A stretch of DNA of 42,023 bases from Desulfovibrio aminophilus (GTDB lineage Bacteria; Desulfobacterota; Desulfovibrionia; Desulfovibrionales; Desulfovibrionaceae): positions 1-42,023 of the forward strand of contig NZ_JAMHGA010000035.1 of the NCBI RefSeq assembly GCF_023660105.1, written 5' to 3'. The notes beneath the pieces were generated by a model. The model worked only from the letters and a program-made list of their open reading frames with translations. It was not told the origin of the DNA and did no database searches. The position numbers and the translations under genes were made by a program. Below, in pieces: positions 1 to 42,023 of the stretch. Numbering within the stretch: position 1 is the stretch's first letter; the number at the start of each line of letters is the position of its first letter.

Positions 1-124
<124 letters not shown>

Positions 125-161
125 ACGGCTGGGCCGGAAGATTTTCCCGGCGCTATCGGGT

Positions 162-212
162 CCAGGGCTCAGCCCTGGCGCGGGGGGGCCGGGGGGCGCG
201 GAGCCCCCCCGG
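162..212. repeat. Two palindromes downstream of korC
   Basis: The first palindrome (162-178) is an 8-bp inverted repeat with a single central base, CCAGGGCT-C-AGCCCTGG. The second (about 189-212) pairs a GGGGGGC arm with a GCCCCCC arm around GCGGA. They follow the minus-strand stop of the last kor gene and may slow or end transcription, but neither has a T-tract on the minus strand, so this is not a canonical intrinsic terminator. They could also be copies of a dispersed palindromic repeat. The rest of 125-221 holds nothing recognisable. Confidence 0.5.
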
Positions 213-221
213 TTCGTTTCG

Positions 222-782
222 CTATTTGCCCACGGCCTCGGCCCCGGCTTCCAGGGCCTTGGCGTTCTTGGGGATGAGGTCCTTGTAGCTGGCGGAGATG
301 ACGTTTTCCAGGCTCTTGATGACCGTGGCCAGGGTCACGATGCCGGTGGCCGCCACGTAGGCCCCCAGGGCGACCATGTTGGCCATGCGCGAGTTGCCGA
401 GCTTGTCCGCGATCTCGTTGCAGGGCACGGCGTGGCAGTCGAGGCGCTTGGCGTCCATGAGCTGGGCGTCGATGAGCGAGGAGTTGACGATCACGGTTCC
501 GCCGTCGAGGACGCGGGACTGGAACTTGTCCAGGGACGGCCGGTTCATGGCCACGAGGCTCTGGGGGCGGCGCACGATGGGCGAGCCGATGTCCTCGGAG
601 GAGAGGATCACGGTGCAGTTGGCCGTGCCGCCGCGCATCTCCGCGCCGTAGACCGGGATGTAGGTCACGTTGAGCCCGGCGTTCATGCCCGCGTAGGCCA
701 GGAGGTTGCCGATGAGCAGCACGCCCTGTCCGCCGAAGCCGGCGATGATCACGTCCAGGTGCTGGGGTTTCTTGGCGGCCAT
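222..782 (-). CDS. korC: 2-oxoacid:ferredoxin oxidoreductase, gamma subunit
   Basis: The 186-aa gamma subunit of a four-subunit 2-oxoacid:ferredoxin oxidoreductase, a cytoplasmic enzyme that oxidatively decarboxylates 2-oxoacids to acyl-CoA and reduces ferredoxin. The GFGGQG motif near residue 15 and the EMRGG segment near residue 48 are typical of the family that contacts CoA. The ATG shares one base with the stop of the beta-subunit gene (TGATG), so the two are translationally coupled. Gene order D-A-B-C matches both 2-oxoglutarate (Kor) and branched-chain 2-oxoacid (Vor) enzymes. Substrate cannot be fixed from the sequence, so the symbol is provisional. Confidence 0.9.
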   Translation of the reverse strand: MAAKKPQHLDVIIAGFGGQGVLLIGNLLAYAGMNAGLNVTYIPVYGAEMRGGTANCTVILSSEDIGSPIVRRPQSLVAMNRPSLDKFQSRVLDGGTVIVNSSLIDAQLMDAKRLDCHAVPCNEIADKLGNSRMANMVALGAYVAATGIVTLATVIKSLENVISASYKDLIPKNAKALEAGAEAVGK

Positions 783-1564
783 CAGCAGACGCCTCCTTCG
801 TTGGAGAGGTCCTTGTAGATCCCCAGGGGGAAGTAGGGGATCATCTCGGTCTCGATGCGCTGGTTGGCCTTGACCGGATTCATCTTCCAGTTGGTGGGGC
901 AGGCCGAGAGGAGCTCCACGAAGCCGAAGCCGAGGCCCTTGGTCTGGACCTCGAAGGCGGTCTTGAGGAACTTCTTGGCCTGGCGGATGTTCTTCACGTT
1001 GTTCAGGGCCGCGCGGGCGGAGAACACGGTGCCGCCGAGCCCGGCGATGATCTCGGCCATCTTGATGGGCATGCCTTCGCGTTCGCGGCAGCGCCCGCCG
1101 GGGCAGGTGGTGGTCTTCTGGCCGATGAGCGTGGTCGGGGCCATCTGGCCGCCGGTCATGCCGTAGACGGTGTTGTTCACGAAGACCACGGACACGCGCT
1201 CGCCCCGGTTGGCGCAGTGCATGATCTCGGCCAGGCCGATGGAGGCCAGGTCGCCGTCGCCCTGGTAGGTGAGCACGAAGTTGTCGGGCCGGGCGCGCTT
1301 GACGCCGGTGGCCACGGCCGGGGCGCGGCCGTGGGGGGCCTCGACGGAGTCCACCAGGAGGTAGTTGTAGAGGAACACCGAGCAGCCGATGGCGGTGACG
1401 CAGATGGTCTTCTCCACCAGCTCCATCTCGGTGAGCAGTTCGGCCACGAGGCGATGGGCCACGCCGTGGTGGCAGCCGGGGCAGTAGTGGGTGGCCCGCT
1501 CGGCCATGACCTTGGGCCGTTCGAAGGCCAGGACTTCCTGTTCCTTGGTGCTGGCGGCGCTCAT
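782..1564 (-). CDS. korB: 2-oxoacid:ferredoxin oxidoreductase, beta (TPP) subunit
   Basis: The 260-aa thiamine-pyrophosphate-binding beta subunit. It has an early CPGCHHG motif (Cys28 and Cys31), a GDGD segment followed by a NNTVYGMTGGQ stretch that forms the TPP/Mg site, and a further conserved Cys pair around CPGGRC. Length fits stand-alone beta subunits. The start ATG at 1564 overlaps the alpha-subunit stop by four bases (ATGA) and the stop overlaps the gamma start by one base, so the operon reads as one coupled unit. Acts with the neighbouring alpha, gamma and ferredoxin subunits. 2-Oxoglutarate or branched-chain 2-oxoacids are both possible substrates. Confidence 0.92.
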   Translation of the reverse strand: MSAASTKEQEVLAFERPKVMAERATHYCPGCHHGVAHRLVAELLTEMELVEKTICVTAIGCSVFLYNYLLVDSVEAPHGRAPAVATGVKRARPDNFVLTYQGDGDLASIGLAEIMHCANRGERVSVVFVNNTVYGMTGGQMAPTTLIGQKTTTCPGGRCREREGMPIKMAEIIAGLGGTVFSARAALNNVKNIRQAKKFLKTAFEVQTKGLGFGFVELLSACPTNWKMNPVKANQRIETEMIPYFPLGIYKDLSNEGGVC

Positions 1565-2628
1565 TTCTTCCTCCGCAGGGCCTTGAGGATGGGTTCCTCG
1601 AAGTCTTCGGGCGAGGGCATGTCGCCGGGGTAGACGCCGAAGAAGCCGGAGTCCGCGTGCGCCCGGACGGCCAGCCGCACGTCGTCCACCATCTGGCCCA
1701 GGTTGTGCTCGATGGTCAGGAACTTCTTGCCCGCCTTGGCCAGCCTGGCCAGGGCCGCGTCCGGGAAGGGGAAGAGGGTGATCGGTCGGAACAGGCCGAC
1801 CTTCTTGCCCTTGGCCCGCAGCTTGCGCACGGTGGTCTTGGCGATGCGGCCGATGGAGCCGTAGGCCACGACCACCAGCTCGGCGTCCTTGACCTGGAAT
1901 TCCTCGGCCATGATCTCGTCGCGCATGGCTTCGTATTTTTCCTGGAGATGCCGGTTCTGCCCGGCCAGGGCGCCGTCGTCCAGGAACAGGGACTTGATGA
2001 TGCGCGGCTTGCGGGTTCCCTTGCCCTCCAGGCGCCAGGACCTGCCCTCGGCCTTGGAGACCTTCACGGCCGGGCGCATGGCCACGGGCTCTTTCATCTG
2101 GCCGATGATGGCGTCGCCCAGGACGAGCACGGGGTTGCGGTACTTGAAGGCCAGGTCGAAGGCCAGCATGGTCAGGTCGAAGGCCTCCTGGACCGTGCCG
2201 GGGGCCAGGACCAGGGTGCGGTAGTCGCCGTGGCCGCCGCCGCGCGTGGACTGGTAGTAGTCGCCCTGGCTGGGACCGATGTCGCCCAGGCCCGGGCCGC
2301 CCCGGTTCATGTTCACGATGACCGCCGGGATCTCGCTGCCCGCCATGTAGGAGATGGCCTCCTGCTTGAGGGACACGCCCGGGCTGGACGAGGAGGTCAT
2401 GGCCCGGATGCCGCAGGCGCCGGCGCCGAGGAGCATGTTGGCCGCGGCCACCTCGCTCTCGGCCTGGACGAACTCGCCGCCCGCGTCCACCATGGCCTTG
2501 GACATGAACTCCGGGATGTCGTTCTGGGGGGTGATGGGGTAGCCGAAGAAGCAGCGGCACCCGGCGGCCAGCGCGCCGTGGGCCACGGCCTCGTTGCCCT
2601 TGAGGAACTTGCGCTCGTTCTTGGTCAT
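1561..2628 (-). CDS. korA: 2-oxoacid:ferredoxin oxidoreductase, alpha subunit (KorA/VorB type)
   Basis: The 355-aa alpha subunit. It carries the conserved GYPITPQNDIPEFM segment, an EVAAANM stretch, a TSSSSPG motif and the C-terminal swivel-type domain (AYGSIGR...PITLFPFP). Proteins of this length and sequence are annotated either as 2-oxoglutarate synthase alpha or as the VorB subunit of 3-methyl-2-oxobutanoate:ferredoxin oxidoreductase. The sequence alone does not separate them. The ATG at 2628 shares one base with the stop of the small ferredoxin subunit gene. An in-frame upstream extension exists but would run through that ferredoxin gene, so MTKNERK is the start chosen. Confidence 0.92.
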   Translation of the reverse strand: MTKNERKFLKGNEAVAHGALAAGCRCFFGYPITPQNDIPEFMSKAMVDAGGEFVQAESEVAAANMLLGAGACGIRAMTSSSSPGVSLKQEAISYMAGSEIPAVIVNMNRGGPGLGDIGPSQGDYYQSTRGGGHGDYRTLVLAPGTVQEAFDLTMLAFDLAFKYRNPVLVLGDAIIGQMKEPVAMRPAVKVSKAEGRSWRLEGKGTRKPRIIKSLFLDDGALAGQNRHLQEKYEAMRDEIMAEEFQVKDAELVVVAYGSIGRIAKTTVRKLRAKGKKVGLFRPITLFPFPDAALARLAKAGKKFLTIEHNLGQMVDDVRLAVRAHADSGFFGVYPGDMPSPEDFEEPILKALRRKK

Positions 2629-2867
2629 CACGCGCCTCCCTTCTTGGCCGGTTTCCTGCTCCGCCAGACGGTGATCGCCAGGTCCGGGCAGATGGTGGCG
2701 CAGGACGCGCAGCCCGTGCACTTGGCGCGGTCGGCCTCCGGCGCCTCGGCCACCTTGTATCCCTGCTGGTTGAACCGTGACGACTGCACGATGATTTCCA
2801 CGGGGCAGACCGTGGTGCACAACAGACAGCCCTTGCACAGGGCCTCGTCGACCTCTATCCGCGACAT
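2628..2867 (-). CDS. korD: 2-oxoacid:ferredoxin oxidoreductase, delta (2x[4Fe-4S]) subunit
   Basis: A 79-aa dicluster ferredoxin subunit. Two classic cluster motifs are visible: Cys11-Cys14-Cys17-Cys21 (last Cys followed by Pro) and Cys50-Cys53-Cys56-Cys60 (also Cys-Pro). It relays electrons from the TPP site of the alpha/beta subunits to soluble ferredoxin. First gene of the four-gene kor cluster on the minus strand. A GGAGG-type ribosome-binding site (as AGGAGGT) lies just upstream of its ATG. The 70-nt gap to the queA stop shows no obvious terminator, so read-through from the queA group is possible. Confidence 0.93.
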   Translation of the reverse strand: MSRIEVDEALCKGCLLCTTVCPVEIIVQSSRFNQQGYKVAEAPEADRAKCTGCASCATICPDLAITVWRSRKPAKKGGA

Positions 2868-2937
2868 GCAGACCTCCTGGGCGGGGACGCCGGAAAAGGG
2901 CCTGGGATCAGGCTTCGTCCGGGCTTCCCCGCGATTG

Positions 2938-4022
<1,085 letters not shown>

Positions 4023-4026
<4 letters not shown>

Positions 4027-5090
4027 GCTGGGGTTCCGGGCTGTTGCATGGTCAGGCAGTGGAGCGTGCCCCGGCCGAAGACGAGGTCCAGGGCGTGGAT
4101 GCCGATGACCGGCCGGTCGAAGAGTTCGGCCAGGATGCCCAGGGCCACGCGGTCGTTGGGATCGTTGAAGGTCGGCGCGAGCACGCAGGCGTTGGCGATG
4201 TAGAAATTGGCGTAGCTGGCGGGTAGGCGGATTCCCCGGAAGACCACGGGCTCGGGCATGGGCAGGGGCACGATCTCGGGCCGGGAGCCGTCCTCCAGGC
4301 GCACGTCCTGGAGCCGTTCGCGGTTCTCGGCCAGGGCCGCGTGGTTCACGTCCGAGGGGTCGTCCTCCTGGGCCAGGACCAGGGTGGTCCGGTTCACGAA
4401 GCGGCAGAGGTCGTCCACGTGGCCGTGGGTGTCGTCGCCCGCGACGCCTTTGCCCAGCCAGACCACGTTGGAGACGTTGAAGGTCTCGCGGAAGACCTCC
4501 TCGTAGTCCCTGGCCGTGAAGCCGGGGTTGCGCACCTGGACCCTGCGGTCCAACAGGCATTCCTCTGTGGTCAGCAGGGTTCCCGCGCCGTTTACGTCGA
4601 TGGCCCCGCCTTCGAGCACCACGGGGCGGCCGTTCCTTTTCACGTGAAACAGGGGCAGGCCCAAGGTCCGGGCCGCCACGTCCGGCGCCAGGGCGTCCTT
4701 CGTGTGCGTCGGGTACTTGGCCCAGGCGTTGAAGCGCACGCGGGCCACGGCCGTGTTTCCGGTCTGGTCGCGCACGAAGAGCGGCCCGGAGTCGCGGACC
4801 CAGGAGCGGTCCACCGGGCAATCCACGAACCGTATCCGGTCCAGGTCCGCCCCGCAGTCGCGCAGCCTTCTCGCGGCCTCCTCGCGCACGGGCGGGGAGT
4901 GGACCAGGATGCGCACCTCCTCGCCCCGGGAGATGCGCCGGGCCATGTCCGCGAAGGCGAAGCGCGCGCCCTGGAGACGGCCGGGCCAATCCAGGGTGCT
5001 GGAGGGCCAGGCCAGCCAGGTCGCCTCGTGCGGCTCCCACTCGGCGGGCAGCCTGTAGCCCAGGGCCGCCGGGGATTCCGGGCGGGTCAT
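4023..5090 (-). CDS. aguA: Agmatine deiminase
   Basis: A 355-aa agmatine deiminase (agmatine to N-carbamoylputrescine plus ammonia), of the guanidine-modifying (peptidylarginine-deiminase-like) fold. Visible landmarks are the N-terminal PAEWEPHEATWLAWP, WVRDSGPLFV, the LEGGAIDVNG loop, the DDTHGHVDD acid/His segment, and the C-terminal HCLTMQQP with catalytic Cys345. The last motif usually reads GGGNIHCITQQ, so GRGTLHC is a mild variant. Four-base overlaps on both sides join it to aguB and queA. A parS-like 16-mer lies within the coding sequence at 4636-4651. No arginine decarboxylase gene, the usual source of agmatine, is in the window. Confidence 0.94.
4636..4651. promoter_or_regulatory. 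parS-like site inside aguA
   Basis: CTTTTCACGTGAAACA matches the near-universal chromosomal parS consensus TGTTTCACGTGAAACA at 14 of 16 positions, with the mismatches confined to the first two bases. It is inside the agmatine deiminase gene, about 11 kb from the two upstream sites at the parA gene. Intragenic parS copies are common in other bacteria. ParB binding here is inferred. Confidence 0.6.
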
Positions 5091-5971
5091 TTGCCGTAGC
5101 GCTCCAGCAGGGGATAGTAGGCGTCGATGCGCCGGTCGCGCAGGAAGGGCCACATGCGGCGCGTCTCGTCCACCCGGCCGGTGTCCACCTCGGCCAGGAG
5201 GATCTCCTCCTTCTCGTCCGAGGCCCGGGCCAGAACCTCGCCGCGCGGGTCGGCCACGAAGGAATTGCCGAAGAAATGCACCGCCACGCCCGGCCCGTCG
5301 GGCTCCTCCAGGCCGATGCGGTTGGCCGCGGCCACGAACAGGCCGTTGGCCACGGCGTGCCCGCGCTGCACGGTCATCCAGGAATCCACCTGGCGCTGGC
5401 CCTCCTTTTCGGACTCGCCGTGCAGCCTGCCGATGGCCGTGGGGTAGAGGATCAGCTCCGCGCCCTGCAGGGCGGCCAGACGCGCGGCCTCCGGGAACCA
5501 CTGGTCCCAGCAGATGAGCACCGCGATGCGGCCCACCGGGGTGTCGAAGGCCTGGAACCCCTGGTCCCCGGGCGTGAAATAGAACTTCTCGTGGAATCCC
5601 GGGTCCTCGGGGATGTGCATCTTGCGGTACATGCCCAACGTGCCGCCGTCCGGGCCCAGGACCACGGCCGTGTTGTGGTACATGCCCGGCCCCCGGCGCT
5701 CGAAGATCGGGACCACGAGGCAGACCTTGGCCTCGCGGGCCGTAGCGCTCATGATCTCCAGGGACGGGCCCGGAATGGTCTCGGCCAGGTCGAAATACTC
5801 GCTGTCCTCGCGCTTGCAGAAATAGGGCGAGGCGAACAGCTCGGGCAGGCAGACCAGATTCGCGCCGCGCTTGGCGGCCTTGAGCACCAGGTCGCGGGCC
5901 TTCTCGCGGTTGGCCTCGGGCTCGGGCTGCATGGCGCACTGGATCAGGGCCAGGGTGAATTCCTTGGACAT
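5087..5971 (-). CDS. aguB: N-carbamoylputrescine amidase
   Basis: A 294-aa nitrilase-superfamily amidase that hydrolyses N-carbamoylputrescine to putrescine, CO2 and ammonia. The Glu-Lys-Cys triad is readable as Glu44 (CLPELF), Lys117 (YRKMHIP) and Cys154 (CWDQWFPE). The YRKMHIPEDPGF segment and the EKEGQRQVDSW region resemble carbamoylputrescine amidases more than other nitrilases. An AAGGAG ribosome-binding site sits 5 nt before the ATG. It is the first gene of the overlapping aguB-aguA-queA set, so it supplies the second enzyme of a complete agmatine-to-putrescine route with its neighbour. The expressed signal upstream is buried in a repeat-rich gap. Confidence 0.95.
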   Translation of the reverse strand: MSKEFTLALIQCAMQPEPEANREKARDLVLKAAKRGANLVCLPELFASPYFCKREDSEYFDLAETIPGPSLEIMSATAREAKVCLVVPIFERRGPGMYHNTAVVLGPDGGTLGMYRKMHIPEDPGFHEKFYFTPGDQGFQAFDTPVGRIAVLICWDQWFPEAARLAALQGAELILYPTAIGRLHGESEKEGQRQVDSWMTVQRGHAVANGLFVAAANRIGLEEPDGPGVAVHFFGNSFVADPRGEVLARASDEKEEILLAEVDTGRVDETRRMWPFLRDRRIDAYYPLLERYGK

Positions 5972-6024
5972 GGCGACTCCTTGCTGCCCCCATCCTATAG
6001 TTTCCCCTTTCCTCCCGGTCAACG

Positions 6025-6240
6025 CCCCCTTCGGGGGTTTATAGAAAGGCGGGGGAGAGTGGGCGCTGAAGAGGGCGGGGCATTGGGGAGGGTGCTCATC
6101 TTGTCTCATGTCGCCCCTCTTTCGCCTTTCTGGAAACCGGCGAAGCCGGCCCCCTTCGGGGGGGGGTATAGAAAGGCGAGGGAACGACGCCTTTCTTCCG
6201 CCTTTCTGGAAACCGGCGGAGCCGGCGAAGCCGGGGGGGG
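6025..6240. repeat. Cluster of short palindromic repeats (CGCCTTTCT family)
   Basis: The 321-nt gap between aguB and the GT39 gene is dominated by a short repeat. The core CGCCTTTCT appears in direct orientation at 6123-6131, 6188-6196 and 6199-6207 and inverted at 6043-6051 and 6170-6178. Each is followed by a palindromic tail, either CCCCC-GAA-GGGGG type or CCGGCGAAGCCGG type. Inverted copies face each other, for example 6170-6178 with 6188-6196 around a 9-nt loop. Positions 6025-6052 recur perfectly (28 of 28, reverse complement) at 32388-32415. Looks like a REP-type element cluster. Confidence 0.75.
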
Positions 6241-6292
6241 TGGACAGGGGAGAGGGGGGAGGGTAGAAGGGGCACGGTTTTCGGAGGCTTTC

Positions 6293-7864
6293 TTGACGCG
6301 ACGTTCGGACGATTCCCCCCGCTACGGCCTGTGGGCCGCCCTGCTCATCCTGGCCGGAACCCTGGGCCGGATTTGGTTCGTGGCCTCGGGCCAGCTGAAC
6401 CTGGTGCAGGACGAGGCCCAGTACTGGGACTGGACCCGCCATCTTCAGCTCACCTATTATTCCAAGGGCCCGCTCATCGCCTGGATCATCAGCGCCGGGA
6501 CCGCGCTGTTCGGGAACACGGAGCTGGGCGTGCGCTTCGGCTCCATCGCGGGCGCGGCCCTGGCCCAGGGCGTGCTCTACCTGGGCGCGGCGCGGCTCTG
6601 GAAGCGGCCGGACGTAGGCTTCTGGGCCGTGGTGCTCATGAACACCATGCCGCTGTTCCTGGCGCTCGGCGTGCTCATGACCACGGACAACCCCTTCGTG
6701 CTCTGCTGGGCCGTGGGCCTGTTCTGCCTCTGGTCGGCGGGCGAGGGCCGGGGCGGAGCGTGGCCCTTCGCCGCCCTGGCGCTGACCCTGGGCGTGGGCA
6801 TCCTGGCCAAGTACACCATGCTCGGATTCCTGGGGCTGGCCGTGATCTACGGCCTGGTCCTGGAGTGGAAGGGCTGGCGGCCGGAGCGCTTCTGGCGTCG
6901 GCTCATCCCGGCCCTGGCGGCGGCGCTGGTCCTGGGCTTCCTGCCCACGTTCATCTGGAACGTGCGGCACGACTTCGTGGGCTACAAGCACGTGCTCTAC
7001 CTCATCGGGGTGGAGGGCAAGGAGTCCGGCCAACTGCTGCGGCTCGGCCGCTTCCCGGAATATTTCGGCTCCCAGGTGGGCCTGGCCACGCCCTGGTGGC
7101 TCTGGTTCATGCTGGCGGCGTCCTGGACGGCGGCGAAAAGGCTTTTGAACGCGCCGCGCGGATTGGCCGGGGGCGAGGCCGCTGCCACGCGGCGGGACGG
7201 CCTGCTGCTGGTCTTCTTCCTGCCGGTGTGGGGCTTTTTCCTGCTCTGGAGTTTCCACGCCAAGGTGCTGCCCAACTGGACCACGGTGAGCTACGTGGCC
7301 GGGGCCCTGCTGGCCGCCCGGCGCTTCGCGGCCCTGGTCCGCGCCCCGGCGCGCCGCGCGGCGCGGAACGCGCTCCTGGCCTGCTCGGCGCTCATCTTCA
7401 TGGTCCTGCACCTCTCGCCGGTGCTGCCCATCCCGGACAGCGTGAACATGACGAATCGGCTCAAGGGCTGGGACAGCGTGGGCCAGAAGGTGGACGAGCT
7501 GCGGCGCGGCCTGCCGGACCCGGACAAGGTTTTCATCTTCAGCGACGCCTACGACGTGACCGCTGCCCTGGCCTTCTACGTGCCGGGCCGACCGCGCACG
7601 TACTGCGCCTGGATCGACGGCCGCCGCATGAACCAGTATGACCTTTGGCCCGGGCCGCAAGCCTACAAGGGCGGGGACGCGATCCTGGTGGTCAAGGAGA
7701 CCTCCTACGGGATACCCGAGAAGGTCGTCCCCCTTTTCGAGTCGGTTTCGGATCCGATCCACTTCCAGTCCGAGTTCCGGGGCAAGCCCGCCCGGCGTTT
7801 CACCTTGTATGTCTGCAAAGGCTACAAAGGGGATTGGTACACGCAGCAGACCGGCTTTTTTTAA
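6293..7864 (+). CDS. GT39-type membrane glycosyltransferase (ArnT/PMT-like)
   Basis: A 523-aa polytopic membrane protein of the glycosyltransferase 39 / PMT_2 type, which moves a sugar from a polyprenyl-phosphate donor to an acceptor on the outer face of the inner membrane. The first loop carries QDEAQYWDW, matching the acidic motif of ArnT-like enzymes, followed by YYSKGPLIAW and about ten hydrophobic segments, then a soluble C-terminal domain from roughly residue 400. No ATG fits the N-terminus. A TTG at 6293 preceded by GGAGG (6283-6287, 5-nt gap) is the best start. Acceptor unknown (lipid A, glycan or protein). The GT2/deacetylase pair near 33 kb could make a donor for such an enzyme. Confidence 0.85.
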   Translation: MTRRSDDSPRYGLWAALLILAGTLGRIWFVASGQLNLVQDEAQYWDWTRHLQLTYYSKGPLIAWIISAGTALFGNTELGVRFGSIAGAALAQGVLYLGAARLWKRPDVGFWAVVLMNTMPLFLALGVLMTTDNPFVLCWAVGLFCLWSAGEGRGGAWPFAALALTLGVGILAKYTMLGFLGLAVIYGLVLEWKGWRPERFWRRLIPALAAALVLGFLPTFIWNVRHDFVGYKHVLYLIGVEGKESGQLLRLGRFPEYFGSQVGLATPWWLWFMLAASWTAAKRLLNAPRGLAGGEAAATRRDGLLLVFFLPVWGFFLLWSFHAKVLPNWTTVSYVAGALLAARRFAALVRAPARRAARNALLACSALIFMVLHLSPVLPIPDSVNMTNRLKGWDSVGQKVDELRRGLPDPDKVFIFSDAYDVTAALAFYVPGRPRTYCAWIDGRRMNQYDLWPGPQAYKGGDAILVVKETSYGIPEKVVPLFESVSDPIHFQSEFRGKPARRFTLYVCKGYKGDWYTQQTGFF

Positions 7865-8019
7865 CCTGGAATTTCAACAAATTGCCCCCAACTTCCCACC
7901 ATCATTGGATCAATTTTTCTTTACCCGAAATCGAAATTCTGTGAAGAAATGGGAACTTTTTTGTGCATGGAGTACGGCCCTTTGCCTGCCCCGGCCGGGT
8001 TGAGCCCGGATGCATTTCT

Positions 8020-8047
8020 TTGACAATCGTTGACTACCGATGACAAT
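8020..8047 (+). promoter_or_regulatory. Promoter with three 10-bp-phased TGAC repeats
   Basis: TTGACA at 8020-8025 and GACAAT at 8042-8047 with a 16-nt spacer make a plausible sigma-70-type promoter for the HTH gene at 8085. Overlapping it, the heptamers TGACAAT, TGACTAC and TGACAAT begin at 8021, 8031 and 8041, exactly one helical turn apart, so they could be an operator array on one DNA face. The surrounding 7865-8084 stretch is clearly richer in A+T than its neighbourhood and contains no gene I can support. Confidence 0.45.
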
Positions 8048-8084
8048 TCTTGTAAAGCGTCTAGCAACGTGAGACTCTGGGTAC

Positions 8085-8324
8085 ATGTCTGACACACCAG
8101 TGACACCGCGACTGCTGACGGTGAAAGAGGTGGCCGAGGCGCTCAGGGTTCATGCGCGCACCGCCTACCGGCTTGTGACGGACGGCTCGATCCGGGCCGT
8201 GAAGATCGGGAGCCAGTGGCGGGTTTCGGAGGCGGCCCTCCTGGAATTCATCGAGAAGGGCACCCCGGTGGAGCGGCCCGCCAAGGCGGAGCCGGTCCAG
8301 AAACAGTACAAGCTGCCTTTGTAG
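8085..8324 (+). CDS. Excisionase-family HTH DNA-binding protein
   Basis: A 79-aa protein with a MerR/excisionase-type winged helix (HTH_17): LTVKEVAEALRVHARTAYRLV followed by the IRAVKIGSQWRVSEAALLEFI wing and helix, about residues 10-58. The tail is short, basic and Pro-rich. Such small proteins bind DNA as regulators or, next to integrases, as recombination directionality factors. There is no integrase or other mobile gene here, so a regulatory role is more likely. The ribosome-binding site is weak. Three phased TGAC heptamers in the upstream promoter are the obvious candidate target for autoregulation. The next gene starts 26 nt downstream. Confidence 0.8.
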   Translation: MSDTPVTPRLLTVKEVAEALRVHARTAYRLVTDGSIRAVKIGSQWRVSEAALLEFIEKGTPVERPAKAEPVQKQYKLPL

Positions 8325-8350
8325 CGGCCCGCGCCGCTCGGGAGAACGGA

Positions 8351-8752
8351 ATGCCCAGGAATGTGAGCCCGGATATGACCGGCGGGTGGATCGGAACGGT
8401 GACGCTGCCCAACGACATGGGCGACGACGTCACGTTCACCGGCCGGCTCGTGGCCGAGGACATGCATTTCAACAACAGCAACGGGATGCTCACGGTGGAG
8501 AAGGTCTATGAGCGCCAGGAGGGCGGCACGGCCTACGGCGTGATCTCGGCCATCGGGCACACCCGCGACCGCAGGGCCTATCTCCTGGAGGAGAAGGGCG
8601 AGACCTGCCTGGTGAACAACGGGCATTTCAGCCTGGAGATCCCCACGGACGAGCTTTTGGTTCTTCTTTCCCTGGCCATTGAGGCCGAGCGGGACGCCAG
8701 CGCGGATTCCGAGTGCGACCACATGATCCGCAAACTCGCCGCCAACGACTGA
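8351..8752 (+). CDS. Hypothetical protein
   Basis: A 133-aa protein I do not recognise. The ATG at 8351 has GGGAG six bases upstream. The composition suggests a small beta-rich fold: an N-terminal GGWIGTVTLPNDMGDDVTFTG segment, a central part with alternating hydrophobics (LTVEKVYE, YGVISAIG), and an acidic helical end rich in Glu, Asp and Ala. There is no signal peptide or membrane segment, so it is probably cytoplasmic. It lies 26 nt after the small HTH gene and ends at a strong terminator, so the two likely form a bicistronic unit and may be functionally linked. Confidence 0.7.
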   Translation: MPRNVSPDMTGGWIGTVTLPNDMGDDVTFTGRLVAEDMHFNNSNGMLTVEKVYERQEGGTAYGVISAIGHTRDRRAYLLEEKGETCLVNNGHFSLEIPTDELLVLLSLAIEAERDASADSECDHMIRKLAAND

Positions 8753-8776
8753 GGCTGCCTCCTCAGGTCCCATAGG

Positions 8777-8812
8777 AAAGGGGCGCTCCCAAGCGGAGCG
8801 CCCCTTTCTTTT
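8777..8812 (+). terminator. Rho-independent terminator (probably bidirectional)
   Basis: A 13-bp perfect stem, AAAGGGGCGCTCC (8777-8789) with GGAGCGCCCCTTT (8795-8807), loop CAAGC, followed by TCTTTT on the plus strand. On the minus strand the A-rich flank also gives a short T-run, so it can end both the plus-strand gene at 8351-8752 and the convergent phosphofructokinase gene. Confidence 0.9.
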
Positions 8813-8828
8813 CGTCTCGCGGGCGTTG

Positions 8829-10163
8829 TCAGCAGACGGCCTTGCGGACCTCGGGGTCGAGGATCTGGCCCGTGGATTCGAGCACGGAGCGCCAGTAGTC
8901 GGATTTGACGTTGAGCTTCTTGCGCTTGCGGGTGACGAGGTGCAGGGGCAGGTGCACGTAGCGCGAGAGCAGGCGGCTGACGACCATGCCGGTCTTTCCG
9001 GCCATGGCCGCGTGGACCGCGTTCTGGCCCAGGAAGCCGCAGTAGACCCGGTCGTTGGCGTTGGCCGGGACCGAGCGGATGATGTAGCTCGGGTCGATGA
9101 ACTTCAGGGTCACGTCCATCTCTTGTTTCTTGAAGTATTCCTTGATCTTGTTGATGAGCAGGGTGGAGACGTCGCAGAGCACGGGGTTGCCCGAGGCGTC
9201 CTTTTCGCCGCTGATCTCGCAGTGGTCCTGGCCCGCGCCCTCGGCCACCACGATGACCGCGTGGTGGCGGGAGCGCAGCCGCGCCTCCAGGGAGGGGAGC
9301 AGGCCGTGCTCGCCGTCGAAGTGGAAGGGCGACTCGGGCACGAGCACGAAGTTCACTTCCTTGAGGGCCAGGGTGGCCTGGGCGGCGATGAAGCCGGATT
9401 CGCGGCCCATGAGCTTGACCAGGCCGACGCCGTTGTTCACGCCCACGGCCTCGGTGTGGGCCGACTGGATGGCCTCGGTGGCCTTTTCCACGGCGGTGTC
9501 GAAGCCGAAGGACTGGGACACGAAGTTGATGTCGTTGTCGATGGTCTTCGGCACGCCGATGACCGAGATGCGCAGGTTGCGCTTGCTGATCTCGTCCACG
9601 ACCTTGGAGGCCGCGCGCATGGTGCCGTCGCCGCCGATCATGAACAGGGCGCTGATGTTCATGCGCTCCAGGGCGTCCACGATGTCCTCGGGGGGCTGGT
9701 GGCCGCGCGAGGAGCCCAGGATGGTGCCGCCGAACTGGTGGATTTCCGAGACGGTCTTGGGGGTCAGCTCGATCACGTTGTGGCCGAAGCTGGGGATGAA
9801 TCCCTGGAGGCCGAAGCGGATGCCCAGGACCGAGGCCACCTGGTAGTTGTGGTGGCAGGTCATGACGATGGCGCGGATCACGTCGTTGATGCCCGGGCAG
9901 AGGCCGCCGCAGGTGACGATGGCGCACTTGGTCTTGGAGGAGTCGAAGTAGAGGTGTTCGCGGGGCCCGGCCTTCTCCACGTCCAGGGTGAGGGTCTCGT
10001 CCGGGCCCAGCTCGTCCAGTTCCTCCTCGGTGAGGATGAAGGGCTGGAGCTGCTCGTCGCTGGCGAAGCGGCAGTGGCGCAGGGGAGTGGGGATCTTGGC
10101 CTTGCCCAGGCTGGGGATGGCGACATCCACGACGGGCTTGGCCGTGTTTTTCTTGGGAGCCAT
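8829..10163 (-). CDS. 6-phosphofructokinase (long, TP0108-like subfamily)
   Basis: A 444-aa cytoplasmic phosphofructokinase that phosphorylates fructose 6-phosphate in glycolysis. The GGLCPGINDVIR motif lies near residue 86, GGDGT at 177-181, PKTIDND at 205-211 and MGRESGF after residue 250. The Gly after GGD (Gly180) is the residue associated with ATP use, whereas Lys206 in PKTIDND is the form typical of PPi-dependent enzymes. This Gly/Lys combination is known from the ATP-using long clade found in plants, protists and spirochaetes. ATP is therefore the likelier donor. About 70 residues precede the usual N-terminus, also typical of this clade. It is transcribed alone. Confidence 0.88.
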   Translation of the reverse strand: MAPKKNTAKPVVDVAIPSLGKAKIPTPLRHCRFASDEQLQPFILTEEELDELGPDETLTLDVEKAGPREHLYFDSSKTKCAIVTCGGLCPGINDVIRAIVMTCHHNYQVASVLGIRFGLQGFIPSFGHNVIELTPKTVSEIHQFGGTILGSSRGHQPPEDIVDALERMNISALFMIGGDGTMRAASKVVDEISKRNLRISVIGVPKTIDNDINFVSQSFGFDTAVEKATEAIQSAHTEAVGVNNGVGLVKLMGRESGFIAAQATLALKEVNFVLVPESPFHFDGEHGLLPSLEARLRSRHHAVIVVAEGAGQDHCEISGEKDASGNPVLCDVSTLLINKIKEYFKKQEMDVTLKFIDPSYIIRSVPANANDRVYCGFLGQNAVHAAMAGKTGMVVSRLLSRYVHLPLHLVTRKRKKLNVKSDYWRSVLESTGQILDPEVRKAVC

Positions 10164-10270
10164 GCGGTGTCCTCCGTTCAGTCCGGCGCGCCGGATTTCC
10201 TTCCTTTGTACGTCAAGGACGGAGAGGGCGCAAACCATTCGGCGCGGCCGGCCGGATCGCGGCCTCGGCG

Positions 10271-12184
10271 TCAGCGCGCCTTGAGGAAGGCCTCGACCCG
10301 CTCGCGCACGTTCCTTTCCAGGTTCCGGTAGAACAGGGCGTAGTCGTAGCCGTGGTAGAACCCCGGAAAGGGCGTGGGCGTCAGCTCCGGGTCGGCCGGG
10401 TCCACGATCAGCGCGCCGTGGACGGTCTGGGCCCCGGTGAAGCGGGGGACCTCCTTCAGGCCGTCGGCCGTGGGGAAGGCCGCGCCGAGGTTGGCCTCGC
10501 GCGGGACGTGGCGCGTGTCCAGGTTCATGCTCAGGGGATTCACGCCCACGGCGCCGGGGCGCACGATGCTCATGCCGGGGGCGGCGGACTGGGAGTTGTA
10601 GCTCACGATGCAGCCGGTGCGGTCCGGGGCGTCGCACATGGCGAGTTGCGGGAAGCGAGTCAGGTCGTCGCGGGTCACGGACCAGCCGATGAGATAGGCG
10701 GCCACGAGCTTCTTGCGCGGGGCGGGATCGCGGAAGCGCTTTTCGAGCAGCTCAAGCAGCAGGTTGGAGCCCTGGCTGTGCCCGGCGAGGATGAACGGGC
10801 GGCCGCCGTTGTCCTGGCGCAGGTAGTGGTCGAAGGCCCGCTCCACGTCGGAATAAGCCGCGGCCAGGGCCTGTTCGCGGTCCGGGGCGGGCGCTTCCAG
10901 GACCTTGATGTGGGCGTCGCGGTAGCGCGGGGCGAAGACGTTGCAGGAGGCGGCGAAGACAGAGGCCTGCCCGGCCAGGCTGCGGCGCACGAGGGGGTTG
11001 GCCCGCGAGGACTCGATGCTCTCGTTCCAGGTGTCGGGCGAGAAGCAGGTGGTCGGCGGGACGAAGAACACGTCCACGGGCTTGCCGCGCTCGGCGGGCG
11101 CGGGCAGGGCGGCCCAGTTCTCGGGCCGGTCGTAGTCCGGGGCCTTGGGCGTGGAGGCCGGGTTGAAGGCGTTTCGGGCGTCGAAGAGGGCGTCGATGTC
11201 GCCGGACAGGTCCGTGCGCCGGAGGTCGATCTCGCTGACCACGGACTTGGCGCGGGCCAGGGATCCCAGGTCGAGGGTCGCGATGGTCGGATTGTCCAGG
11301 GTGCGGAAGGCGATGCGGCGGTTGGCGAGGTCGGTGACGATGGTCCAGCGGGTGCAGCCGTCGGGGAAGATGGGCGGCACGGAGAGGACCTGAATGGCGG
11401 CGAAGCCCGAGCGGACGGCCTGCTCCGCGCTGTCCTGGTCCGGGAGATGCTTCCAGTGGAAGGCCCCCCGGACGAAGCGGTCCAGGGATTCGCCGGAGCC
11501 CGGGATGGGGCGGTCGCCGCCGAAGCCGTCGTAGCGGGACAGGCGCTTGAGCGAGGCGGCGTACACGTCGTTGGTCAGGACCGGCACGCGCGGGGCGCGG
11601 GTGATCGTCACGTCGCCGTCCAGGAACTCGACCACGGCCGAGTCGCCGCCGGCGTCGTGCAGGAAGAGGTGCAGGCGGATTTCCAGGTCCCGGGACGGAT
11701 TGGGCCCGACGCGGTAGCGGCCGGAGCGCAGGTCGGCCAGGGCCGCCTCCACGCTGTCCTGGGTGTCCAGGAGGTATTGGAGCAGGGAGGCGACGTCCAG
11801 TACGGGCGCGGAACCGGCCGGTGGAAAGCGCGAGGATTCCAGGAAATAGGTGCCGACCTTGAGCCCCGCGTCATTGAGCCCGTCCACCCCGGCGGCGAAG
11901 GCCTGGGCCCCGGCGGAGCCGGGCAGGACGACGTTGAAGGTCACGTTGGCGCGGGAGGAGGTCCAGGCCAGGGGAACGCCATCGGGGGCGTGGAGGGCCT
12001 TCCTGGCGATGCCGGGCGGGCTGAAGCGCGCGAAGCCCTCGTTGATCGTGAAGTCGAAGGTTCGGGCCGAGACGAGGGCGGCCCCGCCCTTGTGGATGAA
12101 GATCTCCGAACAGGCCAGGGCCGCGCCGTCCGAGAGGACGAACAGGCAGAGCAGGCAGACGATCAGCGACTGAAGCCGCTTCAT
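10271..12184 (-). CDS. Secreted two-domain hydrolase: choloylglycine-hydrolase-like Ntn amidase fused to DUF3089
   Basis: A 637-aa exported protein. Residues 1-24 form a signal peptide ending in ALA, so signal peptidase would expose Cys25 as the N-terminal nucleophile. Cys25, Arg41 and Asp44 have the same spacing as the catalytic Cys, Arg and Asp of penicillin V acylases and bile salt hydrolases; Asn205 and Arg239 are candidates for the other two active-site residues. This Ntn domain spans about 25-345. Residues about 365-637 match the DUF3089 alpha/beta hydrolase family, with nucleophile elbow GHSQGS (Ser470) and the AYLIGW strand. Likely substrates are N-acyl amides such as acyl-homoserine lactones plus an ester, but this is inference. 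The fusion is unusual. No operon partner. Confidence 0.85.
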   Translation of the reverse strand: MKRLQSLIVCLLCLFVLSDGAALACSEIFIHKGGAALVSARTFDFTINEGFARFSPPGIARKALHAPDGVPLAWTSSRANVTFNVVLPGSAGAQAFAAGVDGLNDAGLKVGTYFLESSRFPPAGSAPVLDVASLLQYLLDTQDSVEAALADLRSGRYRVGPNPSRDLEIRLHLFLHDAGGDSAVVEFLDGDVTITRAPRVPVLTNDVYAASLKRLSRYDGFGGDRPIPGSGESLDRFVRGAFHWKHLPDQDSAEQAVRSGFAAIQVLSVPPIFPDGCTRWTIVTDLANRRIAFRTLDNPTIATLDLGSLARAKSVVSEIDLRRTDLSGDIDALFDARNAFNPASTPKAPDYDRPENWAALPAPAERGKPVDVFFVPPTTCFSPDTWNESIESSRANPLVRRSLAGQASVFAASCNVFAPRYRDAHIKVLEAPAPDREQALAAAYSDVERAFDHYLRQDNGGRPFILAGHSQGSNLLLELLEKRFRDPAPRKKLVAAYLIGWSVTRDDLTRFPQLAMCDAPDRTGCIVSYNSQSAAPGMSIVRPGAVGVNPLSMNLDTRHVPREANLGAAFPTADGLKEVPRFTGAQTVHGALIVDPADPELTPTPFPGFYHGYDYALFYRNLERNVRERVEAFLKAR

Positions 12185-12311
12185 GTGCGCTCCCGGGCTG
12201 GGGGAAGCCCCGCGCGGGTTCCCCTGTTGGCGAGCGGCCCGGGCGGAGCCACGCGGGAGGGAGGCCCGGGCGGTCAGGCGGGCGCTCGGCGGCGTCCGTC
12301 GCGATCGCGGC

Positions 12312-13328
12312 TCAGCCGCGCCAGGCGTTGATCTCCGTGACCGGCAGGGACTCGATGGAACGGGCCAGGTCCTCGGCGCTGGCGGTGGCCGCGCCCACCT
12401 GGGCGACCACGTGCCCGGCGGCGTGGTTGGCCAGGGTGCAGGCGGTGAGCAGGTCCGCGCCCGAGGCCAGGGCCAGGGCCAGGGTGGCGATGACCGTGTC
12501 GCCCGCGCCGGTGACGTCGAAGACCTTCTGGGCCACGGTGGGGATGTGGCGCACGGTGGCCGGGGACTCGAAGAGGGCCATGCCGTCCGCGCCCAGGGTC
12601 ACGAGCAGGTGCCTGCAGCGCAGGCGCTTGAACAGGGCCTCTCCGGCGGCCAGCACGCTCTCGCGGCCGCTCACGGCCAGGCCCGCGCCCTCGCCCGCCT
12701 CCTTGGTGTTCGGGGTGAGCAGGTCCACGCCCTTGTACAGGTCGTAGTTCACGGGCTTGGGGTCCACGAGGATGAGCGGCCGGTCGGGCAGGGGGGTGAC
12801 GAGGTCCATGAGCCGGGACATGAATTCCCGGCAGATGATGCCCTTGCCGTAGTCCGAGAGCACGATCACGGGCGCCTGGGACAGCACGTCGCGCAGGGAG
12901 GAGAACAGCTCGTCCAGGAGGTGCTGGGGCAGGGGGTCGGGCTGCTCGGAGTCCACGCGGACCACCTGCTGGTTGTGGGCGATGATGCGGGTCTTGCGGG
13001 TGGTGGGCCGGGCCGGGTCCTTGAGGATGCGGGACTCGATGCCCGCCTCGCCGGTCATGCGCACGAGGGCCGCGCCGTCGGGGTCGTCGCCGGTGCAGCC
13101 GAAGAGCACGGGGCTGCCGCCCAGGGCGGCGATGTTCTGGGCCACGTTGCCCGCGCCGCCCAGGACGCGCTTTTCGCCGGTGACGCGGACCACGGGCACG
13201 GGGGCCTCGGGGGAGATGCGGTCCACGGTGCCCATCATGTAGTGGTCGAGCATGAGGTCGCCGATGATGCAGACCTTGCGGCCCTTGAGCGCGGCCGCGG
13301 CCTTCAATTGCGCTTGCTTGGAGAGCAT
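12312..13328 (-). CDS. hldA: D-glycero-beta-D-manno-heptose-7-phosphate kinase
   Basis: A 338-aa PfkB-family sugar kinase of the RfaE1/HldE N-domain type, phosphorylating heptose 7-phosphate at C1 in ADP-heptose synthesis for LPS core. Evidence includes GDLMLDHYMMGTVDRISPEAPVPVV near residue 23, the GGAGNVAQNI motif, and the PfkB signature DVTGAGDTVIATLALAL near residue 268. It lacks the C-terminal adenylyltransferase domain present in bifunctional HldE, so a separate HldC is expected elsewhere. It lies 38 nt downstream of parB on the same strand. That gap holds a weak CCTTG-AAAAA-CAAGG hairpin but no clear terminator, so co-transcription with parB is possible. Confidence 0.9.
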   Translation of the reverse strand: MLSKQAQLKAAAALKGRKVCIIGDLMLDHYMMGTVDRISPEAPVPVVRVTGEKRVLGGAGNVAQNIAALGGSPVLFGCTGDDPDGAALVRMTGEAGIESRILKDPARPTTRKTRIIAHNQQVVRVDSEQPDPLPQHLLDELFSSLRDVLSQAPVIVLSDYGKGIICREFMSRLMDLVTPLPDRPLILVDPKPVNYDLYKGVDLLTPNTKEAGEGAGLAVSGRESVLAAGEALFKRLRCRHLLVTLGADGMALFESPATVRHIPTVAQKVFDVTGAGDTVIATLALALASGADLLTACTLANHAAGHVVAQVGAATASAEDLARSIESLPVTEINAWRG

Positions 13329-13366
13329 CCGTTATGCCTTGTTTTTCAAGGTTGTTTTTATTGTGG

Positions 13367-14308
13367 TCAGTCCAGCTCGGGATCCTGGACGCCGAGCAGG
13401 CGCGCCAGCTCGGCCAGCCGCTCCCGGCTGGAGAAGGCGATGGTCAGCTTGCCGAAGTCCGGGGTGCCCTGGAGGCGGACCTTGGCGTCCAGCTCTCCGG
13501 CCAGCCGCTTCTGCAGCCCGCTGAGCACCGGGTCCTTGGCGCGGGCGCGGCGGGGCCTGGGCGCGGCCTCCTCCTCGATCTCGGCCTCGGGTTCGGGCTC
13601 GGGCTCGGCCAGGGACAGGGAGCCGGTGGCCTTCCAGAGCCCGGCCTCCTCCTCGGCCTGGCGCACGGTGAGGTTGCCCTTGAGGATGCGGCGGTGCAGG
13701 CCGGAGGCGGCCTCGGGGTCGGAGATGGCCAGCAGGGCCCGGGCGTGGCCCGCGCTGATGCGGCCCTCGCGCACGTCCTTCTGGATTTCCGGGGAGAGGT
13801 TGAGCAGACGCAGGGAGTTGGCCAGGGCCGGGCGGCTCTTGCCGATCTGGCGGGCCAGCTCCTCCTGGCTCAGGCCGAACTGGTCCAGGAGCTGCTTGTA
13901 GCCCTCGGCCTCTTCCAGGGCGTTCAGGTCCTCGCGCTGGAGGTTTTCGATGAGCGCGATGGCCAGGCTCTCGCGGTCGTCCATCTCGCGCACCAGGGCG
14001 GGAATTTCGGCCAAGCCGGCCATCTTGGAGGCGCGCAGGCGACGTTCGCCGGCCACGAGTTCGAAGGCGCCGGGCTCGGCCAGGGGGCGCACGAGCACGG
14101 GCTGGAGCACGCCCTGGGCCTTGATGCTGGCGGCCAGGTCGTCCAGGGCGCGGGGGTCGAATTCCTTGCGCGGCTGGTGCGGGTTGGCCGTGATGGCGGC
14201 CAGGGCGATGTTCTTGACCTCGCCGGGAGCGGCGGCCTCGTCTTCGGGCTTGAGTCCGCCGAGCAGGGCGTCGAGGCCCCGTCCCAGGCCCCTGGTGGAT
14301 GCGGCCAT
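13367..14308 (-). CDS. parB: Chromosome partitioning protein ParB
   Basis: A 313-aa ParB/Spo0J DNA-binding CTPase. It has box I NPHQPRKEF (about residue 48), the CTP-binding GERRLRA motif (about 107), the HTH QEELARQIGKSRPALANSLRLL (about 152) and a C-terminal dimerisation domain. The N-terminal GLGRGLDALLGG peptide is the conserved segment that stimulates ParA ATPase. It loads at parS and spreads to organise the origin region. AAGGAG lies 7 nt before the ATG. parA lies upstream on the same strand, but instead of being adjacent the two are separated by a gene on the opposite strand, so parB must have its own promoter or be reached by long antisense read-through. Confidence 0.95.
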   Translation of the reverse strand: MAASTRGLGRGLDALLGGLKPEDEAAAPGEVKNIALAAITANPHQPRKEFDPRALDDLAASIKAQGVLQPVLVRPLAEPGAFELVAGERRLRASKMAGLAEIPALVREMDDRESLAIALIENLQREDLNALEEAEGYKQLLDQFGLSQEELARQIGKSRPALANSLRLLNLSPEIQKDVREGRISAGHARALLAISDPEAASGLHRRILKGNLTVRQAEEEAGLWKATGSLSLAEPEPEPEAEIEEEAAPRPRRARAKDPVLSGLQKRLAGELDAKVRLQGTPDFGKLTIAFSSRERLAELARLLGVQDPELD

Positions 14309-14340
14309 GTCTATTCTCCTTGTGCTTGCGGTCCGGGCTC

Positions 14341-14369
14341 TTGCCGGGAGGAGGGACCGCGCCTATAGT
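14341..14369 (+). promoter_or_regulatory. Sigma-70-type promoter for the gene nested in parAB
   Basis: TTGCCG at 14341-14346 and TATAGT at 14364-14369 are separated by exactly 17 nt (4 of 6 and 5 of 6 matches to consensus). It lies 53 nt before the plus-strand ATG at 14422, within the divergent region shared with parB. Confidence 0.5.
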
Positions 14370-14421
14370 GCCGGGGACGCGGAGCTGCGGGCTCCGAGCG
14401 CCGATTTTTCCTGGAGGACCT

Positions 14422-14841
14422 ATGGTTTTCGATCCGATTACCGAATTGTATGACAAGTCCGGCGAACTGCTCGGGGTGCAGCTTTCGGCCGAGGCTTGGC
14501 TCAAGGTGCGCGAGAGCGTGCTGGCCGCGCTGGGCCCCCGGCCAGAGGAAGAGCGGCCCGAGCCGCTGGCCGACTGGGAGCTGCTCAAGCAGTACTGGGA
14601 CTTCCCCTATCCCGTGGACATGGACGTGGCCTGTTCGGAATGCGGGGCCGGCACCGAGGACTGGTCCAAGGACGAGCCGCGCAAGTTCCGGCTCACCGGG
14701 GCCAGCCTGGGCGGCCTGGTGGCCTTTCGCTGCCAGGGCTGCCGGTCCAAGGTGGTGAAGAAGCATTTCAAGAGTCATATCAAGACCGAAGTGACGCCGT
14801 TCCAGGACAAGGTTCCCGCCAAGGAAGCCCGCTACAAGTAG
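14422..14841 (+). CDS. Small zinc-ribbon-like protein nested between parA and parB
   Basis: A 139-aa protein of unknown function. Cys71-x2-Cys74 and Cys104-x2-Cys107 would bind one metal in a zinc-ribbon arrangement. The C-terminus is basic (KKHFKSHIKTE), which suggests nucleic-acid contact. GGAGG sits 4 nt before the ATG and a good promoter lies upstream. The gene is on the plus strand, divergent from parB and convergent with parA, and its TAG is only one base away from the parA stop. This placement breaks the usual parAB operon. I cannot name a family. A role linked to chromosome partitioning is possible but unsupported beyond location. Confidence 0.78.
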   Translation: MVFDPITELYDKSGELLGVQLSAEAWLKVRESVLAALGPRPEEERPEPLADWELLKQYWDFPYPVDMDVACSECGAGTEDWSKDEPRKFRLTGASLGGLVAFRCQGCRSKVVKKHFKSHIKTEVTPFQDKVPAKEARYK

Positions 14842-14842
14842 C

Positions 14843-15646
14843 CTACTGCACGCTCACGGCCGCGTCGTGTTCACCGGCGCGGGCCGTGCGGCTGCGTTCC
14901 ACTTCCTGGGCCAGGGCCAGATAGGCCTCCGCGCCCGTGGACTTGATGTCATAGGTGATGACCGGCTTGCCGAAGCTGGGCGCCTCGGAGAGGCGGACGT
15001 TGCGCGGCACGATGGTCTCGAAGAGGTGCTGGGGGAAGGCCTTGCGCACCTCGTTGCGCACCTGCCAGGAGAGGCGGTTGCGCGAGTCGTACATGGTCAG
15101 GACCACGCCCAGGATGTCCAGTTCGGGGTTGAGGCGCTTGCGCACGAGTTCGTAAGTCATGAGCAGCTGGGCGATGCCCTCCAGGGCATAGTATTCACAC
15201 TGGAGCGGCACGAGGAGCTCCTTGGCCGCGCAGAGGGCGTTCACCGTGAGCAGGCCCAGGGAGGGCGGGCAGTCGATGAGGATGAAGTCGTAGTCCTGGT
15301 CCAGGGACTGGACGAGGTCGCGGACGTAGTATTCGCGACCGAACTTGTCGGCCAGCTCGATCTCCGCGCCCACGAGGTCCTGGGTGCCGGGAAGCAGGCT
15401 CAGGTAGGGGATGCCCGTGTCATATATGGCTTTGCGGGCGTTTTCGGGCTGGAAGAGCACGGTGTAGACGTTCTCGCGGCGGTCGCCGGGATAGAAGCCC
15501 AGGCCGCTGGAGGCGTTGCCCTGGGGGTCGCAGTCCACCAGGAGCACTTTTTTTTCCATGACCGCCAGGGATGCCGCCAGGTTCACGGCCGTGGTGGTCT
15601 TGCCCACGCCGCCTTTCTGATTGGCGATGACGATTCTTCTGGCCAC
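14843..15646 (-). CDS. parA: Chromosome partitioning ATPase ParA (Soj)
   Basis: A 267-aa deviant Walker-A ATPase: KGGVGKTT at residues 11-18, [12 protein letters not shown] in switch I and [16 protein letters not shown] as Walker B. It binds nucleoid DNA and moves ParB-parS complexes. The GTG at 15646, with an AGG-type ribosome-binding site, gives the normal short N-terminus. An in-frame TTG 30 nt upstream would add ten residues and has no better site. Two parS sequences lie 65-120 nt upstream of the start, typical of chromosomal parAB loci near the origin. The stop abuts the opposing small gene. Confidence 0.95.
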
Positions 15647-15711
15647 GTTGGACCTCGCTTTTTCAAGTATTTCCAAAAAGTTACCGTGACGCTGGGACGG
15701 CTTGCCGGGTG

Positions 15712-15727
15712 TGTTTCACGTGAAACG
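15712..15727. promoter_or_regulatory. parS centromere site 1
   Basis: TGTTTCACGTGAAACG matches the parS consensus TGTTTCACGTGAAACA at 15 of 16 positions. It is intergenic, upstream of parA. Confidence 0.93.
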
Positions 15728-15748
15728 ATCGAGGCGGGGAAGAGGGCG

Positions 15749-15764
15749 TGTTTCACGTGAAACG
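15749..15764. promoter_or_regulatory. parS centromere site 2
   Basis: A second TGTTTCACGTGAAACG, identical to the first site, 37 bp away centre to centre. Together they form a tandem centromere just upstream of parA. The rest of 15647-15875 shows no gene. Confidence 0.93.
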
Positions 15765-15875
15765 ACATTCCGCCTCGCGTTGTTCTCACGGGAATTAGAC
15801 TTTTTGCAGCTGAAACGCAAGCGCGAAGAGACTGGAAATCGGGCTTGGATGTGAGTTTCTGGTCACGTTTGGGTC

Positions 15876-15911
15876 GGAAAAAAGCCCCTCGGCCGGATGG
15901 CGGAGGGGCTT
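15876..15911 (-). terminator. Rho-independent terminator after the epimerase gene
   Basis: Read on the minus strand, AAGCCCCTC pairs with GAGGGGCTT (plus positions 15903-15911 and 15882-15890), followed by a T-run given by the A-tract at 15878-15883. It ends the long minus-strand array whose last gene is the epimerase and insulates it from parS/parA. Confidence 0.9.
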
Positions 15912-15930
15912 GGAAGTCGAATGGGGTTGT

Positions 15931-16938
15931 CTACATTTTGTAATACTCGCGATACCAGGCCACGAAGCGGGCGATGCCGCTCTCGATGCTCGTGGCGGGC
16001 TTGAAGCCCACGTCGCGGACCAGGTCGTCCACGTCCGCCTCGGTGGCCGGGACGTCGCCCGCCTGCATGGGCAGGAGGTTCCACTGGGCCTTCTTGCCCA
16101 GCTCCTTTTCCAGCACCTCGATGTAGCGCGAGAGCTCCTCGCTGTGGTTGTTGCCGATGTTGTAGATGCGGTAGGGCGCGGAGCTGGTGGCCGGGTCCGG
16201 GTTCATGGGATCCCATTCCGGGTTGGGCGCGGCCGTGTTCATGGTCACGCGCACCACGCCCTCGATGATGTCGTCGATGTAGGTGAAGTCGCGGCGCATC
16301 TTGCCGTGGTTGAAGACATTGATGGGTTCGCCCGCCAGGATGGCCTTGGTGAACAGGAACAACGCCATGTCCGGCCGGCCCCAGGGCCCGTACACGGTGA
16401 AGAAGCGCAGGCCCGTGCAGGGCAGCTGGAACAGGTGGGCGTAGGAGTGGGCCATCATCTCGTTGGACTTCTTGGAGGCCGCGTAGAGGCTGATGGGATG
16501 GTCCACGCCCCGGTGCGGGGACAGGGGCATGTGCGTGTTCAGGCCGTACACCGAGCTGCTGGAGGCGAAGACGAGATGCTCCACCTTGTTGTGGCGGCAG
16601 CCCTCCAGGATGTTCAGGAAGCCCACGATGTTCGAGTCGATGTAGGCGCGCGGGTGCTGGAGGCTGTAGCGCACCCCGGCCTGGGCCGCCAGGTTGACCA
16701 CGTGGGTGAAGCGGTGGGCCTGGAACAGTCCGGCCACGCCCGCGGCGTCGGCCAGGTCCAGCCGGGCGAAGATGAAGCCCGGCATGCGCTTGAGGATGTC
16801 CAGGCGGGCGTGCTTGATGGCCGGATCGTAGTAGTCGTTGATGCAGTCCAGGCCGACCACTTCGTGGCCCATCTCAAGGAAGCGGCGGCTCAGATGGAAG
16901 CCGATGAAGCCTGCCGCTCCGGTGACGAGAATCTTCAT
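15931..16938 (-). CDS. NAD-dependent nucleotide-sugar epimerase (UDP-glucuronate 4-epimerase-like)
   Basis: A 335-aa extended short-chain dehydrogenase acting on nucleotide sugars. It shows the Rossmann [10 protein letters not shown] motif at residues 7-16, the SSSSVYG serine segment, the YxxxK pair in YAASKKSNE, and [16 protein letters not shown], which is characteristic of the UDP-glucuronate 4-epimerase subgroup. GalE-type activity cannot be excluded. The product would feed cell-surface polysaccharide. The ATG at 16938 overlaps the slipin stop by four bases, so it is coupled to the slipin gene, an odd partner for a sugar enzyme. Confidence 0.9.
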
Positions 16939-17711
16939 TCCTTCTCCTCTTTCTTTGTGTCGGCGCCCGCGGATGCGGGGGCGCCCAACAGTCTCAGCAG
17001 GTCCACGGGCACGGGAATGAGCGTGGACGCCTTGCTCTCGGCCGCGATCTCCCGCATGGTCTGGAGATAGCGCAGCTGAATGGCTTCGGGATGCCGTCCG
17101 ATGATGGCGGCCGCCTCGGACAGGCGGTTGGCGGACTGGAACTCGCCCTCGGCGTTGATGACCTTGGCCCGCCGCTCGCGTTCGGCCTCGGCCTGCTTGG
17201 CCATTGCCCGCTGCATTTCCTGGGGCAGGTCGATGTACTTGACCTCGACCGTGGTCACCTTCACCCCCCAGGGGTCGGTGTGCTGGTCCAGGATCGCCTG
17301 AAGCTGGGTGTTCACCTTGTCGCGGTGCGACAGGAGCTCGTCCAGCTCGACGCCGCCACATACACTGCGAAGGGTGGTCTGCGCAAGCTGCGATGTGGCC
17401 TGAATGTAGTCCTCCACCTCCACGATGGCCTTCACCGGGTCCACGATGCGGAAGTAGACCACCGCGTTGACCTTCACGCTCACGTTGTCCTTGGTGATCA
17501 CGTCCTGGTTCGGCACGTCCATGGTCACCACCCGCAGCGAAACCCGCACCATGCGGTCGATCCAGGGGATGAGCAGGATGATGCCCGGGCCCTTGGCGCG
17601 GATCACGCGGCCGAGGCGGAAGATCACGCCGCGCTCATACTCGTTGAGCACGCGCAGCGAGGAGAAGACGAGCACCAACGCGATGGCCAGCAGGGGCAGA
17701 AACGTATACAT
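16935..17711 (-). CDS. Slipin (SPFH/stomatin-domain membrane protein)
   Basis: A 258-aa SPFH protein. An N-terminal membrane segment (about residues 4-19) is followed by [53 protein letters not shown] and a charged helical region ([21 protein letters not shown]) that drives oligomerisation. Slipins scaffold membrane microdomains and pair with NfeD proteins, as here: the NfeD gene ends 19 nt upstream. The start at 17711 has GGAGG seven-odd bases before the ATG. A TTG four codons further upstream is part of that ribosome-binding site and is rejected. Confidence 0.94.
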
Positions 17712-17730
17712 GGCGTCCTCCAAATGTTGG

Positions 17731-19071
17731 TCAGGAAGAGGCGGGGCCGGGGTCGCCGGGCCGCACGAGCAGGGTCAGGCCGTCGATGCCGATGATCATC
17801 ACCCGGTCCCCGGGCCGCAGCGGATCGTCCGAGCGAGCGGACCAGATCTCGCCGCGCGTGCGCACTTGGCCGCGCCCGCCGCTCCAGTCCAGGACCTCGG
17901 CCTCCAGACCGAGCATGGCCTGGCCGCCCAGGGCCTTGCGTGAGCGCTGGGCGCGCACCACGAGACCCACGGCCAGGGCCAGGAAAGCCGAGACGCCGCT
18001 CACGGTGACGATCACTGTGGCCAGGGGCAGGCCCGGCAGCCCGGACGACGGGTCGAAGAGGATGATCGAACCGAGGAAGAGGGCGATCACGGCGGCCACG
18101 CCGAGCAGGCCGTAGCTCGTGATCTTCACCTCCAGCCAGAACAGGGCCAGGCCCAGGAGAATGAGGCCCGCGCCCGCAGCGCTCGTGGGCAGGACGCTCA
18201 TGGCGTAGAGCGCCAGGAGCAGGCAGAGCCCGCCGAGCACGCCGGGCAGCACGGCCCCGGGCGTGGTCAGTTCGAAGAACAGCCCGGCCAGGCCGCCGAG
18301 CATGAGGAAATAGGCCACCTGCGGGTGCAGGAGCCAGGACAGGAAGCGGTGGCGGAAGCCGGGATCGAAATGCTCGATCGTCATCTGTTCGGCATCGAAG
18401 CGCAGAACCCCGCCCGAGTAGGGAATCCCGCGATGACCGGCCTGAGCGAGGAAATCCCCGGCATCGTCTGCCAGGACCTCCACCACCCGCTGCATGACCG
18501 CGTCCTGGGCCGTGAGGCTCACGCTCTCGCTCACGGCCCGCTCATACCAGTCCGCGTTCCGGCCCCGGGACGCGGCAGCGCCGCGAACAAGGCTGATCAG
18601 GTCGGCCTTGACCTTGGCGCTCATGGTCGCGCTCAGTTCCTCGCCGCCCTGGGCCACGGGCGAGGCCGAACCGATGGTGGCCTGCGGGGCCATGCCCGCC
18701 ACCTGGGACGCGGCCACCAGGAAGACTCCGGCCGAGGCGGCCTGGGCCCCGCGCGGGCCGACCCAGACGAGCACGGGCGCGGGTGCGTTGAGCATGTCCT
18801 TGACCATGCCGCGCATGGTCTCCAGCAGGCCGCCCGGGGTGTCCAGGCGGATCAGGAGAAGATCATGGCCCTCGGCCCGGACCCGGGCCAGGGCGTCGCG
18901 CAGCAGGTCCTCCTGCACCGGCGTGATCGCGCCGCTGATCTCCACCTCCAGCACCTTCGGCGACGGCTTCGCCGCGTCACAGAAGGGGGCGGAGGGCAGG
19001 GCGAAGGGAAGGATGAGCAGCAGAAGAAAGAGGAAGAGGCGCGCCGCGCGCGGCGGTATTCCGGGAGCCAT
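17731..19071 (-). CDS. Long-form NfeD membrane serine protease
   Basis: A 446-aa NfeD (nodulation formation efficiency D) protein of the long, three-part type. A signal peptide or anchor lies at about 8-33. A ClpP-like domain follows with LDTPGG at 77-81, nucleophile Ser113 in AASAG, and Lys153 or Lys155 as the general base. Then come four to five membrane helices (about 250-385) and a C-terminal OB-fold domain (about 390-440). Known homologues such as archaeal PH1510 cleave the C-terminal tail of stomatin partners. The slipin encoded 19 nt downstream is the expected substrate. The Ser-Lys dyad appears intact. Confidence 0.93.
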
Positions 19072-19123
19072 GCTCCATCCTAGTCACAAGGGGCGGAAAA
19101 ACACAACAGGCGCGGAAACGCGG

Positions 19124-19723
19124 TCAGAAGCGCAGGGCCTTGAGCCGGTCCACGGCGATGTGCCGGTCGTGGGGCAGGAGCCGGAGCAGGTCCGCCGGGG
19201 CGGGAAGGACGTGGATCGTGATCGCGCCGTGCTGGGCCTGGGGCGCGGCGGGGTCCGCGCCGGGCTCGATGAGCGCCAGGGCGTCCGCGCCGAAGCAGCC
19301 CACGTGCTTCACGCCCAGGGCCGCGCAGCCCTCCCAGAAGAGGTCCGGCCGGGTGAGCAGGCCGCCCTCGCCCGGGCAGCACAGGGGCCAGAAGGCCGTG
19401 GTGCCCTTGGGCCAGGCCAGGTGGCCCAGGAGCGAGCGGAACAGCGCCCCGCGCTCCGGCGAGGCCTGGCCGCAGAGGTCGCGGCCCAGCTCCAGGTAGG
19501 TCCAGACCATGCGCGCCGTGCGCGGGGCCTTGCTCCAGCAGCGGTCCCAGGGCGCGGGCCAGCATACTTGCGGTTCATTGGAGACGGTTTGCGGAACAGC
19601 CTCGGCCGGGGCCTGCGCGCCGGGCTCGGCGACGGCCTTGCAACCGAGGAAATGCCTCACTCCGGCCTGGTACCAGGAGAGCAGGTGCGGGGGCAGGCTC
19701 AGAGTTGCGGAAGGAGATCCCAT
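19124..19723 (-). CDS. Conserved-looking hypothetical protein overlapping coaBC
   Basis: A 199-aa protein I cannot assign. It is rich in Trp, Cys, Pro and Leu; the central part reads WTYLELGRDLCGQASPER and then HLAWPKGTTAFWPLCCP. The C-terminal half contains a GCFGADAL strand and an AITIHVLPAPADLLRLLP segment, suggesting a soluble alpha/beta fold. There is no signal peptide or membrane helix. The ATG at 19723 lies inside the end of coaBC (25-nt overlap), so translation is probably coupled to CoA synthesis. The downstream nfeD gene begins 52 nt later. Confidence 0.72.
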   Translation of the reverse strand: MGSPSATLSLPPHLLSWYQAGVRHFLGCKAVAEPGAQAPAEAVPQTVSNEPQVCWPAPWDRCWSKAPRTARMVWTYLELGRDLCGQASPERGALFRSLLGHLAWPKGTTAFWPLCCPGEGGLLTRPDLFWEGCAALGVKHVGCFGADALALIEPGADPAAPQAQHGAITIHVLPAPADLLRLLPHDRHIAVDRLKALRF

Positions 19724-20919
19724 ATGCGCCAGGCCACTTCGGTTTTGGGCAGCACGGGCCACTGCTCCAGGCGGCCCTTGCGGTCCAGGACGCAGACCGC
19801 GTTGGTGGCCGTGCCGAAGCCGCTGTCCTCGCGGTCCACGCGGTTGGCCACGATGAGGTCCAGGTTCTTGGCCTTGAGCTTCTTGGCCGCCTGGGGGCCC
19901 AGGTCCGAGGTCTCGGCCGCGAAGCCGATCAGGGTCTGGCCCTTGCGCTTGGCCGCGCCCAGGTCGCGCAGGATGTCCGGGTTGGGCAGGAAGCGCACGG
20001 TGAGCCCGTCCCCGGCCTTGTCCTTCTTGAATTTCTGGTCGCCGTAGGGCTCGGGCCGGAAGTCGGCCACGGCAGCGGTCATGCAGGCCAGGTCCATGCC
20101 CGGCCAGAGGTCCATGCAGGCCGCATGCATCTCCAGGGCCGTGTTCACGTCCACGCGGCGGATGCCCCGGGGCAGGGGCTGGCATACCGGACCGGCCACC
20201 ACCGTGACCTCGGCCCCGCGCAGCCAGGCCGCCGTGGCCAGGGCCGCGCCCATGAGCCCGGAGGAGGCGTTGGTCCAGAAGCGCACCGCGTCCCACGTCT
20301 CGCGGGTGGGGCCCAGGCTGATGAGCACGCGCTTCCCGGCCATGTCCGCGGGCGAGAGGGCCCGCAGGGTCGCGGCCAGGATCTCCGCCGGGTCGGCGAG
20401 CCTGCCCTGTCCCTCGTCGCCGCAGGCCGCCAGGCCCAGGCCGGGCTCCACGCCCACCGCGCCGCGTGTCAGGAGCCTGTCCCAGTTCTCGCGGGTGGCC
20501 GGGGCGGCCCACATGGCCGGGTTCATGGCCGGGGCCAGGACCAGCGGGCCACGGAAGGCCAGGGCCTGGCAGGAGAGCATGTCGTCGGCCAGGCCGCAGG
20601 CGAGCTTGGCCAGGATGTCCGCGGTGGCCGGGGCGATGAGCAGGACCTTGGCCGCGTGGCTGGGCGCGAGGTGGCCGAAGGGGTCGGCGCTCTCGGCCCC
20701 GGCGAACATCTCGCCGTGCACGGGGTCCGCGCCCAGGGCCTGGAAGGACAGGGGCGTGATGAAGCGCTCGGCGGCCCGGGTCAGGGTCGCGGAAACGGAA
20801 CATCCCGCGCGGACGAGTCCGCGCAGGATGTCCAAGGCCTTGTAGGCGGCCACGCTGCCCGTGACCCCGATGTGGACCCGGGAGCCCAGGAAACCGGAGA
20901 AGAGCAGCGGGTGTTCCAC
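19699..20919 (-). CDS. coaBC: Bifunctional phosphopantothenoylcysteine decarboxylase / phosphopantothenate-cysteine ligase
   Basis: A 406-aa bifunctional CoA-biosynthesis flavoprotein. The CoaC half (about 1-190) shows GVTGSVAAYK, an active-site His in the FGHLAPSH segment, PAMNPAMW and the ACGDEGQGR flap with its catalytic Cys. The CoaB half (about 195-406) shows LISLGPTRETWDAVRFWTN, the KFKKDK loop, GFAAET and LIVANRVD. The start is a GTG at 20919 that shares one base with the stop of the upstream lipoprotein gene (TAGTG). Length matches the family. Confidence 0.95.
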   Translation of the reverse strand: MEHPLLFSGFLGSRVHIGVTGSVAAYKALDILRGLVRAGCSVSATLTRAAERFITPLSFQALGADPVHGEMFAGAESADPFGHLAPSHAAKVLLIAPATADILAKLACGLADDMLSCQALAFRGPLVLAPAMNPAMWAAPATRENWDRLLTRGAVGVEPGLGLAACGDEGQGRLADPAEILAATLRALSPADMAGKRVLISLGPTRETWDAVRFWTNASSGLMGAALATAAWLRGAEVTVVAGPVCQPLPRGIRRVDVNTALEMHAACMDLWPGMDLACMTAAVADFRPEPYGDQKFKKDKAGDGLTVRFLPNPDILRDLGAAKRKGQTLIGFAAETSDLGPQAAKKLKAKNLDLIVANRVDREDSGFGTATNAVCVLDRKGRLEQWPVLPKTEVAWRIWDLLPQL

Positions 20920-21515
20920 TATTGCAGGTCCTTTTCCTTCATGGAGCGCTTGCTGCCCTGGGTGGCGCCGGCCGGGGTCTTGGCGGAGGAGAAGGAATCC
21001 TGTCCGGCGGCGGGCTGCTGCATGGTGGTGCCCGGGCCGCCCTTGGCCTCCACGGCCACGATGGTCACCTTGGACTTGAAGCCGTCCACGATCTGGATCG
21101 AGGCGCTCTTGTTGAACTTCTCAAAGATGAGGATGGACTTGTCGGCCTTCAGGGAGGTCACAAGGGTCCAGCCGTCCTTGGTCATGTTGTTGACGAAGAA
21201 GTTGATCAGGTCGGCGTTCACCACGCGGCCGGTGAAGATCATCACGCCGGAGCGGAAGGAGCGGGTGTCGAAGACGTAGCTCTCGGCGGCCTGGAACTCC
21301 AGTTCGCGGGGCACGAGGATGTCGCTGAAGTCGTAATAGTAGCTGGAGTTCTCGTAGGTCTCGGTCTGCACTTCGGGCTGGGCGGCCTGTCCGCCGGAAC
21401 TCGAACCGCCGGAGGCCGGTTCGCTGGAGCCGGAGCCGGAGGTGGAGAGGGTGGAGCAGGCGGCCATGGAGACCAGGGCGAGGGCCACGACGAGAAGCTT
21501 CAGGCGCTGGGACAT
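20919..21515 (-). CDS. Putative lipoprotein upstream of coaBC
   Basis: A 198-aa exported protein. A hydrophobic signal ends in SMAAC, a workable lipobox with Cys20 as lipidated residue. A Ser/Gly-rich linker follows (about 21-48), then a folded domain (about 55-150) with YYYDFSDILVPRELEF, FRSGVMIFTGRV and INFFVNNMTKDGWTLV. The latter recalls small envelope lipoproteins of unknown function in which a helix follows a beta strand. The tail is Ala/Gly-rich and disordered. The gene has a strong GGAGG site and its own promoter, and is coupled to coaBC by a one-base overlap. Confidence 0.85.
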   Translation of the reverse strand: MSQRLKLLVVALALVSMAACSTLSTSGSGSSEPASGGSSSGGQAAQPEVQTETYENSSYYYDFSDILVPRELEFQAAESYVFDTRSFRSGVMIFTGRVVNADLINFFVNNMTKDGWTLVTSLKADKSILIFEKFNKSASIQIVDGFKSKVTIVAVEAKGGPGTTMQQPAAGQDSFSSAKTPAGATQGSKRSMKEKDLQ

Positions 21516-21577
21516 GCGTTCCTCCTGGGTGGGAGTTGGACTCGCTGGCGAGAGTCGATGCTCGGTGCTTGAGCCGG

Positions 21578-21606
21578 TCTATAGCCCAGGGACCGCGAAA
21601 CTTCAA
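21578..21606 (-). promoter_or_regulatory. Sigma-70-type promoter for lipoprotein-coaBC
   Basis: On the minus strand TTGAAG (plus 21601-21606) and TATAGA (plus 21578-21583) are spaced by exactly 17 nt. The transcript would carry a leader of about 55 nt with a small GACTC/GAGTC hairpin at 21539-21556 before the ribosome-binding site. Confidence 0.5.
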
Positions 21607-21643
21607 CGCCGATGGGCCGGGGAGGATGCGGCCGGGACGGCGC

Positions 21644-22309
21644 TCAGGCGGGCTTGATGCGGTCGATCTTGTCCAGCAGGTGCCGCTCCATCTCCCGGCG
21701 GTCCTTGCGCAGGCGCACCAGCTCCTGCTCCAGGGTGCGCATCTTGATCTTCAGGTCCGAGGTGTCGAAGGACAGGCCCAGGGCCAGCTCCTCGATCTCG
21801 GCGTCCTTGCGGGCCAGGACCTTGCGCCCGTCGTCCAGGGCGCGGCGCAGGTCCTCGTCGCCGCCCTGGGGCAGGGCCTTGAGCTTCTTCTGGCTCCGGG
21901 CCAGGAGCACGAAGCCCGCCTTGAGCTTGCGCACGTCCTCGCGCAGGCAGGCGATGATCTCCTTCTGGTCGGCCAGGAGCTGGAGGCTCTGCCCGAACTT
22001 CTCCATCATCTCGGCCAGGGCGGGCGAGGCCTCGCGCGCGGCCGGGGCCTGGGCCGGGGAGGCGGCGTCCACGTCGATGGTCCGCGAGAATTCGCCGCGC
22101 AGGGTCTCCTCGATCTCGCTGGTGACGCGGCCTTCCTGGTAGAGGGCCGCGATGCGCTCGAACACGGCCGGGGCCTCGGGCGCGTAGCGGGTCACGCGGC
22201 CGGTCTTGCGGTGGGGCAGGAACTCCCGGAAGAGCGAGGCGTAGCGCCGGGCCGTGGGCGCGGGAATGCGCGTCAGCCTCGCGATGTCGGCCACGGAAAG
22301 CCAGTCCAT
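21644..22309 (-). CDS. MerR-like HTH protein with coiled-coil tail
   Basis: A 221-aa DNA-binding protein. Residues about 3-70 form a MerR-type winged helix: LSVADIARLTRIPAPTARRYASLF, then VTRYAPEAPAVFERIAALY. A linker rich in Ala and Pro follows. The C-terminal 110 residues are strongly coiled-coil (LADQKEIIACLREDVRKLK; LEQELVRLRKDRREMERHLLDKI). There is no effector domain resembling known metal or drug sensors, so it may be structural or a dimeric regulator. GGAGG sits 6 nt before the ATG at 22309; longer in-frame starts lack such a site. Its neighbours are a MATE exporter upstream and the lipoprotein downstream. Confidence 0.82.
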   Translation of the reverse strand: MDWLSVADIARLTRIPAPTARRYASLFREFLPHRKTGRVTRYAPEAPAVFERIAALYQEGRVTSEIEETLRGEFSRTIDVDAASPAQAPAAREASPALAEMMEKFGQSLQLLADQKEIIACLREDVRKLKAGFVLLARSQKKLKALPQGGDEDLRRALDDGRKVLARKDAEIEELALGLSFDTSDLKIKMRTLEQELVRLRKDRREMERHLLDKIDRIKPA

Positions 22310-22403
22310 GCGCCCCTCCGGGAAAAAGGTTCGGAAGTCCTCGGGCAGAATAAGGAATCCCGGCCGGGAGCGCAAGCCCGTGATCATCTTCGTCAGATCA
22401 TCA

Positions 22404-23804
22404 TCACGGAGAAACGCCGTTCGCCGGGGCGGCGCGCTCGATGACCCGGATCTTCCGCCAGGCCCCGCGCTGGAAGCGCACCCGCATGATCACGGTCAGG
22501 GCCGCGATGTAGGCCAGGACGCAGGCCCAGGCAGGGTAGAGGCCCCAACCCAGGACCCGGACCATGAGCCAGGTGGGCAGCACGAGGATCAGGGTGGAGC
22601 AGCCCAGGATGGTGAGCATGATGAAGCGGGTGTCGCCCGCCCCGCGCAGCGCCCCGTACTGGATGATGCCCACGCAGTCGAAGAGGCAGTAGACGGCCAC
22701 CAGCCGCAGGAGCACCACGCCGCTCTCGCGCACGGCCTCGAACTGCGCCGGGGTCAGGTCCTGGGGCCGGAACAGGCCCAGGAGCTCGCGGGGGAAGAAG
22801 ACGAAGGCCGCGTCCAGGATCAGGGTATAGGTCATGCAGAGGTAGAGCGTGCTCGTGTTGGCGTAAGCCGCGCGGTCCGGGTCGCCCGCGCCCATGGCCT
22901 GGCCCACCAGGATGCTGGCCGCGATGGAGAAGCCGACCATGGGCAGGAAGACCAGGGCGTTCAGGGAGAAGACGATGTTCGTGGCCGCCAGGCTCTCCTC
23001 GCCCAGGCTGCCGATGAGGAAGATGAACACGGTGAAGCCCAGGACGTCCATGAGGAACTGCACTCCGCTGGGCAGGCCGAAGCGCAGGAAGCGCAGGAAC
23101 AGCTTCGGATCGAAGCGCCAGGACGAGCGCACGGAGAACTCCCGCTCGTTGCCGCGGCGGAAGACGAGCAGACCCATGAGCAGGGCGCTCAGGAACCAGG
23201 CGAAGCAGGTGGCCAGGGCGGCTCCGGCGATGCCCATCTCCGGCAGGCCGAAGCGGCCGAAGATCAGGGCGTAGTCCAGGGGGATGTTCAGCACCGTGGC
23301 GGTCATGTTCACGACCATCACCGGCAGGGTCCGGCCCTGGCCGGAGAAGAAGCAGGACAGGCACATGGAGGTCAGGGCGAAGCCCGAGCCCAGGCAGAGG
23401 ATGGAGAAATAGCGCGCCTCCAGGACCTGGACCTCGGCCGGGTGGCCCGCCAGGGCGAACAGGGGATCGGCGATGAAGGTCAGGGAGGCCAGGGCCAGGG
23501 ACGCCGGCAGGCAGAACCAGAGGCCCTGCCAGAGGGCCGCGCCCACGCGCCGGGGCCGGCCCGCGCCCGTGTACTGGGCCACGAACACGCCCGCGTATTC
23601 CGCGACCCCCATGCAGAAGGAGAGCAGGACGAAGTTCGCCAGACCGGCGGGCAGCGCCGCCGCGATCGCAGCCAGGGAGTAATTGCCGAGAAAGACGCGG
23701 TCCGTGAACTCCATGATCGTGGTGGAGGCCATGCCCATGACCAGGGGCAGGCCCACGCGCGCCACGTCCCGGATGCCGCCGGGAGCGCTGAAGCGGGAAA
23801 ACAT
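22404..23804 (-). CDS. MATE family multidrug/cation antiporter
   Basis: A 466-aa inner-membrane exporter with about 12 transmembrane helices in two halves (repeat starts GLPLVMGMASTTIMEFTDRVFLG and GLPSGVQFLMDVLGFTVFIFLIG), typical of MATE proteins that exchange Na+ or H+ for organic cations. Motifs include VAQYTGAGRP, LNIPLDYALIFG and VGQAMGAGDP. The ATG at 23804 has GAGG nine bases upstream. Two in-frame ATGs upstream would add 7 or 27 residues without a better site. It is divergent from the YeeE pair and 94 nt upstream of the MerR-like gene, which could regulate it. Confidence 0.93.
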   Translation of the reverse strand: MFSRFSAPGGIRDVARVGLPLVMGMASTTIMEFTDRVFLGNYSLAAIAAALPAGLANFVLLSFCMGVAEYAGVFVAQYTGAGRPRRVGAALWQGLWFCLPASLALASLTFIADPLFALAGHPAEVQVLEARYFSILCLGSGFALTSMCLSCFFSGQGRTLPVMVVNMTATVLNIPLDYALIFGRFGLPEMGIAGAALATCFAWFLSALLMGLLVFRRGNEREFSVRSSWRFDPKLFLRFLRFGLPSGVQFLMDVLGFTVFIFLIGSLGEESLAATNIVFSLNALVFLPMVGFSIAASILVGQAMGAGDPDRAAYANTSTLYLCMTYTLILDAAFVFFPRELLGLFRPQDLTPAQFEAVRESGVVLLRLVAVYCLFDCVGIIQYGALRGAGDTRFIMLTILGCSTLILVLPTWLMVRVLGWGLYPAWACVLAYIAALTVIMRVRFQRGAWRKIRVIERAAPANGVSP

Positions 23805-23910
23805 GAAAAGAACCTCGATTGTCATGCAACGCGCGGAATGGCGCGCTGGAATCCCCGCTCTAGTGGGCAAGAAGCGGATTGTCAACCGCGACGCTGAAAA
23901 GTCACGCCAA

Positions 23911-23940
23911 TTGCGCTTTCGCGGGAAAATGCGCTATACG
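23911..23940 (+). promoter_or_regulatory. Candidate promoter for the YeeE pair
   Basis: TTGCGC (23911-23916) and TATACG (23935-23940) are separated by 18 nt, each 4 of 6 to consensus. The -10 overlaps the 8-bp palindrome ATACGTAT, which recurs at the equivalent place upstream of the gene at 38041. Confidence 0.4.
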
Positions 23941-23970
23941 TATGCGGGAAACCCGAAGCAGGAGGTCGAG

Positions 23971-24492
23971 ATGAGCATTCCCCCGTCGCGTTCCAGGCCC
24001 TGGAGCCCCTACCTCGGAGGAGCCCTGGCCGGGCTCCTGGTGGTCCTCTCGGTGTTCGTGGCCGGGAAGTACTTCGGCGCGTCCACCACCTTCGTGCGCG
24101 GGGCGGGATTCGTGGAGTCCCTGCTCGCGCCCGAACGCGTGGCGGCCATGCCCTACTTCATCAAGGAGGCGCCCAAGCTGGACTGGCAGGCCCTGTTCGT
24201 CGTCGGCATCCTCGTGGGCGCGGCCCTGGCCTCGCAGGTCAGCGGCACGTTCCGGGTCCAGTCCGTGCCCGATTCCTTCGACCGGCGGTTCGGCGGCTCG
24301 GCCCTCCGGCGCGGCGCGGTCGCCTTCCTGGGCGGCGTCCTGGCCATGTTCGGGGCCCGGCTGGCCGACGGCTGCCCCAGCGGCCACGGCCTGTCCGGCA
24401 CGCTCCAGCTCTCGGTCAGCGGCTTCATCGCCCTGGCCTGCTTCTTCATCGGCGGGATCATCACCGCCCGCATGCAGTACAAGGGGAGGTGA
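23971..24492 (+). CDS. YeeE/YedE-family sulfur transporter, half 1
   Basis: A 173-aa membrane protein with four to five helices, one half of the YeeE/YedE sulfur-transport fold that moves thiosulfate or similar sulfur compounds across the inner membrane. The conserved Cys motif reads RLADGCPSGHGLSG (around residue 133). AGGAGG lies 5 nt before the ATG at 23971. Its second half is encoded three bases downstream, an arrangement like the paired PmpA/PmpB proteins. The first half includes a longer periplasmic loop (about residues 37-70). In a sulfur-metabolising host it probably imports a reduced-sulfur substrate. Confidence 0.9.
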   Translation: MSIPPSRSRPWSPYLGGALAGLLVVLSVFVAGKYFGASTTFVRGAGFVESLLAPERVAAMPYFIKEAPKLDWQALFVVGILVGAALASQVSGTFRVQSVPDSFDRRFGGSALRRGAVAFLGGVLAMFGARLADGCPSGHGLSGTLQLSVSGFIALACFFIGGIITARMQYKGR

Positions 24493-24495
24493 GCC

Positions 24496-25020
24496 GTGGA
24501 CCTCTGGTTCGGACTGATCACCGGCGTGCTCTTCGGCGTCCTGCTCCAGCGCTGCGAGGTCATCCGCTACGACCGCCAGCTCGGGGCGCTGCGGCTGCGG
24601 GACATGACCATCGTGAAGTTCATGCTCAGCACCGTGGTGGTGGGCATGATCGGCGTCCACCTCCTGCTGGACCTGGGCCTGGTCAAGCTCTCGGTCAAGG
24701 CCGCGGTGCTCGGCGGGGTCATCCCGGGCGGGCTCATCTTCGGCCTGGGCTGGGGCCTGGCGGGCTACTGCCCGGGCACGGCCGCCGGGGCCCTGGGCGA
24801 GGGCCGCCTGGACGCGCTCTGGGCCATCCTGGGCATGCTCGTGGGCGCGGGGCTCTATGCCGAGGCCTACCCCGCGCTCAAGGCGGGCCTGCTTACCTGG
24901 GGCGACTACGGCAAGATCGCCCTGCCCCAGGTCCTGGGGCTGAACCACTGGCCGATCATCGCGGTGATCACGCTCGGCGCGCTGCTCCTGTTCCGCTGGT
25001 TCGAGAAGAAGGGGCTGTAA
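24496..25020 (+). CDS. YeeE/YedE-family sulfur transporter, half 2
   Basis: The 174-aa partner half of the split YeeE/YedE transporter. It contains the shorter Cys motif LAGYCPGTAAG (around residue 92) and four or five hydrophobic helices. The GTG at 24496 has GGAGG at 24485-24489 that overlaps the end of the first gene, so both halves are likely made in equal amounts. The MarR-type regulator starts 294 nt downstream on the same strand but beyond a hairpin. Confidence 0.9.
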   Translation: MDLWFGLITGVLFGVLLQRCEVIRYDRQLGALRLRDMTIVKFMLSTVVVGMIGVHLLLDLGLVKLSVKAAVLGGVIPGGLIFGLGWGLAGYCPGTAAGALGEGRLDALWAILGMLVGAGLYAEAYPALKAGLLTWGDYGKIALPQVLGLNHWPIIAVITLGALLLFRWFEKKGL

Positions 25021-25025
25021 AGGAA

Positions 25026-25056
25026 AAGGGCGGCGGCCTCGCGGCCGTCCGCCCTT
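25026..25056 (+). terminator. Hairpin after the YeeE pair (no T-tract)
   Basis: AAGGGCGG(CGGCC)TCGC(GGCCG)TCCGCCCTT forms a 13-bp stem with one bulge and a four-base loop directly after the stop. No T-run follows, so it is a weak or factor-dependent terminator. The remainder of 25057-25314 contains an 8-bp palindrome at 25110-25130 and a TTGACA at 25252 without a well-placed -10; no gene is seen. Confidence 0.45.
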
Positions 25057-25314
25057 CACCGCGCCGGATCGCGGTCCCTTCGACTGCCCCCCGCCCGGCC
25101 AGGACGCGACCCGAACCTCCGGGGTTCGGGCCCCTCCCGGCCCTGTCCGGGCTGGAAGCGGGGTCCGGCTCTCGCCGGGCCTGCACTCTTTTCGGCGGTT
25201 CCGCTTCCAGGGTTTAGGGGCCCGGGCGCGAAAGAACGGAAAAACCCGCGCTTGACAGGGCGGGCCCCAGGCCGCAAAAAAAACATAGTCCGCTGTGCAA
25301 CCCCGGAGGCGGCC

Positions 25315-25821
25315 ATGTCCAAGGAATCCGACGATCATCCCGGCGAACTGCTCGCTCTCGCGGCCCGGCTCTGGGCCCAATCCCTGGCCGCCCGGCTGGC
25401 GGACCTGGGCCTGGCCCCGGGCCAGGTTCCGGTGCTGCGCCGCCTGCGCGGGCGCGACGGCCTGACCCAGGCCGAACTCTGCCTCCAGGTGGGCGTGGAG
25501 CAACCCACCATGGCCAACACCCTCAAGCGCATGGCCCGCGACGGCCTCATCCGCCGCGCCGCCGACCCGGGCGACCGGCGGCGGACGCTGTTGCGCCTGA
25601 GCTCCCGGGCGCGGGGACTGCTGGAGGGGCTGGATCTGGCCCTGGCGGACGTGGAGCGGACGGCCTTCCGGGACTTTTCGGACCAGGAGCGGGAAATACT
25701 GGCGCGGCTCATGTCCGCGCTGTGCGGCAACCTGCGCGCCGACCGGGCCGAGGACGTGCTCGTGCTCCTGGACGTGGTGGCCGAGGAGGGGGAGGCCGGA
25801 ACCCCGGCCTCAGACGCCTGA
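25315..25821 (+). CDS. MarR-family transcriptional regulator
   Basis: A 168-aa winged-helix regulator: the recognition region runs LTQAELCLQVGVEQPTMANTLKRMARDGLI and the wing is DPGDRRRTLLRLSSRARGL, with helical dimerisation ends. GGAGG (25305-25309) sits 5 nt before the ATG. Such proteins repress adjacent genes and respond to small molecules or oxidants. Possible targets are itself and the YeeE pair upstream. The last 12 nt overlap the convergent KdsC-like gene. Confidence 0.9.
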   Translation: MSKESDDHPGELLALAARLWAQSLAARLADLGLAPGQVPVLRRLRGRDGLTQAELCLQVGVEQPTMANTLKRMARDGLIRRAADPGDRRRTLLRLSSRARGLLEGLDLALADVERTAFRDFSDQEREILARLMSALCGNLRADRAEDVLVLLDVVAEEGEAGTPASDA

Positions 25822-26307
25822 GGACGCCCCGTCGGAGAGGATGTCGGCCAGTTCGCGGATCACGCCCTGGCCGCCCCTGGCCCGGGTCACCAGCCGCGCC
25901 AGGGCCAGCACTCGGGGATGGGCGTCCGCCGGGGCCGCGGGCCAGCCCACCAGCCGCAGCGCGGGCAGGTCGTTCACGTCGTTGCCCACGAAGAGCACCC
26001 GCCGGGGGTCCAGGCCGCGCGCGTCCAGGAGCCGCGCCAGGGCCGCGCCCTTGTCCGCGCAGTCCTGCACCGCCGGGATGCGCAGCTTGGCCGCCCGGGC
26101 CGTGACCACCGGGTTGGCTTCGGTGGAGAGGATCATCTGGGGGATGCCGAGGGCGCGGATGAGCCCCACGCCCAGGCCGTCGGCCCGGTTGCAGAACACC
26201 GCCTCGGTCCCGTCCTGGGACACGAGCACCCGGTTGTCGGTCATGACCCCGTCGAAGTCGTAGACGATGCAGTCGATGTCGGCCCTGCCGGGCCTGGCCT
26301 GGTCCAT
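25810..26307 (-). CDS. KdsC-like HAD-IIIA phosphatase
   Basis: A 165-aa haloacid-dehalogenase of the KdsC type (3-deoxy-D-manno-octulosonate-8-phosphate phosphatase or a sugar-nucleotide-associated homologue). Motif I is DFDGVMTDN with nucleophile Asp, motif II is LSTEAN, motif III Lys is in CADKGAAL and motif IV is VGNDVNDLPAL. The length is typical of these tetrameric phosphatases. Motif order is complete. No KDO synthase or sialic-acid gene is adjacent, so the exact substrate is open. The chosen ATG has only a weak GGGG site upstream. Longer forms lack support. Confidence 0.86.
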   Translation of the reverse strand: MDQARPGRADIDCIVYDFDGVMTDNRVLVSQDGTEAVFCNRADGLGVGLIRALGIPQMILSTEANPVVTARAAKLRIPAVQDCADKGAALARLLDARGLDPRRVLFVGNDVNDLPALRLVGWPAAPADAHPRVLALARLVTRARGGQGVIRELADILSDGASSGV

Positions 26308-26481
26308 GCGCACCCCGCGCGGCGTCTCGCCGCCTATAGGTTTCCGGTGTCCCCTCTCTAGCACGGCCCGCCGGAGAGTCAAGAAAGCCCGGGGCGCGGA
26401 ATGCCGCAACCCCCTGGACAGCGGTGGGAATTTGGGTCAACATCGCCCACGATCGCCCATACTTCGACGCGGGAGATGCTC

Positions 26482-27918
26482 ATGCCCGGGCGGGAGTTCG
26501 AAAGCGTCTGCGTGCACCACATCCTGGACGGACTGCGGTTCGGGCTCTCGCACTTCTCCCGCCCCAGCCGCGCGGCCGTGATCTACTGCGCCGCCCCGGA
26601 CGATCCCCCGCGCATCTACGACCCCCAGAACCTCCTGCGCGGCCACGAGCCCCGGCTCACCGAGGTCTACCTGGACGACGACGGCTGGCGCGGCCCGCGC
26701 CCCGCCGACTCCCTGGTGGGCTACCTGCGGCCCGAGGAGGACCACGGGCTGACCCTCTCCGGCCTCATCGGCTTCGGCGGCCGCTCCCGGGCCGTGAACT
26801 ACCAGATGTGGTTCACCGAGCACCACCCGGACCTCTGCTCCGTGGGGCCCACCACCCGCTGGCTGGAATACGCGGTGAATCTCTTCTCCCAGAACTGCGA
26901 GCACAAGAACGTGCTCAACCTGGACTCCGCCGAGTTCCTGCTTCAGGATCTGGCGGGCCACGCGGTCCGCGACTTCCTGGTGGACGAGCGCGGCCTGGTC
27001 CTGGGCATGGACACCAGCCTGCGGGTCTATCCCATCCTGGACGCCGTGCTCGGCGTGTCCAAGACCCGCGAGGAGGGGGCCTGGGCCCGGGGCCTCATCG
27101 CCTTCGTGGAGCCCGCCTTCCTGGACCACCTGAATTTCCTGCTGCGCTTCCCCGAGCTGGAGCGGCCCGCGCTCACCAACCACAAGCACGTCCGCAAGCT
27201 GTTGCAGGCCGTGGAGAGCGACGACCGCTTCCTGGCCTCGGACGGCGCGACCATCGTGGGCGTGGCCCGGGGCGAACGGCCTCCGGCCACGGTGTCGGCC
27301 GATTTCCGCGGCGGCCACGGCTTCCTCTTCCTGGACGATGATCCCATCTGCAGCTTCTCGGACGGCGACTTCCACTCCTCCAACCGCCAGCCCCTGCTCG
27401 TGCATCTGGAGGAGGCCCTGCTGGAGGTGGAGATGGGCCCCACCGACCGCCACGACCTGTTCCAGGCCGTGACGCGGATCGTCAACGCGGCCCGCGACCA
27501 GCGCCACGGCTGCTCGGTGGTGGTGGACCTGGGGCTGGAGCCCCTGGAGCTGGCCGGGCAGAAGATGGAGGCCCCGCTGGACCTGCGCGCCGAGGGGGCC
27601 CTGGACGTGGCCGTGGGCCTCTCCCGCGTGGACGGGGCCCTGCACGTGGGCCGGGACCTGCGCCTGCACGGCTTCGCCTGCCTCATGGACGGCCTGGCCG
27701 CGCCCGGCGAGAACCGCGCCCGGGGCGCGCGCTTCAACTCCGCCATCCGCTTCTCGGCCCGGCACCAGGGCGTCATCGTGGTGGTGGTCTCGGCCGACCG
27801 GCCGGTGAACGTCATCCAGGGCGGCGTGGAACTCACGGCCCAGTGCGAATGGGTGGCCATGCCCGGCATGCCCCGGCCGCCCACCCTGCGCCAGTGGGTC
27901 GGACAGGCCATCCTCTGA
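26482..27918 (+). CDS. Divergent diadenylate-cyclase (DisA_N/DAC-type) domain protein
   Basis: A 478-aa cytoplasmic protein. Residues about 325-450 resemble the DisA_N diadenylate cyclase domain, with DGA at 384-386 (VDGALHVG) and a later GARFNSA segment at 415-421 where active cyclases have GTRHRAA, followed by VVVVSADRPVNVIQGG. Arg417 is retained but the RHR motif reads RFN, so c-di-AMP synthesis is uncertain; the domain could instead be a nucleotide sensor. The N-terminal 320 residues are unassigned. GGGAG lies six bases before the ATG at 26482. The gene stands alone, divergent from the phosphatase gene and convergent with the following one. Confidence 0.75.
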   Translation: MPGREFESVCVHHILDGLRFGLSHFSRPSRAAVIYCAAPDDPPRIYDPQNLLRGHEPRLTEVYLDDDGWRGPRPADSLVGYLRPEEDHGLTLSGLIGFGGRSRAVNYQMWFTEHHPDLCSVGPTTRWLEYAVNLFSQNCEHKNVLNLDSAEFLLQDLAGHAVRDFLVDERGLVLGMDTSLRVYPILDAVLGVSKTREEGAWARGLIAFVEPAFLDHLNFLLRFPELERPALTNHKHVRKLLQAVESDDRFLASDGATIVGVARGERPPATVSADFRGGHGFLFLDDDPICSFSDGDFHSSNRQPLLVHLEEALLEVEMGPTDRHDLFQAVTRIVNAARDQRHGCSVVVDLGLEPLELAGQKMEAPLDLRAEGALDVAVGLSRVDGALHVGRDLRLHGFACLMDGLAAPGENRARGARFNSAIRFSARHQGVIVVVVSADRPVNVIQGGVELTAQCEWVAMPGMPRPPTLRQWVGQAIL

Positions 27919-27922
27919 TTCC

Positions 27923-28600
27923 CTAGATCGTCCTGGGCGGTTCGACGGCCCCGGCCGGACAGGCCAGGAGGCAGCTGCCGCACTCGTCGCAGCGCGAGCC
28001 GTCGATGCGGTAGGGCTCGCCCGGAATCACGGCCTTGAAGGTGCAGACCTCGGCGCAGGCCCCGCAGCCCGTGCAGGCCTCCGTGATCCGGCAGCCGGGC
28101 TCCTCGTGCGTCTCGCCGCCGAAGGAGAAGCGGGTCCGCAGCAGCTTGTGGTCCCGGCGCTCCATCTCGAAGTCGTAGTCGAAGATCTCGCCCCTGCCCC
28201 GGTGCAGGCGGAACAGGCGGATGTCGGGATAGCGGGCGCGGTCCTCCAGGACATAGCGGAAGGTCGCGTCGCCCGCGGCGGCCCCGGCCTCGATCTCGGC
28301 CAGGGGAACCTCCCCGGCCTGGCCCGTGATCCGCAGCGTGTAGCCGGGCTCGAACGCGGGCTGGCCCGCGCGGTTCGTTCCGCTGGGGCGGCCGGAGGGG
28401 AAGATGCCGCAAAGGGCGACGTTCCCGTTCGCCTTCAACTGCCGGTAGAACGGCTTGACGCTCATGGTCAGGAAATAGAGCCCCGCGTCGTCGCAGCCGC
28501 AGACGTGGGCGATCCGGCTGTGCGGGGTTCCGCCGTCCAGGGTGGTGAAGCTCAGGCAGCCGATCTCGCGGATGCGCGCGTAAACGTCCTTCAGGGTCAT
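27923..28600 (-). CDS. Flavin split-barrel (PNPOx-like) protein fused to a 2x[4Fe-4S] ferredoxin domain
   Basis: A 225-aa redox protein. Residues 1-135 form a pyridoxamine-oxidase-like split barrel (FTTLDGGTPHSRIAHV, FYRQLKANGNVALCGI), expected to bind FMN. Residues about 170-220 hold two cluster motifs, CTGCGACAEVC (followed by Thr rather than Pro) and CDECGSCLLACP. Electron transfer between flavin and ferredoxin parts is likely, but the substrate is unknown. GGAGG lies 7 nt before the ATG at 28600. Ends 4 nt from the convergent cyclase-domain gene. Such fusions are known in strict anaerobes. Confidence 0.88.
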   Translation of the reverse strand: MTLKDVYARIREIGCLSFTTLDGGTPHSRIAHVCGCDDAGLYFLTMSVKPFYRQLKANGNVALCGIFPSGRPSGTNRAGQPAFEPGYTLRITGQAGEVPLAEIEAGAAAGDATFRYVLEDRARYPDIRLFRLHRGRGEIFDYDFEMERRDHKLLRTRFSFGGETHEEPGCRITEACTGCGACAEVCTFKAVIPGEPYRIDGSRCDECGSCLLACPAGAVEPPRTI

Positions 28601-28665
28601 GGCGATGCCTCCAGGCTTCGGGATAGCCAGGGTCCGGCCGGAGCGCAAGCGGGCCGGGCCCGGCG

Positions 28666-29439
28666 TCAGACCAGCCCGGCCCCCAGGGCCAGGGAGAGGA
28701 GCAGGAGCAGCCCGGCCACCAGGACCTGGACCGCGCGCAGCGTGACCTTGCGCAACAGGCGGCGGCCCAGGAACGCGCCCGCGAAGGCCGCCAGGCAGGC
28801 CAGGGCCAGGAGGCCCGCGTTGGCCCCCAGGCCGTCGGCGGCGAAGTGCGCGGCGTAGAGCGAGAGCCGCGAGACGTCCACGAGGCAGGCCGTGACCACG
28901 CCCGTGGCCACGAAGGCCTCCTTGGAGAGCCCGGCGCGCAGGAGAAAGGCCGAGCGCAGCGCGCCCTGGTGGCCGGAAAGCCCGCCGAGAAACCCGGACA
29001 GGGCCCCGCCCAGGGGCTGCCAGCGGGGATGGAAGGCCAGGGAGCCGAAGCGCGGGGCGATCTCCAGCAGGGCGAACGAGGCCATGAGCGCGGCCACGCA
29101 GAGCTTCACCGGCGTGACCTGGAGCCTGCGTCCGCCCAGGCCGTACTCCAGCAGCGGGCGCAGTTCCTGGAGATGCACCAGGAGAGCGGCCCCGAGCAGG
29201 GCGCAGAGCACGGCGGGCAGGCCGAAACGCAACACCGTGGCCCGGTCCGCGGCCCGGCCCAGCAGCGCCAGCTTGAAGAGGTTGTTCAGGAAGTGGACCA
29301 CGGCGGTGAGGGCCACGGCCGCGTCCACGGGAAAGAACAGGGCGAAGGCGGGCAGCAGGAGCGTTCCCAGGCCGAAGCCGGAGAAGAGCGTCAGGCCCGA
29401 GGCCAGCAGGGCCGCCAGGGGAACGAGCAGGTATTCCAT
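28666..29439 (-). CDS. TauE/SafE family sulfite/organosulfur exporter-like permease
   Basis: A 257-aa polytopic membrane protein with about eight helices, of the TauE/SafE (DUF81) family linked to export of sulfite, sulfoacetate or other anions. The GFGLGTLLLPAF repeat near residue 21 and GFLGGLSGHQGALRS near residue 150 mark the two half-repeats. Three close in-frame ATGs (29439, 29448, 29457) are possible. The first is taken because it puts the MEYLL segment at the hydrophobic start. It follows the redox-fusion gene on the same strand at 65 nt, so they may be co-transcribed. Confidence 0.9.
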   Translation of the reverse strand: MEYLLVPLAALLASGLTLFSGFGLGTLLLPAFALFFPVDAAVALTAVVHFLNNLFKLALLGRAADRATVLRFGLPAVLCALLGAALLVHLQELRPLLEYGLGGRRLQVTPVKLCVAALMASFALLEIAPRFGSLAFHPRWQPLGGALSGFLGGLSGHQGALRSAFLLRAGLSKEAFVATGVVTACLVDVSRLSLYAAHFAADGLGANAGLLALACLAAFAGAFLGRRLLRKVTLRAVQVLVAGLLLLLSLALGAGLV

Positions 29440-29528
29440 TCCGGGCATCTTGCCCATCGCCCGGCCCGGGTCAAGCGGCCGGGCTCCATCGTCACCAGAT
29501 TTCCACGGGTCCGGGGCGGGGCCCCGGC

Positions 29529-30485
29529 TCACTTCGGACTGACGACCCAGGCGTGGAAGGCCGCGCCCGGCTTGTGGGCCACGCCGACGCCGCCCTTGTT
29601 CAGGTAGAGGCACATGGCCCAGGACGGGTCCAGGGCGCTGTTGGTGGCCGACCAGTACGTGTCGCGCGCGTTGACGAAGGGATGATCGGCGGGCAGGGCC
29701 GGGGTGTGGCGGGTGGCGTCCACCAGGGATTCCAGCTCCAGGATCGTGGGCAGCCGCCAGTTCACCCGCCCGGCCAGGACGCGCTCGTTGGCCGCGTGGG
29801 GCAGGGCCAGGGCCAGGGGCCAGGGCAGGGCGCCGCGCGGGTCCGCGTCGCGGGCCCAGACCAGGTTCGTGAGCCGGTCGAGCACGGCCTCGTCGCCGGG
29901 CAGGACCTCGAAGCGCGGTTCGGGCCAGGGAACGCCCGCGCCCGGGCCCGGGCCGGGGTTCGCCAGCGTCGCGCTCCGGCCGCGCACGGGCCAGGCCAGA
30001 TGGTACTCGTCGGCCCGGCCGAAGAACATCCGGCCGCCGAGGAACTGCACGTACCAGAAGTAGCCGGGCTGGATCGCGGCCTCGTCGGCGCTCCAGTACC
30101 AGTTGGAGACCGCGTTGCGGAAGGGATGGCCCCCGGGCAGACAGGGCGTGGCCGCGCCGAAGCTCACCAGGCTGAGCAGCTCCCGGCGGTTGGGCAGCCG
30201 CCAGTCGTCGAAGCCGTGGCGGGCCTCCGCGCGCCACTCCGCGACGAGGTTCCCGGCCTCGGCCCGGCTGAGCGGAAACCCGGCGGGGTCGGCGTCGGCG
30301 GACCAGTGCAGGTCCGTGAGCCGGTCCAGGGCCACGGCTCCGTCGGCCGAGAGCTCGAAGCGCTGCGTGGGCCAGGGGCGGCCGGGACGGAACTCCCCGT
30401 CCTGCCCCGATCCCCGGCAGGGCAGGGGGCGGCCGTGGCGGTCGTGGCAGAGGGTCTGGCCGGAGTTGTGGATGATTGTGGTCAT
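29529..30485 (-). CDS. DUF1566-type protein with internal duplication
   Basis: A 318-aa protein built from two homologous DUF1566 (Lcl C-terminal-like) repeats. The first (about 52-165) has DRLTDLHWSADADP, WRLPNRRELLSL and NWYWSADE; the second (about 203-315) has DRLTNLVWARDADP, WRLPTILELESLVD and TYWSATN. The domains resemble formylglycine/C-type-lectin-like folds found on cell surfaces and phage fibres. No signal peptide is visible, so a surface location is not supported. The ribosome-binding site is weak. A divergent gene for a secreted protein begins 105 nt away. Function unknown. Confidence 0.82.
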   Translation of the reverse strand: MTTIIHNSGQTLCHDRHGRPLPCRGSGQDGEFRPGRPWPTQRFELSADGAVALDRLTDLHWSADADPAGFPLSRAEAGNLVAEWRAEARHGFDDWRLPNRRELLSLVSFGAATPCLPGGHPFRNAVSNWYWSADEAAIQPGYFWYVQFLGGRMFFGRADEYHLAWPVRGRSATLANPGPGPGAGVPWPEPRFEVLPGDEAVLDRLTNLVWARDADPRGALPWPLALALPHAANERVLAGRVNWRLPTILELESLVDATRHTPALPADHPFVNARDTYWSATNSALDPSWAMCLYLNKGGVGVAHKPGAAFHAWVVSPK

Positions 30486-30589
30486 TTGCTGAAGGTAGCA
30501 CCGGCGGGGGGCGCGGGCAAGGCGTCTGGACACGGCCCGGCGGCTGGGGCAGAATCCCGGACCGGGGCCGCCCGGCCCGAGGAGGTTCC

Positions 30590-32011
30590 ATGCGTCCGGC
30601 CTCAGTCTGCCTCTGCCTGCTGCTTCTGCTCTGCGCGGCGGTTCCGGCCCGCGCGGCCCAGCCCAACCCGGCCCAATCGGCGCGGCCCGGCGCGGTCCAG
30701 TCCGCCTTCGTGGTCATCCTGGACGCCACGGCCGGATACGCGCGGCTGGAGGCCGCCAAGCCCGTGCTCAACGCCGTGGTCCGGGATCTGCCGGAAAACG
30801 CCCAGGCCGCGCTCTACCTCTATCCCCAGCCGAGCCAGGTGGCCTGCCTGCCGGTGCGCGAGCTGGTGCCCCTGGGCCCGCTGAACAAGCTCGATTTCAT
30901 GCGCGCGGTGTCCTCCCTGGCCACGCCGGACGGCAAGCCCGCGCCGGTCCTGGACCTGGAGGCCGCCACCAAGCGCATCCTCTCCGTGCGCTCGCCCGTG
31001 ACCGCCGTGTTCCTGAGCACGGGCCTGGACACCTGCGGCGAGGACCCCGGCCCGGTGGTCTCCCTGCTCAAGGCCCTGGGCCTGCCCTTCACCCTGCGCA
31101 TCGTGGGCTATCAGGTCACGTCCGGCCAGGCCGCCGTGCTGGACAACATGGCCGGGCTCTCCGGCGGCACCTACGAGAGCGCGTCCAACGGCGCGGACCT
31201 GGCCCGGGCCCTGCGCCGCGCCTTCCGGGTGGAGAACCTGCTCGTGCGGGCCACCCGCCTGGGCGCGCCCCTGGACGCCGTGATCGAGGTCCGGCCCGCC
31301 CAGGCCGCGCCCGGGACCGCGCCCCTGGCCACAGGGCGCACCGGCCCCTCGGGGCTCGGCGGGCTCTTCCTGCCCGTGGGCCGCTACGAGGTCACGGTCA
31401 TGGACCCCTCGGCCCCGGGCCGCATCCGGGCGGTGTTTCAGGACGTGGCCGTGACCGTGGAGCGCATCGCGGTGCGCGAGGCCGCCTTCGGCGGAGCGGA
31501 AATCCGCGTGGCCGCGACCAAGAACGGCAAGCCCCTGGACGCCCTGGTGGAGATCGCGGCCGAGGGCGGCTCCGGGGTCCGCATCCAGGGACAGAGCGGT
31601 TCCCCGCCCGCGCCGTTCCTCGTTCCGCCCGGCATTTACTCCATCCGCGCCACTGATCCCCAGAATCCCCGCAGACCCCCTTCCGTGCTCCCCAGCGTGG
31701 CCGTGCGCTCCGGCGTCACGACCACGGTGCCCGTGTCCTTCGACGAGGGCTGGATCAGCGTGCGCGCGCTGGTGGACGGCCTGCCCGGCAACGTCCTGGT
31801 GGAGGTCTACTCCCCGGGCGAAAAGGAGCCCCTGGCCACGGGCATGAGCGGGGCCGAGAATCCCGTGGCCTTTCCGGTCCTGCCCGGGGTCTACGACGTG
31901 AAGATCATCGACCTGCCGACCAAAAAGAGCGCGACCAGGCGCAACGTCTCGGTCATGCCCGGCCAGACCACCGTTCTTTCCGATTTCATCGCCCCCTCCC
32001 GGGGGAAATAG
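30590..32011 (+). CDS. Secreted VWA-like protein with three beta-sandwich repeats
   Basis: A 473-aa exported protein. A signal peptide (about 1-22, cleavage after ARA) precedes a von Willebrand A-like domain (about 38-212) with FVVILDATAGY, where the metal site DxSxS is degraded, and AVFLSTGLDTC. Three tandem segments follow, beginning near 217, 300 and 389, each with LxVRA or IRVA, a PLDAxVEI strand and a G-x-Y turn, like carboxypeptidase-regulatory or PEGA-type surface domains. GGAGG lies 4 nt before the ATG. Metal-independent adhesion or a periplasmic scaffold is likely. No partner genes in the neighbourhood point further. Confidence 0.82.
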   Translation: MRPASVCLCLLLLLCAAVPARAAQPNPAQSARPGAVQSAFVVILDATAGYARLEAAKPVLNAVVRDLPENAQAALYLYPQPSQVACLPVRELVPLGPLNKLDFMRAVSSLATPDGKPAPVLDLEAATKRILSVRSPVTAVFLSTGLDTCGEDPGPVVSLLKALGLPFTLRIVGYQVTSGQAAVLDNMAGLSGGTYESASNGADLARALRRAFRVENLLVRATRLGAPLDAVIEVRPAQAAPGTAPLATGRTGPSGLGGLFLPVGRYEVTVMDPSAPGRIRAVFQDVAVTVERIAVREAAFGGAEIRVAATKNGKPLDALVEIAAEGGSGVRIQGQSGSPPAPFLVPPGIYSIRATDPQNPRRPPSVLPSVAVRSGVTTTVPVSFDEGWISVRALVDGLPGNVLVEVYSPGEKEPLATGMSGAENPVAFPVLPGVYDVKIIDLPTKKSATRRNVSVMPGQTTVLSDFIAPSRGK

Positions 32012-32108
32012 AAACGCGGAAGAGACTCCCGTCTTCCAGCTTTCCGAACCGGGCGAAAGGCCCGGAAAAGGGCATGCCTGTCGGCTGGTGAAAAGGCCGA
32101 GGGAGAAG

Positions 32109-32145
32109 AGGCGGCAGCCGCCTTTCTGAAGAGAGGCGGAGCCTC
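32109..32145. repeat. Palindromic repeat, CGCCTTTCT family, and weak terminator
   Basis: AGGCG-GCAGC-CGCCT followed by TTCT (32109-32127) is a plausible weak plus-strand terminator for the VWA-like gene. The same bases open a copy of the dispersed repeat, CCGCCTTTCT (32118 onward) followed by the GAGGC-GGA-GCCTC palindrome (32133-32145), like the copy at 6198-6234. A CCGGGC/GCCCGG hairpin lies at 32049-32065. Confidence 0.55.
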
Positions 32146-32149
32146 GCCG

Positions 32150-32332
32150 CTAGGGCTCGGCGTCCGGAGAGTCGGCCGGATCGGTTTCCGGCTCGTCCTG
32201 GGCGGAGGGGGCGTCGCCCTCCTGCCGCGAATCCTTGCGCTCCTGCTTCTGGCGCTGCTTCTCGGCCTTCTTCTTGGCCTTGGCCAGTTCCTTCTGCCGC
32301 TTTTCGTAGGAATAGTTGGGTTTCTTCGCCAA
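32150..32332 (-). CDS. Small highly charged protein with TTG start
   Basis: A 60-aa protein with a Lys-rich N-terminal helix (KKPNYSYEKRQKELAKAKKK) and an acidic Glu/Asp/Pro tail, hence a strongly dipolar composition. No ATG is available; the start is a TTG at 32332 behind a perfect AAGGAGGT ribosome-binding site five bases away, which leaves little doubt that it is translated. Similar tiny Lys-rich proteins are widespread in proteobacteria, but I know no function for them. It is flanked by copies of the dispersed palindromic repeat and precedes no gene on its own strand. Confidence 0.75.
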   Translation of the reverse strand: MAKKPNYSYEKRQKELAKAKKKAEKQRQKQERKDSRQEGDAPSAQDEPETDPADSPDAEP

Positions 32333-32387
32333 TGTGACCTCCTTGCTGGTTCTTCCTCGGTGCCTTGTGACTCGTGAAAACTCTCTT

Positions 32388-32415
32388 CCGCCTTTCTATA
32401 AACCCCCGAAGGGGG
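32388..32415. repeat. Palindromic repeat, identical to 6025-6052 (inverted)
   Basis: A 28-nt element made of CCGCCTTTCTATAAA followed by the CCCCC-GAA-GGGGG hairpin. It is the exact reverse complement of 6025-6052, more than 26 kb away. A second GAAGGGG run follows at once. It sits between the small charged protein and the GT2 gene. Confidence 0.85.
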
Positions 32416-32428
32416 CCGAAGGGGGGGG

Positions 32429-33412
32429 CTAGTCGGTGGCCTCCTCGGCCGGGTCGCGTTGCCGCCGGACGATCTCGCGCACCTGGTAGGGCTTGGCCCC
32501 GGTCTGGGCGGCCAGGACGTTGGAGAGCACCTCCAGGATGAAGCCCGTGGACATGAAGCCCAGGGAGGCGAGGTAGAAGAGCACCGCGCCGAGGAACGGC
32601 GGCCGGGTGCCCATGTGTTCGCCATGGAATATCTTGCCGTAGAGCAGCCAGATCATGATGGCGCTGGCGGCCAGGAACAGGAACAGGGCGATGCGGCCGA
32701 AAAGATAGACGGGCCGCTGCTTGAAGGAGTTCTGGAACCAGAGCAGGATGATGTCGAAGAACACGTCCACGGAGCGGCCGAGGCCGTAGTGGCTCTTGCC
32801 CGCGAAGCGCGGCGGCGCGCTGGTGGGCGTCTCGGCCACCGAGCCGCCCAGGCCGTGGACCAGGGCGGGCAGGAGGCGGTGCTGGCCCTCGCGCAGGTGG
32901 AGGGTGCGGGCCAGGTCGCCGCGCAGGATGGACAGACCGCCCATGTCCTTCACGTCGCACTTGCTCGTGGCGCGCAGAAGATAGTTCGCTATCCGGCTCG
33001 GGATGCGGCGCAGGACGAGGGATTCCGAGCGGTTGGTCCGCACGCCCTTGACCATGTCCCAGCCCTCGCGGATCTTGGTCACCAGGGCCGGAAGCTCCTC
33101 GGGCGGGTGCTGGAGGTCGCCGTCCATGATGACCACGTACTTGCCCCGGGTGTGCTGCATGCCCGCGTAGATGGCGGTGCACTGGCCCCGGTTGCGGGCC
33201 AGGAACACGCCCGTGAGCCGGGGGTCGGCGTCGGCCAGCTCGCGGATGATCGCGCCGGTGGAGTCCGTGGAGCCGTCGTTGACGATGACGATCTCGTACT
33301 CGATGCCGAATTCGGAGAGCACGGACGTGACCCGGCGGTGGAACTCGCGGATGCAGAGTTCCTCGTTGTGCATGGGCGTGACCACGGAAAGTTCGATGGC
33401 GCGTTCGGACAT
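32429..33412 (-). CDS. GT2 polyprenyl-phosphate glycosyltransferase (GtrB/ArnC-like)
   Basis: A 327-aa family-2 glycosyltransferase that transfers a sugar from a nucleotide donor to undecaprenyl phosphate at the inner face of the inner membrane. The A domain shows TPMHNEELCIREF, VNDGSTDST, FLARNRGQCTAIYAGM and the DGDLQHPPEELP metal motif. KDMGGLSILRGDL follows, then two C-terminal transmembrane segments (about 235-255 and 275-300) as in GtrB/DPM1-like enzymes. The deacetylase gene upstream lies 9 nt away and its sugar product may be further processed. Donor sugar unknown. Confidence 0.9.
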   Translation of the reverse strand: MSERAIELSVVTPMHNEELCIREFHRRVTSVLSEFGIEYEIVIVNDGSTDSTGAIIRELADADPRLTGVFLARNRGQCTAIYAGMQHTRGKYVVIMDGDLQHPPEELPALVTKIREGWDMVKGVRTNRSESLVLRRIPSRIANYLLRATSKCDVKDMGGLSILRGDLARTLHLREGQHRLLPALVHGLGGSVAETPTSAPPRFAGKSHYGLGRSVDVFFDIILLWFQNSFKQRPVYLFGRIALFLFLAASAIMIWLLYGKIFHGEHMGTRPPFLGAVLFYLASLGFMSTGFILEVLSNVLAAQTGAKPYQVREIVRRQRDPAEEATD

Positions 33413-33421
33413 GGCGATCCC

Positions 33422-34258
33422 TTACGGCATCTGGCCGTAGTGCACAAGTTTGGCCCCCATCTCGCCCAGGACGCGGAGCCACTCGGGGTCGGCGAGGGCC
33501 GCGTACTCGGCCTCCCATTGGGCGGCCACGCGCAATTTGCCGTACTCGGCCGGGATGTCCGGGTCGCCGGGCAGGGGCTTGCCGGGGTGGCAGACGATCT
33601 CCACCACCCGGGCCTTGGGGTTGCGCGCGGCGTAGGCTCGGAAGCGTTCGGGCAGGAGAAAGCGGCCCTGGTCCGCGATGCCGAAGGCCAGGTCGGGCCA
33701 ACGCACCCGCGCCGGGCGCTTCTGGAACAGGGCGCAGACGCCCAGGAACTTGGCCCGCAGCCCGCCCGCGTCCACCCGGGCCAGCTTCTGGCACTCCACG
33801 GGCCGCCGCAGCCAGCCCACGCCGGATTTCCCGGCCACCCGGGCGGCCACGGCCATGAGCGTGGGCCAGGCGTGGATGTGTTTTTCGGAGTCGAAGTGCG
33901 TGGGAGTGACGCCCAGGTCCCGGGCCCGCTCCACCTGGGCGGTCCACTCGCGCTCCACCTGGCCGTGGTCGATGCGGCCGCCGAGGTAGCGCTTGAACAG
34001 GGCCGTGTAGTCGCCCAGGAAGAGCCCGTCCGGGCCCACCAGGGAGTCCACCTGGTCCGGCGGCAGGGTCGGCCGCCCGCGCAGGATGTTCAGGTGCACG
34101 CCCAGGCCCACGCCGGTGGTCCTGGCCGCCTGTTCGGCGTCCGGTCCGTTGACCAGCAGGGTGGAGGAGGTGACGATGCCGATCCGGCCGAGGTCCTCCA
34201 CGGCCCGCCGCACCGCCGGGTGCAGCCCCAGGTCGTCCACGTTCACGATCACTCGCAT
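33422..34258 (-). CDS. YdjC/ChbG-type carbohydrate deacetylase
   Basis: A 278-aa YdjC-family hydrolase that removes acetyl groups from amino sugars (ChbG, or the HpnK-type protein near lipid glycosyltransferases). The metal site is readable as VNVDDLGLH near residue 6, GVHLN near residue 53, and THFDSEKHIH near residue 121, with VEIVCHPG towards the end. It ends 9 nt before the GT2 gene, so a two-step lipid-linked sugar modification is plausible, with the YdjC enzyme deacetylating the sugar placed by the GT2. A GTG at 34267 with AGGG six bases upstream is an alternative start that adds three residues. Confidence 0.87.
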   Translation of the reverse strand: MRVIVNVDDLGLHPAVRRAVEDLGRIGIVTSSTLLVNGPDAEQAARTTGVGLGVHLNILRGRPTLPPDQVDSLVGPDGLFLGDYTALFKRYLGGRIDHGQVEREWTAQVERARDLGVTPTHFDSEKHIHAWPTLMAVAARVAGKSGVGWLRRPVECQKLARVDAGGLRAKFLGVCALFQKRPARVRWPDLAFGIADQGRFLLPERFRAYAARNPKARVVEIVCHPGKPLPGDPDIPAEYGKLRVAAQWEAEYAALADPEWLRVLGEMGAKLVHYGQMP

Positions 34259-34311
34259 GGCGGGCACTGTAGACCCTGCGCGCCGCGGCGTAAAGCGGGA
34301 GCCGCCGGGAC

Positions 34312-34971
34312 TCAGCGCGCCGGTCCGCCGCGCAGCAGCAGGGGCGGGTCGGGCCGGAGGTCGGCGGCCAAGGCCGCGTCCGCGTCCAGGACGAGTTCGA
34401 GCAGGTGCTCCGGCGACAGGCGGTAGGTCATCAGGCCCGCCTCGGCCAGGGCCCGGGACGGCTGGGACAGGCGTCCGGCCCGGGGCAGACCGGCCTCGGC
34501 CCGGATCAGGCCGCGCACGGACCCGCCTTCCGGGGGAGCCACGCGGCCCGGGCCGTGCAGGAAGGGCAGAAAGACGATTTCCGGCTCCTCCAGCGGCGCG
34601 CCGTCCGCGAACTCCATGGCCAGGCCCGGCGGCAGGTAGGCCGGGCGATAGGCCCGGGTGGGGAAGGGGGCCGGTCCGTCCGGTGCTCCCCGGGAGCGGT
34701 ACACGAAGCCGAAGGGGCTCGCCCCGCTCCGGCGTCGCGACCAGCGCTCCCAGAGCCGGGTCTCCCGGGCGGTTCCGGCCTGGGCTTCCGCCGGGTCCGT
34801 GACCCAGAGCAGTTCGAGATAGGCGTTGCCGAAGGGAAAGCGGCGGTTGGCCGTGCCCTGTCCGGGGTGGGTGTTGGACGGCCCCTCGACCAGGCCGAGC
34901 CGGATCAGGGCCTCGGCCTCGGGCGCGCCGGGGTCGCAGCAGACGAAGACGTGGTCCAGTTCAAGGGGCAT
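34312..34971 (-). CDS. Glyoxalase-like (VOC superfamily) domain protein
   Basis: A 219-aa protein of the glyoxalase-like VOC type: the opening ELDHVFVCCDPGAPEAEALIRLGL and RRFPFGNAYLELLWVTDP pattern matches VOC domains that bind a divalent metal and act on small carbonyl or aromatic compounds. The His of DHVFV and the Glu of YLELLW are the expected metal ligands in the first half. The second half is less clear, and a complete second half-site is not obvious. The substrate cannot be predicted. It is 53 nt upstream of the deacetylase gene and may be co-transcribed. Confidence 0.8.
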   Translation of the reverse strand: MPLELDHVFVCCDPGAPEAEALIRLGLVEGPSNTHPGQGTANRRFPFGNAYLELLWVTDPAEAQAGTARETRLWERWSRRRSGASPFGFVYRSRGAPDGPAPFPTRAYRPAYLPPGLAMEFADGAPLEEPEIVFLPFLHGPGRVAPPEGGSVRGLIRAEAGLPRAGRLSQPSRALAEAGLMTYRLSPEHLLELVLDADAALAADLRPDPPLLLRGGPAR

Positions 34972-35008
34972 GGCGGGACCGCGCGGGGCGGCCGCGCGGC
35001 GAGTCCGT

Positions 35009-35356
35009 TTACGGCTGGATGCCCCGGCGGGCCATCTCCGCGCGCACGTCGAGCTGGCGGTGGCGCAGCGGGGTGGAGTCGCAGTTGTTGCTGGCGTCGC
35101 GGGTCACGCCCACGCCGATGCCCGTGCCGCCGCCGGATCCCCAGCCGCTGCCCACGCCCATGCGCAGGGGCGTCTCGGACCGGACGCGGTACTCGCAGGC
35201 CTCGATGGCCTGGTCCAGGTCGTAGTAGTAGCGGACGATCCCGGTGTCGGTCATGCGGGTGTAGTCCTCATCCATGAGCTGTTCACGGGCGGTCTTGCCG
35301 CAGGCGGCCAGGGCCAGGGCCGAGCAGAGACAGAGGCAGAACAGGAACGGCTTCAT
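35009..35356 (-). CDS. Small lipoprotein with glycine-rich loop
   Basis: A 115-aa exported lipoprotein. The signal ends in LALAAC, a good lipobox, giving lipidated Cys19. A short helical domain follows (LMDEDYTRMTDTGIVRYYYDLDQAIEACEYRV), then a glycine-rich segment (GSGWGSGGGTGIGVGV, about 69-84) and a charged end. Cys residues after the lipobox (about 54 and 92) could form a disulfide. AAGGAG precedes the ATG at 35356. I do not recognise a family. It is anchored to a membrane by inference only. Confidence 0.8.
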   Translation of the reverse strand: MKPFLFCLCLCSALALAACGKTAREQLMDEDYTRMTDTGIVRYYYDLDQAIEACEYRVRSETPLRMGVGSGWGSGGGTGIGVGVTRDASNNCDSTPLRHRQLDVRAEMARRGIQP

Positions 35357-35700
35357 GGGCTCTCCTTGTGGGCGGTTGCCGATGGGGGAACATAGCACGC
35401 GGCCGGGACAAAAAAAAGCGGCTCGCGCGGCGTTTTCCGGCCGGGCGCGGCGGCGGGGCGGCCATGCGCCGCGCGTGGGCCGGTGGCACGAAACGCGGCA
35501 AAACAGGGTGTTTCCCTGGACGCGGACGGCATCCTTGAATCAACGAATCCAATGTATTGCCTTGATGGTCACCGGAAAACGACCCGGGCCGGGGCTTTCC
35601 CGCGAGCGGCGCGGAAGTGCCGCAGCGTGTCATGGGTCGCCGCCGCATCCACACGGAATGACACGAGGAAAAAAAAGGTGCGGGCTATACAGGACGCGGA
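35357..35700. other. Intergenic region, no gene seen
   Basis: This stretch lies between the divergent lipoprotein and the His-rich gene. It contains an A-tract at 35411-35418, G+C-rich inverted segments around 35420-35480 and a TATACA at 35686-35691 that could be the -10 of the His-rich transcript, though no -35 at good spacing is visible. No convincing coding region. Confidence 0.5.
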
Positions 35701-35769
35701 ATGGGACTTATGGAAAAAGAAAGGACGACCAGGAAGAAACACACCCCCATCAAGGAGGAACGGCCATGA
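35701..35769 (+). CDS. Possible 22-residue leader ORF
   Basis: A short ORF begins with MGLMEKERTTRKK, is very basic, and stops with a TGA at 35767-35769 that overlaps the ATG of the His-rich protein by the ATGA arrangement (35766-35769). Ribosomes finishing it would be delivered to the next start, so translational coupling is possible. Its own ribosome-binding site is poor, and the AAGGAGG for the next gene lies inside it. Coding status is uncertain. Confidence 0.3.
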   Translation: MGLMEKERTTRKKHTPIKEERP

Positions 35770-36023
35770 AGGGCGACCACGAGCACAAGCACGAACACGA
35801 GCACGAGCATACCCACAGCCACGAGCATCCGCACGAGCACCCGGGCGCGGGCGTGCATTCGCATCCCCACGAGCACACCCACAGCCACGGGCACCTGCAC
35901 GAGCACAAGCATCCGCACGAGCACGCCGGAGAGGGCCACGACCACACCCACGACGGCGCGCACGGCGCGCACGACCACGAGCACCCGGGCCACGACAAGG
36001 AAGCCCACGACCACAAGCACTGA
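35766..36023 (+). CDS. Extremely histidine-rich protein, putative metal-binding
   Basis: An 85-aa protein with 34 His (40 percent), mostly as HEH, HSH, HPH and HDH repeats with Glu, Asp, Pro and Gly; there is no Cys and only one Met, the start. It should bind Ni, Zn, Cu or Co strongly, resembling the His-rich tails of HypB, SlyD or ZnuA, but here as a stand-alone protein. No signal peptide, so cytoplasmic storage or buffering is likely. AAGGAGG (35752-35758) sits 7 nt before the ATG. It is followed by two strong hairpins. A nickel cofactor protein, LarC, is encoded in the same window but not adjacent. Confidence 0.85.
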   Translation: MKGDHEHKHEHEHEHTHSHEHPHEHPGAGVHSHPHEHTHSHGHLHEHKHPHEHAGEGHDHTHDGAHGAHDHEHPGHDKEAHDHKH

Positions 36024-36044
36024 GTTTCAACGCGAGGGGAGGCC

Positions 36045-36076
36045 CCGGAGGCGGCGGGAAGACCGGCCGCCTCCGG
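36045..36076 (+). terminator. Hairpin after the His-rich gene
   Basis: CCGGAGGCGGC (36045-36055) pairs perfectly with GCCGCCTCCGG (36066-36076) across a 10-nt loop. There is no T-tract, so it would need help from Rho or the next hairpin. Confidence 0.5.
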
Positions 36077-36112
36077 CGGTCCAGGGAGACGCCGAGCGCG
36101 TCCCGAGGGGAT

Positions 36113-36150
36113 CGGGGGCGGGTTCCGAACCAGTTCGGAACCCGCCCCCG
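36113..36150. terminator. 17-bp perfect hairpin between convergent genes
   Basis: CGGGGGCGGGTTCCGAA (36113-36129) pairs perfectly with TTCGGAACCCGCCCCCG (36134-36150) around a CCAG loop. It lies between the His-rich gene and the convergent hcp gene. It lacks T-tracts on both strands, yet its strength and placement suit a bidirectional terminator. Confidence 0.65.
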
Positions 36151-36169
36151 TATTGTGTCCGGCGGGCCG

Positions 36170-37792
36170 TCAGCCCAGGATGGCCTTGAGGTCCTCGTCC
36201 GGGGTGGAGATGGGCTTGATGTCGTAGTGCTCCACCAGGAAGGCGAGCACGTTGGGCGTCAGGAACGCGGGCAGGCTGGGGCCCAGGCGGATGTTCTTGA
36301 TGCCCAGGGCCAGCAGGGTGAGCAGGATGGCCACGGCCTTCTGCTCGTACCAGGACAGGACCAGGGACAGGGGCAGGTCGTTGACCCCGCACTGGAAGGC
36401 CCCGGCCAGGGCCGTGGCGATCTGGATGGCCGAGTAGGCGTCGTTGCACTGGCCCACGTCCAGCAGGCGCGGGATGCCGCCGATGTCCCCGAGCTTCTTG
36501 TCGAAGAAGCGGAACTTGCCGCAGGCCAGCGTGAGCACCACGCAATCGGCCGGAACCTTCTCCACGAACTCGGTGTAGTAGTTGCGGCCCGGCTTGGCCC
36601 CGTCGCAGCCCGCCACCAGGAAGAAGTGGCGGATATTGCCCGCCTTGACCGCGTCGATCACGGCCCCGGCCACGCCCATGACCGCGTTGCGGGCGAAGCC
36701 GACCATGACCGAGCCCTTGTCCTCGTCCTCGGGGAAGCCCGGCAGCTCCAGGGCGCGGGCGATCACCGGCCCGAAGTCCCCGTTCTTCACGTGCTCGGCC
36801 CCGGGCCAGCCCACCAGGCCGGTGGTGAAGATGTTCGGCAGGTAGCTCGTGGGCTTCTGGATGCAGTTGGTGGTCATCAGGATCGCGCCCGGGAAGGCCG
36901 CGAACTCCTTCTGCTGGTTCTGCCATGCCGTGCCGTAATGGCCAAAGAAGTGCTTGTACTTCTTGAGCCCCGGATAGCCGTGGCAGGGCAGCATCTCGCC
37001 GTGGGTGTAGACGAAGACGCCCGTGCCCTCGGTCTGCTTAAGGATGTCCTCCAGGTCGCGCAGGTCGTGGCCCGAGACGAGGATGGCCTTGCCCTTGCGG
37101 CGGCCCAGGGGCGCCTCCGTGGGCACGGGATGGCCGTAGGTCCCGGTGTTGGCCGCGTCCAGCAGCTCCATGGCCTTGAGGTTGAGCTTGCCGCACTCCA
37201 GGGCCAGCCCGACCCAGTCGTCCAGGCCCAGGTCCGTGCGCGGGGTGGCGGCCAGGAGCTTGTGCACCCCGGCGTAGGCCTCGGCGTCCTCCCGGCCCAG
37301 GATGCGGGCGTGGTCCAGGTAGGCCGCCACGCCCTTCAGGCCGTAGATCACGGTCTGCTTCAGGGACTGGATGTCCGGGTCGGGATCGGCGTCCTCGCGG
37401 ATGCCGTGCTCCTCGCCCTGGCGCACGAGGCCGGGCAGGTCCCCGGCCGGGGCGAAGTCCGCCGTCGGGCCCAGGGCGGGCTTCAGGCCCTTGGCCGCCA
37501 GGGCGGCCTTGAGCCGCTCGCGCAGTTCCACGGCGCGGGCGATGAGGCCCGGGAAGCGGGCGGGGTCGAAGTTCACGTTGGTCAGCGTGGAGAAGGTGGC
37601 CTGGACGGCGAAGACGTCCGCCTCGCGGTCCACGATCCCGGCCTCGCGCGCGGCCGCGGCCGCCGCCGACAGGCCTTTCAGGGCGTGGATCAGGAGATCC
37701 TGCAGGGCGGCGGTGTCCGGGGTCTTGCCGCAGACGCCCAGCTTGTCGCAGCCGGTTCCCTTGGCGGTCTGTTCGCACTGGTAGCAAAACAT
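36170..37792 (-). CDS. hcp: Hydroxylamine reductase / hybrid-cluster protein (class I)
   Basis: A 540-aa hybrid-cluster protein that reduces hydroxylamine and, in current views, nitric oxide under anaerobic nitrosative stress. The N-terminal [4Fe-4S] motif is Cys3, Cys6, Cys15 and Cys21 (Cx2Cx8Cx5C), the class I form of strict anaerobes. Hybrid-cluster ligand segments are visible: SGHDLRDLE, THGEMLPCHG, AGCDG, LACGKFRF and LDVGQCNDAY, then the EQKA Glu-Lys pair near the end. The start at 37792 has AAGGAGG five bases upstream. The usual reductase partner hcr is absent. A CRP/FNR-type box upstream suggests HcpR control. Confidence 0.95.
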   Translation of the reverse strand: MFCYQCEQTAKGTGCDKLGVCGKTPDTAALQDLLIHALKGLSAAAAAAREAGIVDREADVFAVQATFSTLTNVNFDPARFPGLIARAVELRERLKAALAAKGLKPALGPTADFAPAGDLPGLVRQGEEHGIREDADPDPDIQSLKQTVIYGLKGVAAYLDHARILGREDAEAYAGVHKLLAATPRTDLGLDDWVGLALECGKLNLKAMELLDAANTGTYGHPVPTEAPLGRRKGKAILVSGHDLRDLEDILKQTEGTGVFVYTHGEMLPCHGYPGLKKYKHFFGHYGTAWQNQQKEFAAFPGAILMTTNCIQKPTSYLPNIFTTGLVGWPGAEHVKNGDFGPVIARALELPGFPEDEDKGSVMVGFARNAVMGVAGAVIDAVKAGNIRHFFLVAGCDGAKPGRNYYTEFVEKVPADCVVLTLACGKFRFFDKKLGDIGGIPRLLDVGQCNDAYSAIQIATALAGAFQCGVNDLPLSLVLSWYEQKAVAILLTLLALGIKNIRLGPSLPAFLTPNVLAFLVEHYDIKPISTPDEDLKAILG

Positions 37793-37829
37793 ATGGTCCT
37801 CCTTGGGTTGTTTTCCCATTCTGGACCAG

Positions 37830-37871
37830 CTGATACCCCGGCGCGCGGACGGACGCCTTGACTTGGATCAA
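37830..37871 (-). promoter_or_regulatory. CRP/FNR-type (HcpR-like) box and -10 element upstream of hcp
   Basis: TTGACTTGGATCAA (37858-37871) matches the FNR-type consensus TTGAT-N4-ATCAA at 9 of 10 half-site positions. On the minus strand a TATCAG -10 lies at 37835-37830. If transcription starts 7 nt later (near 37823), the box centre is 41.5 nt upstream, the classic position for class II activation. In sulfate reducers hcp genes are controlled by HcpR, a CRP/FNR relative. Confidence 0.6.
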
Positions 37872-38040
37872 AACCGGCTTGCGGCGTGCAATATGATCGA
37901 GCGGGCGATTCGCCTTCCGAATATCCTTGATGGAATGGGAAATAGGTTATACGTATCGCGGTAGCCGCCGGGAGGAATCGCCGGTCCGGCGCGGCCCGGC
38001 GGCCGGCGGCGTCCACCCTTCCACGCCAGGAGGTATCCCC

Positions 38041-38598
38041 ATGACGCGTCCGAACATCCCCGATCCCGTGGCCGAACAGGCCCTGCGCCGGCAGATGCCC
38101 AACGTCGAGGCCATGCTCGGCCAGGAGCCCGAGGCCCTCGCCCGCTACGCCAAGGAGGAGCTGGCGCGCAAGGAGCGGCTGGAGCAGCTGCTCGCGTCCG
38201 GGGCGGGGCTTCCCGAGGCCAACGCCGTGCTCCGCGACGAGCACTACTTCTGCACCGTGGATGTGGCTTTCATCGTCTGCTATGGAACCGTGACCGCCTC
38301 GGTGAACTTCGGCGACGGCTACACCTGGGACTTCAAGTCCAGCTTCTGGGGCGGCGGGGCCTGCGGCGGCAAGGGCGCGGGCTGGAGCCCCTGGGGCTCG
38401 GGCTTCATCGCCCCCAACGAGGGCGAGACCATGTGGTTCCAGATCCAGTCCGTGCAGGCCACGGCCGGTGAGATCCAGATGTTCTTCTGGCGCGCCAACC
38501 AGCCCATTCTGGGCGGCATCCTCGTGGCGGCCGCGGGCGTGGGCGCGTTCGGCGGCGGCGGCAGCGGCGCCTGGCATCGCGGGACCAAATGGCGCTGA
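38041..38598 (+). CDS. Glycine-rich beta-barrel-like protein of unknown function
   Basis: A 185-aa protein. Residues 1-62 are a helical, charged region rich in Glu and Arg. From about 65 the sequence becomes beta-strand-like and Gly/Trp-rich: CTVDVAFIVCYGTVTASVNFG, WDFKSSFWGGGACGG, MWFQIQSVQ, IQMFFW and a final GVGAFGGGGSGAW. This arrangement is reminiscent of the VapA/VapB eight-stranded barrel of Rhodococcus, though I judged that from memory and the match may be superficial. No signal peptide. AGGAGG lies seven bases before the ATG, and a terminator follows. Confidence 0.72.
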   Translation: MTRPNIPDPVAEQALRRQMPNVEAMLGQEPEALARYAKEELARKERLEQLLASGAGLPEANAVLRDEHYFCTVDVAFIVCYGTVTASVNFGDGYTWDFKSSFWGGGACGGKGAGWSPWGSGFIAPNEGETMWFQIQSVQATAGEIQMFFWRANQPILGGILVAAAGVGAFGGGGSGAWHRGTKWR

Positions 38599-38632
38599 CC
38601 AGCCCGCGCATTCGGTTTCCCTGTTTCACGGC

Positions 38633-38665
38633 AAGGCGGAGAGACGAAAGCCTCTCCGCCTTTTT
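38633..38665 (+). terminator. Rho-independent terminator
   Basis: AAGGCGGAGAG (38633-38643) pairs perfectly with CTCTCCGCCTT (38652-38662), loop of 8 nt, followed by a run of T. It ends the Gly-rich gene and abuts the stop of the convergent SdpI-like gene. Confidence 0.9.
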
Positions 38666-39261
38666 CATTTGTCCGGCTGGTCCGCGCGCGGCGGGGAGAA
38701 GAATCCGGCGAAGCGGACCAACAGGGCCGCCAGGCCCATGAGCACCGCGAACCCGGCCAGCAGGATTCCGGCTGGGACCAGGGCGAAGGGCTCGTGCAGG
38801 AAGCCCTGCCCGTCCACGAAGGAGCCGATGAGCCGGAAGGCGGCCAGGCAGCACAGGCTGAGCACGGCCGAGGCCCCGGCCGCCCAGAGGAGCCCCCGGG
38901 CCGCGGCGCGGCCCGGGGGCTCCCCGGGCGCCGTCTCCTTTCGGCTCCCGTCGGGATGGAAGGTCCGCAGGAGGTGGCGCTCGTCCTGGAGGATCATGAG
39001 GGCCAGGCCCGCCAGCAGAAGCAGCGTCTGCGGGCCGGTTCCCGGGCCGAGCACGAGCTCCAGGTTCACGCCGGTTCCGGCGAAGAGCAGGCCGTAGAGG
39101 GTCAGGTTGTCGGCCGCGAAGCGCTGGGCCTCGTCCCAGGTGTCCTGGTTCCGCATGGAGCGGGGCGTCCGGTAGCCGTAGACGTGGTTGATGGAACTCG
39201 GCGGAAAGACGCGGAAGATCACGCCGAGCATGAAGAAGAGGATGCCGAGCCAGATGAGCAT
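38665..39261 (-). CDS. SdpI/YfhL-family membrane protein
   Basis: A 198-aa membrane protein with four to five hydrophobic helices. The start LIWLGILFFMLGVIFRVFPPSSINHVYGYRTPRSM and WDEAQRFAADNLTLYG segments are typical of SdpI-family proteins, some of which give immunity to the SdpC toxin while most have no known role. No SdpC-like toxin gene is nearby, so immunity is not implied. It starts 11 nt after the ABC permease gene. The stop lies beside the terminator of the convergent gene. Confidence 0.86.
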   Translation of the reverse strand: MLIWLGILFFMLGVIFRVFPPSSINHVYGYRTPRSMRNQDTWDEAQRFAADNLTLYGLLFAGTGVNLELVLGPGTGPQTLLLLAGLALMILQDERHLLRTFHPDGSRKETAPGEPPGRAAARGLLWAAGASAVLSLCCLAAFRLIGSFVDGQGFLHEPFALVPAGILLAGFAVLMGLAALLVRFAGFFSPPRADQPDK

Positions 39262-39272
39262 GCTGGTTCTCC

Positions 39273-40502
39273 TCAGATGCGGAGGACGTCGAGGATTTCC
39301 ACCCGGGCCGCCTGCCAGGCCGGATAGGACCCGGCCAGGAGCCCGATGACCGTGGAGGCGGCCAGGGTTCCGGCCAGGAGCAGCGGGTCGAGGACAAAGG
39401 GCATGCCGCCGAACACGCTCACGGCCGTGGTCAGGAGCAGCCCGGCCAGCACGCCGAGGACCCCGCCGGTCCCGGCCATGAGCCCGGACTCCAGCAGGAA
39501 CTGGCCCAGGATCTGGGAGCGCCTGCCGCCCACGGCGCGGCGGATGCCGATCTCCATGCGCCGGGCCCGGACCATGAGGATCATGATCGAGAGGATGCCC
39601 ATGCCGCCCACGCCGAAGCAGACCGTGGAGGCGATGAGCCCCAGGGTGTGCACCAGCTCCAGGGCCTGGAACTGGAGCTCCTGGGACTGGCGGGCCGTGA
39701 GCAGGGTGAAGTCGTCGGCCTGCCCGGGCCGCAGGCCGTGGCGCTCGCGCAGGATGGCCCGGGCCGCGTCCATGACCGCGTCCAGGGCCGGGCCCTGGTT
39801 CGAGCCCGGGGCCAGGCGCAGGAACGCCCCGCTGATCCAGTCCTGGTTCGCCGCGCGGCGCATGTAGGTGGACAGGGGCATGAAGACCTGCTCGTCCTGG
39901 TTGTCCCCGGCCAGGTCGCGGCCCTTCTTCTCCATGACGCCCACCACGCGGAAGTCCGCGCGGTAGAGATAGACCGTGCCGCCCAGGGCGGCCTCGGCCC
40001 GGCCGAAGAGGCGTTCCGCGATGTCCCGGCCCAGCACGAGCACCTTGTCCCGGTCGGCTGTCTCCTCGGCGCTGAAGAACCGCCCCAGTTCCGGGTGGAA
40101 GTCGCGGATTTCCGTGTATTCCGGCCAGGTGGCGATGAGCGTGGCCTTGGTGGCGGCCTCGGCCGAGCGCAGGGGCATGCTCGCCGAGGCGTAGGGAGCC
40201 ATGCTCAAGGCCGAGGGCACGCCCCGGGCCAGGGCCTGGGCGTCGGAGACGGTGAAGTTGCGCTGGGCCGCGCCCATGCGCAGGCTGCCGCCGCGCGAGA
40301 AGCGCACCTGTCCGGCGATGGCCGCGAACAGGCTGGGGCCCATCTTCTCGGCCTCCAGCTCGGCCTTGCGCTCCAGGGCCTGGGACACGTGCTGCACCCC
40401 GGTGAAGGCCAGCGCGCCCAGGAACACGCCGAGCATGGCCAGGACCGCGCGCAGCTTGTGTACGGCCAATGATTTCACGGCGATGCGCAGGTTCAGGAAC
40501 AT
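39273..40502 (-). CDS. MacB/FtsX-type ABC transporter permease
   Basis: A 409-aa permease with one N-terminal transmembrane helix (about 16-36), a long periplasmic domain (about 45-285) and three C-terminal helices, the layout of MacB-like and LolE-like mechanotransmission transporters. GIRRAVGGRRSQILGQFLLESG and YPAWQAARVEILDVLRI are family signatures in the cytoplasmic loop and C-terminal end. Such permeases need a separate ATPase, and none is in this window, nor is a periplasmic fusion protein. It lies between DUF3431 and SdpI genes in a tight run. Cargo unknown. Confidence 0.9.
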   Translation of the reverse strand: MFLNLRIAVKSLAVHKLRAVLAMLGVFLGALAFTGVQHVSQALERKAELEAEKMGPSLFAAIAGQVRFSRGGSLRMGAAQRNFTVSDAQALARGVPSALSMAPYASASMPLRSAEAATKATLIATWPEYTEIRDFHPELGRFFSAEETADRDKVLVLGRDIAERLFGRAEAALGGTVYLYRADFRVVGVMEKKGRDLAGDNQDEQVFMPLSTYMRRAANQDWISGAFLRLAPGSNQGPALDAVMDAARAILRERHGLRPGQADDFTLLTARQSQELQFQALELVHTLGLIASTVCFGVGGMGILSIMILMVRARRMEIGIRRAVGGRRSQILGQFLLESGLMAGTGGVLGVLAGLLLTTAVSVFGGMPFVLDPLLLAGTLAASTVIGLLAGSYPAWQAARVEILDVLRI

Positions 40503-40505
40503 GGT

Positions 40506-41168
40506 CTAGCCGTAGTCCGCCCGGTTCAGGCGCTTGTTGCCGTCGAACACGAGGTGCCAGAGCCGCTCCAGGGCATGGCCCGTGTTCAGATCGTCATACG
40601 GATCGTTTTCAATCAAGGAAAGTAGGCTCTTATAGAATCCCAGCGGCCGGGCCAGGATGCGCTGCCGGGCCGCCAGGAAGTTGGCCGTGGCCGCGCTGGC
40701 CAGGTATTGCCGGGGCGCGGTTCCGGCGAAAATCTTCTCGAAGGTCTCGCCCACCGGGATGTCCTTGCCCCAGCCCCGCCATTTTCCCTTCCAGGCCGGG
40801 TCGAACATGCTGTGCGGCCGCCCCAGCCGGTCGCAGCGCAGGCGGCACCAGCACAGCCCGCCGAAGCTCGCGCCCCGGTCCAGGAGGTCGTCCACCTTGG
40901 TCAGGAGCGTGTCCACGTCCCCCGCGCCCTCCGGGGTCAGATGCGGGAAGGGGTCGCCCTGCAGAAACAGGGTGTAGGCCGGAAATTCGGGATAATGGCG
41001 CAGGATGTGCGTGACGTAGGTGTGGGCCTCGCGGCCGATGTTCGGCAGGGGCACGCCCCCGGGCCAGCCCCCGCCCTTGTCGTAGACCACGGCTGGAAAG
41101 CCCAGCCGCTCCGTCCAGGAGGCGTCCTCCCGGTAGCGGGCCACCACGGCCAGCATCTCAGGCCGCAT
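40506..41168 (-). CDS. DUF3431 family protein
   Basis: A 220-aa DUF3431 protein, recognised by VVARYREDASWTERL, VVYDKGG, PNIGREAHTYVTHILRHYPEFPAYTLFLQGDPFPH and the GAIF-like C-terminal half (IFAGTAPRQYLASAATANFLA). The family resembles glycosyltransferase-like folds and often occurs near polysaccharide genes, but its activity is not established. The ATG at 41168 overlaps the LarC stop by 11 nt; MLAVV at 41156 is a later option. The permease gene begins 3 nt downstream, so the run is tightly organised. Confidence 0.85.
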   Translation of the reverse strand: MRPEMLAVVARYREDASWTERLGFPAVVYDKGGGWPGGVPLPNIGREAHTYVTHILRHYPEFPAYTLFLQGDPFPHLTPEGAGDVDTLLTKVDDLLDRGASFGGLCWCRLRCDRLGRPHSMFDPAWKGKWRGWGKDIPVGETFEKIFAGTAPRQYLASAATANFLAARQRILARPLGFYKSLLSLIENDPYDDLNTGHALERLWHLVFDGNKRLNRADYG

Positions 41169-41892
41169 CGCCCTCGACCTCGTCGATGAGAAAGGCCCGC
41201 ACGAAGGTGGGCCGCTCGTCCGTGGAGCGCGTGCCCGAGCCGTAGCCCACGGCCCGCACCACGCCCTCGGGCAGCGGTCCGTAGGTCTTGGCCATCCGCT
41301 TCACCAGCGACAGCCCCGTGGGCGTGGCCGTCTCCATGCCCATGTCCGTGGAAAAGGCCCGCATGCCCTTGGCCAGCTCGGCGCAGGCAGGGGCGGGCAC
41401 GGGCAGCCTGCCGTGGGCGATCTCCACGAAGCCGGAGCCCAGGTTCACGGCCGAGGCCGCCACCCGCTTCACTCCCAGCTTCTCCACCAGCAGCAGCGTC
41501 CCGGTGACGTCCACCACCGTGTCCACGGCCCCGATCTCATGGAAATGCACCTTCTCCAGCGGCAGGCCGTGGACCCGGGCCTCGGCCTCGCCCAGCAGGC
41601 GCAGCACGGCCAGGGACTCCTTGCGCACCCACTCGGAGTACGGCGCGTCCTCCACGATCCGGGTCAGGTCGTCCAGGTGGCGCAAGGGCTGGCTGGCGGT
41701 CTGGAGCACCCGCGCCCGGCGGGTCACGATGCCCGCCACCCGGGCCTCCGCGAACTCCAGCCGGAACCCGGGCAGCGGCAGCCGGGCCATCTGCTCCTCC
41801 AGATAGGAGCAGAGCCTCCCCGCGTCGGACAACGAGGCCAGGAGCATGTCGCCGCTGACCCCCGTGGTGCAGTCGAGATACAACGTGGGCAT
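41158..41892 (-). CDS. LarC-type nickel-cofactor insertion protein, N-terminal domain only
   Basis: A 244-aa protein matching the first domain of LarC, the CTP-dependent cyclometallase that inserts nickel into the pyridinium-3,5-bisthiocarboxylate cofactor of lactate racemase-type enzymes. The DCTTGVSGDMLLASL start, HFHEIGAVDTVVDVTGTL and the NLGSGFVEIAHGRLPVPAPA segments are characteristic. The second LarC domain, made in some bacteria by a programmed frameshift, is missing because the stop at 41158 is followed at once by the DUF3431 gene. Its start is close to the contig end, so the upstream partner genes (larB, larE) cannot be seen. Confidence 0.87.
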   Translation of the reverse strand: MPTLYLDCTTGVSGDMLLASLSDAGRLCSYLEEQMARLPLPGFRLEFAEARVAGIVTRRARVLQTASQPLRHLDDLTRIVEDAPYSEWVRKESLAVLRLLGEAEARVHGLPLEKVHFHEIGAVDTVVDVTGTLLLVEKLGVKRVAASAVNLGSGFVEIAHGRLPVPAPACAELAKGMRAFSTDMGMETATPTGLSLVKRMAKTYGPLPEGVVRAVGYGSGTRSTDERPTFVRAFLIDEVEGDAA

Positions 41893-41899
41893 GAGTCCT

Positions 41900-42023
<124 letters not shown>

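Follow-up and report, generated by a model that had tools for sequence, protein, structure and literature searches.

We examined an open reading frame on the minus strand of the window, the 42,023-nucleotide stretch of Desulfovibrio aminophilus DNA analysed here, in which an amidase domain is followed by an esterase-like domain within one protein. An original prediction had placed this frame at 10271-12184 with no strand named, and we recovered exactly these limits. The gene and its surroundings are as follows:

10271..12184, minus strand: fusion gene, 637 aa, with an ATG start and GGGAG five bases 5' of the ATG
12312..13328, minus strand: upstream (rfaE-side) neighbour, syntenic in relatives, whose product we take to be an RfaE-type sugar kinase
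8829..10163, minus strand: downstream (pfkA-side) neighbour, syntenic in relatives, whose product is presumably a 6-phosphofructokinase
10179..12294, no strand assigned: segment absent from congener G001, delimited by comparison with that genome

The plus strand carries an antisense frame of 659 aa over the same DNA. Antisense frames of this kind are common in DNA of about 70% GC, and the family scan of the locus was run on the minus-strand frame only. We saw no foreign base composition in the fusion gene, judged by its GC3 (0.945) and by codon usage against the other window genes, from which its distance (0.068) was below that of every gene compared; the codon-usage reference pool included one neighbour (GT) that was probably read in the wrong frame, and its row was disregarded. 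A scan of 8700-13400 found no promoter, and the same interval gave 3 terminators against 2.5 in shuffled sequence. Many partial or short repeats were found in a search over 10120-12340.

The fusion gene is absent from both congeners, G001 and G002. Alignment of the locus with G001 gave 94% and 91% for the two flanks, with rfaE and pfkA separated there by 75 nt, and G002 is likewise empty between these two genes. We also found rfaE beside pfkA in G006, G316, and G318; the synteny stretches of G004, G007, G111, and G112 do not include pfkA. A portion of 10180-10235 is similar to the leader of pfkA in G002, and the true end of the insert may lie nearer 10240. With the gene missing from both congeners, where rfaE and pfkA are neighbours, it was most likely inserted at this locus in the lineage of the source genome (G000), after the split from its congeners; the alternative is loss in both congeners instead of a gain in G000. 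The gain was probably horizontal. Since codon usage matches that of the neighbouring genes, the donor would have been of similar composition, or the gain not very recent.

Two hydrolase domains in one protein with a predicted export signal

We divided the protein into a leader, two domains, and a short linker:

12113..12184, minus strand: predicted signal peptide, residues 1-24, read by eye from the sequence, with ALA directly before Cys25
11195..12112, minus strand: choloylglycine-hydrolase-type Ntn amidase domain, residues 25-330, from Pfam CBAH and a profile against the PDB
11141..11194, minus strand: junction and linker, residues 331-348, where the C-terminal end of CBAH meets the post-signal-peptide region of stand-alone DUF3089 proteins
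10274..11140, minus strand: DUF3089 (esterase family XV type) domain, residues 349-637, from Pfam and tree

Both domain identities in the original prediction were upheld by Pfam. CBAH (PF02275) matched residues 25-306 with 50.5 bits (cut-off 20.4; E = 3e-13), and DUF3089 (PF11288) matched residues 370-535 with 199.8 bits (cut-off 23.4; E = 4.9e-59); both scores lie far above the Pfam cut-offs, and neither is a chance match. A single-sequence structure prediction of residues 25-637 had a mean pLDDT of 35 and was unusable. The residues that we mapped to the two putative active sites are listed below, where the 29-row CBAH counts take in the query:

12110..12112, minus strand: Cys25 codon, for the presumed nucleophile at the mature N-terminus; Cys in 28/29 CBAH rows and Ser in 1
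12062..12064, minus strand: Arg41 codon; Arg in 26/29 rows, Lys in 3, and Arg in the second fusion (see below)
12053..12055, minus strand: Asp44 codon; Asp in 24/29 rows, Glu in 5, and Asp in the second fusion
11843..11845, minus strand: Phe114 codon, opposite a 5j9r Trp in the alignment and Phe in both fusions; we take this column to be the Asn81/82 position of bile salt hydrolases
11570..11572, minus strand: Asn205 codon; Asn in 29/29 rows
11477..11479, minus strand: Arg236 codon; Arg in 29/29 rows
10775..10777, minus strand: Ser470 codon in GHSQGS, expected esterase nucleophile; Ser in 58/60 DUF3089 rows
10352..10354, minus strand: His611 codon, likely catalytic His; His in 58/60 rows, in an HxxD arrangement as in the Est10 proposal
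10343..10345, minus strand: Asp614 codon, candidate catalytic acid; Asp in 59/60 rows

The leader reads MKRLQSLIVCLLCLFVLSDGAALA and is followed by Cys25. When a profile of 18 CBAH rows was compared with the PDB, query column 25 coincided with residue 1 of 4wl2, 5j9r, 3pva, 2oqc, and others, which places Cys25 at the site of the mature catalytic Cys of the solved enzymes. Removal of the signal peptide after ALA is thus predicted to expose Cys25, as had been proposed, and the Cys25/Arg41/Asp44 spacing likened to acylase active sites was found at the residues named. The protein had also been called secreted. Its Sec-type signal supports export to the periplasm, so that "exported" stands, but we found no support for passage across the outer membrane. 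A lipoprotein fate of Cys25 appears less likely: the window protein reads AALA-C, which departs from a lipobox with Leu, Val, or Ile at position -3, and among the 18 CBAH rows none has the classic lipobox and 6, the window protein included, fit a loose pattern.

By phmmer the amidase half matched solved choloylglycine hydrolases, the best of them being 5j9r (E = 2.1e-27). With the Gram-negative type of penicillin V acylase/choloylglycine hydrolase (5j9r, 4wl2, 3hbc) the window protein shares family, a Cys directly after the predicted signal peptide, and the catalytic Arg/Asp/Asn/Arg set (R41, D44, N205, and R236). The corresponding set in bile salt hydrolases is given as Cys2, Arg18, Asp21, Asn81, Asn175, and Arg228 in a review that also describes an aromatic residue in penicillin V acylases in place of Asn81 (PMC8066178); the window protein has its own aromatic residue, Phe114, at the 5j9r Trp position. 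It differs from the penicillin V acylase family in carrying a second enzyme C-terminally, in belonging to a divergent subgroup (46% identity to the nearest stand-alone CBAH row), and in scoring far below the cut-off of the bile salt hydrolase equivalog NF038245 of NCBIfam (26.1 bits against 350).

In the C-terminal half, the GHSQGS elbow with Ser470 was found intact, as originally described, and the GxSxG elbow and catalytic His by which DUF3089/family XV proteins are recognised are both present (S470, H611). The GHSQG elbow and conserved His are common to the window protein and to Est10 and MGS0012, two DUF3089/family XV enzymes. The acid of the putative triad may be either Asp614 or Asp595: the HxxD proposed by the authors of Est10 would point to Asp614 (PMC4431682), while the acid of MGS0012 is described as an Asp 15 residues before the His, whose nearest counterpart in the window protein is Asp595 (PMC5341072). 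Asp595 is replaced by Glu in the second fusion. Both are proven esterases: Est10 is most active on C4 esters and inactive at C10 and longer (PMC4431682), and MGS0012, whose Ser193, Asp360, and His375 were established by mutagenesis, also takes C4-C10 esters (PMC5341072). Est10 is further described as having its own putative signal peptide, whereas the DUF3089 domain of the window protein has an N-terminal amidase in that place. A 2024 classification paper raises a different possibility for DUF3089 proteins, namely acyltransferase activity on negatively charged substrates (PMC11878206). The best solved-structure match for this half was a thioesterase, a weak match (E = 0.005) around the elbow.

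Both halves carry some unusual residues. In the amidase, Arg78 stands where all 28 other rows, and the second fusion as well, have Tyr. In the esterase, residue 553 is Met against Trp in 58/59 other DUF3089 rows, and residue 423 is Asp against Gln in 57/59; the Met is common to the second fusion, which is also acidic at 423. We counted departures at columns conserved in at least 90% of rows, after dropping matched stretches under 230 residues from the alignments and thinning rows more than 95% identical. We counted 3 departures for the amidase (median 1 in 28 rows); the esterase is outside the 12 highest of 59 rows and so has at most 3 (median 1). As neither count is exceptional, we rejected accelerated change of the fused domains.

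The join and a second fusion in G862

The nearest stand-alone CBAH rows extend to a GDI motif near the C-terminus. From this point the window protein passes directly into the part found just behind the signal peptide in stand-alone DUF3089 proteins, and a second signal peptide is absent at the join. Read-through of two genes is therefore disfavoured, since a second signal peptide would be expected in that case.

A second full fusion was found in G862, a genome from another class of the same phylum (contig 68, 2254-4155). It covers residues 8-637 at 59% identity with no stops, and it is in frame, with the same domain order and junction as the window fusion. By BLASTP the two proteins are identical at 371/636 positions, and Pfam confirmed both domains in the G862 protein. 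Identity was 179/306 in the amidase, 182/289 in the esterase, and 5/18 in the linker, and dN/dS between the two genes was approximately 0.31 and 0.30 in the amidase and esterase, respectively, values that are rough given the high dS (1.27 and 1.13). Constrained halves and a linker of low identity fit two working domains on a tether. All mapped catalytic residues are common to both fusions save Asp595. The G862 assembly is ~84% complete with 3% contamination, and the contig bearing the fusion is 5,602 bases long; the contig's assignment to G862 is less sure than its sequence. On this contig another alpha/beta hydrolase precedes the fusion; a Cupin/HTH regulator comes after it and, two genes downstream, a fatty-acid CoA ligase, both on the strand of the fusion.

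The amidase domains of the window and G862 proteins were sisters in a tree of 31 rows (100/98), and so were the esterase domains in a tree of 54 rows (99/93), the latter with 20 named loci left out; three loci that are copies of the window gene (L001, L088, L127) were left out of alignment counts and trees. Because the domains are sisters in both trees, the linker is variable, and dN/dS is ~0.3 in both halves, the simplest reading is that a single fusion event lies behind both proteins.

To survey the architecture, we searched with the whole protein in 59 relatives, 348 genomes of the class, 395 across the phylum, 63 of the G656 class, and 277 of the G496 class, in overlapping sets; in the 348-, 395-, and 277-genome searches at most 3 or 4 candidate stretches were scored per genome. 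Among the matches listed, exactly one besides the source genome contained both domains, that of G862, which overturned the idea that the fusion is unique to its source genome. No place in 72,556 plasmid records covered 80% of the query, and a scan of genome contigs returned one locus, a DUF3089 relative. Viral contigs yielded three CBAH relatives at 27-30% identity and no DUF3089 match. Within the fetched loci of relatives, phmmer found both domains only in copies of the window's own gene, and Pfam found none with both among 10 long-frame proteins (L045, L051-L054, L126, L029, L007, and two of L110). DUF3089 does occur with other partners: it shares one frame with a metallophosphoesterase and TIG in L045 and with an autotransporter beta-domain in L053, in both cases N-terminally, in contrast to its C-terminal place in the window protein. 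L045-L048 all have DUF3089 in frames of 828-835 aa, Pfam having been run on L045 only. In the open-access library searched, no paper contained both DUF3089 and choloylglycine, or both Pfam accessions. This agrees with the original statement that no characterised example was known, and the CBAH-DUF3089 architecture is new to the literature searched, both component enzymes being of kinds already known.

It had been anticipated that two separate frames in related genomes would expose the fusion as a frameshift-induced join. Two-frame relatives were not found at the locus, where the congeners are empty, and G862 has the same in-frame fusion, so we regard the fusion as genuine. A frameshift or assembly join was ruled out by the absent internal signal peptide together with the second in-frame fusion. 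To a sequencing or assembly artefact that joined two genes we accordingly give next to no weight: close relatives do lack another fusion (59 relatives, and 348 genomes of the class among the matches listed), but the in-frame join without an internal signal peptide, the single open frame with codon usage near that of its neighbours, and the shared order and junction in G862 refute this explanation unless both assemblies share one error.

Candidate functions of the fused domains

Taken together, we think that the protein is probably an exported two-site hydrolase, with two tethered domains and acyl conjugates as likely substrates. Following Sec export, signal peptidase would cut after ALA and expose Cys25. 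Its thiol would then attack the carbonyl of an amide, in the manner of penicillin V acylases and choloylglycine hydrolases; an amine or amino acid would be released, and water would clear the thioester left behind. The DUF3089 domain would act as an alpha/beta serine hydrolase (Ser470, His611, and Asp614 or Asp595) that cuts short- to medium-chain acyl or aryl esters. The two catalysts would fold separately on either side of a short variable linker, in the periplasm or beyond. We infer that the leader is removed before Cys25 and that both sites are active. Likely targets would be N-acyl amines or N-acyl amino acids and acyl esters, either as two bonds of one amphipathic molecule or as two members of one pool. 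It is plausible, as initially suggested, that both bonds belong to one substrate, in which they might be cut sequentially. A more specific version, that the tethered sites form a two-bond deacylase that strips both acyl chains from one acyl-amino conjugate and has spread between classes as a fused gene, is speculative and on the unlikely side. Candidates for such a conjugate include an ornithine-type lipid, or an acyl-homoserine lactone through amide and lactone cleavage. The fusion is not a core function, given the rarity of the gene.

A further observation concerns separate genes for the two domains. In G316 (L110), a CBAH gene and a DUF3089 gene adjoin on one strand in the order of the fused domains; they differ from the fusion in being separate, each with a signal-like leader (by eye), and the CBAH branches elsewhere in the tree. 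Across the G316 genus, CBAH occurs in 24/36 genomes and DUF3089 in 22/36. Among same-genome CBAH/DUF3089 pairs 1/44 was adjacent (18 genomes) against about 0.006 expected for this order on one strand at 3,500 genes per genome, a figure that is flattering since the pair was spotted first and tested after, with adjacency judged from listed coordinates. Co-retention of the domains under constraint and the neighbouring genes in G316 are weak hints of a shared role. No common theme was seen among 15 neighbours of seven of the nearest stand-alone CBAH and DUF3089 genes.

These hints bear on a possible, if doubtful, alternative, in which two independent scavenging hydrolases with unrelated substrates were fused for co-export and equal dose. 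The other partners of DUF3089 in L045 and L053 point to a mobile exported module, as this explanation would have it, but the same pair has been kept through a dS of ~1.2 and across classes, and separate CBAH and DUF3089 genes adjoin in G316, both of which hint weakly at something more than co-export. We consider it unlikely that catalysis is confined to one domain, with the other left as a remnant for binding or structure. Odd residues where the families hardly vary (R78 of the amidase, D423 and M553 of the esterase) would suit a remnant; however, the mapped catalytic residues are intact in both domains of both fusions, dN/dS is alike in the two halves, and departures at conserved columns are not extreme.

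The remaining alternatives name a substrate. A deacylase of acyloxyacyl aminolipids, in which the esterase would free the ester-bound outer fatty acid before the amidase took off the N-linked 3-hydroxy acyl chain, seems to us decidedly unlikely. The head group could be ornithine or similar, and the lipids could come from the cell's own synthesis or from neighbours. Ornithine lipids are described as having one amide-linked and one ester-linked fatty acid (PMC12493201), and one Desulfovibrio is described as using an OlsF homologue to make them, chiefly when phosphate is limiting (PMC5193443). Consistent with this, the host has an OlsF-like synthase (Acyltransf_2 and Acetyltransf_5), although its NCBIfam OlsF match of 393.7 bits is below the family cut-off of 620. 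The characterised DUF3089 enzymes, moreover, favour short acyl chains (PMC4431682, PMC5341072). OlsF-like genes occur in 7/11 genomes, among them G001 and, split in two, G002; of these seven only G000 has the fusion, and the fatty-acid CoA ligase on the fusion's strand in G862, which would fit a lipid substrate, is a link from one 5.6 kb contig. An acyl-homoserine lactone contains one amide and one ester-like lactone, and a double quorum quencher, whose amidase would strip the acyl chain and whose esterase would open the lactone, could act on both; we consider this quite improbable. Acyl-homoserine lactone acylases are relatives of penicillin V acylases, some of which cleave such signals (PMC8066178), but we saw no sign of lactone opening by a DUF3089 protein: the word lactone is absent from the main text of the Est10 and MGS0012 papers (PMC4431682, PMC5341072). 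A search for the LuxI family gave zero matches in the source genome and equally zero in every control.

If the protein is the exported two-site hydrolase that we favour, an amide and an ester should both be present in its natural substrate or pool of substrates. Many members of both families are without a known natural substrate, and the characterised ones considered here were mostly assayed on industrial or artificial substrates. The fusion narrows the substrate search because it locks the two families together in a pairing that has outlasted a long divergence. Its two separable active sites provide a handle on the real roles of environmental penicillin V acylases and DUF3089 esterases, and, if the two-bond reading is true, the protein would represent a single-protein route for removing aminolipids or signals.

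Relatives of the two domains

DUF3089 was found joined to partners other than the Ntn amidase (CBAH) domain, and CBAH genes were found beside a separate DUF3089 gene or in tandem.

L045:2169-4673 (-): N-terminal DUF3089, calcineurin-like metallophosphoesterase and TIG domain (Pfam), single open frame of ~830 aa
L053:3369-5498 (+): DUF3089 with C-terminal autotransporter beta-domain (Pfam)
L110:11719-14090 (+): CBAH gene adjoining a separate DUF3089 gene, genome G316
L081:936-3270 (+): two adjoining CBAH copies
L076:1492-3670 (-): two adjoining CBAH copies

Of loci L045-L048 the domain scan covered L045, and L046-L048 probably share its arrangement. Through the beta-domain of L053, DUF3089 esterases might reach the cell surface. 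Among 36 genomes of the genus of G316, L110 holds the sole adjacent CBAH/DUF3089 pair seen. In genome G619 (L061 and L117), an in-frame TAG interrupts a DUF3089 gene.

Surroundings of the fusion genes

The second fusion, from another class, is flanked by an alpha/beta hydrolase gene on one side and by genes for a Cupin/HTH regulator and a fatty-acid CoA ligase on the other, all on the same strand.

L155:3-5344 (-): second fusion with flanking genes
Window 10203-10218 (-): short CCTTGnCGTACAAnGG element upstream of pfkA
L109 3182-3197 (-): short CCTTGnCGTACAAnGG element upstream of pfkA, congener G002

The CCTTGnCGTACAAnGG element, common to the window and G002, is possibly a regulatory site; none was seen in the rfaE-pfkA gap of congener G001.

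Possible host aminolipids

The window's own genome encodes a protein resembling the ornithine-lipid synthase OlsF.

L136:1006-2835 (-): two-domain OlsF-like acyltransferase

This protein points to ornithine- or similar acyloxyacyl aminolipids in the host.
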